From contig NC_007722.1 of assembly GCF_000013005.1 (NCBI RefSeq), positions 1,121,501 through 1,185,500 of the forward strand: a stretch of 64,000 nucleotides of DNA, given 5' to 3'. Under the pieces are notes generated by a model. It was not told the origin of the DNA and ran no database searches. It saw nothing but the letters and a program-made list of their open reading frames with translations. Shown here piece by piece: positions 1 to 64,000 of the stretch. This DNA comes from Erythrobacter litoralis HTCC2594 (GTDB lineage Bacteria > Pseudomonadota > Alphaproteobacteria > Sphingomonadales > Sphingomonadaceae). Made by a program: the position numbers and the translations under genes. How positions within the stretch are numbered: the stretch's first letter is position 1; every line of letters begins with the position of its first letter.

Positions 1-363
1 CCCGATCTCAAGGAAAAACAGCGCAAGGTGGTGATGGGATCGCGGCTGATGGAAGTGCGCGGGCGGGTCGAGTACGATGATGAAGTGATTCATGTCATCG
101 CCCACCATATGACCGACGCGACGCATCAGTTGGCCAAGCTTTCCGACGACATGCTGAAAACGCCGATCGCGCGGGCGGACCATGTCAACAATCCGCTGCC
201 CGACAAGCTCAATCCGCGCGATGATCTGCGTGAGGGCGGCGACGATCCGTACCAGCCCGTCGAACCGTGGCAGGAGCCGCCGCCGGGCAATCGCGAATGC
301 GGCTACCACCAGGGCCATCCGCGCGATGTGCGGATCATTCCGAAATCGCGGGACTTCCATTGA
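1..363 (+). CDS. dnaE2: Error-prone DNA polymerase DnaE2/ImuC, C-terminal fragment
   Basis: The reading frame is open from the first base, so only the last 120 codons are present. The end, with HPRDVRIIPKSRDFH just before the stop, is the characteristic tail of alphaproteobacterial DnaE2 (ImuC), the alpha-type polymerase subunit used with ImuA and ImuB in SOS translesion synthesis. The segment contains the OB-fold-like part (VVMGSRLMEVRGRVEYDDEVIHVIAHHM). The catalytic PHP and palm regions lie outside the window. imuA and imuB would be expected upstream, also outside. Identification rests on the tail motif and is fairly secure. Confidence 0.88.
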   Translation, partial: PDLKEKQRKVVMGSRLMEVRGRVEYDDEVIHVIAHHMTDATHQLAKLSDDMLKTPIARADHVNNPLPDKLNPRDDLREGGDDPYQPVEPWQEPPPGNRECGYHQGHPRDVRIIPKSRDFH

Positions 364-376
364 GCGGAGTCGTGTC

Positions 377-1114
377 TTGACCGAACGCCGCTGGAAAATC
401 TCACGCCGGATCGGGAAGCTGCGCTGGGACCGGCGCTTTATCTCGCTGCTGATCCTCGCTGCAGTGGCGCTCGCGACGTGGAGCTGGCTGCGCGACAACC
501 CCGGCTCCAACCCCTGGGCACCGCTCGACCTGCGCGACGAGCCGGGCTGGGCGACCGAACGGAAAATCCGCGCCCTGCGCGACGACCCGGCGCAATGTCG
601 CGCGGTGCTCGAACGCAGCGAAGTCGCTTTCACCGCCCTGCCATCGGCGGGCGAGGGTCCGTGTCGGCGACAGAACCCCACACGCCTGCAAGGCTATCCG
701 CTCAGCCCCGATACCCCGCCGACCAGCTGCGCCGTCGCAGCGGCGATGGAGATCTGGCTGGAGCAAGGCGTTCAGCCCGCAGCGCGGGAGATTTACGGGC
801 AGGGCATCGCCCGGATCGAGCATCTCGGAGCCTATAGCTGCCGCAGGCTCTACGGTGCCGACACTGGCCCGTGGAGCGAGCATGCGACCGCCAACGCCAT
901 CGATATCTCCGCCTTCGTGCTGGAGGATGGCAGCAGGATCAGCCTGCTCGGCAACTGGAACGATGAAGACGACGACGCGCGTTTCCTGCGCAAAGCGCGC
1001 GACGCCGCCTGCGAGGTGTTCGGGACGGTGCTGTCACCCGATTACAATGCCGCGCACCGCGATCACTTCCATTTCGACCAGCAGGCGCGCGGCTTCGGCG
1101 GCGTCTGCCGCTAA
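377..1114 (+). CDS. Extensin-like C-terminal domain protein, membrane anchored
   Basis: A 245-residue protein with a basic N-terminus, one membrane segment (about residues 17-34, FISLLILAAVALATWSW) and a periplasmic extensin_C domain. Near the C-terminus it has HATANAIDI and HRDHFHFD, matching the HxxxxxxD and HxH zinc pattern of LAS-type D,D-peptidases, so a peptidoglycan-related role is plausible but untested for the family. The frame stays open upstream into dnaE2 (to about 182), but that part has no homology-like character. I chose TTG at 377, which gives a clean charged N-terminus 14 bases after the dnaE2 stop. It converges with phoB, and the 3' ends overlap by 4 bases. Confidence 0.8.
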   Translation: MTERRWKISRRIGKLRWDRRFISLLILAAVALATWSWLRDNPGSNPWAPLDLRDEPGWATERKIRALRDDPAQCRAVLERSEVAFTALPSAGEGPCRRQNPTRLQGYPLSPDTPPTSCAVAAAMEIWLEQGVQPAAREIYGQGIARIEHLGAYSCRRLYGADTGPWSEHATANAIDISAFVLEDGSRISLLGNWNDEDDDARFLRKARDAACEVFGTVLSPDYNAAHRDHFHFDQQARGFGGVCR

Positions 1115-1809
1115 TTCGTCTCCAGCGCGTATCCGGCCGAGCGGACGGTGCGAATCGGATCGTCCGCCCCTGGCACGTCGATTGCCTTGCGCAGACGGCG
1201 AATGTGCACATCGACCGTGCGCAGTTCGATATCGCTGCCCGTGCCCCACACGCCATCGAGCAATTGCCCGCGGCTGAAGACGCGCCCCGGACTTTCCATG
1301 AAGAACTTGAGCAGGCGATACTCGGTAGGCCCGAGCTGTAGCGTCTCACCGCGGCGTGACACCTTGTGCGCGACCGGATCGAGCACGATGTCGCCGGCCT
1401 GGATCGTCTCGCCGGCAAGGGCAGGGCGGATGCGCCGCATCACGGCGGCGACGCGCGCCAGCAATTCGCGCGGGCTGAACGGCTTGACCATGTAATCGTC
1501 GGCGCCGGTATCGAGCCCGCGAACGCGGTCGTCCTCCGCCTCTCGCGCGGTCAACATGATGATAGGGACGTGCGCGGTTTCCTTTTCGCGCCGCAACCGG
1601 CGGCAGACCTCTATCCCGCTGGTGCCTTCGATCATCCAGTCGAGGATGACCAGGTCCGGTACGTCCTCGCTCGCCATGAGAAGCGCTTCGTCGCCGTCCG
1701 ACGTGGTGCGCACGCCATAGCCTTCGTTCGTGAACCGATATTCGAGGAGCTCCGCCAGGGCGGGGTCGTCCTCTACCAGAAGGAGTTTCGCTTTAGGCAA
1801 CTCAACCAC
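1111..1809 (-). CDS. phoB: Phosphate regulon response regulator PhoB
   Basis: OmpR/PhoB-type two-domain regulator of 232 residues. The receiver domain has the acidic pair at 14-15 (VEDDP), phospho-acceptor D57 (VILDWMI) and K109 (YMVKPFS). The winged-helix DNA-binding domain follows from about 135 to the end, with the recognition-helix region TVDVHIRRLRKAI. PhoB phosphorylated by PhoR activates Pho genes under phosphate limitation. GTG at 1809 gives the usual PhoB length; an in-frame TTG at 1845 would add 12 atypical residues. It is last in the phoR-pstCAB-phoU-phoB series, 70 bases after phoU, and may have its own promoter there. Confidence 0.95.
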   Translation of the reverse strand: MVELPKAKLLLVEDDPALAELLEYRFTNEGYGVRTTSDGDEALLMASEDVPDLVILDWMIEGTSGIEVCRRLRREKETAHVPIIMLTAREAEDDRVRGLDTGADDYMVKPFSPRELLARVAAVMRRIRPALAGETIQAGDIVLDPVAHKVSRRGETLQLGPTEYRLLKFFMESPGRVFSRGQLLDGVWGTGSDIELRTVDVHIRRLRKAIDVPGADDPIRTVRSAGYALETN

Positions 1810-1838
1810 CCCGCTTCGATAGCCTTGCGAGGGGCGAT

Positions 1839-1867
1839 ATTGCAATCTTGGGTCAGTGTTGTTTCAA
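1839..1867 (-). promoter_or_regulatory. Possible phoB promoter in the phoU-phoB gap
   Basis: On the minus strand TTGAAA (1862-1867) lies 17 bases before TGCAAT (1839-1844), about 30 bases ahead of the GTG start of phoB. A CTGTCAT sequence resembling one Pho-box half-site lies just upstream, but no second half-site at 11-base spacing is visible. The match is modest. It would allow phoB to be transcribed apart from the pst genes. Confidence 0.3.
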
Positions 1868-1879
1868 CGATGACAGTTT

Positions 1880-2548
1880 TTAGTCATCATCGGGCGGATA
1901 ATGCCCGGTCGCGGCAAAGTGCACCATTTCTGCAACATTGGTCGCGTGGTCGCCGATCCGTTCGATGTTCTTGGCCACGAAAAGGAGCTGCGCCGCAGTC
2001 GAGATCGTCGCCGGATTTTCCACCATGTGGCTGACGAGATTGCGGAAGATGCTGTTATAGAAGGCATCGACCTTCTCGTCCGCCGCGATCACTTCGAGCG
2101 CGAGCACGGGATCGCGTGCCGAATAGGCGGTCAGCACGTCATGCACCATTTCGGCGGCGAGGTCGGCCATCGTCGGCAGCAGCGTGAACGGTTCGAAGCG
2201 GTCGCGCCCTTCTACCTGGCCGACTCGCTTGGCGATATTCTTCGAATAATCGCCGATCCGTTCGACCACGCCGGCGATCTTGAGCGCGGCAATCACTTCG
2301 CGCAGATCGTCCGCCATCGGTGCGCGCAGGGCAATGATTCGCACTGCGAGCTTGTCGACCTCGCTTTCGAGGACGTCGATCTCCTTGTCGCTCTTGACGA
2401 CTTCGGCCGCGAGCGTCTCGTCGCCGCTGACCAGCGCCTGCAGCGCCTTTTGCAGGGCGACTTCCGAAAGACCGCCCATTTCGGCGATCAGGCCCCTGAG
2501 ACGCGTGATGTCCTCGTCGAAAGCTTTGACTGTGTGATCCTGGCTCAT
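1880..2548 (-). CDS. phoU: Phosphate signalling protein PhoU
   Basis: 222 residues forming two repeated three-helix PhoU domains, with the metal-cluster motifs [14 protein letters not shown] in the first half and [15 protein letters not shown] in the second (E/D-rich PhoU signatures). PhoU links the Pst transporter to PhoR and keeps the Pho regulon off when phosphate is ample. ATG at 2548 overlaps the end of pstB by 4 bases, implying translational coupling. Length and both motifs match the family, so the call is firm. The same frame stays open far upstream inside pstB, but that is a shadow. Confidence 0.96.
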
Positions 2549-3333
2549 CCGTATCGGCCTGTAATATAATCCTTGGTCCGCTCCTCTTGAGGAGTGGTGA
2601 AAATTGCGTCCGTAGGTCCATACTCGACCATCTCGCCCAGATGGAAGAAGGCGGTGCGTTGCGAAACACGGGCCGCCTGCTGCATGGAGTGCGTTACGAT
2701 CACTATAGCATACCTGCCCTGAAGCTCGTCGATCAGTTCCTCGATTTTCGCCGTGGCGATGGGATCGAGGGCCGAACACGGCTCGTCCATGAGGATGACT
2801 TCTGGATCGACTGCGATGGCGCGGGCGATGCACAGGCGCTGCTGCTGGCCGCCGGACAGGGCAGTGCCCGATTCCTGCAGGCGGTCCTTTACCTCGTTCC
2901 AGAGACCGGCGCGCTGGAGAGATTTCTCGACGATCTGGTCGAGATCGGCCTTGGTCGGGGCGAGGCCGTGGATGCTCGGCCCGTAGGCGACATTGTCGTA
3001 GATGCTCTTGGGAAAGGGGTTGGGCTTCTGGAACACCATGCCCACCCGCGCGCGCAACTGCACCACATCCATGCTGCTGGCGTAGACATCGTCGCCGTCG
3101 AGCTCGATCGTGCCTTCGACGCGGGCCGAAGGGATCGTATCGTTCATTCGGTTGAGCGTACGCAGGAAGGTCGACTTGCCGCATCCCGAAGGGCCGATGA
3201 ACGCGGTCACATATTCGGCCGGGATATCGATCGTAACCTGATCGATGGCTTTCTTGTCGCCGTAATAGACGGACACGTCCTTGGTGCGCATCTTGGGTGC
3301 GCCCGGATGTTCCATGTCGTGGATGACTGTCAC
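2545..3333 (-). CDS. pstB: Phosphate ABC transporter ATP-binding protein PstB
   Basis: 262-residue ABC ATPase with Walker [10 protein letters not shown] (about 47-55), Q-loop region VFQKPNPFP, signature LSGGQQQR (about 159) and Walker B VILMDEP. The PNPFP stretch after the Q-loop is typical of PstB. It powers high-affinity phosphate import with PstC and PstA. The GTG start at 3333 overlaps the pstA stop in a GTGA arrangement; an internal ATG at 3315 is the alternative. It is part of a tightly overlapped operon. Confidence 0.97.
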
Positions 3334-4592
3334 CAGCTCTTCTCGAATTTGTTGCGGAGGTAGATTGCGAGGCCGTTCATCAGCAGGAGGAACAGCAGTA
3401 GCACGATTATCGCAGCGCTTGTCCTTTCGATGAAACCGGTATCGATTTCATCCGACCACAGGAAGATCTGTACCGGCAGTACCGTCGCCGGCGAGGTGAA
3501 TCCGTCCGGCGGACTGGCGACGAAGGCACGCATGCCGATCATCAGCAGCGGCGCGGTCTCGCCCAGCGCGCGGGCCATGCCGATGATGGTCCCGGTCAGG
3601 ATGCCGGGGAGGGCGAGCGGCAGGACGTGGTGGAACACCACCTGCACGGGCGATGCGCCGACCGCCAGCGCTCCGTCGCGGATCGAGGGTGGCACCGCCT
3701 TGATCGCGTTGCGCCCGGAAATGACGATCACCGGCATGGTCATCAGCGCGAGCGTCATGCCGCCGATCAGCGGGGCGGAGCGCATGTTGGGAAAGATAGT
3801 CAGGAAAACCGCGAGGCCGAGGAGGCCGAAGATGATCGACGGAACAGCGGCAAGGTTGTTGATGGAAACTTCGAGTATGTCCGTCCAACGGTTTTTGGGC
3901 GCATATTCCTCGAGATAGAGCGCCGCCAGTACGCCGATCGGGAAGGCGAGGGCGAGCGTCACCAGCATCGTCAAGATCGAGCCCTTGAGCGCACCCCAGA
4001 TGCCGACCATCTGCGGATCGGTCGCATCGGAGCGGGTCAGGAAGCCGATATCGAAATTCGTCTCGAGCTTGCCCTCTGCGACGAGCCTTTGCGCCAGCGC
4101 CTGCATCTCGGGCGAGCCTTCGCCATCGACACCCTGCGCGAGGTCGCCCGAAGTCGGGAGCCAGAAGTCTTCCTGGCTTTGCAGCAGGCCGGGATCGGCG
4201 ATGATATCCTGTGCCACTTCGCGCCACGCTTGATTGCTGACCTCTGCCGCGCCGGCCGCGCCGAGCTGCTCGGTCGCGGCGAATTCGATGACTTGCGGCA
4301 GGCCCTGTCGTTCCAGCTCCTGCACCGCATCGCTTTGCGAGAGCGTATCGGCATTGCCAGCGAGCCCTGCCTGCGTGAAATCGATCGAAACACGCAATTC
4401 GTCGCGCTGGAAACCGGCCACGCCCGAATAGAGCATGTTGCCGAGCAACAGCGCAAGCACGAGCACGGAGAAGGCGATGGCCGAAAAGCCGAGCATCTTG
4501 AACCGGCGTTCCGAGGCATAGCGCTGCTTCAGGCGCTGCTCGAACGCTTCGGTGCGCGTCGGACGCATGGTGGAGGGTGCGCTGTCACTCAT
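3330..4592 (-). CDS. pstA: Phosphate ABC transporter permease PstA, long form
   Basis: About 420 residues, longer than the roughly 300-residue E. coli type. A first membrane helix ([22 protein letters not shown]) is followed by a periplasmic insertion of about 140 residues (DUF3333-type) before the usual five-helix BPD_transp_1 permease core, whose EAA-like loop is [22 protein letters not shown] at 4592 overlaps the end of pstC by 8 bases; a GTG at 4601 is also in frame. It forms the phosphate channel with PstC. The long form is common in marine alphaproteobacteria. Confidence 0.95.
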
Positions 4593-5970
4593 AGGCTTCA
4601 CGGAACCGTTTGACGACGCTGAGCGCGATGAAGTTGAGGCCGAGCGTCACCATAAAGAGGACGAAGCCGAGCGCGAAGGCGCTGAGCGTGGCCGGATGGT
4701 CGAAACTTCCCTCGCCGGTGAGCAGCGCGACGATCTGCACGGTGACGGTCGTCATCGCTTCCAGTGGATTGGCAGTAAGGTTGGCGGCAGTCGATGCGGC
4801 CATGACCACGATCATCGTTTCGCCGATGGCGCGACTGATCGCCAACATGATCCCGGCGACGATGCCGGGAAGGGCGGCGGGGATGAGCACGCGCTTGATC
4901 GTTTCCGACTGGGTGGCGCCCATGGCGAGGCTGCCGTCTCTCATCGCTTGGGGAACCGCGGCAATGCTGTCATCGGCCATGGAGGACACGAAGGGAATGA
5001 TCATCACGCCCATGACGAGACCGGCAGCCAGCGCGCTCTCGCTGGAGGCGTTGGATATGCCGATGGAGATGGCGGCATCGCGGATCATCGGGGCGACGGT
5101 CAGCGCGGCAAAATAGCCATAGACGACGGTCGGCACGCCCGCGAGGATTTCCAGCGCCGGCTTGAGCCATCTGCGCCACTTAGGGGTAGCATATTGCGTC
5201 AGGTAGATCGCGCTCATCAGGCCGAGCGGGATAGCGACGATCATGGCGATGATCGCACCGATGAACAGCGTCCCCCAGAACAGCGGTATGGCGCCGTAGC
5301 GATCGCCCTGCGGCGCTTCGGGATTGGACATCGGGTCCGGGTTCCAGCTGGTGCCGAACAGAAAGTCTATCGGCGACACCATGCCGAAGAACCGGATCGT
5401 CTCGAAAATCAGGCTGGCAAGGATACCGAAGGTCGTCAGAATCGCCACCAGCGAGGCGAGCAACAGAACCGCCATGACTACTTTCTCTACGCGCGTGCGC
5501 GCCCGAAAATCGGGTTTGAGCCGGGTGTAGGCCCAGATCCCCGCCACCAGCGCCATCGATAGGGCGAGCGCAATACCGATCGTGTTGTAGAAAGAGATGG
5601 CCGAGCGGAAGGGCTCGACCAAGTCGCGTGCGGCGGGATTGAACACGTCCTGCGCACCGCCAGTCGCCACAGCGCGCGCTTCCGACAGGATCGTGTCGCG
5701 CTGGAAACCGAATTCGGGCAGCGCCTGCGCGGCGGGACTTGCGAGCACCGATTGCATGATAAGCGTCGGCGACAGCGCCATCCATAGCGCTGCAAACAGG
5801 AGCAGCGGCACCGCAATCCACAGTGCGACGTACCAGGCATGGTAATTGGGCCGCGCCGCTATCGGTGTCTCGCGATTCGCCCTCAGGAACGTCCATGCGC
5901 GGGCACGACCGGCAAGCCAGCCGACAAGCCCGAGGCCGAGCGCAAGCAGGATCAGAAATGCAGGCGACAT
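4585..5970 (-). CDS. pstC: Phosphate ABC transporter permease PstC, long form
   Basis: 461 residues: an N-terminal helix (SPAFLILLALGLGLVGWLAG), a second helix and extra periplasmic portion to about residue 150, then the permease core with the loop GSLAMGATQSETIKRVLIP. It partners PstA and PstB. ATG at 5970 begins a clean membrane segment; 20 further in-frame residues upstream lack such character. The expected periplasmic binding protein gene pstS is not upstream: only 126 bases separate this gene from phoR, with no coding capacity for it. Confidence 0.94.
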   Translation of the reverse strand: MSPAFLILLALGLGLVGWLAGRARAWTFLRANRETPIAARPNYHAWYVALWIAVPLLLFAALWMALSPTLIMQSVLASPAAQALPEFGFQRDTILSEARAVATGGAQDVFNPAARDLVEPFRSAISFYNTIGIALALSMALVAGIWAYTRLKPDFRARTRVEKVVMAVLLLASLVAILTTFGILASLIFETIRFFGMVSPIDFLFGTSWNPDPMSNPEAPQGDRYGAIPLFWGTLFIGAIIAMIVAIPLGLMSAIYLTQYATPKWRRWLKPALEILAGVPTVVYGYFAALTVAPMIRDAAISIGISNASSESALAAGLVMGVMIIPFVSSMADDSIAAVPQAMRDGSLAMGATQSETIKRVLIPAALPGIVAGIMLAISRAIGETMIVVMAASTAANLTANPLEAMTTVTVQIVALLTGEGSFDHPATLSAFALGFVLFMVTLGLNFIALSVVKRFREAYE

Positions 5971-6096
5971 AAACTCAAAGCGTTCCAGATTCAGGTCGAT
6001 CAAGGATGCGTGAGATCTGATCGAGCACAATTGGCGGGACGCGAGTCTGCGCCTGCCCCCGGGTCAGAAATGCGATGGTGGCTCCATATGGCAAAT

Positions 6097-7353
6097 TCAT
6101 GACAAGGCACCTGCATTGTCGCCGCTATCCACCTCATTAGCGGTCTCGTCTCCGCCCATCTCGGGTGCATCCATTTCGCGCCAGAGTGGGATGCGCACAG
6201 TGATCGTTGTGCCGACGCCCATCTCGCTATCGATGTCGAGCCGGCCGCGGTGACGCTGGACGATATGCTTGACGATGGCGAGGCCGAGGCCGGTCCCGCC
6301 AGAGGCGAGGCTGCGGCCAGGATCGGTGCGGTAGAACCGCCGGGTCAGGTGCGGCAGGTGTTCGCGCGGTATGCCTTCGCCCTGGTCGACCACGTCCAGC
6401 CTGGCGTCGCCGCTGGCCGCTTGCGACAGCCGGACGGTTACCGGCGCATCCTTGCTGCCATATTTGAAGGCGTTGTCGACGAGGTTGCGGACCAGTTGTT
6501 CGAGTTGCTGCGCGTCGCCGCCGACCGCGTATTGGCCGTGTATATCGATCACGAGGCGCTCGGCGCGGTCGCCCAGGTTGGCGGCATCGCGTGCGGCCCG
6601 CTCGACCACCGCACTGAGATCGACGCGCTCGACCGGTTGTTCGTGCTTTTCCGCCTCGATCCGCGACAGCGACATCAGATCGCTGACGAGGCTCTGCAAA
6701 CGGCGGGCCTCGCGATAGATCGTGTCGATGAATTTCTGCGCTGTGGGCGTGTCGATCTGGTCGGGCGTGTCGCTCAGCGTTTCGGCGTAACCGATGATCG
6801 AGGCCAGCGGTGTGCGCAACTCGTGGCTGGCATTGGCGACGAAATCGGTGTGCGCGCGACTGATATCGGCTTCGGCGGTCCTGTTGGCGAGCTCGATCAC
6901 TGCCAGCTCCTCGTTCATCTGGTAACGGTTGACGCTCCAGATGTCCTTGGGTCGCGCCAGCCCTGTGACAATAGCTTGGCCAGGCTCATTGCGATCCATC
7001 AAGGCGATGGCTTCCGGGTGCCGGAATGCGACCCGCACATCCTGACCGACGACATGGCTACCGAGAACGCTGCGTGCGGCGCGGTTGGCGATGATGATGC
7101 GGTTGCGTTCGCTGAGCATGAGCGGCGTGGCCGAATGTTCGATCATCGTCGCCATGCCCTCTTTCGAGAAGACAGGATCCTGCGGTTCCGGCGGCAGGCT
7201 TTCTTCGCGCTGCGCGCCGAGCAGCAAGGTGCCGCACCAGACGACGAACAGCGCCAGCGCCAGCGGCCATTCGAGACCGGTGAGCGACAGGACTGTCGTC
7301 GTCGCGACCGCAATCAGAAGACCGGGCCAGGGAAATGTCGGCTGCGAATCCAC
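6097..7353 (-). CDS. phoR: Phosphate regulon sensor histidine kinase PhoR
   Basis: 418 residues: two N-terminal membrane helices (about 10-45), a PAS-like domain (about 65-160), HisKA with H177 in SHELRTPLASIIGYAE, and an HATPase_c domain with N-box VRNLVDNAFKYG, GEGIP and the GGTGLGLAIVKHIVQRH G-box. It phosphorylates PhoB when phosphate is low. The GTG start at 7353 is preceded by AAGG. It is first in the phosphate operon and lies 91 bases downstream of tRNA-Glu on the same strand. Confidence 0.95.
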   Translation of the reverse strand: MDSQPTFPWPGLLIAVATTTVLSLTGLEWPLALALFVVWCGTLLLGAQREESLPPEPQDPVFSKEGMATMIEHSATPLMLSERNRIIIANRAARSVLGSHVVGQDVRVAFRHPEAIALMDRNEPGQAIVTGLARPKDIWSVNRYQMNEELAVIELANRTAEADISRAHTDFVANASHELRTPLASIIGYAETLSDTPDQIDTPTAQKFIDTIYREARRLQSLVSDLMSLSRIEAEKHEQPVERVDLSAVVERAARDAANLGDRAERLVIDIHGQYAVGGDAQQLEQLVRNLVDNAFKYGSKDAPVTVRLSQAASGDARLDVVDQGEGIPREHLPHLTRRFYRTDPGRSLASGGTGLGLAIVKHIVQRHRGRLDIDSEMGVGTTITVRIPLWREMDAPEMGGDETANEVDSGDNAGALS

Positions 7354-7444
7354 GCTGCGGCCTTAGAGGGGAAACGCACGTCCCGCCACCGTCGCACGAA
7401 CGGCAGTGGATATCTGGTGCATGAGGGGAAATTGCGCCTCCGGG

Positions 7445-7519
7445 TGGTGACCCGTACGGGAATCGAACCCGTGTTTCAGCCGTGAAAGGGCCGCGTCCTA
7501 ACCGCTAGACGAACGGGCC
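7445..7519 (-). tRNA. tRNA-Glu (anticodon TTC)
   Basis: The minus strand reads as a 75-base cloverleaf. Acceptor stem GGCCCGT pairs with ACGGGTC, with one G-T wobble; the D-arm is CTAGCGGTTAG; the anticodon loop is CTTTCAC with TTC; the T-arm is CGGGTTCGATTCCCG; the discriminator is A, followed by an encoded CCA. This decodes GAA/GAG. It lies upstream of phoR on the same strand. Confidence 0.97.
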
Positions 7520-7610
7520 AAATGGCCCATCCCGGAGGCGAGCCGCGCATCTAGTGGCGGCTCTGCGCGTGGTCAACCCCGCAAATGCAGATCGAACGCA
7601 GGAATTCGCC

Positions 7611-9398
7611 TCAATCGGCCCAAGCCGCATCTTCGAGATGCAATTCGGCCGCCGGACGCGCGCCCCAATCGTCGATCCTGGCGCGTCCTGCAAGCCAGAG
7701 CCTGCGGCCGCGCGCGCTGTGGAGCAGCGCCTGGCCCCAATCGGTCGAGGCTGCGCGAAAGGCGATGGCCTTGAGCGAACCTCCTTCGACTGATCCGGCG
7801 ATCAAGCGGAGGTGATCGTTGCCGACGATGTCCGCCTTGATCACATGGACCGGCCCGACCGCAACGCGCGGACCGGGCCAGCCCACGCCATAAGGTCCTG
7901 CGCGGTCCAGCGAATGGACGAGTTCTGGCGTCAAGCCGCGAGGCCCGACCGCCAGATCAAGCGTCATCGCCTTTTCCGCCATTGCGCGCCCCACCGGACC
8001 CTCGAGCCGCGCCTCCAGCCAATCGGCCAGCGCCTCGACCTTGTCCGCATCCACAGTCAGGCCGGCCGCCATCGCATGTCCGCCGCCGGCGACCAGCAGA
8101 TCGTTTTCGCGCGCAGCGATGATCGCTGCGCCCAGATCTACCCCGGCGATGGAGCGGCCCGAGCCTTTGCCTTGCGCGCTTTCGCCGTCGAGCGCGATGA
8201 CGAGGCTGGGCTTGCCGGTCTTTTCCTTGATCCGCCCGGCGACGATCCCGATGACGCCCGGATGCCAGCCATGCCCGGCAACCACATGCACGGCGCGGTT
8301 GTGCTGTGCGGCAAGCTGTTCTTCGGCGGCCTCCTGAACCTCTGATTCGATGGCGCGCCGTTCCTCGTTGAGGCGCGAGAGCTGTTCGGCGATTTCGCGG
8401 GCCTCGTCGGGATCTTCGGTCGTCAGCAAGCGCACGCCCAATGTCGATTCGCCGACCCGTCCACCCGCGTTGATGCGCGGCCCGAGCGCGAATCCAAGAT
8501 CGCTGCAGGCGGGGGCGCGCTTCAGGCGGCTGGCGTCGATCAGCGCGCTCATGCCGGTCGTGTTGCGCTTGGCCATGACCTTGAGACCCTGTGCAACGAA
8601 GGCGCGGTTGAGCCCGTGCAGCGAAGCGACATCGGCCACTGTGCCCAACGCGACCAAGTCCAGCAATCCGCGTAAGTCCGGTTCGGGGCGATCGTCGAAA
8701 TAACCGCGCTCGCGCAGGGTGCGCACTAAAGCGATCGCGAGGAGAAACGCAACGCCCACCGCCGCGAGATGGCCATGGCTCGCCGCGAGATCGCTTTCGT
8801 CCAGGCGATTGGGATTGACCAATGCCACGGTCGGCGGAAGGTCGGGCGGGCATTTGTGGTGATCGACGACGATTACGTCGACGCCAGCGTCGCGCGCCAT
8901 CGATAGCGCCTCGTGTGCCATCGCGCCGCAGTCGACTGTGACGATCAGGCTGGATCCGCTTTCGCCGAGCTTCACAAGCGCTTCGCCGCTCGGGCCATAG
9001 CCCTCGAGCAGTCTGTCCGGGATGTAATGGCCGGCCTCGTGCCCGAGCATGCGGATCAGGCGGATCAACAGCGCCGAGCTCGTCGCCCCGTCGACATCGT
9101 AATCGCCGTAGATAGTGATCGTCTCGTGCGCGAGGATCGCTTGTGCAATGCGTTCGGCGGCATTGTCCATGTCCTGAAAGACCGAGGGATCGGGCAGGAA
9201 GGCCTTGAGCGTCGGTGCGCGATGCCGCTCCAGGTCGTCTCGCTCGACGCCGCGTGAAAGCAGCAACTGGGTGACGATATCGTCTTCCAGACCGATCGCG
9301 CCATCGCCGAGCTCCATGTTCCCGCCGCGCCAGCGCCAGGCCTTGCCGGACAGGGATTGCGAGACACCGCACACATGCGAGAGGGATCGGGAGGCCAT
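7611..9398 (-). CDS. recJ: Single-stranded-DNA-specific exonuclease RecJ
   Basis: 595 residues. The DHH phosphoesterase core shows DYDVDG (99-104), VTVDCG and the DHH motif (179-181, VVDHHKCP). A later GGRVGESTLGVRLL and a DHHA1 region with GGGHAMAAGLT follow, then an OB-like C-terminal part. RecJ degrades single strands 5' to 3' in recombination and mismatch repair. ATG at 9398 was chosen because the open frame upstream (to 9575) overlaps the divergent flavodoxin gene and reads as non-coding. Catalytic aspartates and histidines are all visible. Confidence 0.96.
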   Translation of the reverse strand: MASRSLSHVCGVSQSLSGKAWRWRGGNMELGDGAIGLEDDIVTQLLLSRGVERDDLERHRAPTLKAFLPDPSVFQDMDNAAERIAQAILAHETITIYGDYDVDGATSSALLIRLIRMLGHEAGHYIPDRLLEGYGPSGEALVKLGESGSSLIVTVDCGAMAHEALSMARDAGVDVIVVDHHKCPPDLPPTVALVNPNRLDESDLAASHGHLAAVGVAFLLAIALVRTLRERGYFDDRPEPDLRGLLDLVALGTVADVASLHGLNRAFVAQGLKVMAKRNTTGMSALIDASRLKRAPACSDLGFALGPRINAGGRVGESTLGVRLLTTEDPDEAREIAEQLSRLNEERRAIESEVQEAAEEQLAAQHNRAVHVVAGHGWHPGVIGIVAGRIKEKTGKPSLVIALDGESAQGKGSGRSIAGVDLGAAIIAARENDLLVAGGGHAMAAGLTVDADKVEALADWLEARLEGPVGRAMAEKAMTLDLAVGPRGLTPELVHSLDRAGPYGVGWPGPRVAVGPVHVIKADIVGNDHLRLIAGSVEGGSLKAIAFRAASTDWGQALLHSARGRRLWLAGRARIDDWGARPAAELHLEDAAWAD

Positions 9399-9480
9399 GG
9401 AGCAATGGTAGTCGCAACGGCCGCGTGCGCAAAGCGGGCAGCATTGACTTTCACCCAGCCAAGGAAGAGCAGGTGCCGTC

Positions 9481-9969
9481 ATGAGCAACGGTCCCACCCT
9501 GCTGATCGCGTGGCACAGCCGCACCGGTGCGAGCCGGGCCATGGCCGAAGCCGCGGCAAAAGGGGCGGGCGGCACGGCGCGCTTGATGCGGGCCGAGGAT
9601 GTCCAACCCGACGATCTTCTCTCCGCGTCGGGCTATCTCTTCGTGTGCCCCGAGAATCTCGCGACCATGAGCGGGATGATGAAAGAGATGTTCGACCGCA
9701 GTTATTATCCTGTCCTAGGCAAGATCGAGGGGCGGCCCTACGCCACTGCTATTGCCGCAGGGTCGGACGGGGAGGGCGCGCAACGCCAGATCGATCGCAT
9801 CGCGAAGGGGTGGCGATTGAAGCGCGTGGCAGAGCCGATCATAGTCTGTACCCAAGCCCAGACACGCGAAGCCATCGAAGCGCCGAAGACGCTGGACGAT
9901 GCTGATCTCGCGCAATGCTGCGAGCTGGGGGAGGCCTTGGCGACCGGCCTTTCCATGGGGGTCTTCTGA
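9481..9969 (+). CDS. Flavodoxin-like / NAD(P)H-quinone oxidoreductase-type protein
   Basis: 162 residues with a flavodoxin fold: the N-terminal phosphate-binding loop is SRTGASRAMAEA after the first beta strand (TLLIAWH). Later come YLFVCPENLATMSGMMKEMFDR, as in WrbA/flavodoxin-like reductases, and the loop GSDGEGAQRQIDRI. It probably binds FMN; the redox partner is unknown. ATG at 9481 follows a GGAAGAGCAGG ribosome site closely. It is transcribed away from recJ with 82 bases between starts. Confidence 0.8.
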   Translation: MSNGPTLLIAWHSRTGASRAMAEAAAKGAGGTARLMRAEDVQPDDLLSASGYLFVCPENLATMSGMMKEMFDRSYYPVLGKIEGRPYATAIAAGSDGEGAQRQIDRIAKGWRLKRVAEPIIVCTQAQTREAIEAPKTLDDADLAQCCELGEALATGLSMGVF

Positions 9970-10064
9970 TAATCCGATCCGAAGTCGAGCGAAATCACCG
10001 TTGACGACTCGACTAGCGCGACGAAAGGCCGCAGAAAGTGCGCGCGAGAATAGCAAGGGACGCG

Positions 10065-10835
10065 GTGATTTCGCAGGTCGAATCTTCAGGGGATGGCGCT
10101 GGATCCGGTTCGGACCTTGTCCTGCTTTTCCATGCACAGGAGAGACCATCGATCGCGGAGGTCGTATCGGTTGTCGCGTCGTTGAACGGGGTTTCCGTCG
10201 TGGGCGAGGCCGTCGGAAACGAGCAGGCGAGCAAGCGGCTCGAACTGCACATCGACGGAATGACTTTCGATCTCGTCGGGCTCGATCCCGCTCCCCGTAT
10301 CGCTGTGCCCGAGATCCGCGATTGGCGCGATATCGCGGTCGAGGTGCGTGGCGCGCCGCTGGTGGGCGTGGGTCTGGCCGCGGGGCCGCATATCGAAGCC
10401 GGCAAGGCAAGTACGCCGGTCGTGCGCGGCGCCTTGCGTCTGGCGCGGCTGCTCGGCGACGCATTTGCCGGGTGTGCGGGAGTATGTTGGGTTCCCTCGG
10501 GTGTCGCGCAGAGTAAGCCCGCCTTCGTAGATGCGGTCGACCGCTGGCTCGGGGGCGGACCGATGCCGACCACTTTCGTCGTAACCCTCGCCGCCGCGAT
10601 CGACGGCGCCATCGAGAGCCGCGGTCTCGCCTGGTTTACAGGACAGGAGGTTCGCATCGAACCGATCGTCGCCGACGACCGCGAACAGGCCAAATTGCTG
10701 GCCTATCGCCTGGTGGAGCAATTGATCCATCGCGGCACACTCGAGGCGCCCGAACAAAGCACTGCGCCCGACGGTCGTGTCTTGCGGCTCGAGCCTTCGG
10801 CCAATCGCCGCTATGTGCGGGTCTGGCTGGCCTGA
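10065..10835 (+). CDS. Hypothetical protein, DUF4261-like
   Basis: About 256 residues, predicted cytosolic, with no signal peptide or membrane segment. Features: SDLVLLFHAQERPSIAEVV near the start, a Gly/Ala-rich middle, VCWVPSGV, and a C-terminal half with GLAWFTGQEVRIEP. The order of these resembles DUF4261 proteins of unknown function, but I am not certain. A GTG at 10065 has AAGGGA 5 bases before it and is preferred over the in-frame GTG at 10038, which has no ribosome site. It converges with the nitronate monooxygenase gene, 4 bases apart. Confidence 0.6.
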   Translation: MISQVESSGDGAGSGSDLVLLFHAQERPSIAEVVSVVASLNGVSVVGEAVGNEQASKRLELHIDGMTFDLVGLDPAPRIAVPEIRDWRDIAVEVRGAPLVGVGLAAGPHIEAGKASTPVVRGALRLARLLGDAFAGCAGVCWVPSGVAQSKPAFVDAVDRWLGGGPMPTTFVVTLAAAIDGAIESRGLAWFTGQEVRIEPIVADDREQAKLLAYRLVEQLIHRGTLEAPEQSTAPDGRVLRLEPSANRRYVRVWLA

Positions 10836-10839
10836 GCGC

Positions 10840-11820
10840 TCAGTCGCTGTAGGGCGCGACATTCTCCATCAACGCAGCCTTGGCGGCATGATATTCCTTT
10901 TCGATCCGCGCGACCATGTCTTCGACCGAGCCGACCGACTTGATCGCGCCGACTCCCTGGCCCGAGCCCCAGATGTCCTTCCACGCCTTGGCCTTGGTGT
11001 TGCCGCCGCTGCCGAAATTCATCTTGCTGGGATCGCTTTGCGGCAGGTTGTCCGGATCGAGACCGGCCCCTTCGACCGAACTGCGCAGGTAATTTCCGTG
11101 CACGCCGGTGAAGAGGTTGGTGTAGATGATACCCTCCGCGCTGCCTTCCACAATCCCTTGCTTGTAGGCCTGGTCGGCATTGGCTTCCTCGGTCGCGATG
11201 AAGGCGCTGCCGATATAGGCGAAATCGGCGGACATGGCCTGCGCGGCGAGCACCGAACGACCGTGCGCGATCGAACCGGACAGCGCGACCAGCCCGTCGA
11301 ACCACTCGCGGATTTCCTGCATCAAGGCGAACGGCGACTGAACGCCCGCATGGCCTCCCGCACCGGCGGCGACCGGGATCAGGCCGCTGGCTCCTTTCTC
11401 AATGGCCTTGTTGGCGAAGCGATTGTTGATCACGTCATGCATGGTGATCCCGCCCCAGTTCGTCACCGCGTCGAACACTTCGGTACGCGCGCCGAGCGAG
11501 GTGATGACCATCGGTACCTGCCATTTCTCGCAGGTCGCCATGTCCGCATCGAGCCGGTCGTTCGACTTGTGAACGATCTGGTTGACCGCGAAGGGAGCCG
11601 CCGGGCGATCGGGGTTCTCGCGATTGTGCTTGGCGAGCTCTTCGGTGATCTGGTGCAGCCATTCGTCGAGGAGCGTTTGGGGGCGCGCGTTGAGCGCGGG
11701 GAAGCTGCCGATGATCCCGGCCTTGCATTGGGCAATGACAAGCTCCGGCCCGGAGACGATGAAGAGCGGCGATCCGATGACGGGAAGGCGCATTTTGTCG
11801 AACGGGGCGGGAAGCGGCAT
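10840..11820 (-). CDS. Nitronate monooxygenase / 2-nitropropane dioxygenase-like flavoprotein
   Basis: 326 residues with an FMN TIM-barrel of the NMO (2-nitropropane dioxygenase) family: LPVIGSPLFIVSGPELVIAQ at the start, FAVNQIVHKSNDR, VPMVITSLG, the glycine-rich phosphate loop VAAGAGGHAG, and ALSGSIAHGRSVLAA followed by IGSAFIATEEA. Members oxidise alkyl nitronates, but many only share the fold, so substrate is open. ATG at 11820 precedes PLPAPFDKMRLP; a TTG at 11847 would add 9 residues. It ends 4 bases from the convergent DUF4261-like gene. Confidence 0.86.
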   Translation of the reverse strand: MPLPAPFDKMRLPVIGSPLFIVSGPELVIAQCKAGIIGSFPALNARPQTLLDEWLHQITEELAKHNRENPDRPAAPFAVNQIVHKSNDRLDADMATCEKWQVPMVITSLGARTEVFDAVTNWGGITMHDVINNRFANKAIEKGASGLIPVAAGAGGHAGVQSPFALMQEIREWFDGLVALSGSIAHGRSVLAAQAMSADFAYIGSAFIATEEANADQAYKQGIVEGSAEGIIYTNLFTGVHGNYLRSSVEGAGLDPDNLPQSDPSKMNFGSGGNTKAKAWKDIWGSGQGVGAIKSVGSVEDMVARIEKEYHAAKAALMENVAPYSD

Positions 11821-11912
11821 CCAGTGAACTCCGGTTTTGTTTTGCAATCGACCCGAGCGCCTAAAGCGCTGCGCGCCGCTTGTCGAGTAGCCTCAAGGCC
11901 GTGGTCGGCGAA

Positions 11913-12965
11913 CTAGGACAGGAGATCTTCGATGCCGTAGATACGCGCTGCGGTGCCGGCAAAAAGCGCGTGTTTTTCGTCCTGCGAATGCCCGTGCGCG
12001 AGGCGCTTGAACGCGTTCCAGAGGACATCGTAGCTCGCGCCCCAGCGGTCTACGGGATAATTGCTTTCGAACATGGCGCGATCGGGGCCGAAGGCTTCGA
12101 TGCAGGTTTCGATATAGGGTCGCCACAATGCCGCGAGGTCTTCGGAATTGTGACCTTTAGCCGGACCGTCCTCGGGCATGCCGCAAAAGGCCATCGCCAA
12201 GCCGCCGAGCTTGACGGATACATTCTCGCACTCCGCCAGCGCATGGATCGAATGCCGCCAGCGATCGAAATTCTCGTGCAGCTTTCCGCGATAGCTCGCG
12301 ATGTTGAGCGGCGTTCCGCAATGATCGAGCACGATGGGCTGGTCGGGAAACGCTTTGGCCAAGTCCAGCAGATCGCCAAGTTGCGGCTCGAGCAGCCAGG
12401 CATCGAATGTCAGGCCGAGTTCGCCGACATGCCTGAACCCCTCGCGAAAGACCGGGTCGAGATAGCGACCTTCGGGCGAACCGAACGGCGGCCCGAGAAC
12501 CTCGGGATCGGCATCCCACGCGGCTGCATGGCGGATACCCTTGAAGCGCGGCGAGGCAGCCAGCAGCGCTTCCAGCACCGGGCGCGCGCCGTCGCCCAGC
12601 ATCAGGTCGGCATGCCCGATGATCGCATGGCACGGGCTGTAGTTCCCGTACAGCCCGCTCGCAGCCTGCGCCGCGACACCGTTGACGAACTCGACCTCGC
12701 CGACGACTTTTTTCGCGTCGCCATAGGCCGCGTTGTAGAATGCGCCGCATTCCATGAAGCAGGTACCGACGATGTTGTGCCCGCCTGCGAGCCCGCCCCT
12801 GGTGTCTTCTTGCAGCTCGTCGAAAGTGTAATAGGCCGCACCGGCGATTGCGGCGATGAAATCGTGCTGCGGTTCAGGAAAGGCCGGCACCATCGGCCGC
12901 AGGTCCCACAGGTGATGATGCGGATCGATGATCGGCAGGTCGGGCTCGAGAATCGCTTCGGTCAT
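11913..12965 (-). CDS. Amidohydrolase family protein (COG3618-type metal-dependent hydrolase)
   Basis: 350 residues of the amidohydrolase_2 type: an N-terminal IIDPHHHLWDL metal site, FKGIRHAAAWD, PIVLDHCGTPL carrying the barrel histidine, and a C-terminal MFESNYPVDRWG with the conserved Asp/Pro segment. Relatives act as lactonases or decarboxylases on small organic acids. The substrate cannot be read from sequence. ATG at 12965 (TEAILEPDLPIIDPHHHL) was chosen over a longer frame. It is followed by the nitronate monooxygenase-like gene on the same strand after about 90 bases. Confidence 0.87.
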   Translation of the reverse strand: MTEAILEPDLPIIDPHHHLWDLRPMVPAFPEPQHDFIAAIAGAAYYTFDELQEDTRGGLAGGHNIVGTCFMECGAFYNAAYGDAKKVVGEVEFVNGVAAQAASGLYGNYSPCHAIIGHADLMLGDGARPVLEALLAASPRFKGIRHAAAWDADPEVLGPPFGSPEGRYLDPVFREGFRHVGELGLTFDAWLLEPQLGDLLDLAKAFPDQPIVLDHCGTPLNIASYRGKLHENFDRWRHSIHALAECENVSVKLGGLAMAFCGMPEDGPAKGHNSEDLAALWRPYIETCIEAFGPDRAMFESNYPVDRWGASYDVLWNAFKRLAHGHSQDEKHALFAGTAARIYGIEDLLS

Positions 12966-13149
12966 GGCAGAACTCTCCTCGTCCCCGCCACCGCTGTCCC
13001 GGGAGACATGGACCGCATGGACCACTGTCCAGGCAGGAAAAACGGGCGCCTCATCGGTGCGGGTACGAAAACTTTTGGTGAATGCATCCGGCGAGACATG
13101 CGGTTCTCCTACCCGCCGGAATGCGAGTAGGAAAACGCCGCACTGCGCG

Positions 13150-13944
13150 TCAGTTGCGGAAGCTCGGATCGATCCGGTCGAGCTTGCGCAACAGCGCCGG
13201 CCAAGCGAGACCGTTGGCGATCATGCCGATCCCCTCGGACGGGGTCTGCGCCTTGACCTTTTCCGGCGTGCCCTGCGGCGGGTTATGGAGGTTTTCGCGG
13301 CCCGCGCTCAGCATCTTGACCTGGGCATCGCAGGCGCGCTCGATGAAATAGAGCCGCAGGAAGCATTCACCGACAGTCCTGCCGATCGCCAGGGTGCCGT
13401 GATTGCGCAGGATCATGGCGTGCTTGTCGCCCATGTCCTCGACCAGGCGCTCGCGCTCCTCGAGATCGGTCGCGATGCCTTCGTACTCGTGATAGGCAAT
13501 GTCGCTGCGCGCGATCATGCCGGTCTGGGTGTGCTCCATCAGCCCGTCGGCCATGGCGCTGACCGCCTGGCCGGACGGCGTATGGAGGTGCATTACCGCA
13601 TGGGCATCGTCGCAATTCATGTGCAGCGCCGAGTGGATCGTGAAACCGGCCGGATTGACGGGATGGGACGTCGGGATGACCGGCTGTCCCTCGGTGTCGA
13701 TCTTCACCAGCGAAGAGGCGGTGATCTCCTCGAACATCATGTCGTAGGGGTTGATGAGGAAGTGATGCTCCGGCCCCGGTACGCGGGCCGAGAGGTGCGT
13801 AAAAATCAGGTCGTCCCAGCCGTAGAGTGCAACCAGCCGATAGGCTGCCGCGAGATCGACGCGGACCGCCCATTCTTCGTCGCTGACGGTGTCGCGGATA
13901 TGCGCGTCGTCGCTGGCGGTCTTGTTGTCCATTACGGTGGCCAT
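13150..13944 (-). CDS. Class II aldolase/adducin family protein
   Basis: 264 residues of the fuculose-phosphate aldolase/adducin fold: GWDDLIFTHLSARVPG, FLINPYDMMFEEITASSLVKID, then HMNCDDAHAVMHLHTPSG with the HxH zinc pair, and ILRNHGTLAIGRTVGE with the third histidine. Zinc ligands are therefore present. Such stand-alone members occur in sphingomonad catabolic regions with unknown substrates. ATG at 13944 gives the compact protein; the frame upstream overlaps the M24 peptidase gene and is not coding. Confidence 0.86.
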   Translation of the reverse strand: MATVMDNKTASDDAHIRDTVSDEEWAVRVDLAAAYRLVALYGWDDLIFTHLSARVPGPEHHFLINPYDMMFEEITASSLVKIDTEGQPVIPTSHPVNPAGFTIHSALHMNCDDAHAVMHLHTPSGQAVSAMADGLMEHTQTGMIARSDIAYHEYEGIATDLEERERLVEDMGDKHAMILRNHGTLAIGRTVGECFLRLYFIERACDAQVKMLSAGRENLHNPPQGTPEKVKAQTPSEGIGMIANGLAWPALLRKLDRIDPSFRN

Positions 13945-14000
13945 GGGTCTGCTCCTCTCGGGTCTCGTTTTGCAATCTGTAGCCTGTCTGGCCGCCGCAT

Positions 14001-15368
14001 TCAATCGGAGGGGATCAGGGCAAGCTCGGTCTGACGCCCATCGAGAAAATGCACCTGCTCGCCATCGAACAAAGCGTTTTCCTCGGTGCGGAAATCGACC
14101 CGCTGGTCGCCCCATTCCAGCACGTCGGCATAGGTCGTCAGCTCGATCGACCATGCCGTGTCGGGAAAGAGCCGATATTCACTGCGCGGATCGCCGTCCT
14201 GGTTGTCCCAGAACCCGATGGCGGTTCCGGCACCATGGCCGTGGAAGCCGATCGGATGGCTGTAGATCGAGGGATCATAGCCTTTGGCGATGGCTTCCTT
14301 GCGGGCTGCGGCGAGGATTTCATTGCCGGTCAGATCAGTCTTCAAATGGCTGCGCAGGATATCGGTGACGGCATTGGTGTTGGCGAGGCCCTGGCGCAGT
14401 CCTGCAGGCGCGTCGGTCTCATCAGGCTTGAGAACATAGGCGAGGTGCTGGGTATCGGTGTTGATCCGCAGGTAGGTGATGCCGAAGTCGGTCCACAATA
14501 GGTCCCCGGGCTGGATCACGGTATCGCCGCGCAGCATCTCGTCCTCGCCCTGTCGCTGGATGCCCACCGAGGGGTGGAACCAGACTTTCAGACCGAGGTT
14601 CGAAACACGCTCGCGATACCACCACTCGACATCTTCCGCCGTCGTGACGCCCGGCGTGATCACCTTTCGCGAGAACGCTTCCGCGATGATCGCATGGGCG
14701 GTTCGTACGACCAGCGGATACATTTCGAGTTCGCGGGTCGAGCGGCTTTCGAGCCAGCGTATGGCGAGCGTTTCGCCCGAGACAATCCTGTCCCGGTATT
14801 TCTCTGGCAGGGCGGCGGTCATCAGCCGGTACTGACTTAGCGTCATCCCGTCTCCGAAGGCTTTCAGGTCCGAATAATTGATGGCGATTGTGTCGGGTTC
14901 ACGCGCGGCAATGATATCGGCGACCGCCTGCCACTGGTCGGGCTGTTTTTCAGGCTCCCATGACGGCGCAAACAGATCGGCCATGCCATAACGGCTGACC
15001 GTCAGGCGTTCGATTTCCCGGCCTTCACCGGGGTCATGGAAGATCAGGATCGTCCGCCGCCGCGCGGCCATGCTTTTCGCGTCGAGCATCGTCGCGATCA
15101 CGGGTTCTTCGAAATATTCGCGTGCCATCAGCAGCCACATGTCGATGCCCTGTTCGCGCATGATCTGCGGGATGATGGTTTCGAGCCGCTCTTCCAGATT
15201 TGCATCGATCCATTCGGCGCGCTGGCGCAGCGAGAGGAGTGGCGGCACTTGCGGGTCGGCCTGTTCGGTCTCGCTCATGGCTATGGCAGGATGCGCCGCG
15301 AGTGGGAGCGCAAGGATGGCAGGTCCGACTGCTATCGCCAGCCCAGCAAGAAACGTCCGAACCTGCAT
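14001..15368 (-). CDS. Secreted M24 family metallopeptidase (Xaa-Pro aminopeptidase-like)
   Basis: 455 residues with a signal peptide (about 1-30, ending AAHPAIA) and a pita-bread M24 domain in the C-terminal half. Candidate metal ligands are visible: Asp in LLWTDFGITYLRINTDTQH (two Asp), His in HPIGFHGHGAGT, Glu in WSIELTTYADV and Glu in FRTEENALF. This fits a periplasmic or outer-membrane-associated Xaa-Pro peptidase. It lies between leuA and the aldolase on the same strand. Substrate preference is not predictable. Confidence 0.88.
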   Translation of the reverse strand: MQVRTFLAGLAIAVGPAILALPLAAHPAIAMSETEQADPQVPPLLSLRQRAEWIDANLEERLETIIPQIMREQGIDMWLLMAREYFEEPVIATMLDAKSMAARRRTILIFHDPGEGREIERLTVSRYGMADLFAPSWEPEKQPDQWQAVADIIAAREPDTIAINYSDLKAFGDGMTLSQYRLMTAALPEKYRDRIVSGETLAIRWLESRSTRELEMYPLVVRTAHAIIAEAFSRKVITPGVTTAEDVEWWYRERVSNLGLKVWFHPSVGIQRQGEDEMLRGDTVIQPGDLLWTDFGITYLRINTDTQHLAYVLKPDETDAPAGLRQGLANTNAVTDILRSHLKTDLTGNEILAAARKEAIAKGYDPSIYSHPIGFHGHGAGTAIGFWDNQDGDPRSEYRLFPDTAWSIELTTYADVLEWGDQRVDFRTEENALFDGEQVHFLDGRQTELALIPSD

Positions 15369-15389
15369 TTGCCTCTCTCCTGTCTTCGC

Positions 15390-17090
15390 CTAGGTCACGG
15401 CGCTGTTGGCCGCGCTCAGTACCGCGCGCACCGAGGCAGTGGCGACGTCCTCGTCGATCCCGCAGCCCCAGATGGTGCGACCATCGGGCGTCCGGCATTC
15501 GAGATAGGCCGCCGCATTGGCGTCGGTGCCGGCACCGAGCGCATGCTCGGTATAATCCACCACCTCCAGCTGCACGTCGAATGCATCGCGCAGGGTCGCC
15601 ATCACGCTGGAGATCAGGCCGTTGCCGCGGCCGCTGACGCTCCGCTCTTCGCCGTCCACCGCGATCGTGCCGGTGAACAGGCGCGTCCCGTCGCTGGCGC
15701 GACTTTCCTCGTAGCTGACGAGCTGGAAGCGCTTGTCGGGCGTCTGCACATGGTAGGCGCTGCGGAAGGTCTGCCAGATGTCTTGGGCATTGAGCTCGCG
15801 CCCGAGTTTGTCGGCCATGGCCTGCACGTGGGGCGAGAAGTCGGCCTGCATCTTCTTGGGCAATCTGAGGCCTTGGTCCTGCTCGAGCACCCAGGCGAAG
15901 CCGCCTTTGCCGCTTTGCGAGTTGACGCGGATGACGGCTTCGTAAGTGCGACCCAGGTCGGCCGGATCGATCGGCAGGTAGGGCACGCGCCAGCGCTCGT
16001 CGTTCTGTCGCTCGTGCGCGGCGAAGCCTTTCTTGATTGCGTCCTGGTGGCTGCCCGAAAAAGCGGTGTAGACCAGCTCGCCGCCATAGGGATGACGCTG
16101 GTGGACGGGGAGCTGGTTGCAGTACTCGACCGTCTCGATCACGCGGTCGATGTCTGAAAAGTCGAGCTCCGGATCGAGGCCCTGTGTGTACATGTTGAGC
16201 GCCATGGTCACGAGGCAGCAATTGCCCGTGCGCTCGCCATTGCCGAACAGGCAGCCTTCGACCCTGTCTGCGCCCGCCATCAGGCCGAGTTCGGCTGCCG
16301 CCACGCCCGTGCCGCGATCGTTGTGCGTATGCAGGCTGATCACCGCGCTCTCGCGGTTCGGCAGATGCTTGCAGAAATACTCGATCTGGTCGGCGTAGAT
16401 GTTGGGCGTTGCCGCCTCTACCGTGGCAGGCAGGTTGAGGATGATCGGCCTGTCCGGGGTGGGCTGGAGAACTTCCATCACTGCCGCGCAGATTTCGATG
16501 CTGAAATCGATCTCGGCGGTGGAGAAAGTCTCAGGTGAATATTCGAACTGCCAATCGGTGTCGGGCCGCTTGTCTGCTTCGTCTGCAAGCACCTGTGCGC
16601 CTTTCACAGCAACGCCGATCACTTCTTCGGTCGTCATACCGAACACGATCTCGCGCCATGCTGGGCTGACTGCGTTGTAGAGATGGACGATCGCCGCACG
16701 CGCGCCTGCCAGACTTTCGAAGCTGGTGCGGATCAGCTCTTCGCGGCTCTGCGTGAGCACTTGTACGGTCACATCATCGGGGATGCGTCCCGAGCGCACC
16801 AATCCCTGGATGAAATCGAACTCGGTTGCCCCTGCGCTGGGAAAGCCGACTTCGATTTCCTTAATCCCTACCTCCACCAGCAGGTCGAAAAAGCGGTTCT
16901 TCTTCACTGCATCCATGGGATCGATGATGGACTGATTGCCGTCGCGCAGATCGGTGCTGAGCCAGCGCGGCGGGGCGGTTATAGTCCGGCTCGGCCATTG
17001 CCGGTCGGGCAGGTCGATTTGCGGAAAGGCCGCATATTTTCGCGCGGGGTCGCGCAACATATTGCGCATTCTTGGCTCGGGCTGGGTCAT
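15390..17090 (-). CDS. leuA: 2-isopropylmalate synthase (long, LeuA type 2)
   Basis: 566 residues beginning with the type-2 LeuA lead-in (PQIDLPDRQWPSRTITAPPRW). The catalytic motif is STDLRDGNQS (R49, D50), followed by the metal-binding SLHTHNDRGTGVAAAE and GCLFGNGERTGN. A C-terminal LeuA_dimer regulatory domain follows from about 430. It condenses acetyl-CoA with 2-oxoisovalerate, the first step of leucine synthesis, and its feedback inhibition by leucine occurs in the C-terminal domain in this family. Its 5' leader contains an inverted repeat. ilvCHB lie 5 kb away. Confidence 0.96.
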   Translation of the reverse strand: MTQPEPRMRNMLRDPARKYAAFPQIDLPDRQWPSRTITAPPRWLSTDLRDGNQSIIDPMDAVKKNRFFDLLVEVGIKEIEVGFPSAGATEFDFIQGLVRSGRIPDDVTVQVLTQSREELIRTSFESLAGARAAIVHLYNAVSPAWREIVFGMTTEEVIGVAVKGAQVLADEADKRPDTDWQFEYSPETFSTAEIDFSIEICAAVMEVLQPTPDRPIILNLPATVEAATPNIYADQIEYFCKHLPNRESAVISLHTHNDRGTGVAAAELGLMAGADRVEGCLFGNGERTGNCCLVTMALNMYTQGLDPELDFSDIDRVIETVEYCNQLPVHQRHPYGGELVYTAFSGSHQDAIKKGFAAHERQNDERWRVPYLPIDPADLGRTYEAVIRVNSQSGKGGFAWVLEQDQGLRLPKKMQADFSPHVQAMADKLGRELNAQDIWQTFRSAYHVQTPDKRFQLVSYEESRASDGTRLFTGTIAVDGEERSVSGRGNGLISSVMATLRDAFDVQLEVVDYTEHALGAGTDANAAAYLECRTPDGRTIWGCGIDEDVATASVRAVLSAANSAVT

Positions 17091-17131
17091 GATTTCCGGT
17101 GTGTCGGTCGTCTGGTCGAAGGTGGCGGATA

Positions 17132-17185
17132 CCCTTGGGCGCGTGGCGCGCCGTTACCGCACGCCGGATGTCACGCCCAAGGGCG
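17132..17185 (-). promoter_or_regulatory. Inverted repeat in the leuA leader
   Basis: In the 221-base gap ahead of leuA, CCCTTGGGCG (17132-17141) and CGCCCAAGGG (17174-17183) form a 10-base inverted repeat, and the distal arm is itself part of a self-complementary sequence (ACGCCCTTGGGCGT on the minus strand). These arms could form alternative hairpins in the leuA transcript. No T-run follows and no leucine-rich leader peptide is visible, so a regulatory role is only a possibility. Confidence 0.3.
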
Positions 17186-17311
17186 TGTAAGTCGAATTAG
17201 CAGGCCGCGCTTCGTTACCATGCGCGCTGTATGCTGGCATCGACGGGGGTTGTAAACCCATTCCCGCACAGGCATCGCGGGCAATAATCGTTCACGACAG
17301 CAAGGACAGCC

Positions 17312-17752
17312 ATGCCTGAAACTCCCGACGCTTCCCATTCGCTCTACGAAACGATGGGGCTGGTCCGCATCATCGCAATCGATCCGGAAGGCCGTGCCAG
17401 CCTCGAATACGAGGCCAAGCCCGAGCAGTGTCACTCCGGCGGGGTGGTGCAGGGCGGTTTCATCAGTGGCTGGATCGACGCAGCGATGGCGCATGCGGCG
17501 ATGGCGAAGAACGGCGAAGGCATCGTGCCGATGACCTTGGAATTGAAGGTCAGCTATTTCGCGCCGACCCGCCCGGGTCCTGTGATCGCCGAGGCGTGGG
17601 TCGAGCGGCACGGGAAGCGCACGAGTTTCTACGAGGGGCACCTGACCGACAAGGATGGCACGGTCCTCGCCAAGGCGACCAGTACGATCCTTCGCGCCGA
17701 TGTCGGCCGGGTCATGGCGGCTTCCAGGAAAGCGACCGGCGACGGCGCATGA
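17312..17752 (+). CDS. PaaI-type hotdog thioesterase
   Basis: 146 residues with the hotdog-fold 4HBT/PaaI signature: CHSGGVVQGGFISGWIDAAMAHAAMA, then VPMTLELKVSYFAPTRPGPVIAEAWVERHGKRTSFYEGHL. The helix with G-G-x-x-S-x-x-D is where the catalytic acid lies in this family. It hydrolyses an acyl-CoA or aryl-CoA of unknown identity. The stop overlaps the ATG of the downstream epoxide hydrolase (ATGA), so the two are probably co-translated and may share a pathway. Confidence 0.85.
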   Translation: MPETPDASHSLYETMGLVRIIAIDPEGRASLEYEAKPEQCHSGGVVQGGFISGWIDAAMAHAAMAKNGEGIVPMTLELKVSYFAPTRPGPVIAEAWVERHGKRTSFYEGHLTDKDGTVLAKATSTILRADVGRVMAASRKATGDGA

Positions 17753-18870
17753 GCGAGATCAGGCCCTTCGTTCTCGACGTTCCCAAGGCTGATCTGGATC
17801 GGCTGCATCGCAAGCTCGACGATACGCGCTGGCCGGAGAAGGAGCCGGTCGACGACTGGTCGCAAGGAACACCGCTCGCTGCACTGCAGGATCTCGCCGC
17901 CTATTGGCGCGACGGCTACGACTGGCGCGCCGGCGAAGCGAAGCTCAATGCGTTGGGCCAGTTTATCACGGAGATCGACGGCCTCGATATCCATTTCCTG
18001 CATGTCCGGTCGAAGTGCGACGATGCACTGCCGCTGATCCTGACCCATGGCTGGCCCGGCTCGGTGCGCGAATTCTTCGACGTCATCCCGCTGCTGACCG
18101 AGCCGCAGGACGGAATGGCTTTCCATGTCGTCGCTCCGTCGCTGCCGGGTTTCGGGTTTTCCGGCAAGCCGAGGAACACAGGCTGGGGCGTCGACAAGAT
18201 CGCCACGGCATGGGCCACGCTGATGCAGCGGCTCGGCTACACCGAGTGGGTCGCGCAAGGGGGCGATTGGGGCTCCGCCGTGACGACCGCCATCGGCGCG
18301 CAAGCACCTGAGGGTTGCAAGGGCATCCACGTCAACATGCCGATCGGACGACCGGGGCCGGACGACATGGCCAATCCGGGACCGGACGAGCTCAAGGCGT
18401 TGAAAGCGCTCAAGTTCTACCAGGACTGGGACTCGGGATATTCCAAGCAACAGAGCACCCGCCCGCAGACGATCGGATACAGCCTCGTCGATTCCCCGGT
18501 GGGTCTCGCTGGGTGGATTTTCGAGAAGATGTTCTTCTGGACCGACAACGGCGGCTCGCCCTTCGACACGTTGAGCATGGACGCGATCCTCGACAACATC
18601 ATGCTTTACTGGCTCCCCGAGACCGGAGCCTCGGCGGCGCGGCTTTATTGGGAGAGCTTCGCCAGGTTCGGCGAGGGGACGGTGGCGATACCCGCCGGGG
18701 TGAGCGCCTTTCCGAAAGAAATCATCCCCGCGCCCCGCAAGTGGGCGGAGCGTCGCTACGCCGACCTCGTCTACTGGAATGAATGCGAAAAGGGCGGACA
18801 CTTCGCCGCGTGGGAGCAGCCGGAGCTGTTCGCCGCCGAGTTGCGCGCCTGTTTTTCACTCATGCGATAG
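17749..18870 (+). CDS. Epoxide hydrolase (alpha/beta hydrolase with EHN domain)
   Basis: 373 residues: an N-terminal EHN domain (IRPFVLDVPKADLDRLHRKLDDTRWPE), oxyanion HGWPGSVREF, nucleophile motif QGGDWGSAVTT with Asp in GGDWG, and C-terminal CEKGGHFAAWEQPELF carrying the catalytic His. The pattern is that of microsomal-type epoxide hydrolases that open epoxides to diols. The start overlaps the thioesterase stop by 4 bases. Whether the natural substrate is an epoxide is inferred from the Asp nucleophile and EHN domain. Confidence 0.9.
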   Translation: MSEIRPFVLDVPKADLDRLHRKLDDTRWPEKEPVDDWSQGTPLAALQDLAAYWRDGYDWRAGEAKLNALGQFITEIDGLDIHFLHVRSKCDDALPLILTHGWPGSVREFFDVIPLLTEPQDGMAFHVVAPSLPGFGFSGKPRNTGWGVDKIATAWATLMQRLGYTEWVAQGGDWGSAVTTAIGAQAPEGCKGIHVNMPIGRPGPDDMANPGPDELKALKALKFYQDWDSGYSKQQSTRPQTIGYSLVDSPVGLAGWIFEKMFFWTDNGGSPFDTLSMDAILDNIMLYWLPETGASAARLYWESFARFGEGTVAIPAGVSAFPKEIIPAPRKWAERRYADLVYWNECEKGGHFAAWEQPELFAAELRACFSLMR

Positions 18871-18968
18871 CCAAGGCGCGAGCTTCCTGTAACCTGAGCC
18901 GCATCACTTGCGAACCACCGGTCAGACGCTGGCGAGGCGCTTGCGTCGAGACTTGAAAGGTCGTGACG

Positions 18969-19133
18969 ATGCAAACTCTCTCCTCATCCATCCGATCGAT
19001 CTTCGATCACGTCCTGCTCGTCTCGGGAGGCAGCCTAGGACACGAGGCGCAAGCTTCACGCCGCAGCGACGATGTCCTGCCGCGCGGCGACCCCTTCCGC
19101 CCGGCGGCATCTCACCGCAATTTCTGCACCTGA
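18969..19133 (+). CDS. Possible 54-residue small protein
   Basis: A short frame begins at ATG 18969, with GAAAGG about 10 bases upstream as a good ribosome site, and ends 11 bases before the next gene. The third-position GC is only moderately high, so coding is uncertain. The product starts MQTLSSSIRSIFDHVLLVSGG and has no membrane segment or known motif that I recognise. It sits in the 274-base stretch between the epoxide hydrolase and the secreted charged protein. It could be a leader peptide or simply chance. Confidence 0.3.
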   Translation: MQTLSSSIRSIFDHVLLVSGGSLGHEAQASRRSDDVLPRGDPFRPAASHRNFCT

Positions 19134-19144
19134 AAGAGCAGGCC

Positions 19145-19447
19145 ATGACCCCGTCCAAACGAACTCTCATCCTTATCCTCGGCACCGTCGCGACCCTTGG
19201 CATGACGCCGATGGCGCAGGCTTTCGAGCCGGTCGGAACGACATCCGGCTTCGCCTCCCGCATCGACCGTGCCGGATTTGCCGAACGCCGCGCGGAAAGG
19301 CGGACCGAGCGCCGCGCCGAGAAGCAACGCGCCGAACGCGACGCTGCACGCAATGTCGAAGCCGAAAGGGCTCTGAAGGCGGATAGCCATCCGTCTTCAC
19401 AGCAGACCCGTGTCGAGGGAAAGGCCGATCCGGAAGGCCGGGATTAA
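19145..19447 (+). CDS. Hypothetical secreted protein rich in Arg/Glu/Ala
   Basis: 100 residues. A signal peptide (KRTLILILGTVATLGMTPMAQA, cleavage probably after AQA) is followed by a highly charged helix with repeated R-A-E-R-R units (about 45-75, ERRAERRTERRAEKQRAERDA) and a polar tail. I recognise no family. It is probably periplasmic and could be a coiled-coil or nucleic-acid/anion-binding peptide. A strong terminator follows within 50 bases, so it is likely a short transcription unit. Confidence 0.65.
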   Translation: MTPSKRTLILILGTVATLGMTPMAQAFEPVGTTSGFASRIDRAGFAERRAERRTERRAEKQRAERDAARNVEAERALKADSHPSSQQTRVEGKADPEGRD

Positions 19448-19495
19448 CCCCCTCGGCAGGGCGAGTGGGGCCTCCCCATCCTTGCCCGCTCGTCC

Positions 19496-19530
19496 GGGGC
19501 AGTCGGTCTACCCGCCGGCTGCCCCTTTTT
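19496..19530 (+). terminator. Rho-independent terminator
   Basis: GGGGCAGTCGG and CCGGCTGCCCC form an 11-pair stem (one G-T wobble) with an 8-base loop, followed directly by TTTTT. It ends the plus-strand secreted-protein gene. The last T is the first base of the lldD stop codon on the other strand, so the terminator abuts the convergent gene. Confidence 0.85.
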
Positions 19531-20684
19531 CACGAATAGCGCCAGCGCAGGCGGTCCGCGGTGAGTTGATCGACCGAGGTCACGCCCATCAACCGCATCC
19601 CGCGCTCGATCTCGTCCTTCAGAATGCCGATGGCGCGCTCGACACCAGGCTGACCTGCGGCCGCGAGCGCATAGAGGTAGAGCCGCCCGCCGCTCGCCGC
19701 CGTCGCGCCAGCACTCACAGCTTTCAGCGCATGCGTCCCGCGCCGCACGCCGCCGTCGCAAATGATCTCGATCTCGCCGCCGACTGCCTTGACGATTTCG
19801 CCCAATTGGTCGAAGGGCGCGCGGCTGCCGTCGAGCTGCCGCCCACCGTGATTGGAGATCATGATGGCATCGGCCCCGATCTCGACCGCGCGTCGCGCAT
19901 CGCCCGCACTCATCACCCCTTTCAGGCAGAAGGTACCGCCCCAGTCCTGCCGGATCTTGGCGGCAGTGTCCCAGTTCATCGAGGTATCGAGCATGGTGTT
20001 GAAATACTCAGCGATGCTCACAGCCTCGCGGGACCCTTCCGCGACGTGCGTGTCGAGATTGGGCAAGCGAAATCTCTCGCGGAAAAGGTAATCGAGCGTC
20101 CAGCGCGGCCGCGTGGCGTAGCTCCACACCGCACTTGGTGAGAACTTGGGCGGAGTGGTGAAGCCGCTTCGCAGGCACCGCTCGCGCTTGCCGGAGACAA
20201 TGGTGTCGACCGTGAGCGCGAGCGCATCGAACTGCGCGGCCTGACAGCGTTCTATCATCGATTGATTCAGCCCCTTGTCCTTGTGCACATAAAGCTGGAA
20301 CAGCTTGGGACCCTGGGTGAGCGCAGCAATTTCCTCGATACTCCGCGTCGCCAGGCTGGAGATGCCGAACCACAGCCCGAATTTCTCCGCCGCCTTGGCC
20401 ACGGCGGTTTCGCCCTGCCAATGGAAGGCGCGCTGCACCGCCGTCGGGCTGAGCAACAGGGGAAGGGCGCTTTCGCGGCCCATGATCGTGCAGGACGTGT
20501 CGATCTCGGCCACGCCAGCCAGCACATCGGGTACCAGATCGACATCGTCATAGGCTGCGGTATTGCGGGCCTTGGTCAATTCGTCGTCGGCGGCACCATC
20601 GATATAGTCGAAGACCGGCCACGGAAGACGGGTCTTTGCGAGGCGGCGAAAATCCTCGATATTGTGGCAGTCGGAGAGGCGCAC
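19530..20684 (-). CDS. lldD: FMN-dependent alpha-hydroxy-acid dehydrogenase (L-lactate dehydrogenase-like)
   Basis: 384 residues of the LldD/glycolate oxidase family. It begins with NIEDFRRLAKTRLPWPVFDYIDGAADDE and has LLLSPTAVQRAFHWQGETAVAKAA. The catalytic histidine and FMN contacts are in ISNHGGRQLDGSRAP, followed by IICDGGVRRGTHALKAVSAGA. It oxidises an L-2-hydroxy acid and passes electrons to quinone or oxygen. Lactate is the usual guess; mandelate or glycolate cannot be excluded. The GTG start at 20684 lies 3 bases after the DUF6151 stop, so the two genes are probably coupled. Confidence 0.9.
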   Translation of the reverse strand: MRLSDCHNIEDFRRLAKTRLPWPVFDYIDGAADDELTKARNTAAYDDVDLVPDVLAGVAEIDTSCTIMGRESALPLLLSPTAVQRAFHWQGETAVAKAAEKFGLWFGISSLATRSIEEIAALTQGPKLFQLYVHKDKGLNQSMIERCQAAQFDALALTVDTIVSGKRERCLRSGFTTPPKFSPSAVWSYATRPRWTLDYLFRERFRLPNLDTHVAEGSREAVSIAEYFNTMLDTSMNWDTAAKIRQDWGGTFCLKGVMSAGDARRAVEIGADAIMISNHGGRQLDGSRAPFDQLGEIVKAVGGEIEIICDGGVRRGTHALKAVSAGATAASGGRLYLYALAAAGQPGVERAIGILKDEIERGMRLMGVTSVDQLTADRLRWRYS

Positions 20685-20687
20685 GTG

Positions 20688-21290
20688 TCAGGCTTCGCCC
20701 AAAGTGGCGCGCTCTTCAGGCGACACGCGGCGGGGACTGGCAATCGGCTCTTTGGTTTCGGGATCGAACAGCGGGGATTTTTTCCAGTCGCCGCTGATCA
20801 CGTCGCGTAGCAGGCGCGGAATGAAGCCACGAGCCAATTTGAACATCGAAACGGTTTTCGGGTTCTCGATTGGCGGCTCGGCCTCTTCGGCGAGGAATTG
20901 ACCCTTCGGCGGACCCAGCACGGCGTCGACGCGGGATTTGTCGCAGCAGGCGGTATTGACGCTGAGAAAAGGCGGCTTGGCCCTCGCGAGGGTGTTGAAG
21001 AACGGCGTATTGCAGCACGATGCATACCAGCGCGTTGTGGGTTTGTCGGTCATATGCAGTGTGGAAAGCATGTCTGCGCCGGTATGCAACTCCAGCTTGG
21101 CGACGCGTGTCTGGTAAACCGAATTGCCGCCGTGATCGTCGAGAACGTCGCCAGCGCGGCCCAGCACACGGATAAAGTCCCGGCAATCGCTGCAATAGCA
21201 GACTAGCCGGTCGCCTTCGTCCGGCCCGACATCGTGCAATGTGCCGGTGACGGTACCGCAGGAGCAGGAAATGGCGAGGTCTTGCGTCAT
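20688..21290 (-). CDS. DUF6151 family protein (GFA-like, cysteine-rich)
   Basis: 200 residues starting DLAISCSCGTVTGTLHDV, with CYCSDCRDF and CCNTPFF. These Cys pairs are arranged like the zinc sites of glutathione-dependent formaldehyde-activating (GFA/CENP-V) proteins. Function is unknown. It directly precedes lldD on the same strand with a 3-base gap, suggesting co-expression with the hydroxy-acid dehydrogenase. ATG at 21290. Confidence 0.8.
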   Translation of the reverse strand: MTQDLAISCSCGTVTGTLHDVGPDEGDRLVCYCSDCRDFIRVLGRAGDVLDDHGGNSVYQTRVAKLELHTGADMLSTLHMTDKPTTRWYASCCNTPFFNTLARAKPPFLSVNTACCDKSRVDAVLGPPKGQFLAEEAEPPIENPKTVSMFKLARGFIPRLLRDVISGDWKKSPLFDPETKEPIASPRRVSPEERATLGEA

Positions 21291-21352
21291 GAACGTACCC
21301 TATCGCGCCGGGTTGCAGCACGATAGGGCTTTTCAGGCCAGATGCGCGAGCG

Positions 21353-21994
21353 TCAGTCCTTCTCGAAGGCGACGCTGATATTGAGTTCGACTTCGCGGCC
21401 GATAGCCGGAGCGCCGTAGTCGATGCCCCATTGCGTGCGATCGATCATGGCGCTCGCTTCGAAGCCGACCGTTTCCTTCTTGTTGAACGGATTGGTGCCG
21501 GCACCGGTGAAATTCACCAGCATCGTGACCGGGCCGGTGTTGCCGTTCATGGTCAGCATGCCCGAGACGACAGCAGCTGTTTCGGTCGTTTGCCGAACCG
21601 ATGTGGAGACAAACTTGGCGGGTTCCGGCTCCGGCCCGAAGAAATCGGGAGCCGCACCATCCTTGCCCGGGCGCAGAAGGTGCTCTTTCAGGCCATTACT
21701 GGACACCGCAACCGAGGAGATCGGGATGGTGATATCGAACTTGGCATCTTCGATCGCCGCCGGATCAACCTGCATGGTGCCTGTAATTTGGCCGAACAGG
21801 CCGAGATAATCATTGAAGCCGAAATGGCTGACGCGCCAGCCGACCTGGGTGTGGGCGGGATCGATCGTATAGCTGCCAGCTTGGACTCGGCTAGCGTCGA
21901 TAGCGCCCGGGATACCGGCTTCCTGAGCCGAGATCGAGGTGACGGCCAAAGCCGCCGATCCGGCCAGGGCAAGTGCGAAAAGCGGCTTTTTCAT
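21353..21994 (-). CDS. YceI family periplasmic protein
   Basis: 213 residues: signal peptide (KKPLFALALAGSAALAVTSISA) then a YceI lipocalin-like barrel starting GSYTIDPAHTQVGWRVSHFGFNDYLGLFGQ and ending with RTQWGIDYGAPAIGREVELNISVAFEKD. YceI proteins bind isoprenoid or amphiphilic molecules. GGAGG sits 5 bases before ATG 21994. The gene follows ilvC on the same strand, and the ilvC terminator T-run ends right against this ribosome site, leaving no space for a promoter after the terminator. Confidence 0.93.
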   Translation of the reverse strand: MKKPLFALALAGSAALAVTSISAQEAGIPGAIDASRVQAGSYTIDPAHTQVGWRVSHFGFNDYLGLFGQITGTMQVDPAAIEDAKFDITIPISSVAVSSNGLKEHLLRPGKDGAAPDFFGPEPEPAKFVSTSVRQTTETAAVVSGMLTMNGNTGPVTMLVNFTGAGTNPFNKKETVGFEASAMIDRTQWGIDYGAPAIGREVELNISVAFEKD

Positions 21995-22005
21995 GCGAAC
22001 CTCCG

Positions 22006-22045
22006 AAAAAAAAATGTCCCGTCCCGGCATCAACCGGGCGGGACA
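22006..22045 (-). terminator. Rho-independent terminator after ilvC, touching the yceI ribosome site
   Basis: On the minus strand TGTCCCGCCCGG and CCGGGACGGGACA form a strong stem with a short loop (TTGATG), followed by nine T. The T-run stops 1-2 bases before the GGAGG of yceI. It should end the ilvB-ilvH-ilvC transcript efficiently. Expression of yceI would need read-through or a promoter located before the hairpin. Confidence 0.9.
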
Positions 22046-22077
22046 GGGGTGGTTCCGATCTGGCGCTTAAGGACGCG

Positions 22078-23191
<1,114 letters not shown>

Positions 23192-23198
23192 AAACTTC

Positions 23199-23714
23199 TC
23201 AAAGCGCCTCCGCCCCGCGCATCATGCCGACGATCCCGGTCCGGCCGACTTCGACAAGGCCGAGTTCGCGCATCAGGGCGATGAAGCTGTCGACCTTGTC
23301 CGGCGGGCCGGTGATCTCGAAAATAAAGCTCTCGGTCGTCGTGTCGACGGGCCGCGCGCGGAAAATGTCGGCCAGGCGCAGTGCTTCGACGCGTTTCTCG
23401 CCGGTGCCGGAGACTTTTACCAACGCCAGCTCGCGTTCGACATGCGGGCCGGCTTCGGACAGGTCGACGACGCGATGAACCGGCACCAAGCGCTCAAGCT
23501 GCGCCTGGATTTGGTCGATCACTTCGGGCGGTCCATTGGTGACTACCGTAATTCGGCTGATGGCGTGGTCTTCAGTGATGTCCGCGACTGTCAGGCTGTC
23601 GATATTGTAGCCGCGCGCAGTGAACAGCCCGGTAATTTTGGCGAGGATACCCGGCTCATTATCGACGGTGACGGCGAGCACATGGCGCTCGGCCTCTTTC
23701 GCTGTGATCTTCAT
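23199..23714 (-). CDS. ilvH: Acetolactate synthase small (regulatory) subunit
   Basis: 171 residues: an N-terminal ACT domain (HVLAVTVDNEPGILAKITGLFTARGYNIDSL), then HRVVDLSEAGPHVERELALVKV and the C-terminal ALS_ss domain ending in ALMRELGLVEVGRTGIVGM. It activates the large subunit and mediates feedback control by valine. It lies 12 bases downstream of the large-subunit gene and should be co-transcribed. Length and domains are standard. Confidence 0.97.
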   Translation of the reverse strand: MKITAKEAERHVLAVTVDNEPGILAKITGLFTARGYNIDSLTVADITEDHAISRITVVTNGPPEVIDQIQAQLERLVPVHRVVDLSEAGPHVERELALVKVSGTGEKRVEALRLADIFRARPVDTTTESFIFEITGPPDKVDSFIALMRELGLVEVGRTGIVGMMRGAEAL

Positions 23715-23726
23715 GGTGGCTGCCCT

Positions 23727-25484
23727 TTACACCAAAGCCTTGGCTTCGTCGTCCATCGTGCCTTCGACCTGGTCGCCATAAAGCAGCATGTCGGTATGCG
23801 CAGCCCCGCTCGGGATCATCGGGAAGCAATTGGCTTCCTTCGAGACCAGGCAATCGACGATCACCGGCCCATCGGCATCGAGCATGGCCTGGATGCCGGC
23901 ATCCAGACCAGCTTTGTCCTCGATGCGAATGCCGGTCCAGCCATAGCTTTCGGCCAGCTTCACGAAATCGGGCAGGCTGTCGGAGTAGGAATTCGAATAG
24001 CGGCTTTCGTAGGTCAGTTCCTGCCACTGGCGGACCATGCCCATATACTCATTGTTGAGAATGAAGATCTTGACCGGCAGGCGATACTGGCTGGCGGTGC
24101 CGAGCTCCTGAATGTTCATCTGGATCGACGCCTCGCCCGCAATATCGATCACGAGGCTGTCCGGATTGCCCAGCTGTGCGCCGATCGCCGCGGGCAGGCC
24201 ATAGCCCATCGTGCCGAGGCCACCGCTTGTCAGCCATTTGTTCGGCCCAAAGAAACGGAAGTATTGCGCCGCCCACATCTGGTGCTGGCCGACTTCGGTG
24301 GTGATGATCGGGTCGCGATCCTTCGTCAGTTCGAACAGCCGCTCGACCGCTTTTTGCGGCATGATCTCGTCATCGCGCTCCGGATAGGCGAGGCATTCAC
24401 GCGCGCGCCACCCGGCGATGCGGGCCTTCCATTCGCCCAGGTCCTGCGTTTTGCGGTCGCCCCAGGCGGCAATCATCTGTTCCAGCACAGTCCCGCAATC
24501 GCCGACGATGCCGAGGTCGACGGGCACCACCTTGTTAATGTTGGCGCGGTCGATATCGATGTGAATCTTCTTGGCCTGGGGCGCGAAAGCATCGAGCCTG
24601 CCGGTCACACGATCGTCGAACCGCGCACCGACAGCCACGATCAGGTCGGCGCGGTTCATCGCCATGTTGGCCTCGAACGTGCCGTGCATACCCAGCATAC
24701 CGAGCCAGTCGGGATGGTCGGCGGGAAAGGCGCCGAGACCCATCAGGGTCGAAGTCAAAGGTGCATTGGTGAGCGATTGCAATTGGCGCAGCGCTTCGCT
24801 CGCCTTCGGCCCTGAATTGATGACGCCGCCGCCGGTGTAGAAAACAGGGCGCTCCGCCGTTGCGAGCATCTCGACCGCTTCGAGGATCTCGTCAGGAGCA
24901 GCAACCGTGCGTGGCTGGTAGCGCGACGAGGCGAGCGGTGCCCTTTCTGCACTGTCGCCATCCGCCATGGCGATCTGAACGTCCTTGGGGATGTCGACCA
25001 GAACCGGGCCGGGCCGCCCCGTCGTCGCGATACGGAAGGCTTCGCGCAGAACAGGTCCGAGCTGGTCCGGGTCCTTCACCAGATAATTGTGCTTGGTGCA
25101 GTGCCGCGTGATGCCGACCGTGTCTGCCTCCTGGAACGCGTCGGTCCCGATCAGCGGAGTGGGGACCTGTCCCGTGATGACCACCAGCGGGATCGAATCC
25201 ATATAAGCGTCCGCGATACCGGTGACCGCATTGGTCGCGCCCGGGCCGCTGGTGACGAGGACGACGCCGGGCTTCCCGGTGCTGCGGGCATAGCCTTCCG
25301 CCGCGTGCGCCGCGCCCGCTTCGTGCCGGACGAGGATATGGCGGACGCGCTCGTCCCCGAACAATTCGTCGTAGATCGGGAGCACGGCACCGCCGGGATA
25401 GCCGAAGACGAATTCCACGCCCTCGCGCACGAGGCAGTCGACGAGGATCGCCGCGCCACTGCTTTCGGGGGAGGGGGTGGTCAT
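23727..25484 (-). CDS. ilvB: Acetolactate synthase large subunit
   Basis: 585 residues, a ThDP enzyme. The N-terminal Glu motif lies in [17 protein letters not shown], then [21 protein letters not shown]. The central domain has [16 protein letters not shown]. The ThDP/Mg site is GDCG...INEYMG-like: [20 protein letters not shown] followed by [14 protein letters not shown]. It makes acetolactate or acetohydroxybutyrate. ATG at 25484 is preceded by a 118-base leader holding a promoter candidate and a hairpin. Confidence 0.98.
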
Positions 25485-25510
25485 TGTCTGTCTCCGTCAG
25501 AGCGTCGTAT

Positions 25511-25551
25511 CTAAAAGCAGGGCCCGGCGTTCGAATGAGAACGTCGGGCCC
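25511..25551 (-). promoter_or_regulatory. Terminator-like hairpin in the ilvB leader (possible attenuator)
   Basis: On the minus strand GGGCCCGACGTTC and GAACGCCGGGCCC form a 13-base stem with one mismatch and a 6-base loop (TCATTC), followed by TGCTTTTAG. It lies between the promoter candidate and the ilvB start. A stem with a weak T-run in an amino-acid operon leader suggests attenuation. However, I find no conventional short leader peptide; only a single Val-Leu-Ile run in an open frame crosses the stem. Confidence 0.45.
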
Positions 25552-25570
25552 AAGGGGTTTGTCCAAGGCC

Positions 25571-25599
25571 CTGTTACGAGTCTCAATATGTCCTGTCAA
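25571..25599 (-). promoter_or_regulatory. Promoter candidate for ilvB-ilvH-ilvC
   Basis: Minus strand: consensus -35 TTGACA (25594-25599), 17-base spacer, then TAACAG (25571-25576) as a weak -10. It lies just after the miaA stop and about 85 bases before the ilvB start. The -35 is perfect and the -10 poor. Confidence 0.45.
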
Positions 25600-25602
25600 A
25601 CT

Positions 25603-26562
25603 CTAATATTGAAATAATCCATCAAAAACACGCTCCAGCTTGAAATCGAAAGTTTCGATGCGAGGCCAGTCCGGCGGTGGCTGATGCCGGAACCAGGTAT
25701 ACTGCCGCTTGGCATAATTGCGCGTCGCTTGCTGGCCAGAAGCGATCATTTGGGGCCGGTCAATCTCGCCTTTCAACCAGGCCGCGATTTCGCGCACGCC
25801 GATAGCGCGCATCACTGGCAGGGACGGATCGAGATCGCGTGCGAGCAGAGTCTCAACCTCGCTGGCAGCGCCACGATCCAGCATAAGCTCGAATCGGCGG
25901 TCGCAGCGCGCATAGAGCCACTTCCGATCCGGGAGCATGATCAGGGGGTGGAGCGCGACGCGATCGCCGATGCCCCCTTTCTTGTGCTGCTGCCAGTTAC
26001 TCAGCGTCCGGCCGGTGGATCGCACGACTTCGAGCGCGCGCGCCGTCCGTGCGGCATCGGCGGGGGCGAGCCGCTTGGAGGCATCGGGGTCCTCGCGTTC
26101 GAGCGCCGCGCGCGCTTCATCCTGCGGCAACGCTCGAATCGCCTCGCGAATGGCGGCATCGATCGGCGGGATCGGGGCGATACCTTCCAGCAGCGTGCGC
26201 AAATACAATCCGGTTCCGCCAACAAGGATCGGCACTGCACCTGTGAAGTGCGCCTTGGAAATCTCTTCCTTCGCACGCGAAGCCCATTCGGCCGCAGAGC
26301 AGGCTTCGGCTCCGTCCCATTCCCCGAAAAGTTCGTGCGGGACACCGCGCATTTCATCTTCGCTGGGCCGCGCGCTCAGGACGCGCAGATCGGCATAGAC
26401 CTGTGCGCTGTCGGCGTTGATCACGACAGCGTCGCGCCCGTGCTTTTTCAGCGCCAGCGCCAGCCGCACCGCGACATCGCTCTTGCCGCTGGCGGTCGGC
26501 CCTGCAATGAGCGCCACCGGCGGTTTTTCGCCCCAATCTTCCGGAGTTTGCCCCATGCTCAT
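25603..26562 (-). CDS. miaA: tRNA dimethylallyltransferase
   Basis: 319 residues: P-loop [36 protein letters not shown] (catalytic Asp), [35 protein letters not shown] and the C-terminal [12 protein letters not shown]. It prenylates A37 of tRNAs reading UNN codons. ATG at 26562 or 26556 are equally possible. Both lie inside the divergent serB start, so the two genes are head-to-head with overlapping 5' ends and miaA must be transcribed from within serB coding DNA. Confidence 0.95.
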
Positions 26563-27430
26563 CGTCCGCCTGATAGCAGACCCCGCCGGGTTGGAAACGC
26601 GGATCAAGAACCTCCGCGCGGCGTGGGATGACAAGGGCTGGTCGTCGCGCATCGAGAGGGACGCAGGCGCCATGGTCGAGCTGCGCGTTTCGAGTTGGGA
26701 CGTTGCAGAAGTGCGCGTGACTATCGACGAGCGCATCGGGCCGAGCGATGGCCTCGTAACGGCAATCCCCCCTGTCACCCCGCGTCTCTTCATCTCCGAC
26801 ATGGATTCCACCATGATCGGGCAGGAATGCATCGACGAACTGGCCGACTATGCGGGGATCAAGCCGCAAATTGCCGCCATCACCGAACGCGCGATGCAGG
26901 GCGAGCTCGATTTCGAAGCCGCACTACGTGAGCGGGTCGGGTTGCTCTGTGGGCTGGAAGAAGGTGCGATTGCGCAGTGCCTTCATGAGCGCATTACGCC
27001 CAACCGCGGCGCGCGTATCGTGGTCGAAACGCTCAAGGCGAAGGGATGCAAAACAGTGCTCGTCACCGGCGGATTCCATCACTTCGCCGATCCGGTCGCG
27101 GCGCAGATCGGCTTCGAGCGCGTGGTCGGCAACCGTCTTGAGGTTTCAGACGGAAAGTTGACCGGTGGCCTCGACGGACCGGTCGTCGACAGCTCGGTAA
27201 AGCAATCGGTGCTCGAGGAAGAGATGCAAGCTCTCGGCGCTCGCGCGACCAGCCTCGCGGCGGGCGACGGGGCCAATGACATTCCGATGCTGGACGCGGC
27301 CGATATCGGCGTTGCCTATCGCGCCAAGCCGAAAGCGCGCGCATCGGCAAACTGCTGGATCGATCGGGGAGACCTGACATCGATCCTCATACTTCTGGGT
27401 ATCGCCACAGAAGACTGGGCGGAAACCTAA
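26555..27430 (+). CDS. serB: Phosphoserine phosphatase
   Basis: 291 residues. The HAD motif I is [13 protein letters not shown] with nucleophile D and acid D two residues later. Motif II is [15 protein letters not shown] and motif III/IV is [26 protein letters not shown]. An N-terminal region of about 75 residues precedes the HAD core. It performs the last step of serine synthesis. ATG at 26555 has GGAG 9 bases upstream. Its start codon shares the CATG with a miaA start on the other strand. Confidence 0.96.
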
Positions 27431-27453
27431 ACGCGAATGCCTGTTTCATCCTA

Positions 27454-27475
27454 TATTGACACTCGTGTCAGTAGT
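27454..27475. promoter_or_regulatory. Operator-like inverted repeat upstream of the first coq4 gene
   Basis: TATTGACACTCGTGTCAGTAG contains the perfect half-sites TGACAC and GTGTCA separated by two bases, the form typical of TetR-family operators. Almost the same sequence (TATTGACATGAATGTAAGTAG) precedes the second coq4 paralogue at 29088. It lies 24 bases after serB and about 23 bases before the coq4 start. Conservation between two otherwise different upstream regions supports function. Confidence 0.55.
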
Positions 27476-27497
27476 AGCGAAGGGGAACTCCCACCCC

Positions 27498-28352
27498 ATG
27501 AAGACGATGATGAAACAGACTCCTTCCCCCGCAACGCCCAATGCCGCGATTGAAAGCGCGCCGGACGGCACGATTTTCCGCCATCCGGATCGGCCCATGC
27601 CGAAACGCGATATTCGCGCTGCATTTCACCATTTTCGTGAGTTGCTGAAGGACAAGGAAGACACGACGCATGTCTTCAAGATCTTCGAAGCTTTGCCATC
27701 GAAGCGGTTCGTGCCTTTCGCCCGAGCGTTTGCGCTGAGCGAAAAGGGCGCAGCAATCCGCGCGCGTGAACCCTACCTGCCGACCGTGCTCGACGATCAT
27801 GCTATGCTCCGCAAGATGCCGATGGGCAGCGTCGCGCATGCCTATTGCGACTTCATGGAAAGCGAAGGCCTGACCGCTGCGGGGCTGGTGGCCGAGGCCG
27901 ACAAGACATGGCCTGATCGCCCCAAATATGGCGACCTGATCGAATGGTATGCCTGGCGTCGCCGCGATACGCACGACCTGTTGCACGTGCTCACGGGCTA
28001 TGGCCGCGATGCGCTGGGCGAACAATGTGTGCTTGCCTTCACTTATGGCCAGAACGGCGGCTTCGCGCATCTCTTCATCGCCTATCTCGGCGCGCTCAAT
28101 ACGAAGAAGGCTGTGCGGTCGCCCGCGCCGGTGTTTCGCGCCGTCCGGCAGGCGCACAGGATGGGCAAGGGTGCGCCGCGCATTTGTGAAATGTCAATCC
28201 TCGACCTGTTGGCGATGCCGCTCAGCGAAGCGCAGGCCATGCTCGGCGTCGGCGATCCGACATACTACGAGCAATGTCACGCGGCGTGGCGTGGGCAGGG
28301 CATCGACCCCTACGACCTGCTGGGCCAGCAAGCCGCCACTGCATCGGCTTAG
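27498..28352 (+). CDS. Coq4 family protein (first paralogue)
   Basis: 284 residues. The Coq4 domain carries the zinc motif HDxxHx11E as H159-D160-L-L-H163 ... E175, within [18 protein letters not shown]. The N-terminal 35 residues are extra. Eukaryotic Coq4 acts in ubiquinone synthesis, where it is implicated in C1 decarboxylation/hydroxylation; bacterial members are poorly studied. ATG at 27498 has AAGGGG 12 bases before; ATG 27507 is an alternative. Its 3' end overlaps the convergent nitroreductase-family gene by 4 bases. An operator-like palindrome lies upstream. Confidence 0.85.
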
Positions 28353-29032
28353 AGCCAGCTGGCAATCTGGCTGAGCGGCTTCTTCCTGATCGCATGGATG
28401 GGCACAGTGGCACCTTCCGCAGGCAGCCCTGCCACGACGATCATCAACGGCTTTTCGTGTTCGGGCCTGCCGCATAGCTCGCGCAGGAAACCCATGGGGG
28501 AGGGCGTGTGCGTTAGCGTGGCCACGCCTGCTTCGTGCAAGGTAGCAATCAGCATTCCGCAGGCGATGCCGACGCTTTCGTTGACGTAATAATTTTGCGT
28601 TTTACCGTCTTCCTCGATGCCGCCCTTCCGCTGGGCGAAGACGACGATCAGCCACGGCGCAGTCTCCAGGAAAGGCTTGTCCGGGTCGGTGCCGATCGGG
28701 GCGAGGGCTTCGAGCCACTCTTCGCTCGCCTTCGGCTTGTCGCCGTCCACGCCGTAGAAGCGGCGCTCTTCCTCTTCGGCGGCCTCGCGGATCGCCTTCT
28801 TCTTGTCCGGCGACGAGACGACGGCGAAATGCCACGGCTGATGGTTGGCGCCGTTGGGCGCGCTTCCAGCGGCGAGGATCGCCTGTTCGATCACTTCGCG
28901 CGGGACGGGCGCGTCGGAGAAATAACGACAGGTCCTTCGCCCTGCGAGCTTTTCCCTCATGGCAGTAGCCTTGATTAGGCGTTCTGCATCGGACAGCGGC
29001 GGGAGCGCATACGGAACGGTTTCGTGCGGCAT
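28349..29032 (-). CDS. Nitroreductase-superfamily flavoprotein, iodotyrosine deiodinase-like
   Basis: 227 residues with the FMN-binding [13 protein letters not shown] and [13 protein letters not shown], and [32 protein letters not shown], the pattern of the iodotyrosine deiodinase (IYD) branch rather than general nitroreductases. The residues that clamp halotyrosine in IYD appear conserved: E89 and Y93 (EERRFY, spaced by four) and K119 (KPFLETAP). It may dehalogenate halophenols or reduce a related aromatic. It lies between two coq4 genes, with a 4-base 3' overlap with the first. ATG at 29032 lacks an obvious ribosome site. Confidence 0.8.
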
Positions 29033-29087
29033 CGTACAATAGCTATCGGAGGTTTCAGCTCTGATGAAAACCCTCTTCGCTGCACGG

Positions 29088-29108
29088 TATTGACATGAAT
29101 GTAAGTAG
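29088..29108. promoter_or_regulatory. Operator-like repeat between the deiodinase-like gene and the second coq4
   Basis: TATTGACATGAATGTAAGTAG matches the element at 27454 in 16 of 21 positions and keeps the inverted half-sites TGACAT and ATGTAA (one mismatch). It lies in the 104-base divergent gap, 56 bases from the deiodinase-like start and 28 bases before the second coq4 start, so one regulator could act on both. TTGACA here could also serve as a -35 box. Confidence 0.55.
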
Positions 29109-29136
29109 AGCGCATTTTCCTCGCAGGAGATAGAGG

Positions 29137-29918
29137 ATGGCCCTGACAGATCGCCCGCTCGTGCACCCCGACCGCCAGACGATCGGGTTCAAACCGCTCA
29201 AGGTGTGGCACCATTTCCGCAAGCTCGTGGCCGACAAGGAAGATACTGCGCAGGTCTTCCACATCATCGAAGCCACCAAGAGCAAGAAGAGCCACCGGCA
29301 AGCGTGGGATTTCGTCCAGTCGGAGGAGGGGCAGCGGCTCCTGTCGGAAGGCGTCGACATTCCCACCGTGCTCGACGATCACGAACGCTGGACTGATTGC
29401 GGTCCGGACACCGTCGCGCAGCACTACATCCGTTTCATGAAGCGCGAAGGGCTGTCCGCTGCGGGACTGGTCGCAGAATCGCATCGCTGGTTGCCGCCGG
29501 AAAAACGCCTGCCCGACCTCACCGAATGGTATTTCGAGCGGCTCCGCGACACGCACGACCTGTTCCATGTCCTGACCGGTTATGGCCGCGATGCGCTGGG
29601 CGAACAGGCGCTGCTGGGTTTCAGTTACGAGCAGAACCACAATCCCGGCATCCTCTTCATCGCCTATGCCGGCGCGCGCGAAATCAAAAAGGCGACCGGC
29701 ACCAAAGCCCCGCTCTATGCTGTGGTGAAGGAAGGCCGCCAACTAGGCCGCGCGGCGCAGAAGCTGGCGCATATGGATGTCGAGCGGGTGATGCGCGAAA
29801 ACCTGGATGCAGCGCGCGCACGCCTCGGCATCGGCAAACCGGTGATCTACCGCGAGTGCTTGAAAATCCTCGAAGCCGAAGGGCACACCGAAGAGCAATT
29901 GCTCGCGCCGCAGGCGGC

Positions 29919-29922
<4 letters not shown>
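29137..29922 (+). CDS. Coq4 family protein (second paralogue)
   Basis: 261 residues. It contains the same zinc signature: H140-D141-L-F-H144 ... E156 in [18 protein letters not shown], and [23 protein letters not shown] matching [22 protein letters not shown] of the first copy. The two proteins are clear paralogues, but diverged over most of their length. GGAGATAGAGG gives a good ribosome site. Its end overlaps the DUF3052 gene by 4 bases on the opposite strand. Which copy, if either, serves ubiquinone synthesis is not evident. Confidence 0.86.
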
Positions 29923-30734
<812 letters not shown>

Positions 30735-30743
30735 GCGCGATGA

Positions 30744-32978
30744 TCAAACTTCCATCCACTCGCGGAAGAAGCTCGCATGGGCTTCGCGCAGATCGGCAAG
30801 TGAGACGCCCAACAGGCCATCGCCGCCGACGGTGCCGATGCGCCGGAAACCTATCTGTGCTGTTTCCGCGTTCTCGGTGCCCTTCGACAGCGCTTCGTTA
30901 AGCGCTTCGGTATCGGGCACGGTCACGACATAGCGGCCCTGGTCTTCGCCGAACCACCACTGCGCCGCGGTGTATTCGGAGTTTTGCTCGACATCGGCTC
31001 CTGTGCCGCCAGACAATGCCATTTCCGCCAGCGCCACCGCCAAGCCGCCGTCGGACACGTCATGCACCGCGTTGACCAAGCCATCGTCGATCAGTTCGTG
31101 GATAATCTTGCCCGCGTTGCGCTCGACCACGAGGTCGGTCGGCGGAGTACGGCCTTCGTCGCGGCCATGGACGACATCGAGCCACAGCGACTTGCCGAGA
31201 TGCGACCGGGTCGGATCGGGCGTGGCCCAGAATTCGGGGCCTACTAGGTAGATCGTATCGCCAGCGTTCTTGAAGCCCATCGTCATCATGCGTTCGTAAT
31301 CGTCGATGATGCCGACCCCGCCGATGGCAGGGGTGGGCAGGATCGCCGAGCCGCCGCCGGTGGCCTTGCTCTCGTTGTAGAGACTGACGTTGCCGCTCAC
31401 GATGGGAAAATCGAGCATGCGGCAGGCATCGCCCATGCCGCGCAGGGCCTCGACGAGCTGCGTCATGATTTCCGGGCGCTGGGGGTTGGCGAAGTTCAGG
31501 CAGTTGGTAACCGCCAGCGGCCGCGCACCGACAGCACACAAATTGCGATAGGCTTCGGCGATAGCCTGTTTGCCACCCTCGTAAGGATCGGCATAGCAAT
31601 AGCGCGGAGTGCAGTCGGTACTGATGGCGAGAGCCTTCTTCGTCCCATGCACACGCACCACACCAGCATCGCCGCCGGTCTGCAGCGTATCGGCCCCGAC
31701 CTGGCTGTCATACTGCTCGGCGATCCAGGCGCGCGAGGCGAGGTTGGGGGAGGCCATCAGCTTGAGCAGGTCCGCCCCCGGATCGGCGCTGTCGGGAGCA
31801 TCGGTGATCGGTGCGATCTTGGCCCAGGCCTTGTATTCCTCGAGGCTGATGGTCGGGCGATCGTAGAGCGGAGCCTCGTCGGCCAGCGGGCCGAGCGGGA
31901 TGTCGCACACAACCTCGCCGCCGAACTCCAGCACCATGCGCTGGGTATCGGTGACTTCGCCGATGACCGCGAAATCGAGCTCCCATTTCTTGAAGATTTC
32001 GGCGGCCATCTCCTCTTTTCCGGGCTTGAGCACCATGAGCATGCGCTCCTGGCTCTCGCTCAGCATCATTTCGTACGGCGTCATGCCTTCTTCCCGGCAC
32101 GGCACCTTGTCCATATCGAGCCGGATGCCGGTTTTGCCATTGGTCGCCATTTCGACGCTGGAAGAGGTCAGGCCCGCCGCGCCCATGTCCTGGATCGCGA
32201 CGATGGCATCGGTCGCCATCAGTTCGAGGCAGGCTTCGATCAGCAGCTTTTCGGTGAACGGGTCGCCAACCTGCACCGTGGGGCGCTTGGCATCGCTGTC
32301 TTCCTCGAAATCGGTCGAAGCCATGGTCGCGCCATGGATGCCGTCGCGCCCGGTCTTGGAGCCGACATAGACGATCGGATTGCCGACGCCCGTCGCAGCC
32401 GAGTAGAATATCTTGTCGGTATCGGCGACGCCCACGGTCATCGCGTTGACCAGGATGTTGCCGTCATAGGCCGGGTGGAAATTTGTTTCGCCGCAGACGG
32501 TCGGCACGCCGACGCAATTGCCGTAGCCGCCGATCCCCGCGACCACGCCCTGCACCAAGTGCTTCATCTTCGGGTGCTCAGGCCGCCCGAAGCGCAGCGC
32601 GTTGGCGTTCGCCACCGGCCGCGCGCCCATGGTGAAGACATCGCGCAGGATCCCGCCGACACCCGTTGCCGCGCCTTGATAGGGTTCGATGTAGCTGGGG
32701 TGGTTGTGACTCTCCATCTTGAAGATGGCTGCATGACCATCGCCGATATCGATCACGCCGGCATTCTCGCCCGGGCCGCAGATCACCCACGGTGCCTCGG
32801 TCGGGAGCTTCTTCAGGTGCAGGCGCGAGGACTTGTAGGAGCAATGCTCGCTCCACATGACCGAAAAGATACCGAGCTCGACAAGGTTGGGTTCGCGCCC
32901 CAGCGCCTTGAGGATGACATCGTATTCTTCGGACGAGAGGCCGTGCGACTCGACCACTTCTGGCGTGATTTCAGACAT
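30744..32978 (-). CDS. purL: Phosphoribosylformylglycinamidine synthase subunit PurL
   Basis: 744 residues, the small (PurS/PurQ-dependent) form. It shows the N-terminal [45 protein letters not shown] with the catalytic His region, [29 protein letters not shown], and the second half [17 protein letters not shown] and [19 protein letters not shown]. It catalyses the glutamine-dependent fourth step of purine synthesis. purS and purQ are not adjacent. Start at ATG 32978. Confidence 0.97.
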
Positions 32979-32988
32979 GGCAGCGCCC

Positions 32989-33669
32989 TTAGCGATGCAT
33001 GGTGGGGACCGCTAGCCCGACCTCCCGTTTATGCCACCTTGTCGAGCCGACCCACGCAGCGATCAGCGTCGGCAGACCGAACCCGAAGAAGGCCAGGAAC
33101 GGGAACGCCATCGAATATTCGTCCGGCGGCGGGGAAAGCCAGTCGAAGGCTTGCAAGGCCAGCAGCACGGCTATCAATATCATCGGAGGGGCAATGGGCC
33201 CTTTTGTACTGCGCATGTACAGCGTGAACGCGCCGATAATCAGAATGAGCTCCAATGGCACCGCGACGGCGGGATAATTCCACAGGCCGAGGCCGTATTT
33301 GGGCTGCGATCCGGCAAGCGTCAGGTCAGGGCGATGTACCAGGAGGTCGATAAACCAGTGCGATAGCACCACCAGTCCGCCGATGATGGCCCCTGTAAGG
33401 TCGCGTCGCCACAGGATGAGTATGGCTGCGAATGCTAGCGCGAAGACGCCGGAGCCCAAAAGACTGTGGGTATACGGCATATGATACAGGTCCATCGCGT
33501 TCATCGTCGTGATGCCCGGCACGATCCGCATCTCTTCGACCCCGACCAGCAGGAACCCCATGAACGCCCAGTCGACCAGCTGGCCGGCGATGAACAAGGT
33601 GCCCAGTTTGGGCGCGCGAGGGCTGGCGGCGGCGGCGAGAAATGCGGGTGCCCAGTGGCCGATGAACAT
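32989..33669 (-). CDS. Multi-pass membrane protein, YdjM-like metal-dependent hydrolase type
   Basis: 226 residues with about six membrane segments. Near the start is [19 protein letters not shown]; then [32 protein letters not shown] and [19 protein letters not shown]. The conserved His/Asp positions between helices resemble inner-membrane LexA-regulated YdjM-type hydrolases, but activity is unproven. Start ATG 33669 directly abuts the DUF2177 stop at 33670, so the two are one unit, ending 10 bases before the purL start. Confidence 0.7.
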
Positions 33670-34065
33670 CTAGGTGAGTCGTCCTGTAATCCACGTTGCA
33701 GCGAGAGCGGCCATGCCGGTCGCGAAAGCCCCCCATGCGATGTCGGTCACTGTTAGATGACTTGGCCAGACTTTCAACGTCGCCTGGTTGGTGAGGCCCC
33801 AGGTTCCGTAACACAGTGCCCCGAGCAGTGCACCGTTGAGCGCTGCCGTGCCCAAGCCATTGGCAAGACCCGGACGGATCGCGAAATAGACCATCCCGGC
33901 GACGTAGAAGACGTAAAAAATGATTGCGGGCACGGCGCGAAAACTGTCCGCCATGATCTCGCCGATATTGGGCCGGTAGAAATTGTTGCCCGCCCACCCG
34001 AGCCAGATCGCATCGAGGATGCCGAATACGAGGGCGGCGGCAATATAGGCGATAATCCATGTCAT
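33670..34065 (-). CDS. DUF2177 family membrane protein
   Basis: 131 residues with four membrane segments: TWIIAYIAAALVFGILDAIWLGWAGNNFYRPNIG, AIIFYVFYVAGMVYFAI, LNGALLGALCYGTWGLTNQATL and the C-terminal IAWGAFATGMAALAATWIT. The DAIWLG...F Y and CYGTWGLTNQATLK motifs are diagnostic for DUF2177. Function is unknown. It is first in a short minus-strand unit with the following membrane protein and is divergent from xseB (62 bases between starts). Confidence 0.85.
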   Translation of the reverse strand: MTWIIAYIAAALVFGILDAIWLGWAGNNFYRPNIGEIMADSFRAVPAIIFYVFYVAGMVYFAIRPGLANGLGTAALNGALLGALCYGTWGLTNQATLKVWPSHLTVTDIAWGAFATGMAALAATWITGRLT

Positions 34066-34127
34066 AATTCGTCTCCCGGCAGGCCAGCCGCTTGACCCGC
34101 GCGGGGGTGCGGGCCAATGCTGCGGCC

Positions 34128-34391
34128 ATGGTTGAGGGACAAACCGCCGAAACGGCGAAAATATCCGAACTGAGCTTCGAAGACGCGCTCCGTGCGCTCG
34201 AGCAAGTGGTGCGCGACCTCGAGAGCGGCGACGTTCCGCTCGACGATTCGATCAATCTCTACGAACGCGGCGAAGCGCTGCGAAAACACTGCCAGGCACG
34301 GCTCGACGCGGCGCAGGCCAAGATCGAAGCGATCGTGCAGGATGCAAGCGGCGCGGCGACCGGCACCAAACCCTTCGACAGCGACGGCTGA
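34128..34391 (+). CDS. xseB: Exodeoxyribonuclease VII small subunit
   Basis: 87 residues matching Xse[60 protein letters not shown], a two-helix coiled-coil that binds the XseA C-terminus. ExoVII digests single-stranded DNA from both ends. ATG at 34128 gives the normal length. It precedes ispA by 12 bases, a frequent pairing in proteobacteria. Confidence 0.95.
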
Positions 34392-34403
34392 CCGGTGGGC
34401 AAG

Positions 34404-35312
34404 ATGGAACTCGTCGACAGTGACGGCGCGAAACTTTCTTCCGCGCTGAACCGCATCGCGCGCGATATCGATGCGGTCTTCGATGTGCTGCTGCCCGTGC
34501 CGGACGATACCCGTGCCCCGCTGGTGGAGGCGATGCGCTATTCGGCCATGGACGGTGGCAAACGGGTTCGCCCACTGCTGGTCGTTGCGACAGCGGAAAT
34601 GCTGGGCGTCAGCCGCGATCCTGCGCTCAGGGTCGGCTGTGCGGTCGAGGCGATCCATGTCTATTCGCTGATTCATGACGACTTGCCGTGCATGGACGAT
34701 GACGAGCTTCGTCGCGGCAAGGCAACGCTGCACAAGGCCTATGACGAAGCCACGGCAGTTCTGGCCGGGGATTCGCTGCATGCGCTGGCCTTCGAGATCC
34801 TCACCGATGACGAGACAACGCCCGATCCTTTCACGCAGGCCGAACTTGTCCGCACGCTGGCTGCGGCGAGCGGCATGGCAGGAATGGCTGGCGGCCAGAT
34901 GATGGATATGGCGGCGGAAAGTGCCGATTACGATCTCCACACCATCACCCGGCTGCAACAGCTCAAGACCGGCGCGTTGCTGGCAGCCTCGGTCGAGATG
35001 GGCGCTATCCTCGCCAAGATCCCGCGCGAAGGCCGCAGCCATTTGCGCGCCTATGCCCGCGACATCGGGCTCGCCTTCCAGATCGCCGACGACCTGCTCG
35101 ATGCCGAAGGCGATGAGGAAAAGGCCGGCAAGGCGCTGCGCAAGGATGACGAGCAAGGAAAGCAGACCTTCGTGACACTGATGGGGGTCGAAGGGGCGCG
35201 CAACCAGGCCCGCGCACTGGTGGACCACGCGGTCGGCCACCTCGGGCAATATGGAGAAGATGCTGCGGTGCTGCGGGCACTCGCGCGCTACATCGTCGAG
35301 AGGGACCGATAA
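34404..35312 (+). CDS. ispA: Polyprenyl synthetase / farnesyl diphosphate synthase
   Basis: 302 residues of the short-chain trans-isoprenyl diphosphate synthase family: GGKRVRPLLVV, the first Asp-rich motif LIHDDLPCMDDDELRRG, and the second FQIADDLLDAEGDEEKAGKALRKDD. It condenses IPP with DMAPP/GPP to farnesyl diphosphate for ubiquinone, carotenoids and peptidoglycan carriers. ATG at 34404 chosen; GTG at 34395 is possible. Its TAATG overlaps the coaD start. Confidence 0.95.
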   Translation: MELVDSDGAKLSSALNRIARDIDAVFDVLLPVPDDTRAPLVEAMRYSAMDGGKRVRPLLVVATAEMLGVSRDPALRVGCAVEAIHVYSLIHDDLPCMDDDELRRGKATLHKAYDEATAVLAGDSLHALAFEILTDDETTPDPFTQAELVRTLAAASGMAGMAGGQMMDMAAESADYDLHTITRLQQLKTGALLAASVEMGAILAKIPREGRSHLRAYARDIGLAFQIADDLLDAEGDEEKAGKALRKDDEQGKQTFVTLMGVEGARNQARALVDHAVGHLGQYGEDAAVLRALARYIVERDR

Positions 35313-35824
35313 TGAACGAGCGCATCGGGGTCTATCCCGGCACATTCGACCCGATCACGCGAGGCCACCGCGACATCATCCGGCGCGGGGCCAAGCTGGT
35401 CGATACCCTCATAATCGGTGTCACCACCAACCCGTCGAAGAACCCGATGTTCACGCCGGAAGAGCGGATGGAGATGGTGAAAAAGGAACTCGCCGACATG
35501 GGCCTCGACAACACCGAGGTTGTCGGGTTCGATGCGTTGTTGATGAAATTCGCGAAGAAGCAGAATGCAAACGTGATCGTGCGCGGGCTGCGCGCCGTCG
35601 CCGATTTCGAATACGAATACCAGATGGCGGGCATGAACCAGCAGATCGATGCCGATATCGAGACGGTCTTCCTCATGGCCGACGTCTCGCTGCAGCCGAT
35701 CGCGTCCAAGCTGGTCAAGGAAATCGCGCTCTATGGCGGCGATATCTCGCCCTTCGTCAGCCCGGCGGTCAAAGCTCAGGTCGAGGCAAGGGTCGAGAAA
35801 ATCGGCCGCCGCGGGGACTATTGA
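35312..35824 (+). CDS. coaD: Phosphopantetheine adenylyltransferase
   Basis: 170 residues: the nucleotidyltransferase motif VYPGTFDPITRGHRDIIRRG (TxGH), NPSKNPMFTPEERMEMVKKEL, VRGLRAVADFEYEYQMAGMN, and the ISSTxxR-like region replaced here by QPIASKLVKEIALYGGDISPFV. It makes dephospho-CoA from phosphopantetheine. It overlaps ispA by one base (TAATG), implying coupled translation. Confidence 0.97.
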   Translation: MNERIGVYPGTFDPITRGHRDIIRRGAKLVDTLIIGVTTNPSKNPMFTPEERMEMVKKELADMGLDNTEVVGFDALLMKFAKKQNANVIVRGLRAVADFEYEYQMAGMNQQIDADIETVFLMADVSLQPIASKLVKEIALYGGDISPFVSPAVKAQVEARVEKIGRRGDY

Positions 35825-35916
35825 GGTCCGCGCGCATTTCCCCAAGCTATTAATTGCGGAGACAGCGCGGCGCGGTTAATGCGCGGGCAGACACGCCCCA
35901 ACACTTCAGGATATCC

Positions 35917-36612
35917 ATGATCAACCGTTTGATTGCCGCTACCGCGATTGCTTCCCTTGCTGCCACGCCGCTCGCCGCACAGGACGCGGAGATGGCGACC
36001 GATGGCGGGGAAACGGTCAGCACGGCCCGCGCGCCGATGACCTACGCCAAGATCGACTATAATCTGAACGAAGACCGGGAAAATATCCTGTTTCTCGATC
36101 TTTCCAATGGCGAGCGGGTCGCGATCCGGCTGATGCCCGACTGGGCGCCGAACCACGTCGAGCGCATCAAGACGCTGACCCGGCAGGGCTTCTACGACGG
36201 CATCGTCTTCCACCGCGTGATCGAAGGGTTCATGGCGCAGACCGGCGATCCGACCGGCACGGGGCAGGGTGGCTCTGACCTTCCCGACCTCGAAGAGGAA
36301 TTCAACCCCATGCCGCATGTCCGCGGCAGCGTCGCCATGGCGCGCGCGCAGAGCGAAGACAGCGCCAACAGCCAGTTCTTCCTCGTGTTCTATCCGCGCT
36401 TCAGTCTCGACAAGCGCTACACAAATTTCGGGCGGGTCATCTCGAACATGGCGGCTGTCGATGCGATTAATCGCGGCGAGCCGCCGGCCAACCCGACCCG
36501 CATCCTGCAGGCATCGATCGCTGCGGACAACAAGCCGCGGGCTATGCCTCGGCCGGCCCAGCCCGAGCGCGAGATCACGCTCGACGAGCTGAGCGCTCCG
36601 ATCGAGGGGTGA
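35917..36612 (+). CDS. Periplasmic cyclophilin-type peptidyl-prolyl isomerase
   Basis: 231 residues: signal peptide (INRLIAATAIASLAATPLAAQ), then a cyclophilin domain with FHRVIEGFMAQTGDPTGTGQGGS, GSVAMARAQSEDSANSQFFLVF and RYTNFGRVISNM. It catalyses proline isomerisation, most likely in the periplasm given the signal. The C-terminal tail after about 195 is proline-rich. ATG at 35917 begins the signal. It is 34 bases before queA and probably in the same operon. Confidence 0.94.
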   Translation: MINRLIAATAIASLAATPLAAQDAEMATDGGETVSTARAPMTYAKIDYNLNEDRENILFLDLSNGERVAIRLMPDWAPNHVERIKTLTRQGFYDGIVFHRVIEGFMAQTGDPTGTGQGGSDLPDLEEEFNPMPHVRGSVAMARAQSEDSANSQFFLVFYPRFSLDKRYTNFGRVISNMAAVDAINRGEPPANPTRILQASIAADNKPRAMPRPAQPEREITLDELSAPIEG

Positions 36613-36646
36613 CGCAGCGCGCGAGGGGCGCTAACCGCGCGCTTCG

Positions 36647-37690
36647 ATGCGTGTAGACCTGTTCGATTTCGAACTCCCTCAGGAGCTGATTGCGCTGCGC
36701 CCGGCGGTGCCGCGCGATTCAGCGCGTCTGCTGGTGGCCGCAGGCGCTGGCGCGATCGACGACCGTATCGTGCGCGACCTGCCGCAGCTGCTGATGCCGG
36801 GCGATGTCCTCGTCTTCAACGATACCAGGGTCATTCCGGCACAACTGACCGGCAAGCGGGGCGAAGCCACCGTAGGCGTGACGTTGCACAAGCGGCTCGA
36901 CCTGCGCCGCTGGCAGGCCTTCGTCCGCAATGCCAAGCGTCTGGCGCCGGGTGATACGGTCGATTTCGGCAACGATGTCAGCGCCGATGTCGAGGATCGC
37001 GCCGACGATGGCAGCTTCACCTTCGCCTTTCGTGGTGATGAGCCGGTCGAGGTGTTGCTCGACCGTGCGGGCACCATGCCGCTTCCACCCTATATCGCCG
37101 GCAAGCGTGCGACGGATGAGCGCGACCGCGACGACTACCAGACGATGTTCGCACGGGAAGATGGCGCGGTTGCCGCGCCGACGGCGGCATTGCATTTCAC
37201 ATCCGAGCTGATCGCGGCACTCGATGAGCGCGGCGTCGCGCGCCAAACGCTGACGCTCCATGTGGGCGCTGGCACATTCCTCCCGGTAAAGGCGGACGAT
37301 ACCGACGATCACCGGATGCATTCGGAATGGGGTCGGATCGAACACGACACCGCCGATCGCCTTAACGCCGCCAAGTCACGCGGCGGCAGGATCATCGCGG
37401 TCGGAACGACCAGCCTACGCCTGCTGGAAAGCGCGACGGGCGAGGATGGTGTCATCCGGACCTTTGCAGGCGATACGGACATCTTCATCACGCCGGGCTA
37501 CCGCTTTCGTGCGGTGGATGGCCTGATGACCAATTTCCATTTGCCCAAATCCACGCTGATGATGCTGGTCAGCGCGCTGATGGGACGCGAACGGATGATG
37601 GATATCTACGCCCACGCCATTGCGCAGAGATATCGTTTCTATTCCTATGGCGATTCTTCGCTGTTGATCCCAGAGGGGAACACCAAGTAG
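36647..37690 (+). CDS. queA: S-adenosylmethionine:tRNA ribosyltransferase-isomerase
   Basis: 347 residues beginning [19 protein letters not shown]. It contains [65 protein letters not shown] and the C-terminal [17 protein letters not shown] and [12 protein letters not shown]. It transfers the ribosyl group of SAM to preQ1-tRNA in queuosine synthesis. tgt, which inserts preQ1, is 1.8 kb downstream on the same strand, with an ABC exporter between. Confidence 0.97.
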
Positions 37691-37718
37691 CGGTTTGAAA
37701 CCAATTCAGGAGCCGCAC

Positions 37719-38663
37719 ATGAGTGAGCCCATTCTCGACATCCAGGGCCTGACCAAGATCTATCCCGGCGGCCTGAAGGCATTGGACGATGTCGATCTGC
37801 AAATCCGCCAGGGCGAGATATTTGCGCTGCTCGGGCCCAACGGAGCAGGCAAGACGACGCTGATCGGCGCGGTATGCGGGCTGGTGCGGCCGACCTCGGG
37901 CACGATCCGCGCCTTCGGTCACGACATGGCAAGCGATTGGCGGCACGCACGGGGGCGCATCGGACTGGTTCCGCAGGAGCTTGCGACCGACATGTTCGAA
38001 CCGGTCTATCGCGCGGTGGCCTATTCGCGCGAGCTCTTCGGCCTCGCTCCCGACAAGGCACGGATCGAGGAAATCCTGCGTTCGCTCAACCTGTGGGACA
38101 AGAAGGACGAGCGGATCATGGCGCTGTCCGGCGGGATGAAGCGCCGCCTGCTGATTGCCAAGGCGATGGCGCACGAACCGGACCTGCTCTTTCTCGACGA
38201 GCCCACTGCCGGCGTGGATGTCGAACTGCGCAAGGGAATGTGGCAGCTAATCGGCGCAATGCGCGAGCGCGGGGTGACGGTGATCCTCACCACGCACTAC
38301 ATCGAAGAGGCCGAAGAGATGGCCGACCGGGTTGGGATCATCAGCAGGGGCCGCATCCTCAAAGTGGACGACAAAGCGTCGCTGATGCGGCAACTCGGGC
38401 GCACCGAGGCACACATTGCATTGGCCAATCCCCTGAGTGCACTGCCTCCAGCCATCGCCAGCTTCCCGGTCGAGCTCGAACAGGGCGGCACATCGCTTTG
38501 CTATCGGGGAGGCGATGGGACGGGGAAGGGCAAGGCCGAGGTCGCACAGCTTATCAAGGCGCTGGTGGACGAGAGTATCGACTTTACCGGCATCGACACG
38601 CGCGAAAGCAGCCTCGAGGAAATCTTCGTCTCGCTCCTCGGTGAGAAGGAGGTGGCGGCATGA
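37719..38663 (+). CDS. ABC transporter ATP-binding protein (ABC-2 export type)
   Basis: 314 residues: Walker [18 protein letters not shown]-loop LVPQEL, signature [16 protein letters not shown], Walker [17 protein letters not shown] and switch His [18 protein letters not shown]-terminal extension of about 80 residues follows, as in the NodI/CcmA-like exporter group. CAGGAG precedes ATG 37719. The ATGA overlap with the permease gene at 38660 shows the pair is one transporter. The substrate is unknown. Confidence 0.94.
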
Positions 38664-39424
38664 TCAGCTGGCGTTCCACCTGGGCGATTTACAAGCGCGA
38701 GTTGATGCGCTTTCTGCGCACAGCCTTCCAATCCGTGCTGGCACCGGTTCTGACCACTTCGCTCTATTTCATCGTTTTCGGCGCGGCCATCGGCAGCCGA
38801 ATGCCCGACCTTGGCGGGGTAGAATACGGAGCTTTCATCATACCGGGCCTGCTGATGCTCACCCTGCTCGGCGAGACGACCAGCAATTCCAGTTTCGGCA
38901 TCTACATGCCCCGCTTCACCGGCACGATCTACGAACTTCTCTCGGCACCCGTCGGGGTGGCGGAAACACTCGTCGGCTTCGTAGGGGCCGCTGCCACCAA
39001 GAGCCTGATCCTGACGGCGATCATCTTGCTCACTGCCGCGATCTTCGTCGATTACTCGATCGCCCATCCGCTCTGGGCCTTCGTCTTCGTCCTGCTTGTG
39101 GCGTGTAGCTTCAGCCTGTTCGGCTTCATCCTCGGTATCTGGGCGGACAATTTCGAGAAGTTGGGCATTATCCCGCTGCTGTTCCTGACCCCGCTGACCT
39201 TTCTTGGCGGCACTTTCTATTCGATCGACATGCTGCCCGAACCCTGGGACACGATCGCACTGGCCAACCCCATCGTCTATCTGGTGAGCGGATTGCGCTG
39301 GACATTCTACGGCAGCAGTGACGTCGATTTCCGCATATCCCTCGGGATCACGGTGGCATTCCTTGCCGTCTGCGTCGGTATCATCGCCTTCATCTTCAAG
39401 ACCGGGTGGCGGCTTCGGGACTAG
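38660..39424 (+). CDS. ABC-2 type transporter permease
   Basis: 254 residues with six membrane segments and the ABC-2 membrane core: [72 protein letters not shown] and [43 protein letters not shown]. The last motif is typical of NodJ/YadH-type exporters. It pairs with the upstream ATPase via a 4-base overlap and lies 34 bases before tgt. Confidence 0.93.
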
Positions 39425-39458
39425 TTTCCGCGCGGCACACGCGCTAGGCGCGCCGCCA

Positions 39459-40601
39459 ATGACCAAACCCCGCTTCGACTTCACGATCCACGCGACCGAC
39501 GGCAAGGCGCGCACCGGCACCATCGCCATGCAGCGCGGCGAAATTCGCACGCCAGCCTTCATGCCGGTGGGGACGGCTGGAACGGTCAAGGCGATGAAGC
39601 CCGAGAGCGTCCGCGCCGCTGGCGCCGACATTATCCTCGGCAATACTTATCACCTGATGCTGCGGCCGGGCGCTGAGCGCGTTGCGCGGCTCGGTGGGCT
39701 GCACACCTTCATGAACTGGCAGCGCCCGATCCTGACCGACAGCGGCGGCTACCAGGTGATGAGCCTGTCCGACCTGCGCAAACTGACCGAACAAGGCGTC
39801 GAGTTCCGCAGCCATATCGACGGTTCCAAACACATGCTCACACCCGAGCGTTCGATGGAGATCCAGCGCCTGCTCGGCTCCGATATCGTCATGGCGTTCG
39901 ATGAATGTCCGCGCGCCGACCAGCCGCGCGATGTGATTGCCGAAAGCATGGAAATGTCGATGCGCTGGGCTAAGCGCAGCCGCGACGGGTTCGACGGCGG
40001 GGCAGAGCACGCCGCCCGTTCGGCACTGTTCGGTATCCAGCAAGGCGCGCTCGATGAGCAATTGCGCAAGATCAGCGCCGAAAGGCTCACCGATATCGGC
40101 TTCGACGGCTATGCTATCGGCGGACTGGCTGTGGGCGAGGGGCAGGAAGCGATGTTTGCAACGCTCGATTTTGCACCAGACCAGCTGCCGGAGGATCGCC
40201 CGCGTTATTTGATGGGTGTCGGCAAGCCGGACGATCTGGTCGGCGCAGTCGAGCGCGGGGTCGATATGTTCGATTGCGTGTTGCCGAGCCGCTCGGGCCG
40301 CAACGGGCAGGCCTTCACCTGGAATGGCCCCATCAACCTGCGCAACGCGCGTTTCGCCGAAGACCAGGAGCCGCTCGACAGCCGCTGCGCCTGCCCCACC
40401 TGCGGCACCTATTCGCGCGCCTACATCCACCACCTTATCAAGTCGCAGGAAATCCTCGGCGCGATGCTGATGACCGAGCACAATATCGGCTTCTACCAGC
40501 AGTTGATGCAGGCGATGCGCGATGCGATCGGCGAAGGGCGGTTTGCTGCCTTCGCTGCGGATTTCCGGCGCGACTACCTGGGCGGCGGCGACACTGCATA
40601 A
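39459..40601 (+). CDS. tgt: Queuine tRNA-ribosyltransferase
   Basis: 380 residues: [37 protein letters not shown] with catalytic Asp, [38 protein letters not shown] (nucleophile Asp), and the zinc site [17 protein letters not shown]. It swaps G34 for preQ1 in tRNAs with GUN anticodons. ATG at 39459 opens the conserved N-terminus. It follows queA and an ABC exporter, so the group is probably one operon. Confidence 0.97.
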
Positions 40602-40666
40602 TCCCTCTTTTCAAATGCTTGGTCCCAGCTAAACTGGGCCAGCTTAACGGGGAACAGGGTCTGTTT

Positions 40667-42649
40667 ATGAAATACTGCTCGTCACTTGCTGCGCTTGCCG
40701 CGGCTGCTTTCGCTGCACCACTCGCGGCTCAAACGCTGGCAGAGGACGCGTCGGCGTTCGGCGCTCGCCAATCGGTCGAAAACCTCAGTATTTCTCCATC
40801 CGGAGACAGGCTGCTCTACATCCAGCCGGGTGCGCAATCGGACGAGACGATCTACGTCGTCGACCTTGCCAATGGCGGCGCGCCAACGCCGATCATCACC
40901 ATGAACGAGGCGCAGGCGCGCTTGAATTGGTGTCAGTGGGCAACCGAAGAACGCATCGTCTGCGAGATTTTCGGAATGCAGGATTCCGGCGGGGTCCTGC
41001 TTAATTTCACGCGCGTCATGGCGATTAGTGCAGACGGATCGGATACCGAAATGCTGACTCCGTCCAGCAGCTACAAGACGATGGGCGTCCTCCAGGACGG
41101 GGGCGATGTGCTCGCGCTCGACGTGGAGGGGCAGGACAGCAAGATCCTGATGACCAAGCGCTATATCAAGGAGCGCTGCGAAAAGACCCGTCTATGCAAC
41201 GATAAGGAAGGGCTGGGGGTCGACGCAGTCGATGTCGAGAACGGACGCGCACGGCCTGTCGAGGACGCCGCGTTGCGAGCCGTTTCCTATATGGCGGATG
41301 GCAGTGGGCAGGTCCGCGTGATGCTCGCCGGCGATACCGCGGCCAGTGGTTATGACGGCAGCGACTATCGCTATCTCTACCGCCGGAAGGGTGAGAGCAA
41401 ATGGTATCCGCTTTCCAGTGTCGACGCAGGTGGGCCGCTGTCGGTGGGATTCCGCCCGGTCGGCATCGATAGCGAGAAGGACGTCGTTTACGGGCTCGAG
41501 CGCAAGAACGGCTACGACGCCCTGTATGCCTTCGCGCTCGATGGTTCGGAATCCAAGACGCTCGTCATGGCGCTCGACGATGTGGACGTGGACGGCGTCG
41601 CGCGTATCGGTCGCCAGCGCCGCGTGGTCGGCGCCAATTTTGCGACTGAACGGGCTTACACCAAATATTTCGATCCCCAACTTGAGAAACTCGCCGACGC
41701 CTTCGCCAAGGCTCTGCCGGGCAACCCCTCGATCACCATCGCCGATGCCAGCGCCGACGAGAACGAACTAATCCTTATCGCCTCGAGCGATACCGATCCC
41801 GGCAAGGCCTATCTGTTTGAAAAGGACACCCGTTCACTGAGTGAGCTCCTGTCGCTGCGCATGCCGCTCGACAGTCGCTCTATGGGCAAGATGAAACCCG
41901 TCACCTATCCGGCGGCGGACGGAACCCAGGTCCCCGGCTATCTGACCCTGCCACCGGGTAGCGACGGCAAGAACCTGCCTGCCATCGTCATGCCGCATGG
42001 CGGGCCGGGCTCACGCGATGTGTGGGGTTTCGACTGGCTCGTGCAGTTCTTCGCCGCCCGTGGTTACGCCGTGCTCCAGCCCAATTTTCGCGGCTCGTCC
42101 GGCTATGGCTCGGCGTGGTTCGGCAAAAATGGTTTTCAGGCTTGGGAAACGGCAATCGGAGACATCAACGATGCCGGACGCTGGCTCGTGTCTCAGGGCA
42201 TTGCCGATGCGACGAAACTCGCCACGGTGGGTTGGTCCTACGGCGGCTATGCCGCGCTGCAATCGCAAGTGGTCGATCCCGATCTGTTCAAGGCGGTGGT
42301 CGCCATTGCGCCGGTGACGGACCTTGATCTGCTCCGCGAGGAAAACCGGCGCTATACCAGCTACACCGCTTATGACCGGATGATCGGTAACGGCGCGCAT
42401 GTGCAGAATGGGTCGCCCGCGCGCCACGCGGCGAACTTCAAGGCACCCGTGCTGCTAGTGCACGGAACGCTGGACCAGAATGTCACCGCGGCCCAATCGA
42501 AACTGATGGAAAATCGGTTGCAGTCCGCCGGGAAATCGGTCGACTACCTAGAGTTCAAGGGGCTCGACCACGGGCTGGTCCACAGCCAGGCGCGCGGGAT
42601 CATGCTGAAAAGGATCGGCGAGTTTCTCGAGGCCAACCTCGCGTTCTGA
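40667..42649 (+). CDS. Secreted S9 family peptidase (prolyl oligopeptidase/acylaminoacyl peptidase type)
   Basis: 660 residues: signal peptide (KYCSSLAALAAAAFAAPLAAQ), a seven-bladed beta-propeller region to about 400, then an alpha/beta hydrolase domain. Catalytic Ser is in VGWSYGGYAALQ, Asp in LLVHGTLDQNVTA and His in GLDHGLVHSQ; the oxyanion region is MPHGGPGSRD. It probably degrades short peptides in the periplasm. ATG at 40667 follows AGGG by about 9 bases. It converges with rpsD over a shared terminator. Confidence 0.93.
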   Translation: MKYCSSLAALAAAAFAAPLAAQTLAEDASAFGARQSVENLSISPSGDRLLYIQPGAQSDETIYVVDLANGGAPTPIITMNEAQARLNWCQWATEERIVCEIFGMQDSGGVLLNFTRVMAISADGSDTEMLTPSSSYKTMGVLQDGGDVLALDVEGQDSKILMTKRYIKERCEKTRLCNDKEGLGVDAVDVENGRARPVEDAALRAVSYMADGSGQVRVMLAGDTAASGYDGSDYRYLYRRKGESKWYPLSSVDAGGPLSVGFRPVGIDSEKDVVYGLERKNGYDALYAFALDGSESKTLVMALDDVDVDGVARIGRQRRVVGANFATERAYTKYFDPQLEKLADAFAKALPGNPSITIADASADENELILIASSDTDPGKAYLFEKDTRSLSELLSLRMPLDSRSMGKMKPVTYPAADGTQVPGYLTLPPGSDGKNLPAIVMPHGGPGSRDVWGFDWLVQFFAARGYAVLQPNFRGSSGYGSAWFGKNGFQAWETAIGDINDAGRWLVSQGIADATKLATVGWSYGGYAALQSQVVDPDLFKAVVAIAPVTDLDLLREENRRYTSYTAYDRMIGNGAHVQNGSPARHAANFKAPVLLVHGTLDQNVTAAQSKLMENRLQSAGKSVDYLEFKGLDHGLVHSQARGIMLKRIGEFLEANLAF

Positions 42650-42670
42650 AGAACCACATCGAGACACAGA

Positions 42671-42700
42671 AAAAGGGCGGCCACAATGGGCCGCCCTTTT
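42671..42700. terminator. Bidirectional terminator between the S9 peptidase and rpsD
   Basis: AAAAGGGCGGCC and GGCCGCCCTTTT form a strong stem with a 6-base loop, with A-runs and T-runs at both sides. It can stop transcription from both converging genes. It lies 22 bases after the peptidase and 23 bases after the rpsD stop. Confidence 0.9.
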
Positions 42701-42722
42701 CGTATTCGGTATCGCGTGTGTC

Positions 42723-43337
42723 TTAGCGCGAGTAGAACTCGACCACGAGGTTCGGTTCCATGGTGACCGGGTAGGGCACTTCGTCGAGCTTGGGCACGCG
42801 GGTGAAGGTCACCTTGTCGTTGCCGTCAGGTGCGACGTAGTCGGGGATCTCACGCTCGGGAAGGCTCTGCGCTTCGATGACGAGAGCCATTTCCTTGGCC
42901 TTGTTGCCGAGGCTGATGACGTCGCCGACCTTGACACGGGCGCTCGGGATGTTGGTCTTCACGCCATTCACGTAGATGTGACCGTGGTTGACGATCTGGC
43001 GGGCGGCGAACACGGTCGGGGCGAACTTGGCGCGGTACACGACCATGTCCAGGCGCTGCTCGAGCAGGCCGATCAGGTTCTGGCCGGTATCGCCCTTCAT
43101 GCGGCTCGCCTCGGCGTAGGTGCGACGGAACTGCTTCTCGGTCACATCACCGTAATAGCCCTTGAGCTTCTGCTTGGCGCGAAGCTGCAGGCCGAAATCG
43201 CTCGTCTTCCCCTTGCGACGCTGGCCGTGCTGGCCGGGGCCGTAGGAACGCTTGTTGACCGGGGAGTTCGGGCGACCCCAGATGTTTTCACCCATCCGGC
43301 GGTCAAGTTTGTACTTGGCGCTCTTGCGCTTCGACAT
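42723..43337 (-). CDS. rpsD: 30S ribosomal protein S4
   Basis: 204 residues: [37 protein letters not shown] is the alphaproteobacterial N-terminus. [20 protein letters not shown] and the S4 RNA-binding domain [31 protein letters not shown] follow. A primary 16S rRNA binder at the 5' domain. The gene stands alone, with about 200 bases of non-coding DNA upstream in which I see no clear further feature, and ends at a bidirectional terminator. Confidence 0.98.
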
Positions 43338-43537
43338 AGGTCTTTCCTTCGATTTGCAAGGTCACCCCAACGGTGACCGTTCAACCCGGTTCGCACCACC
43401 CGGCCTATTGTGCCGGGCGCGGCCGCCGCTTCACCGGGATGCGGGACCAATCGGGCGCAGCGAAACGCACTGCGGTGCCGAAGTGAAGCGCGCCAGATAG
43501 CGATCCGGCGCGCCAAGTCAAGCGGAGTCGGTTGCGA

Positions 43538-43882
43538 TCAGTGCCGCGAGCTGAACGTCGAGGGGCTTGAGCCGAGACCGTATTTGCTGGTCGAGCCGAA
43601 ACTGCTGTGGCTGTTGTTGTACACGAAACCGCTGCGGCGAGACTTCGGCGGATTGGTGCGGGCGATTTCCACCGCTTCGAGCCATTCCGACCGGTCGAGG
43701 CAGATGCTTTGGGTGTACGTGGCACGCGCGCGATCGAGACACAGTACATCGCCGTCGGCGTCACCGCTGAGCACGAGCCCGGCCTGTTCGGACACGAAGG
43801 TGCGGCGGCGGTCGAGCCGGGTATCGTCGGCCTCGATCGAAACGAGCGGCAGGGTGCTCGCGAGCAGGAACGTGGTCAGCAT
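43538..43882 (-). CDS. Hypothetical secreted protein
   Basis: 114 residues: a short signal-like start (LTTFLLASTLPLVSIEA), then RLDRRRTFVSEQAGLVLSGDADGDVLCLDRARATYTQSICLDRSEWLEAVE and a Ser/Gly/Tyr-rich tail with NNSHSSFGSTSKYGLGSSPS. Two cysteines (about 50 and 64) could pair. ATG at 43882 is preceded by GGGGAG. I know no family. It is divergent from the chorismate mutase gene and independent of rpsD. Confidence 0.65.
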   Translation of the reverse strand: MLTTFLLASTLPLVSIEADDTRLDRRRTFVSEQAGLVLSGDADGDVLCLDRARATYTQSICLDRSEWLEAVEIARTNPPKSRRSGFVYNNSHSSFGSTSKYGLGSSPSTFSSRH

Positions 43883-43993
43883 GGAATTCTCCCCTTCGTG
43901 TCTGTGCCCTCCGCGTGACATCAAGCCATTGAGACAGTGTATCTTTCCTGAACGCTCTCGACAAAGCCCCTATCCCGCGCCACAGCGCGCGCC

Positions 43994-44305
43994 ATGACTG
44001 ACATCAAGCATCCCGACGACTGCCGAAGCATGCTTGACGTACGGGCCGGGGTCGATGCGACCGACCGCGAATTGATGGCGCTGCTCGACCGGCGCTTCGG
44101 CTATATGCGGGCGGCGGCTCGGATCAAGCCGAGCCGCGACAGCGTGCGGGACGAGAAGCGCAAGGCGGCCGTGATCGATGCCGCCAGGGCCGAGGCCGAG
44201 TCGCGCGGCCTTCCGGCCGAGGCCATCGCCGACCTGTGGGACAAGCTGGTCGAGGCGTCGATCGCCTATGAGTTCGAGGAGTGGGACCGCACCCGGCGTT
44301 CTTAG
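43994..44305 (+). CDS. Chorismate mutase type II
   Basis: 103 residues of the AroQ fold, PchB/short form: CRSMLDVRAGVDATDRELMALLDRRFGYMRAAARIKPSRDSVRDEKRKAAVIDAA...LWDKLVEASIAYEFEEW. The helix 1 Arg/Asp, central Lys-Pro region and helix 3 Glu positions expected for chorismate binding are present. It converts chorismate to prephenate, or lyses isochorismate if PchB-like. No other aromatic amino acid gene is adjacent. Stop is 22 bases from the next gene on the opposite strand. Confidence 0.85.
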   Translation: MTDIKHPDDCRSMLDVRAGVDATDRELMALLDRRFGYMRAAARIKPSRDSVRDEKRKAAVIDAARAEAESRGLPAEAIADLWDKLVEASIAYEFEEWDRTRRS

Positions 44306-44327
44306 CGCGCAGGCCCGAAGTGGGGGA

Positions 44328-44540
44328 TCAATTGCCGTTGTTGAAGGCGGTCCATTCTTCGGCCGTCATGCACACCCGCTCCTTGCGACGGCTCGACATA
44401 TCCATGCGAATGTGGCGGCAAATTTTCCTGGTTTCGGCCTTCTTCTCGACCTTAGCGGTTTCTTGCTCTTCTCGCTTCTTCGGCTGTTCTGCACCTTCAG
44501 GGCTTGCGAGCAGGGCGAGGGCGACCACGGTGGAAAGCAT
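44328..44540 (-). CDS. Small hypothetical secreted protein
   Basis: 70 residues: signal peptide-like LSTVVALALLASPEGA, followed by the charged EQPKKREEQETAKVEKKAE and a cysteine-containing tail ICRHIRMDMSSRRKERVCMTAEEWTAFN with two Cys. The tail resembles small sphingomonad periplasmic proteins with an 'ICR.....S.....R.CMTA.EW' pattern, of unknown function. ATG at 44540 follows a plausible ribosome site. It lies between chorismate mutase (convergent) and the trmJ fusion gene. Confidence 0.65.
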   Translation of the reverse strand: MLSTVVALALLASPEGAEQPKKREEQETAKVEKKAETRKICRHIRMDMSSRRKERVCMTAEEWTAFNNGN

Positions 44541-44590
44541 GAAGCGTATCCTGTTGCTGTGATTGGGGAATTGGACTTGGAGCGCGCGTG

Positions 44591-45745
44591 CTAATCGGAA
44601 CTTTCGGCGTTGTCGAGGGGGCCTTTCGGCACTTTGTCGCCACGCTGCAGCGAAGACAGAACACCGCGCAAGGTTCGGATTTCCAAATGGTTCCAGCCTG
44701 GCTTGGTCAGCACCGTTCTGAGCGTTCTCCGCGTCGCTTCCGTACGGTTTGCGGGGAGGAAATAGCCCTTCGGCTGCAGCATAGCTTCCAGATGTGCAAT
44801 GAGATCGTCTAGCTCGGCCTGCGGGGCAGGCGGCAGCAGGTCCTCCTGCGTCGGCTGTTCGAGTTCGGCACCTTTCGACCATTCGTAAGCGCACAGGATG
44901 ACCGCCTGCGCAAGGTTCAGCGACCCGAACTCGGGATCGATCGGGACCGTCAGTATAGCGCGAGCGAGAGCAACGTCCTCTGTTTCCAGTCCTGACCTTT
45001 CGGGCCCGAACAGGACGGCCGACTTGCCCGCTTGGCTGTGGATGGCCTGCGCCGCCTCCTCGGGCGTCACGACGGGTTTGGTGACCCCGCGCTTGCGCAC
45101 GGTCGTGGCGTAGATATGCGCGCAATCCGCAACGGCCTCCGCGGTGGTCGCAAAAACCTGCGCGCGTTCGAGCACATCGTCGGCTCCGGCTGCAGAGGGG
45201 CCGGCGTCAGGATTCGGCCAGCCGTCGCGCGGCGCTACCAGGCGCAGCTCGGTGAGGCCGAAATTGCGCATCGCCCGTGCCGCATTGCCTATGTTCTCGC
45301 CCAATTGCGGGCGAACGAGGACAATGGCGGGTTTCTGCGGCTTGCCGATGTCTCGACTGGGGTTCTCGACTTCGCTCGAACCCCGCTCGACACGAACGGC
45401 AGTGCCTTTCACCCGTTCGTGTCGAGCAGACATCGAGCCTGTCGAGATGGCTTGTCGAGACGTCCTGCGAGAGGGAGGTTTTGCAAAATGGGCAACCTTG
45501 TTCCAGTCGCCTTCGATCAATCCAACCTTCTTGGCTTGCGACCACTTCTTGATGCGCAATTCGCTCGCGAGCGCTTCTTCTCTCGTAGCGAAGTCAGCCG
45601 CCCATACCAGCTCCAACGGATGCCGCGATGCCGTATAGCCCGCAAAAGACCCATCGAGATGCTGAGCCCATCTCATTTCAAGATCGTCTGTATGACCCGT
45701 GTAGAACGTCCCGTCGCCGCAACGGATCATGTAAGCCCAGAACAT
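44591..45745 (-). CDS. trmJ: GIY-YIG domain fused to TrmJ-type RNA methyltransferase through a repeat-derived linker
   Basis: One 384-residue open frame. Residues 1-90 are a GIY-YIG domain (Y5, Y15, R25, E62; FYTGHTDDLEMRW, SELRIKKWSQAKK). Residues 96-132 are encoded by a palindromic intergenic repeat (RTSRQAISTGSMSARHERV...). Residues 136-384 are a SpoU/TrmJ methyltransferase (AIVLVRPQLGENIGNAARAMRNFG, SAVLFGPERSGLETEDVALA, FGSLNLAQAVILCAYEW). TrmJ 2'-O-methylates residue 32 of tRNAs. The fusion may be real or the methyltransferase may also start at ATG 45433. It follows nrdR by 2 bases. Confidence 0.85.
   Translation of the reverse strand: MFWAYMIRCGDGTFYTGHTDDLEMRWAQHLDGSFAGYTASRHPLELVWAADFATREEALASELRIKKWSQAKKVGLIEGDWNKVAHFAKPPSRRTSRQAISTGSMSARHERVKGTAVRVERGSSEVENPSRDIGKPQKPAIVLVRPQLGENIGNAARAMRNFGLTELRLVAPRDGWPNPDAGPSAAGADDVLERAQVFATTAEAVADCAHIYATTVRKRGVTKPVVTPEEAAQAIHSQAGKSAVLFGPERSGLETEDVALARAILTVPIDPEFGSLNLAQAVILCAYEWSKGAELEQPTQEDLLPPAPQAELDDLIAHLEAMLQPKGYFLPANRTEATRRTLRTVLTKPGWNHLEIRTLRGVLSSLQRGDKVPKGPLDNAESSD
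45350..45461. repeat. Palindromic repeat lying in frame inside the GIY-YIG/trmJ gene
   Basis: The ends GTCTCGAC and GTCGAGAC are inverted. Inside, CTCGACACGAACGG (45386-45399) and CCGTTCGTGTCGAG (45413-45426) form a perfect 14-base stem with a 13-base loop. The 'TTCGTGTCGAGC' type is normally found between genes in sphingomonads. Here it is translated without a stop as the linker between two protein domains. Confidence 0.8.
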
Positions 45746-45747
45746 CT

Positions 45748-46209
45748 CTAGTCCTTCGCCGCTTCCTGCACCGTGCTGGCGAATTCCTCGAAGTCCCGCG
45801 CCTCACTGAAGTCGCGATAGACACTGGCAAAGCGGATATAGGCGACGCTGTCGATCTGGCGCAGTCCGTCCATCACCATTTCGCCGATCCGGGTCGAAGC
45901 GATCTCGCCTTCGCCCGCTGTCTCGACCTGCCGCTGGATGCCCGAGACGAGCTGGTCGATCTGCTCCTGCGTAACGCCGCGCTTGCGGCACGCGAGCGTG
46001 ACCGATTGTTCGAGCTTCGAACGATCGAAGGCTTCGCGCTTGTCGTCCGATTTCACGACGGTCACATCGCGCAATTGCACGCGCTCGAAGGTCGTGAAGC
46101 GAGCTCCGCATTTGGAACATTGGCGGCGACGGCGGATAGCGGCGTTGTCTTCAGCCGGGCGTGAGTCTTTTACCTGGCTGTCGTCATGCGCACAGAATGG
46201 GCAGCGCAT
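45748..46209 (-). CDS. nrdR: Transcriptional repressor NrdR
   Basis: 153 residues: zinc ribbon C3-x2-C6 and C31-x2-C34 ([19 protein letters not shown]), [16 protein letters not shown], then an ATP-cone ([29 protein letters not shown]) and a C-terminal helix region. NrdR senses ATP/dATP and represses ribonucleotide reductase genes. Its usual alphaproteobacterial place near glyA is kept. It is followed 2 bases later by the trmJ fusion, and preceded by a small membrane protein gene 3 bases upstream. Confidence 0.97.
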
Positions 46210-46212
46210 CGT

Positions 46213-46437
46213 CTACTTCTTGATCCTCGTATGCAGCGCATAGACGGCGCCGGCAGCGAGGCCGATGGGCCATGAGACGAGGGGTAGCACTGCCGCAGCG
46301 ACGGCACCAATGGCCGCGCCGGTCAGCACCGGCGGCGTGGAAGGGTGCTTCATGCCTTGCCTCGCCATGCCCTTGATCTCTTCGCGGGCGCTCTCGACCC
46401 AGTCATTCTCTTCCGGTTGGGGTGTGCCGGTCATCAT
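46213..46437 (-). CDS. Small hypothetical membrane protein
   Basis: 74 residues: an acidic N-terminus (EENDWVESAREEIKGMARQGMKHPSTPP) then a hydrophobic stretch of about 30 residues (VLTGAAIGAVAAAVLPLVSWPIGLAAGAVYAL), perhaps a helical hairpin, and a basic end. ATG at 46437 (or 46434) has GAGGAA 5 bases before. It lies between glyA and nrdR in a tight minus-strand operon. I recognise no family. Confidence 0.7.
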   Translation of the reverse strand: MMTGTPQPEENDWVESAREEIKGMARQGMKHPSTPPVLTGAAIGAVAAAVLPLVSWPIGLAAGAVYALHTRIKK

Positions 46438-46444
46438 CGGTTCC

Positions 46445-47749
46445 TCAAGGGTAAACAGGGAACTGCGAGCATAGCTCACTTACCCGCCCGCGCACACTTT
46501 CTTCGACCTGCGCATCGCCTTCGGGGCCGTTCTTGGCCAGGCCGTCTACCACTTCCGCGATCAGCGCGCCGACCTTGCGGAACTCGGCCGGGCCGAAGCC
46601 ACGCGTGGTACCGGCAGGCGTGCCCAGGCGAATGCCGCTGGTCACGAAAGGGCTGCGGGTGTCGTAAGGGATGCCATTCTTGTTGCACGTCAGCCATGCA
46701 CGGTCGAGACCGGCTTCGGCGGCCTTGCCGGTCACATCCTTGGCCGTGAGATCGACCAGCATCGAATGATTGTCGGTCCCGCCCGACACGATCCGCAGGC
46801 CGTTCTCTTCGAGGCTGGCGGCGAGCGCACGGGCGTTCTCGACCACGGCGTGGGCATAGGTCCTGAAGTCGGGCCGCAGCGCTTCGCGGAATGCGACGGC
46901 CTTGGCCGCGACGACATGCATCAGCGGGCCGCCTTGCAGGCCGGGGAAGACCGCCATGTTGAGCGGCTTGGTCAAATCCTCGTCATTCCACAGGATGATG
47001 CCCGAGCGCGGACCGCGCAGGCTCTTGTGCGTGGTGCTGGTGACGATATGCGCGTGCGGGAAGGGTGAGGGATGCGCGCCGCCTGCAACGAGGCCGGAGA
47101 TGTGGCTCATGTCGCACAGCAGCGTCGCGTCGACTTCATCGGCAATTTCGCGAAAGCGCGGGAAGTCCCACAGGCGCGAATAGGCGGTGCCGCCGCAGAT
47201 GATCAGCTTGGGCTTGTGTTCGCGCGCAGTCTCTGCAACTTCGTCCATGTCGATGAGCTCGTCGTCCTTGCGCACACCGTAGCTGACCGGATTGAACCAC
47301 TTGCCGCTGATATTCACCGGTGATCCATGGGTCAGGTGGCCACCCGAATTGAGGTCGAGGCCCATGAAAGTGTCGCCCGGCTGCAGCAGCGCGAGGAACA
47401 CTGCCTGGTTCATCTGAGAGCCCGAATTGGGCTGCACATTGGCGAAATTGCAGCCGAAGAGCTCTTTCGCCCGCTCGATAGCCAGCGTTTCGACGACATC
47501 GGCGTAATCGCACCCGCCGTAGTAACGCTTGCCCGGATAGCCCTCGGCATATTTGTTGGTGAAGACGCTACCGGTCGCTTCGAGCACGGCCTTGGAGGCG
47601 ATGTTCTCGCTGGCGATCAGCTCGATCTTGTCCTGCTGCCGCTTGAGCTCGTTCGACACGGCTTCGGCGATTTCCGGATCGGCGGCAGCAAGATCGTCGT
47701 GCCAGAAACGGTGCATGATGTCGGACTGGGTCTGTTCGGCTGTGCTCAT
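46445..47749 (-). CDS. glyA: Serine hydroxymethyltransferase
   Basis: 434 residues: [84 protein letters not shown] and the PLP lysine in [15 protein letters not shown]. It interconverts serine and glycine with tetrahydrofolate. ATG at 47749 chosen; an upstream open frame overlaps rpiB and is a shadow. It lies 8 bases after rpiB, a conserved alphaproteobacterial pair. Confidence 0.98.
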
Positions 47750-47757
47750 GGCGGATC

Positions 47758-48204
47758 TCAGTTCGGGTTGGAGAGTTTGTCGACGCGGCGCTGGTGACGA
47801 CCGCCGCCGAATTCGGTTTCGAGGAAGGCGGTGAGGCAGGCCTTGGCCATGTCGCTGCCCGTCAGGCGCGCGCCCATGGCGATGACATTTGCATCGTTGT
47901 GTTCGCGCGAGAGGGCGGCGGAAAGCGGCTCGCCGACCAGTGCGCAACGCACCGCCGGATTGCGATTGACCGACATGGAAATGCCGATCCCGCTACCGCA
48001 CAGCGCGACACCGCGCTCAGCTGTGCCATCGGCAACAACGCCCGCAAGCTTGTAGCCGAAGTCGGGATAATCGACGCTGTCGGTCGTGTCCGGTCCGAGG
48101 TCGGCAACCTCGTGGCCCTGCTCGATGAGCCAGTCGCGCAGTTCGGCCTTGAGCTCGACGGCGGCGTGGTCGGATGCGATCGCTATCTTCATGCGCGTCG
48201 CCAT
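47758..48204 (-). CDS. rpiB: Ribose 5-phosphate isomerase B
   Basis: 148 residues: [79 protein letters not shown] with the catalytic Cys in ALCGSGIG, and [14 protein letters not shown]. It interconverts ribose- and ribulose-5-phosphate. ATG at 48204 or 48192 (MKIAIASDH, the usual family start) are both possible. First gene of the rpiB-glyA-nrdR-trmJ series. Confidence 0.95.
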
Positions 48205-48253
48205 AGGCGAGCGGGGCGATTCGTGCGACCCCGTCCGGAGGCCTTATCTTCAA

Positions 48254-49153
48254 TCAGGACGCCGGGAGCGCTCCGTATTTCGGACAGTCGGAACGGCAGA
48301 CGCCATCGTGCGACCATTCGGGCGGACGCCAGAGATAGGCCAGTTTGTCCTGCCAGCGCTCTGCGTGATCCATGCGGTCCTTGAGTTGCTTCAACCCGGC
48401 GAATTGCGCGGTGAGCGGATTATTGTCGTAGACCCGCTTGACGAGGCCGGGGTCGGGTTCTTCCGCGAGATGGGCGACCGATCCGAACAGGCGGTCGTAG
48501 AGTAGCGTGACCTGGCTGTAATTGCGGTCGATATATTGGGGCTGGTTGGCGTGATGGACCTTGTGCATCTTCGGCGTCATGAGCACCCGGTCGATCCAGC
48601 CCATCCGCGGGACATAGCTCGCGTGGTTCCAGATACCGAAGGCATTGGTGCAGACGCTGACCGCGATGTAAACGACCGGATCGATTCCGACGAACGCCGC
48701 GGGTAGGGCGAACAGGTTCTTGAGCTGCCCGTCGAAAACGAACCCGCGCGCTGCGGTCGAATGGTTGAACTCGTTCGACGAGTGATGGATCGCGTGAAAA
48801 GCCCAAAGCAGGCCGATCCGGTGCGCCAGGCGATGGTCCCAGTAATAGGCCAGTTCGTGAAACAGGAAGGCGAGCGGAATTGCCAGCAGCAGCGACATTT
48901 CGGAAACGAGACGAAGATTGTCGAACACCGCCACATAGAGCGCGAGCGGGATCAGGATCGCTATGACGAGATTGAGGACGCTACTGATAAGGTTGAGCCC
49001 GATCGAGCACAGCGCGTCCTTGTTGTCGTAGTCGGGATTTCCCCACAGCGCCCAGACTCGTTCGACAATGACACTGCCGAAATAGACCGACGCAAGAATC
49101 CACAAGGCAGCCGGGCCGCCGATGAATGCGATGGCGCTTTCTATACTCTCCAT
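48254..49153 (-). CDS. Fatty acid hydroxylase / sterol desaturase family membrane protein
   Basis: 299 residues with four to five membrane segments and the three histidine clusters of the diiron family: HELAYYWDHRLAH, HAIHHSSNEFNHSTAAR and HKVHHANQPQYIDRNY. The hydrophobic N-terminal half and the cluster spacing match the FA_hydroxylase fold. It inserts or oxidises C-H bonds in lipids or carotenoids; the substrate is unknown. The C-terminal end has a Cys pair (VCRSDCPKYGALP). It lies 18 bases downstream of rpoD. Confidence 0.9.
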   Translation of the reverse strand: MESIESAIAFIGGPAALWILASVYFGSVIVERVWALWGNPDYDNKDALCSIGLNLISSVLNLVIAILIPLALYVAVFDNLRLVSEMSLLLAIPLAFLFHELAYYWDHRLAHRIGLLWAFHAIHHSSNEFNHSTAARGFVFDGQLKNLFALPAAFVGIDPVVYIAVSVCTNAFGIWNHASYVPRMGWIDRVLMTPKMHKVHHANQPQYIDRNYSQVTLLYDRLFGSVAHLAEEPDPGLVKRVYDNNPLTAQFAGLKQLKDRMDHAERWQDKLAYLWRPPEWSHDGVCRSDCPKYGALPAS

Positions 49154-49171
49154 CGCCTGATCCTAGCGGTT

Positions 49172-51199
49172 TTATTGATCCAGGAAAGACCGCATCTTGC
49201 GGCTGCGGCTCGGGTGCTTGAGCTTGCGCAGCGCCTTGGCCTCGATCTGCCGGATGCGTTCGCGCGTCACCGAAAACTGCTGCCCGACTTCCTCGAGCGT
49301 GTGATCGGTGTTCATGCCGATGCCGAAGCGCATGCGCAGCACGCGTTCTTCGCGCGGAGTCAGGCTGGCGAGCACGCGGGTGACGGTTTCCTTGAGGTTC
49401 GCCTGGATCGCCGCATCGACCGGGATGATGGCGTTCTTGTCCTCGATGAAATCGCCGAGGTGCGAATCCTCTTCGTCGCCGATCGGCGTTTCGAGGCTGA
49501 TCGGTTCCTTGGCGATCTTCATCACCTTGCGCACCTTCTCGAGCGGCATCGAAAGACGCTCGGCCATTTCTTCCGGTGTCGGCTCGCGGCCCTGCTCGTG
49601 CAGGAACTGGCGGCTGGTACGGACCAGCTTGTTGATCGTCTCGATCATATGGACCGGGATACGGATCGTGCGGGCCTGGTCGGCGATTGAGCGGGTGATC
49701 GCCTGCCGGATCCACCATGTGGCGTAGGTGCTGAACTTGTAGCCGCGGCGGTACTCGAACTTGTCGACCGCCTTCATCAGGCCGATGTTGCCTTCCTGAA
49801 TAAGATCAAGGAATTGCAGGCCGCGGTTGGTATATTTCTTGGCGATGGAAATCACCAGGCGAAGATTCGCCTCGACCATTTCCTTCTTCGCGATGCGCGC
49901 CTCGCGTTCGCCCTTCTGCACCATGTTCACGATGCGGCGGAACTCGGGCAGGGCCATGCCGGTCTGGCTGGCGATATCGGCGATCTCCGTGCGGATGCGG
50001 TCGATCGCGTCGGCTTCCTTGTCGGCGAAGGCAGCCCACTTCTTGTCCTTCTTGACACGGTCCTTGAGGAAATCCTCGTCGAGCTCGTTGCCGATATAGG
50101 CCTGCAGGAAGTCCGCGCGCTTGATTTTGTGGCGCTCTGCGAGGCGCAGCATCTGCCCGCCGAGCGCGGTCAGGCGGCGGTTGAAGGCATACAGATTGTC
50201 GACCAGGAATTCGATCTTGGTGGCGTGAAACTGCATGCTCTCGACTTCGGCGGTCAGTTCCTCGCCGAGCTTCTCGTAGCGGTTCTCTTTCGCCTTGGGC
50301 AGAACTTCGCCGCGGGCGATGGTATCGACACGCTCTAGCTGCAGTTTCTCGAATTTCTTGAACAACGAGGTAATGCGCGCAAAGCGCTCGATGGCATCGG
50401 GCTTCAGCGCCGCTTCCATCTGCGCGAGCGACATGGTGTTGTCCTCGTCCTCATCGTCGTCGGACTTGCTGCTGCCCTCTTCGCCGTCCTCGTCGTCCGA
50501 ATCCTCGTCATCGGTATCGTCGTCATCGTCGACGATGGTCGGGCCGGCATTCTCTTCCGAGATTTCGCCATCGTCATCGTCCTCGGCGCCTTCCTCCAGC
50601 TTCTCGGCCGGCGGCTCCTTGGACAGCATGGCATCGAGATCGAGGATCTCGCGCAGCTGCATTTCCTCGGCATTGAGCGCTTCGGACCACTGGATGATGG
50701 CGTGGAAGGTGATCGGGCTCTGGCACAATCCGATGATCATCGTGTCGCGACCGGCCTCGATCCGCTTGGCAATGGCAATTTCGCCTTCGCGGCTGAGCAA
50801 TTCGACCGCGCCCATCTCGCGCAGATACATCCGCACCGGATCGTCGGTACGGTCGCCGGTGGTCGTCTTTTTTACGGCAGCGGCGGGCTTCTTGGCGTCT
50901 TTCTTTTCGTCCTTGGCGGCGCCGGGCGCGATTTCCTCGACCTCGTTGGCCTGTTCCTGCTCGGCCTCGGCCTCCTCGTCGCTCTCGACGATTTGCACGC
51001 CCATCTCGGACAGCGAAGTCTGGATATCCTCGATCTGGTCGGGGCTCATTTCGCCCGAAGGCAGCGCTTCGTTGAGCTCATCATAGGTGACGTAGCCCTT
51101 GCGCTTGGCCTTGGTGATCATCTTCTTGATCGAAGCTTCGTTGAGATCGATCAGGGGAGCATCTTCCGCCTGGGTTTTCTTCTTCGCCTTGGAAGCCAT
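49172..51199 (-). CDS. rpoD: RNA polymerase primary sigma factor RpoD
   Basis: 675 residues: region 1.1 (about 15-75), 1.2 ([29 protein letters not shown]), a non-conserved region, 2 ([60 protein letters not shown]), 3 and 4 ([14 protein letters not shown]...[17 protein letters not shown]). The non-conserved region holds a highly acidic stretch at 202-254 (many D and E). It drives housekeeping transcription. It follows dnaG by 10 bases, a conserved macromolecular-synthesis pair. Confidence 0.98.
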
Positions 51200-51209
51200 A
51201 GGTCTCGCT

Positions 51210-53087
51210 TCAATCCGTTTTTTCTTCGCCCGCCGGTTCCGGCTGTGACGTATACCCCAGATCAGACTGCCCGCGGGCGGCCTGTAAACTCGCCATTTGG
51301 CCGAGTCGCGCCTCGAAATCCAGCTTTCGCTTCAACAGTCTCTGCTGTTCGGCAAAAGCACCTTCGGGGTCGGTATCGAACCGCGCCGTGGCTGCCGCAA
51401 GGGCAGTTTCCAGCGCAGGTCGTTCGACCAGCAACGATACGGCTTCGGCCAAGTCTTCGCGCGCATCCTCGGGATCGGTACCTTCCTGGAGGAAGGAGAA
51501 ATGACTTCTATCCGGGGGCGCAAGACGGCCGCTATCGGCAGATATGGGCAATTCGCCACCGTCTTCAAGTATTTCCGCCATGTCGAGCAGCGGATTTATC
51601 GCCCGTGCGATATTCGCGTCACGCTCGGCCGCTTCGGCAAGCGCATCCGCATGGCGGTCGATCTGGTCGGGATGGCGGATCAACCCGGCAACGACCGCTC
51701 CCGTCAAGGCGTCGCGCGATCCGCCTTGGATGGTCTTTTGCAGCGCTCTGATCGCCGCGGGATCGGGTCTGGGCCGGGAAGCGAGACTCTTCGAAAAGCC
51801 ATTAGGTTTCCAAGGGGCTTTTTCGCGCCTCGGGAAGGCATAGTCGGAAAAACGGTCGAGCAATTCGCGGCGGTAGAGTGCCTTGATATCGGCATCGCCG
51901 ATGGCATCGACATGCGCCATCAGCCGCGCCTTGAGGCCCGCTTTCGCCTCGGGACTGTCGAGCGGCTCGGCATCGCGTTCGAACTGCCACAGCGTATCGA
52001 GCAGGCTGCCGGGCTTCGCGAGGATATCTTCCATCGCTTGCGCCCCACGCTGATTGATAAGGTCATCGGGATCGAGACCCGCGGGCAGGCGCACTATGCC
52101 AAGCGAATGGGCAGGGCGCAGTAAGGGAAGGGCGCGCTGGATCGCCCGCATCGCCGCGCGCTGGCCGGCGGCATCGCCATCGAAACACAGAATCGGCCGC
52201 TCGACCATCCGCCACAGCATTTCGATCTGCCGCTCCGTCAGCGCGGTTCCGAGCGGGGCGACCGCATCCTCGATCCCGGCGTTGGCGAGGGCGATGACGT
52301 CCATATAGCCTTCGACGACGACAATGCGGCCGGTCTGGCGCGAGGCGGGGCCCGCCCGATGCAGGTTGTAAAGCGTGCGCCCTTTGTCGAAGAGCGGCGT
52401 ATCGGGCGAGTTGAGATATTTTGCCACGCCGTCGCGCTTGTCGAGAATGCGCCCGCCGAACGCGATCACGCGCCCCCGCGCATCCTGGATCGGCAGCATC
52501 AGCCGGTCGCGAAAGCGGTCGTATTTGCTGCCATCCTCTGTCTCGATCCGCATACCGCTTTCGACGAGCATCGCGTCCTCGAAACCGACACCGGAGCCCA
52601 TCGCCTGCTTGCTGTCCGGGGCGTAGCCGAAGCCGAATTCGCGGATCACGCCATTGGAGAAACCGCGCGAGGCCAGATAGTCGCGGGCCCTGGCACCCTC
52701 CGCACCACGCAATTGTTCGACGAACCATCGCTGCGAAGCCTCGGTCACATCGATCAGGCTGGCGCGCTTTTCCGCCTGCTGCGCCGCACGCGGATCGGGG
52801 GCAGGGACTTCCAGCCCCGCTTCCTGCGCCAGCTCCTTCACCGCATCCATGAACTGCAGGCCGCGCTGGTCGGTCATCCAGCGGATCACGTCGCCATGCG
52901 CACCGCAGCCGAAGCAGTGGTAAAAGCCTTTTTCGTCCGAGACCGTAAAACTCGGCGTTTTCTCGTTATGGAATGGGCAGCACGCCTTCCATTCGCGGCC
53001 CGCTCTTTGCAGCTTGGTCGTGCGCATGATGACGCTGGAAAGCGTCACCCGCGCACGCAATTCGTCAAGCCATTGGGGTGAGAGCAT
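51210..53087 (-). CDS. dnaG: DNA primase
   Basis: 625 residues: CHC2 zinc finger ([31 protein letters not shown]), the DnaG catalytic core with [18 protein letters not shown], Toprim [13 protein letters not shown] and [15 protein letters not shown], and a C-terminal helicase-interaction part. It makes RNA primers for replication. ATG at 53087. No small-ribosomal S21 gene is in front, unlike in enterobacteria; the neighbour is a lipoprotein gene. Confidence 0.97.
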
Positions 53088-53132
53088 GGTGCTTCAATGC
53101 GCTCTCACGCCCGCGCATTCAAGCAGTGCGGC

Positions 53133-53912
53133 CTATTCGCCTGTGGAGGTGGCAGGTGCCAGACACGCATTGCTCGCTCTGTCCGCAGACGCGGGCATCG
53201 GCCCGTTGCCGGTGGCGGCCGTGCCATCGACCTCGATCTGGTAAGCGGGGGCAGGGCCTGCGGGCGGTAGGGTCGAATGCCAGTAGAAGGTGAGCGGTTC
53301 GCCCTGTTCCCACTGGTCGCCGCCGTCGCCGGCATTGACGGTCCACACCAGCGCGCCATTGTCGCAGCTCATCACGATATCGGCCTTCGCGCCGATCGCG
53401 GCGAGCGCCTCGGCCTTGGAATAGCCCGCGCTGCCGGTAAAACCATGGGCAGGGCGCAGCATTCGGAATTCGGTCGCCCGTTCGACATCGCTGGCATCGG
53501 CACCGTCGCCACTGCCTGTCGCAGCGTCATTGTCTTCGCCCGGGTAGACGATGTGAACGTAGGTAAAGACCGTACCGGCGGGCGCAGTCGCCGGATCACA
53601 GGGATCCATGCCGTCGGGACAGGCGACATAGCTCGTCATGTCGGCATAATTGCCGCTGGCATTGGACAGCGCGACCTTCACTTCCGGACCGCGCGGCCCC
53701 ACGATCTTGGCACCAAGCTCGAGTTCGCCGAAATCGCCCTTGTCGCGGTCGACGGCCTTGGAAATCGCATCCCCATCGGTGTTGACGTCATTGAGATCGG
53801 TCACATCGCTGCCGGTCACCGTGTTGGTTTCGTCATCGACGTCGGTTGCATCCGCACAGGCGGTGGCGACCAGGGCGAGAGAGAGGAGCGAACAGGCAGC
53901 GAGGCGTTTCAT
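53133..53912 (-). CDS. Hypothetical lipoprotein
   Basis: 259 residues: signal with lipobox LALVATAC at the cleavage site (Cys 19), then an Asp-rich linker (DATDVDDETNTVTGSDVTDLNDVNTDGDA) and a globular portion with VACPDGMDPCDP, YVHIVYPGEDNDAATG, IVMSCDNGALVWTVNAGDGGDQWEQGEPL. Two Cys-x-x pairs may form disulfides. I recognise no family; similar Asp-rich lipoproteins occur in Erythrobacter-type genomes. It lies 45 bases upstream of dnaG on the same strand and overlaps the YqeY stop by one base. Confidence 0.7.
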   Translation of the reverse strand: MKRLAACSLLSLALVATACADATDVDDETNTVTGSDVTDLNDVNTDGDAISKAVDRDKGDFGELELGAKIVGPRGPEVKVALSNASGNYADMTSYVACPDGMDPCDPATAPAGTVFTYVHIVYPGEDNDAATGSGDGADASDVERATEFRMLRPAHGFTGSAGYSKAEALAAIGAKADIVMSCDNGALVWTVNAGDGGDQWEQGEPLTFYWHSTLPPAGPAPAYQIEVDGTAATGNGPMPASADRASNACLAPATSTGE

Positions 53913-54361
53913 CAGAAGCTTTCCTTCACGAGTTTCGAGGCGAGGCTCATGTCCAGTACAGCGCCGTGTTTCGCCTTCAGTTCCCCCATCACTTTACCCA
54001 TATCCTTAATGGAGTCCGCACCAGTGTTTGCCTTCGCCTCTTCGATAGCGGCGCGTGTCTGCGCCTCGTCCATCTTTTGCGGCAGGAACTCCTCGATAAC
54101 CGCCAGCTCCGCGCGTTCCTTGTCGGCCAGTTCCTCGCGGCCACCATCAACATACATGGTTATCGACTCGCGCCGCTGCTTGGCCATCTTTTCCAGCACA
54201 TCCATCACCAGCGCATCATCCTCGATCTCTTTCGAGGAGGTCCGCAGCTCGATATCACGATCCTTGATCTTGGCCCCGATCAGCCGCAGCGCAGCGGTGC
54301 GGTCCTTGTCCTTGGCCTTCATGGCGGCGACGGTTTCGGCCTTGATATCGTCTCTCAGCAT
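53912..54361 (-). CDS. GatB/YqeY domain-containing protein
   Basis: 149 residues matching YqeY: LRDDIKAETVAAMKAKDKDRTAALRLIGAKIKDRDIE, KQRRESITMYVDGGREELADKERAELAVIEEFLPQKMDE, GADSIKDMGKVMGELKAKHGAVLDMSLASKLVKE. The domain is related to the tail of GatB and may contact tRNA; its job in bacteria is not settled. ATG at 54361 chosen. It sits before dnaG-rpoD, a frequent alphaproteobacterial neighbourhood, and is divergent from carA. Confidence 0.93.
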   Translation of the reverse strand: MLRDDIKAETVAAMKAKDKDRTAALRLIGAKIKDRDIELRTSSKEIEDDALVMDVLEKMAKQRRESITMYVDGGREELADKERAELAVIEEFLPQKMDEAQTRAAIEEAKANTGADSIKDMGKVMGELKAKHGAVLDMSLASKLVKESF

Positions 54362-54500
54362 GGGTCTGTCCTGTCGTATCGGGTGTGATCGTGGATTGAT
54401 CCCCAAGTGGCGCGCGATCGCGCTTGACGCAAGGGGAGGGTGCGCTTAGCCGCAGTCTCTTAGCGACATCGCCGGAAACACCTGACTCGGAGCAAGCCCC

Positions 54501-55808
54501 ATGGCATCTGCCGACATTACGCCTGCGCAACCCAAAGACGCCACAGGTGTATTGCTTCTGGCCGATGGAACGGCGCTGTGGGGCAAGGGCTTTGGGGCGA
54601 CCGGCAGCGCGGTCGGCGAGGTGTGCTTCAACACCGCGATGACCGGCTACCAGGAGGTGATGACCGATCCCTCCTACGCGGCGCAGATCGTCACCTTCAC
54701 CTTCCCGCATATCGGCAATGTCGGCTCGAACGACGAGGACGTCGAAAGCGCCGTCGAAGCGGCTGTCGGCTGCGTGGTGCGCGAGGAAGTCACGCCGTCG
54801 AGCAATTTCCGCGCCGACAAGCACTTCGACGAATGGATGAGCGCCAATGGCAAGATCGGCCTTTCCGGCATCGATACCCGCGCGCTGACCCGCTTCATCC
54901 GGCTAAGCGGCGCGCCCAACGCTGTGATCGCGCATGCTCCCGACGGAACATTCGACCTGCCTGCACTGCTCGCCCGCGCGCAAAAGTGGCCGGGGCTGGA
55001 GGGCATGGACCTCGCCCAGCGCGTCAGCCGCGCGAAGCAGGAAGATTGGGGCGGGGGTCCGTGGGCTCTCGGCAAGGGCTACGGGCGAGCGCCGTGGCCG
55101 AAATCGCCCTCTCTCCTTCAGGGGAGAGGGAGGAGCGACGAAGTCGCGGAGGGTGTGGGGGATGCTCGCGACGCATCGCCAGCCAGCCACCACCCCCCGA
55201 CCCCCTCCTCTGAAGAAGAGGGGGAGTTTATGCCTCACGTGGTCGCGATCGACTACGGCGCGAAGGACAATATCTTCCGCAACCTGGTGAAGGCCGGGGC
55301 GCGGGTGACGGTGGTGCCGGCCAAGGCCAGCCTCGAAGAGGTGCTGGCGCACAATCCCGACGGCGTGTTCCTGTCCAACGGTCCGGGCGATCCGGCGGCG
55401 ACGGGCGAATATGCGGTGCCGGTGATTGCCGGGTTGCTGGAGCGCGACATCCCGCTGTTCGGCATCTGCCTCGGCCACCAGATGCTGGCGCTGGCGGCGG
55501 GCGCGAAAACCACCAAGATGCACCAGGGCCACCGCGGCGCGAACCACCCGGTCCAGCGGGTGGGCGAAGGCTGGGGCGAGACCTCGGGCCTCGTCGAGAT
55601 CACCAGCATGAACCACGGCTTCGCGGTCGATGGCGAGACTTTGCCGGAGGGTGTGGAGCAGACGCATGTGAGCCTGTTCGACGGCAGCAATTGCGGCATC
55701 AGCATCCGCGGCAAGAAAGCGTTCGGCGTGCAGTATCACCCGGAGGCTAGCCCGGGACCGCAGGACAGCTTCTACCTGTTCGAGAAGTTTGTGGGGATGT
55801 TGGGGTGA
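54501..55808 (+). CDS. carA: Carbamoyl-phosphate synthase small subunit with in-frame repeat insertion
   Basis: 435 residues, against about 390-400 usually. The N-terminal CPSase_sm domain (residues 15-170) has GEVCFNTAMTGYQEVMTDPSYAAQIVTFT and GIDTRALTRFIR. The class I GATase domain has HVVAIDYGAKDNIFRNL, FLSNGPGDP, LFGICLGHQMLALA (nucleophile Cys) and VQYHPEASPGP with the His/Glu pair. Between them residues 202-243 (rich in S, P, E, G) are encoded by a palindromic repeat and raise the length. It supplies ammonia to CarB from glutamine. Confidence 0.96.
   Translation: MASADITPAQPKDATGVLLLADGTALWGKGFGATGSAVGEVCFNTAMTGYQEVMTDPSYAAQIVTFTFPHIGNVGSNDEDVESAVEAAVGCVVREEVTPSSNFRADKHFDEWMSANGKIGLSGIDTRALTRFIRLSGAPNAVIAHAPDGTFDLPALLARAQKWPGLEGMDLAQRVSRAKQEDWGGGPWALGKGYGRAPWPKSPSLLQGRGRSDEVAEGVGDARDASPASHHPPTPSSEEEGEFMPHVVAIDYGAKDNIFRNLVKAGARVTVVPAKASLEEVLAHNPDGVFLSNGPGDPAATGEYAVPVIAGLLERDIPLFGICLGHQMLALAAGAKTTKMHQGHRGANHPVQRVGEGWGETSGLVEITSMNHGFAVDGETLPEGVEQTHVSLFDGSNCGISIRGKKAFGVQYHPEASPGPQDSFYLFEKFVGMLG
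55107..55225. repeat. Palindromic repeat element inserted in frame within carA
   Basis: Left hairpin CCCTCTC...GAGAGGG (55107-55130), a central GATGC/GCATC hairpin, G-rich and C-rich tracts (GGGTGTGGGGG and CCACCACCCCCC), and right hairpin CCCCCTCCTC...GAAGAGGGGG (55201-55225). The whole is roughly symmetric. This 'CCCCTCTCC...GGAGAGGGG' type is common between genes in sphingomonads. Here it adds about 40 codons in the hinge between the two CarA domains without breaking the frame. Confidence 0.8.
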
Positions 55809-56223
55809 GAAAAAAGCTAATCCTTTTGCTTGGAGCGTTGTCCCTAGTCGGGGTTTCTCCCGCAATGGCTCAGAAGCCGCCAGAACCTGATGCGGCGTCT
55901 CCCCGCCAACTCTATGTGGCATGCACATTGATGCTGACCGGTAACGAACTGGCCGACCGCGAGTTTGCTGGCAAGTTCAAACCAATGTCCGCGCCTGCTT
56001 GCCTCTTCGCAGCCATGAACACACTGAAATTGGGAATGGGACAAGACGCGCAGGATGCTTTTCGATTTTGTCCAAATGGAAATCTCGATTTCGATTCAAA
56101 CGCGCCTCGAGCAATGGCTCGCGCATACCTAGAATACTTCGAGAGTTCGGCGGAGAATTTGAGGGAAATAAGCGGACTAGCCGCTTTTGTGATCGCTCAA
56201 AAAACTAGGTGGCCCTGTAGATA

Positions 56224-56224
<1 letters not shown>
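55805..56224 (+). CDS. Secreted small protein, Rap1a/Tai-like
   Basis: 139 residues: signal peptide ([22 protein letters not shown]), then [42 protein letters not shown] and a terminal RWPC. Five cysteines and the AYLEYF helix give the pattern of the Rap1a/Tai immunity-like family, which includes antitoxins to type VI effectors but also many uncharacterised proteins. The GTG start overlaps the carA stop (GTGA), and the end overlaps carB by one base. Codon and base composition are visibly less GC-rich than its neighbours. Confidence 0.6.
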
Positions 56225-59553
<3,329 letters not shown>

Positions 59554-59675
59554 CACAAGCTTCTCCCGACAGTTCGATATTGCCGAACCGCGCGACCAAA
59601 GGCGCGGCGAAGTCTCGAATTGACAATCGAACCGCGGGGCGGGGCACAAACGAAAGAAATGAAGTGGGGACGGTA

Positions 59676-60143
59676 ATGGAAAAGGTTCCGATGCTGGCAG
59701 AAGGCTACGAGCGGCTGACCGCCGATCTCAAGGCCCTGCGTGCGGAACGCCCGAAGGTGGTCGACGCGATCGAAGAAGCGCGCGCGCATGGCGACCTGTC
59801 GGAAAATGCCGAATATCACGCGGCGAAGGAACGCCAAGGCCAGATCGAAGCGCAGATCGCCGACATCGAAGACCGCGTAACCCGTGCCCAGATCATCGAT
59901 CCCGCCACTTTATCGGGCGACAAGATCGTGTTCGGTGCCACCGTGACCCTGCTCGATGAAGACGACAAGCCGGTCAAATACCAGATCGTCGGCCAGACCG
60001 AAGCCGATGCCGCCAAGGGCCGCATCAGCTACAGCTCGCCCATCGGTCGCGCGCTGATCGGCAAGCAGGTCGGTGACGAGATCGAAGTGACTGTGCCCTC
60101 GGGTGATAAGTTCTACCTCGTCGACAAGGTCGAATTCGTCTGA
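59676..60143 (+). CDS. greA: Transcription elongation factor GreA
   Basis: 155 residues: coiled-coil N-terminus with the conserved [33 protein letters not shown] (acidic tip Asp/Glu), and a C-terminal FKBP-like domain ending [34 protein letters not shown]. It rescues backtracked RNA polymerase by stimulating transcript cleavage. ATG at 59676. It is 123 bases after carB, a conserved alphaproteobacterial pairing, and has its own terminator. Confidence 0.97.
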
Positions 60144-60156
60144 GGTTCGCTTCGGA

Positions 60157-60180
60157 AGCGGCTCAATCGAGCCGCTTTTC
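60157..60180 (+). terminator. Rho-independent terminator of greA
   Basis: AGCGGCTC and GAGCCGCT pair perfectly around AATC and are followed by TTTT, 13 bases after the greA stop. The hairpin overlaps the last codons and stop of the convergent acetyltransferase gene, so it doubles as coding DNA. Confidence 0.75.
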
Positions 60181-60639
60181 CATCGCATAATTGTGGATCG
60201 GCACGCCGCCGATTTTTAAGTCGCGGCGCTGGATCACGGCGTACCCAGCCCGCTCGAATGCGGGCCGGGCGAGTTCGCTCGCTTCGGTGAACAGCCGCGT
60301 GAGGCCGTTATTCGCTGCGTGCGTTTCGGCAGCGAGCAAGAGCTGGACTGCAAGCCCTCGACGCGTGTGGTCGGGATGGTTGTAGAGCCGGTCGAGATGA
60401 CCGTCGGGTTCCAGCAATGCATAGGCCACCGGGCGATCTTCGGCATCTGCGGCAACGAAGATCATCGCGCCCTCGGCAACGCGGCGCCGATACATGTCCG
60501 GCCCACTATGCCGTGCAGCCCACGCTTCAATCTGCGCTTCCGAATAAGCCTGCGGGCCTATTTCGCGGATCGCAGCGAGGGCAAGATTGCTCAGAGCGTC
60601 GGCATCATCGTCACGGAAAGGGCGGATGGCATAGGCCAT
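60163..60639 (-). CDS. GNAT family N-acetyltransferase
   Basis: 158 residues: AIRPFRDDDADALSNLALAAI at the start, VAYALLEPDGHLDRLYNHPDHTRRGLAVQLLLAAETHAANNG with the acetyl-CoA-binding R-R-G-L-A motif, and LFTEASELARPAFERAGYAVIQRRDL at the C-terminus. The layout is of the PA4534/YafP-like branch with unknown acceptor. ATG at 60639 chosen. Its end overlaps the greA terminator. It follows the DUF4170 gene by 8 bases. Confidence 0.88.
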   Translation of the reverse strand: MAYAIRPFRDDDADALSNLALAAIREIGPQAYSEAQIEAWAARHSGPDMYRRRVAEGAMIFVAADAEDRPVAYALLEPDGHLDRLYNHPDHTRRGLAVQLLLAAETHAANNGLTRLFTEASELARPAFERAGYAVIQRRDLKIGGVPIHNYAMEKRLD

Positions 60640-60647
60640 CGCTAAGC

Positions 60648-60878
60648 CTATTCGTCGGGAGTCAGCAGCTTGTGCAGGTGGACGATGACGTATTTCATCT
60701 CCGCATCGTCCACCGTACGCTGTGCCTGGCCCCGCCACGCCTCTTCGGCCGCGTCGTAATTGCTGTAAACGCCTACGACATGCACACTTTCGGGATCCTG
60801 GAACTCCATAGTGCGCGGGTCGGTGACGCGGCCACCCATCACCAGGTGCAGTTTCTGCTTCGGGGTCGTTTCTTCCAT
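60648..60878 (-). CDS. DUF4170 family protein
   Basis: 76 residues: KQKLHLVMGGRVTDPRTMEFQDPESVHVVGVYSNYDAAEEAWRGQAQRTVDDAEMKYVIVHLHKLL. The sequence LVMGGR.....F.....H.VG.Y..Y..A...W...AQ.TVD.A..RY.I.HL..L is the DUF4170 pattern, typical of alphaproteobacteria, function unknown. ATG at 60878 chosen. It precedes the GNAT gene in a probable two-gene unit. Confidence 0.87.
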   Translation of the reverse strand: MEETTPKQKLHLVMGGRVTDPRTMEFQDPESVHVVGVYSNYDAAEEAWRGQAQRTVDDAEMKYVIVHLHKLLTPDE

Positions 60879-60977
60879 CGGTTCGCTTTCCTTGGGGAGG
60901 AGGATTGCAGCGCCCATAGCCAAAGCGGCGCGACAGGCAAAGCCGTCACGCCGCTTATTTGGTCGTCCTGGAAGCGA

Positions 60978-61469
60978 TCAGTGCGGCAGGCGCATTTTCG
61001 CTCCGCGGAAGGACCGACCGGCCTTGCGTCCGGCGCGCCGCGCATAATCGTGTGCGGTATCGCGCGCGGTCGAGGCAAGGTACGAGCCTTCACGCTTGGC
61101 CTTGCGGGTGTTGCGATCGATGCTGTCGCCGATATCCTCGATCGCATCGCCGCTCGCCTGTTTGACGTCGCCGGCGAAATCGCCTGCGGCATCAATCACG
61201 CCCATGGCATAGGCAATTCCGGCCTCGGCGGCATAGCTGGTCAGGTCGGCGGCCCGGCTGCCGAGGCGGCGGCCGGGCTTGGTCATGGCGCCGATCACGA
61301 TGCCCAATACGGCTACACCAGCGACCGTGGCGACGGGATGTGCCTTGACAAATTCGGTGGCGAGTTCGCCTGCCTCGCGTGCGCTGTCTGCCAGCGAACG
61401 TTCTTCGGCGCGTTTTTCACCTGCTTCGATCCGCTCGCGAAGTTCGTCGCGCTTTTCATCGGTGCTCAT
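60978..61469 (-). CDS. Hypothetical membrane-anchored protein (YqjD/DUF883-like features)
   Basis: 163 residues: an acidic-basic helical N-terminus (DEKRDELRERIEAGEKRAEERS), a glycine-rich hydrophobic segment (HPVATVAGVAVLGIVIGAMTKPGRR) and a long amphipathic part (ASGDAIEDIGDSIDRNTRKAKREGSYL). The 'HP...A..AG...G...G' membrane segment resembles DUF883/YqjD proteins, which bind ribosomes in E. coli; this copy is more diverged. It is last in a four-gene minus-strand cluster of similar proteins. Confidence 0.7.
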   Translation of the reverse strand: MSTDEKRDELRERIEAGEKRAEERSLADSAREAGELATEFVKAHPVATVAGVAVLGIVIGAMTKPGRRLGSRAADLTSYAAEAGIAYAMGVIDAAGDFAGDVKQASGDAIEDIGDSIDRNTRKAKREGSYLASTARDTAHDYARRAGRKAGRSFRGAKMRLPH

Positions 61470-61511
61470 AGGGGGTCTCCTGTCATTTTCCGGAAATAGG
61501 CTTGCGAATTC

Positions 61512-61836
61512 TCAACGAGACGAAACTTGTTCGGGTTCCGGAAAATCCCCTTCGGTTTCAGCGTCCTCACTATCAGAGGCAAATCCCAGCGTACTCATGA
61601 TCGGGTTGCGTGCGAACCAGAGCAGCACAGCACCGACGAGCACGGCCAAGACACCCTTGTTGTCTTGGGCGACTTCGCTCGCTTGATCGAAAATTTCCGA
61701 CGCGCCTTCCTGCAATCGGTCTGCGGCACGGTGCGTCAAACTGCGCGAGCTGAAATCTTCTTTCACGCGCTCCACATCTGCCAGCAGAAGTGCCTTGGCC
61801 GCGTCGCGCAATCGACGATCTTCGCGCAATTCGCGT

Positions 61837-61856
<20 letters not shown>
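61512..61856 (-). CDS. Hypothetical single-pass membrane protein
   Basis: 114 residues: a charged start (KWYERELREDRRLRDAAKALLLADVERVKEDFSSRSLTHRAADRLQEG), a helix, and a single hydrophobic segment (KGVLAVLVGAVLLWFARNPIM) followed by an acidic tail (DSEDAETEGDFPEPEQ). ATG at 61856 overlaps the end of the holin-like gene by 20 bases. Similar proteins appear beside DUF883/holin-like genes in sphingomonads. Function unknown. Confidence 0.7.

Positions 61857-64000
<2,144 letters not shown>

Follow-up and report, generated by a model that had tools for sequence, protein, structure and literature searches.

Two divergent coq4 paralogues beside an iodotyrosine-deiodinase-type gene in Erythrobacter litoralis HTCC2594 are probable members of a TetR-linked aliphatic lipid regulon

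Why do two paralogous coq4 genes enclose the gene of a flavoprotein of the iodotyrosine deiodinase (IYD) type in Erythrobacter litoralis HTCC2594? The preliminary description of this locus, which lies in a stretch of 64,000 nucleotides (the window), proposed one regulated unit of three genes that handles a halogenated or quinone-like aromatic compound. A different answer is suggested by a point that this description had missed, namely a palindrome, TATTGACA-N4-TGTCAGTA, that precedes each coq4 gene and whose consensus was read from the coq4 upstream regions of relatives. The features required for the argument are the following, with window positions unless a contig is given:

26417–27430, plus strand: serB-like HAD phosphatase gene, conserved backbone, left edge
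27454–27473, plus strand: putative operator A, TATTGACACTCGTGTCAGTA, before coq4A, no mismatch to the cross-genome consensus
27498–28352, plus strand: coq4A, PF05019, 284 amino acids, HDxxHx11E
28349–29032, minus strand: gene of the IYD-type FMN flavoprotein, PF00881, with predicted clamp residues E89, Y93 and K119
29088–29107, plus strand: putative operator B, TATTGACATGAATGTAAGTA, in the divergent gap between the IYD gene and coq4B, one mismatch
29137–29922, plus strand: coq4B, PF05019, 261 amino acids, HDxxHx11E
30744–32978, minus strand: purL, conserved backbone, right edge
G000:C1:597337-597939: TetR-family regulator gene, TetR_N with 30.4 bits (cut-off 24)
Gap between the PF10118 gene and the divergent TetR gene of Erythrobacter litoralis HTCC2594: doubled site

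Open reading frames, strands and Pfam matches agree with the identities first given to the three genes. Against the curated PF05019 cut-off of 22.9 bits, coq4A scores 35.8 and coq4B 49.0 bits, and the flavoprotein is assigned to Nitroreductase above the cut-off (86.1 bits). The arrangement described before is present as well: coq4A and the flavoprotein gene are convergent, with a 4-base overlap of their 3′ ends (28349–28352), and the flavoprotein gene and coq4B are divergent across a shared gap of 104 bases. The ATG start of coq4A is our choice; an alternative TTG upstream, at 27456, falls within operator A. Between positions 27300 and 30000 a promoter scan returned no sigma-70-like site (0.6 in shuffles), and four terminator-like sites were found (2.5 in shuffles).

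Both Coq4 copies keep the HDxxHx11E motif in their translations, as had been reported; we take it to be the Coq4 metal-site motif. It is present in 73 of 76 rows of Coq4 relatives, five of which repeat a gene. Comparison of the predicted structure of Coq4A with solved structures points to a Coq4 fold (the two predicted folds used in this work were built from alignments of 19 and 13 sequences). Coq4A and Coq4B share 44% identity and belong to distinct clades, in a comparison that excluded five clipped duplicates and rows shorter than 181 residues. A recent, non-functional coq4 duplicate, a case that the preliminary description had considered, is ruled out by this divergence, by the separate clades and by the metal motif in both copies. 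The solved bacterial Coq4 proteins Alr8543 (6e12) and Npun (3msq) are 23% and 19% identical to the Coq4 discussed here. The nearest of the solved structures, that of Alr8543, contains oleic acid, which may be a chance pick-up.

The genome, a single contig of 3.05 Mb, holds a third Coq4 at C1:3016559, which clusters with a P450 and a thiolase (L279, G000:C1:3010500-3023500) and is without the operator. Further Coq4 paralogues adjoin genes of the AtuA type (acyclic terpene utilisation) in four genomes (L380, L383, L387, L396, L398), and the Coq4 copy number reaches six or seven in some genomes. One locus (L053, G081:C8) has two other-clade Coq4 genes in tandem; HDxxHx11E was found in neither, and one of them has an operator at two mismatches.

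The flavoprotein is of the IYD type by sequence and fold, as follows from its scores to solved IYDs and from the matches of its model. Among solved chains it scores 204 bits with the IYD of Haliscomenobacter hydrossis and 142–146 bits with mammalian IYDs; another IYD-named chain reaches 63 bits, and nitroreductases that are not named IYD reach at most 41.6 bits. The best matches of its predicted model (pLDDT 85.7) are IYD structures: the first 25 are all titled IYD, the first 23 have TM scores of 0.76–0.88 by query length, and entries titled as bound to mono-iodotyrosine and to 2-iodophenol are among the matches. By these scores and structures it groups with IYD rather than with ordinary nitroreductases, in line with the original assignment. 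The E/Y/K set, which presumably clamps the amino-acid zwitterion of halotyrosine in IYD, is likewise retained. E89, Y93 and K119 align with identical residues of solved bacterial and mammalian IYDs and are conserved in all 137 IYD relatives, 80 of which come from a search where one of two patterns forces E and Y, and 57 of which were found without such a pattern. Judged by sequence and model, the protein is a member of the halotyrosine-deiodinase subgroup, similar to the IYDs of H. hydrossis (5ko7/5ko8), mouse and human in sequence, fold and clamp. It differs from these in its position next to coq4 and in a lid that is five residues longer, the insertion lying between Y93 and K119 (window 28730–28753, IYD residues 94–101). 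This long lid is present, fully or nearly, in 20 of 30 loci of the family; outside the family, the lid is short in 24 of 27 class-level loci, and among the 80 named-genome loci listed 71 have a short and 5 a full long lid.

Does the association of the three genes extend beyond this genome? In a panel of 119 Sphingomonadaceae genomes, an IYD orthologue (E <1e-30) is present in 44, two of them incomplete (an internal stop in G026, a 64-residue piece in G082). Forty-three have a coq4 gene from clade A or clade B, including a partial copy (G039) and one that is 46% identical (G068). The neighbourhood on which the preliminary description was built does recur: Coq4 adjoins IYD in 31 of the 44 IYD genomes, the gap never exceeding 640 bases. 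All 11 coq4B genes are found solely beside IYD, and the IYD in these genomes shares 77% identity or more with the flavoprotein of Erythrobacter litoralis HTCC2594. Outside the family, Coq4 was found within 1.5 kb on either side of IYD in none of 27 class-level loci, taken from 36 such matches. Among the 80 named-genome loci listed from a larger scan, Coq4 is near in eight (L097, L098, L100-L105), all labelled Sphingomonadaceae or Erythrobacter-group genera. In many such genomes the IYD/coq4 block is bordered by purL at one end and by serB, miaA and ilv genes at the opposite end. Since the serB and purL flanks are conserved too, the adjacency is partly plain synteny. Moreover, coq4A stands between serB and purL without IYD (G098, L401, also L049 and L062), and IYD stands beside purL without coq4 (G108, L402). 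Within the panel, coq4A/B occurs without IYD in 12 genomes, and the reverse case, IYD without coq4A/B, in 13. Each partner thus persists without the other, which contradicts an obligate three-gene unit; from the synteny, the IYD gene looks like an old lineage neighbour of coq4.

Outside the sphingomonads, a tdh-like (threonine dehydrogenase) gene is near the IYD-type gene in 9 of the 80 loci listed (L108, L111, L113, L117, L125, L127, L138, L140, L141), and in 7 of these it lies directly upstream; 9 of the 80, mostly those bearing tdh, have a kbl-like gene close by. The tdh, kbl, miaA, ilv, acyl-CoA dehydrogenase, DUF35 and nitronate-monooxygenase-like neighbours in relatives are named from their first residues only.

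The palindrome follows a different distribution from that of the IYD gene. The window holds three matches (two sites, one matching on both strands), compared to 0.02 expected in shuffles; an earlier, narrower pattern had matched exactly at the coq4A site alone and had four matches at two mismatches. Around the 44 IYD loci, which include one genome twice (L097 and L007), the operator was found at up to two mismatches upstream of 23 of 25 left-hand coq4 genes and 12 of 16 divergent ones. Upstream of IYD genes with no divergent coq4 beside them it was found in 0 of 28, even at up to four mismatches, which rules it out as a feature of IYD. As a control, 2000 stretches of 270 bases were drawn at random from the window; 13 of them matched at 0–1 mismatch, presumably because they span the two real sites, and none at 2–4. 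Counted by clade, over Coq4 genes with upstream sequence and after five clipped duplicates were dropped, the operator precedes 36 of 40 genes in the A clade (at least 54% identity) and 9 of 12 in the B clade. It also precedes 2 of the 4 A-side genes that are more distant, but just 1 of 15 paralogues from the rest of Coq4. At two mismatches, four A-clade and three B-clade genes are therefore without a site; one of the four A-clade cases (G042) is a window artefact, with a perfect site in the genome scan. This distribution shows that the operator tracks the coq4A/B clades, and neither IYD nor Coq4 in general. In Erythrobacter litoralis HTCC2594 the IYD gene starts 55 bases from operator B. From the position of the sites, IYD would be co-regulated at most where a coq4 is divergent from it, as is the case here.

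The same site occurs elsewhere in the genome. Site scans covered ten genomes first and then all 119, the second allowing at most one mismatch. In Erythrobacter litoralis HTCC2594, sites are present at coq4A, coq4B, a P450 and an acyl-CoA ligase, in addition to the doubled site between the TetR gene and its PF10118 neighbour (269.5 bits). The P450 matches the solved CYP153 alkane hydroxylases CYP153D17 (524 bits) and CYP153A7 (433 bits); its best match, 6hqw (684 bits), is named only Cytochrome P450. Across the panel, 62 of 119 genomes have sites at up to one mismatch, with 2 control matches in total. A TetR orthologue (E <=1e-25) is present in 92 of the 119, among them all 62 site-bearing genomes and all 43 genomes with coq4A/B, and no site was found at up to one mismatch in the 27 genomes without it; the genomes are related, so that Fisher tests on these counts are not independent. 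Thirty TetR genomes are without a site at one mismatch. In 49 genomes the TetR orthologue occurs without coq4A/B, from which it follows that the regulon can exist without Coq4. The scans yielded 112 distinct sites: 46 within 1.3 kb of tetR, 36 by coq4A/B and 30 elsewhere. The latter include 12 at CYP153 genes, 7 at acyl-CoA ligase genes, 4 at 4HBT thioesterase genes (56–63 bits) and 2 at further PF10118 genes, and five of the 112 have no assigned target (G010:C101, G089, G077, G057:3514172, G068:978515). The ligase sites (L271, L276, L278) overlap the gene start or fall just inside it, so that these matches consist in part of coding sequence. The PF10118 gene, annotated as a "metal-dependent hydrolase", is divergent from TetR with a doubled operator in L264, L267-L270, L374 and L375, the last two of which have two PF10118 genes in tandem.

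The operator, its co-occurrence with TetR, the target list, the family assignments and the folds are computed results, and the conserved operator with its TetR-linked set of aliphatic lipid genes, both coq4 genes included, is robust. Of the regulation that the preliminary description had attributed to the locus, the part concerning the coq4 genes is supported, with a predicted TetR-type operator that also stands at CYP153, acyl-CoA ligase, thioesterase and PF10118 genes; IYD as a regular member of the regulon is not supported. Based on this dataset, we consider it probable from sequence comparison that coq4A and coq4B belong to a dispersed, TetR-controlled regulon for aliphatic compounds and fatty acids in Sphingomonadaceae. 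Since their switch site is common with genes that handle hydrocarbons and fatty acids, the Coq4 pair would more likely have its task in the breakdown of lipids than in the chemistry of halogens or quinones.

The following mechanism may be envisaged. A TetR-family repressor would bind TATTGACA-N4-TGTCAGTA at coq4A, coq4B and the other targets, namely its own divergent promoter with the PF10118 metal-enzyme gene, the CYP153-type alkane or fatty-acid hydroxylase, the fatty-acyl-CoA ligase and, in some genomes, the 4HBT thioesterase. We infer the binding from the strict co-occurrence and from the sites at tetR's own promoter. The repressor would be freed from the operator by an aliphatic compound, be it a fatty acid, an acyl-CoA or a molecule derived from an alkane; the nature of this ligand is a guess, because the TetR protein has no match above cut-off among the NCBIfam models. 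Hydroxylation, CoA activation and thioester handling would then be induced. Coq4A and Coq4B may use the hydrophobic pocket of their fold to bind this same long-chain lipid or to convert it, a putative role that is suggested by the company of the regulon and by the oleate-bound Coq4 relative. The IYD gene would share the operator region only where a coq4 is divergent from it.

Ubiquinone as the main role of Coq4A/B appears less likely and remains the main rival to the lipid reading. The pair would serve ubiquinone synthesis and be induced together with fatty-acid and alkane oxidation, enlarging or repairing a quinone pool that takes electrons from beta-oxidation and alcohol dehydrogenases; we regard this as possible at a rather low probability. 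The Coq4 profile and motif are retained in Coq4A/B. Neither Erythrobacter litoralis HTCC2594 nor 114 of the 119 family genomes has a UbiD match, which leaves the enzyme of C1 decarboxylation in these genomes unaccounted for. On the other hand, 56 of the 119 family genomes have no Coq4 match (E 0.001) although Sphingomonadaceae are ubiquinone producers, and no ubi gene was seen at the 107 assigned sites, with a comparison panel that holds no ubi proteins and five sites unassigned. Coq4 as a family-wide replacement of UbiD is ruled out by the counts (UbiD in 5 of 119, Coq4 in 63 of 119), so that the ubiquinone decarboxylase of the Sphingomonadaceae is explained by neither. COQ4 has a known role in coenzyme Q biosynthesis, and Zymomonas is described as being without both ubiD and ubiN homologs (PMC10626278).

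That the three genes form a single regulated unit acting on a halogenated or quinone-like aromatic is improbable. The recurrent adjacency, the strict pairing of coq4B with IYD, the retained clamp, the iodinated ligands in the titles of related structures and the short distance of the IYD start to operator B would all fit such a unit. However, the serB and purL backbone is conserved as well, either partner is found alone, IYD genes without a divergent coq4 carry no operator at up to four mismatches, Coq4 is not near IYD in the class-level loci outside the family, and the other targets of the regulon are aliphatic. For the proposed substrate, nothing was found in support beyond membership in the IYD family. 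More improbable still is a real operator read by another regulator with which the TetR gene merely co-occurs: the TetR–operator pairing is deduced from sequence and 30 TetR genomes show no site at one mismatch, but 46 of the 112 sites lie close to tetR, several genomes have the doubled site in the tetR/PF10118 gap, and TetR-less genomes have none at one mismatch.

The lipid regulon proposed here resembles known systems in part. FadP and PsrA are described as TetR-family regulators of fatty-acid degradation in Proteobacteria with dispersed sites (PMC5343134), and by that description the regulons are alike in regulator family, site dispersal and fatty-acid degradation targets. The core of the present one differs in that it consists of tetR and PF10118, with a CYP153 P450 and Coq4 paralogues; "Coq4" is absent from the main text of that article, and none of the literature matches listed describes Coq4 as part of a TetR or alkane regulon. 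As in CYP153 alkane hydroxylase systems, a CYP153-type P450 is involved, here adjoining an operator of the same regulon as coq4; in contrast to these, it lies 1.37 Mb from the coq4 locus, beside ABC transporter genes. Compared to COQ4 and bacterial Coq4, the present proteins form two divergent paralogues with a putative operator common to lipid-catabolism genes, and many members of the family have no Coq4 match.

COQ4 is a human disease gene, the chemistry of which was long unclear. Bacterial relatives that have an operator in common with alkane/fatty-acid genes, and that have no match in about half of the family, offer a tractable test of the Coq4 fold outside ubiquinone synthesis. The analysis also yields a predicted DNA site with its regulator and PF10118 enzyme, which is directly testable in Erythrobacter-group bacteria. 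As a tentative and rather doubtful extension, the Coq4-fold proteins of Sphingomonadaceae may be enzymes that break down aliphatic and isoprenoid chains. The HDxxHx11E metal site would then serve oxidative decarboxylation or hydroxylation of long-chain acids, with coq4A/B in the TetR/PF10118 regulon together with CYP153, and other paralogues in terpene and P450 islands. If this is true, the C1 chemistry of ubiquinone would be one specialised use of a wider family of lipid-chain enzymes.
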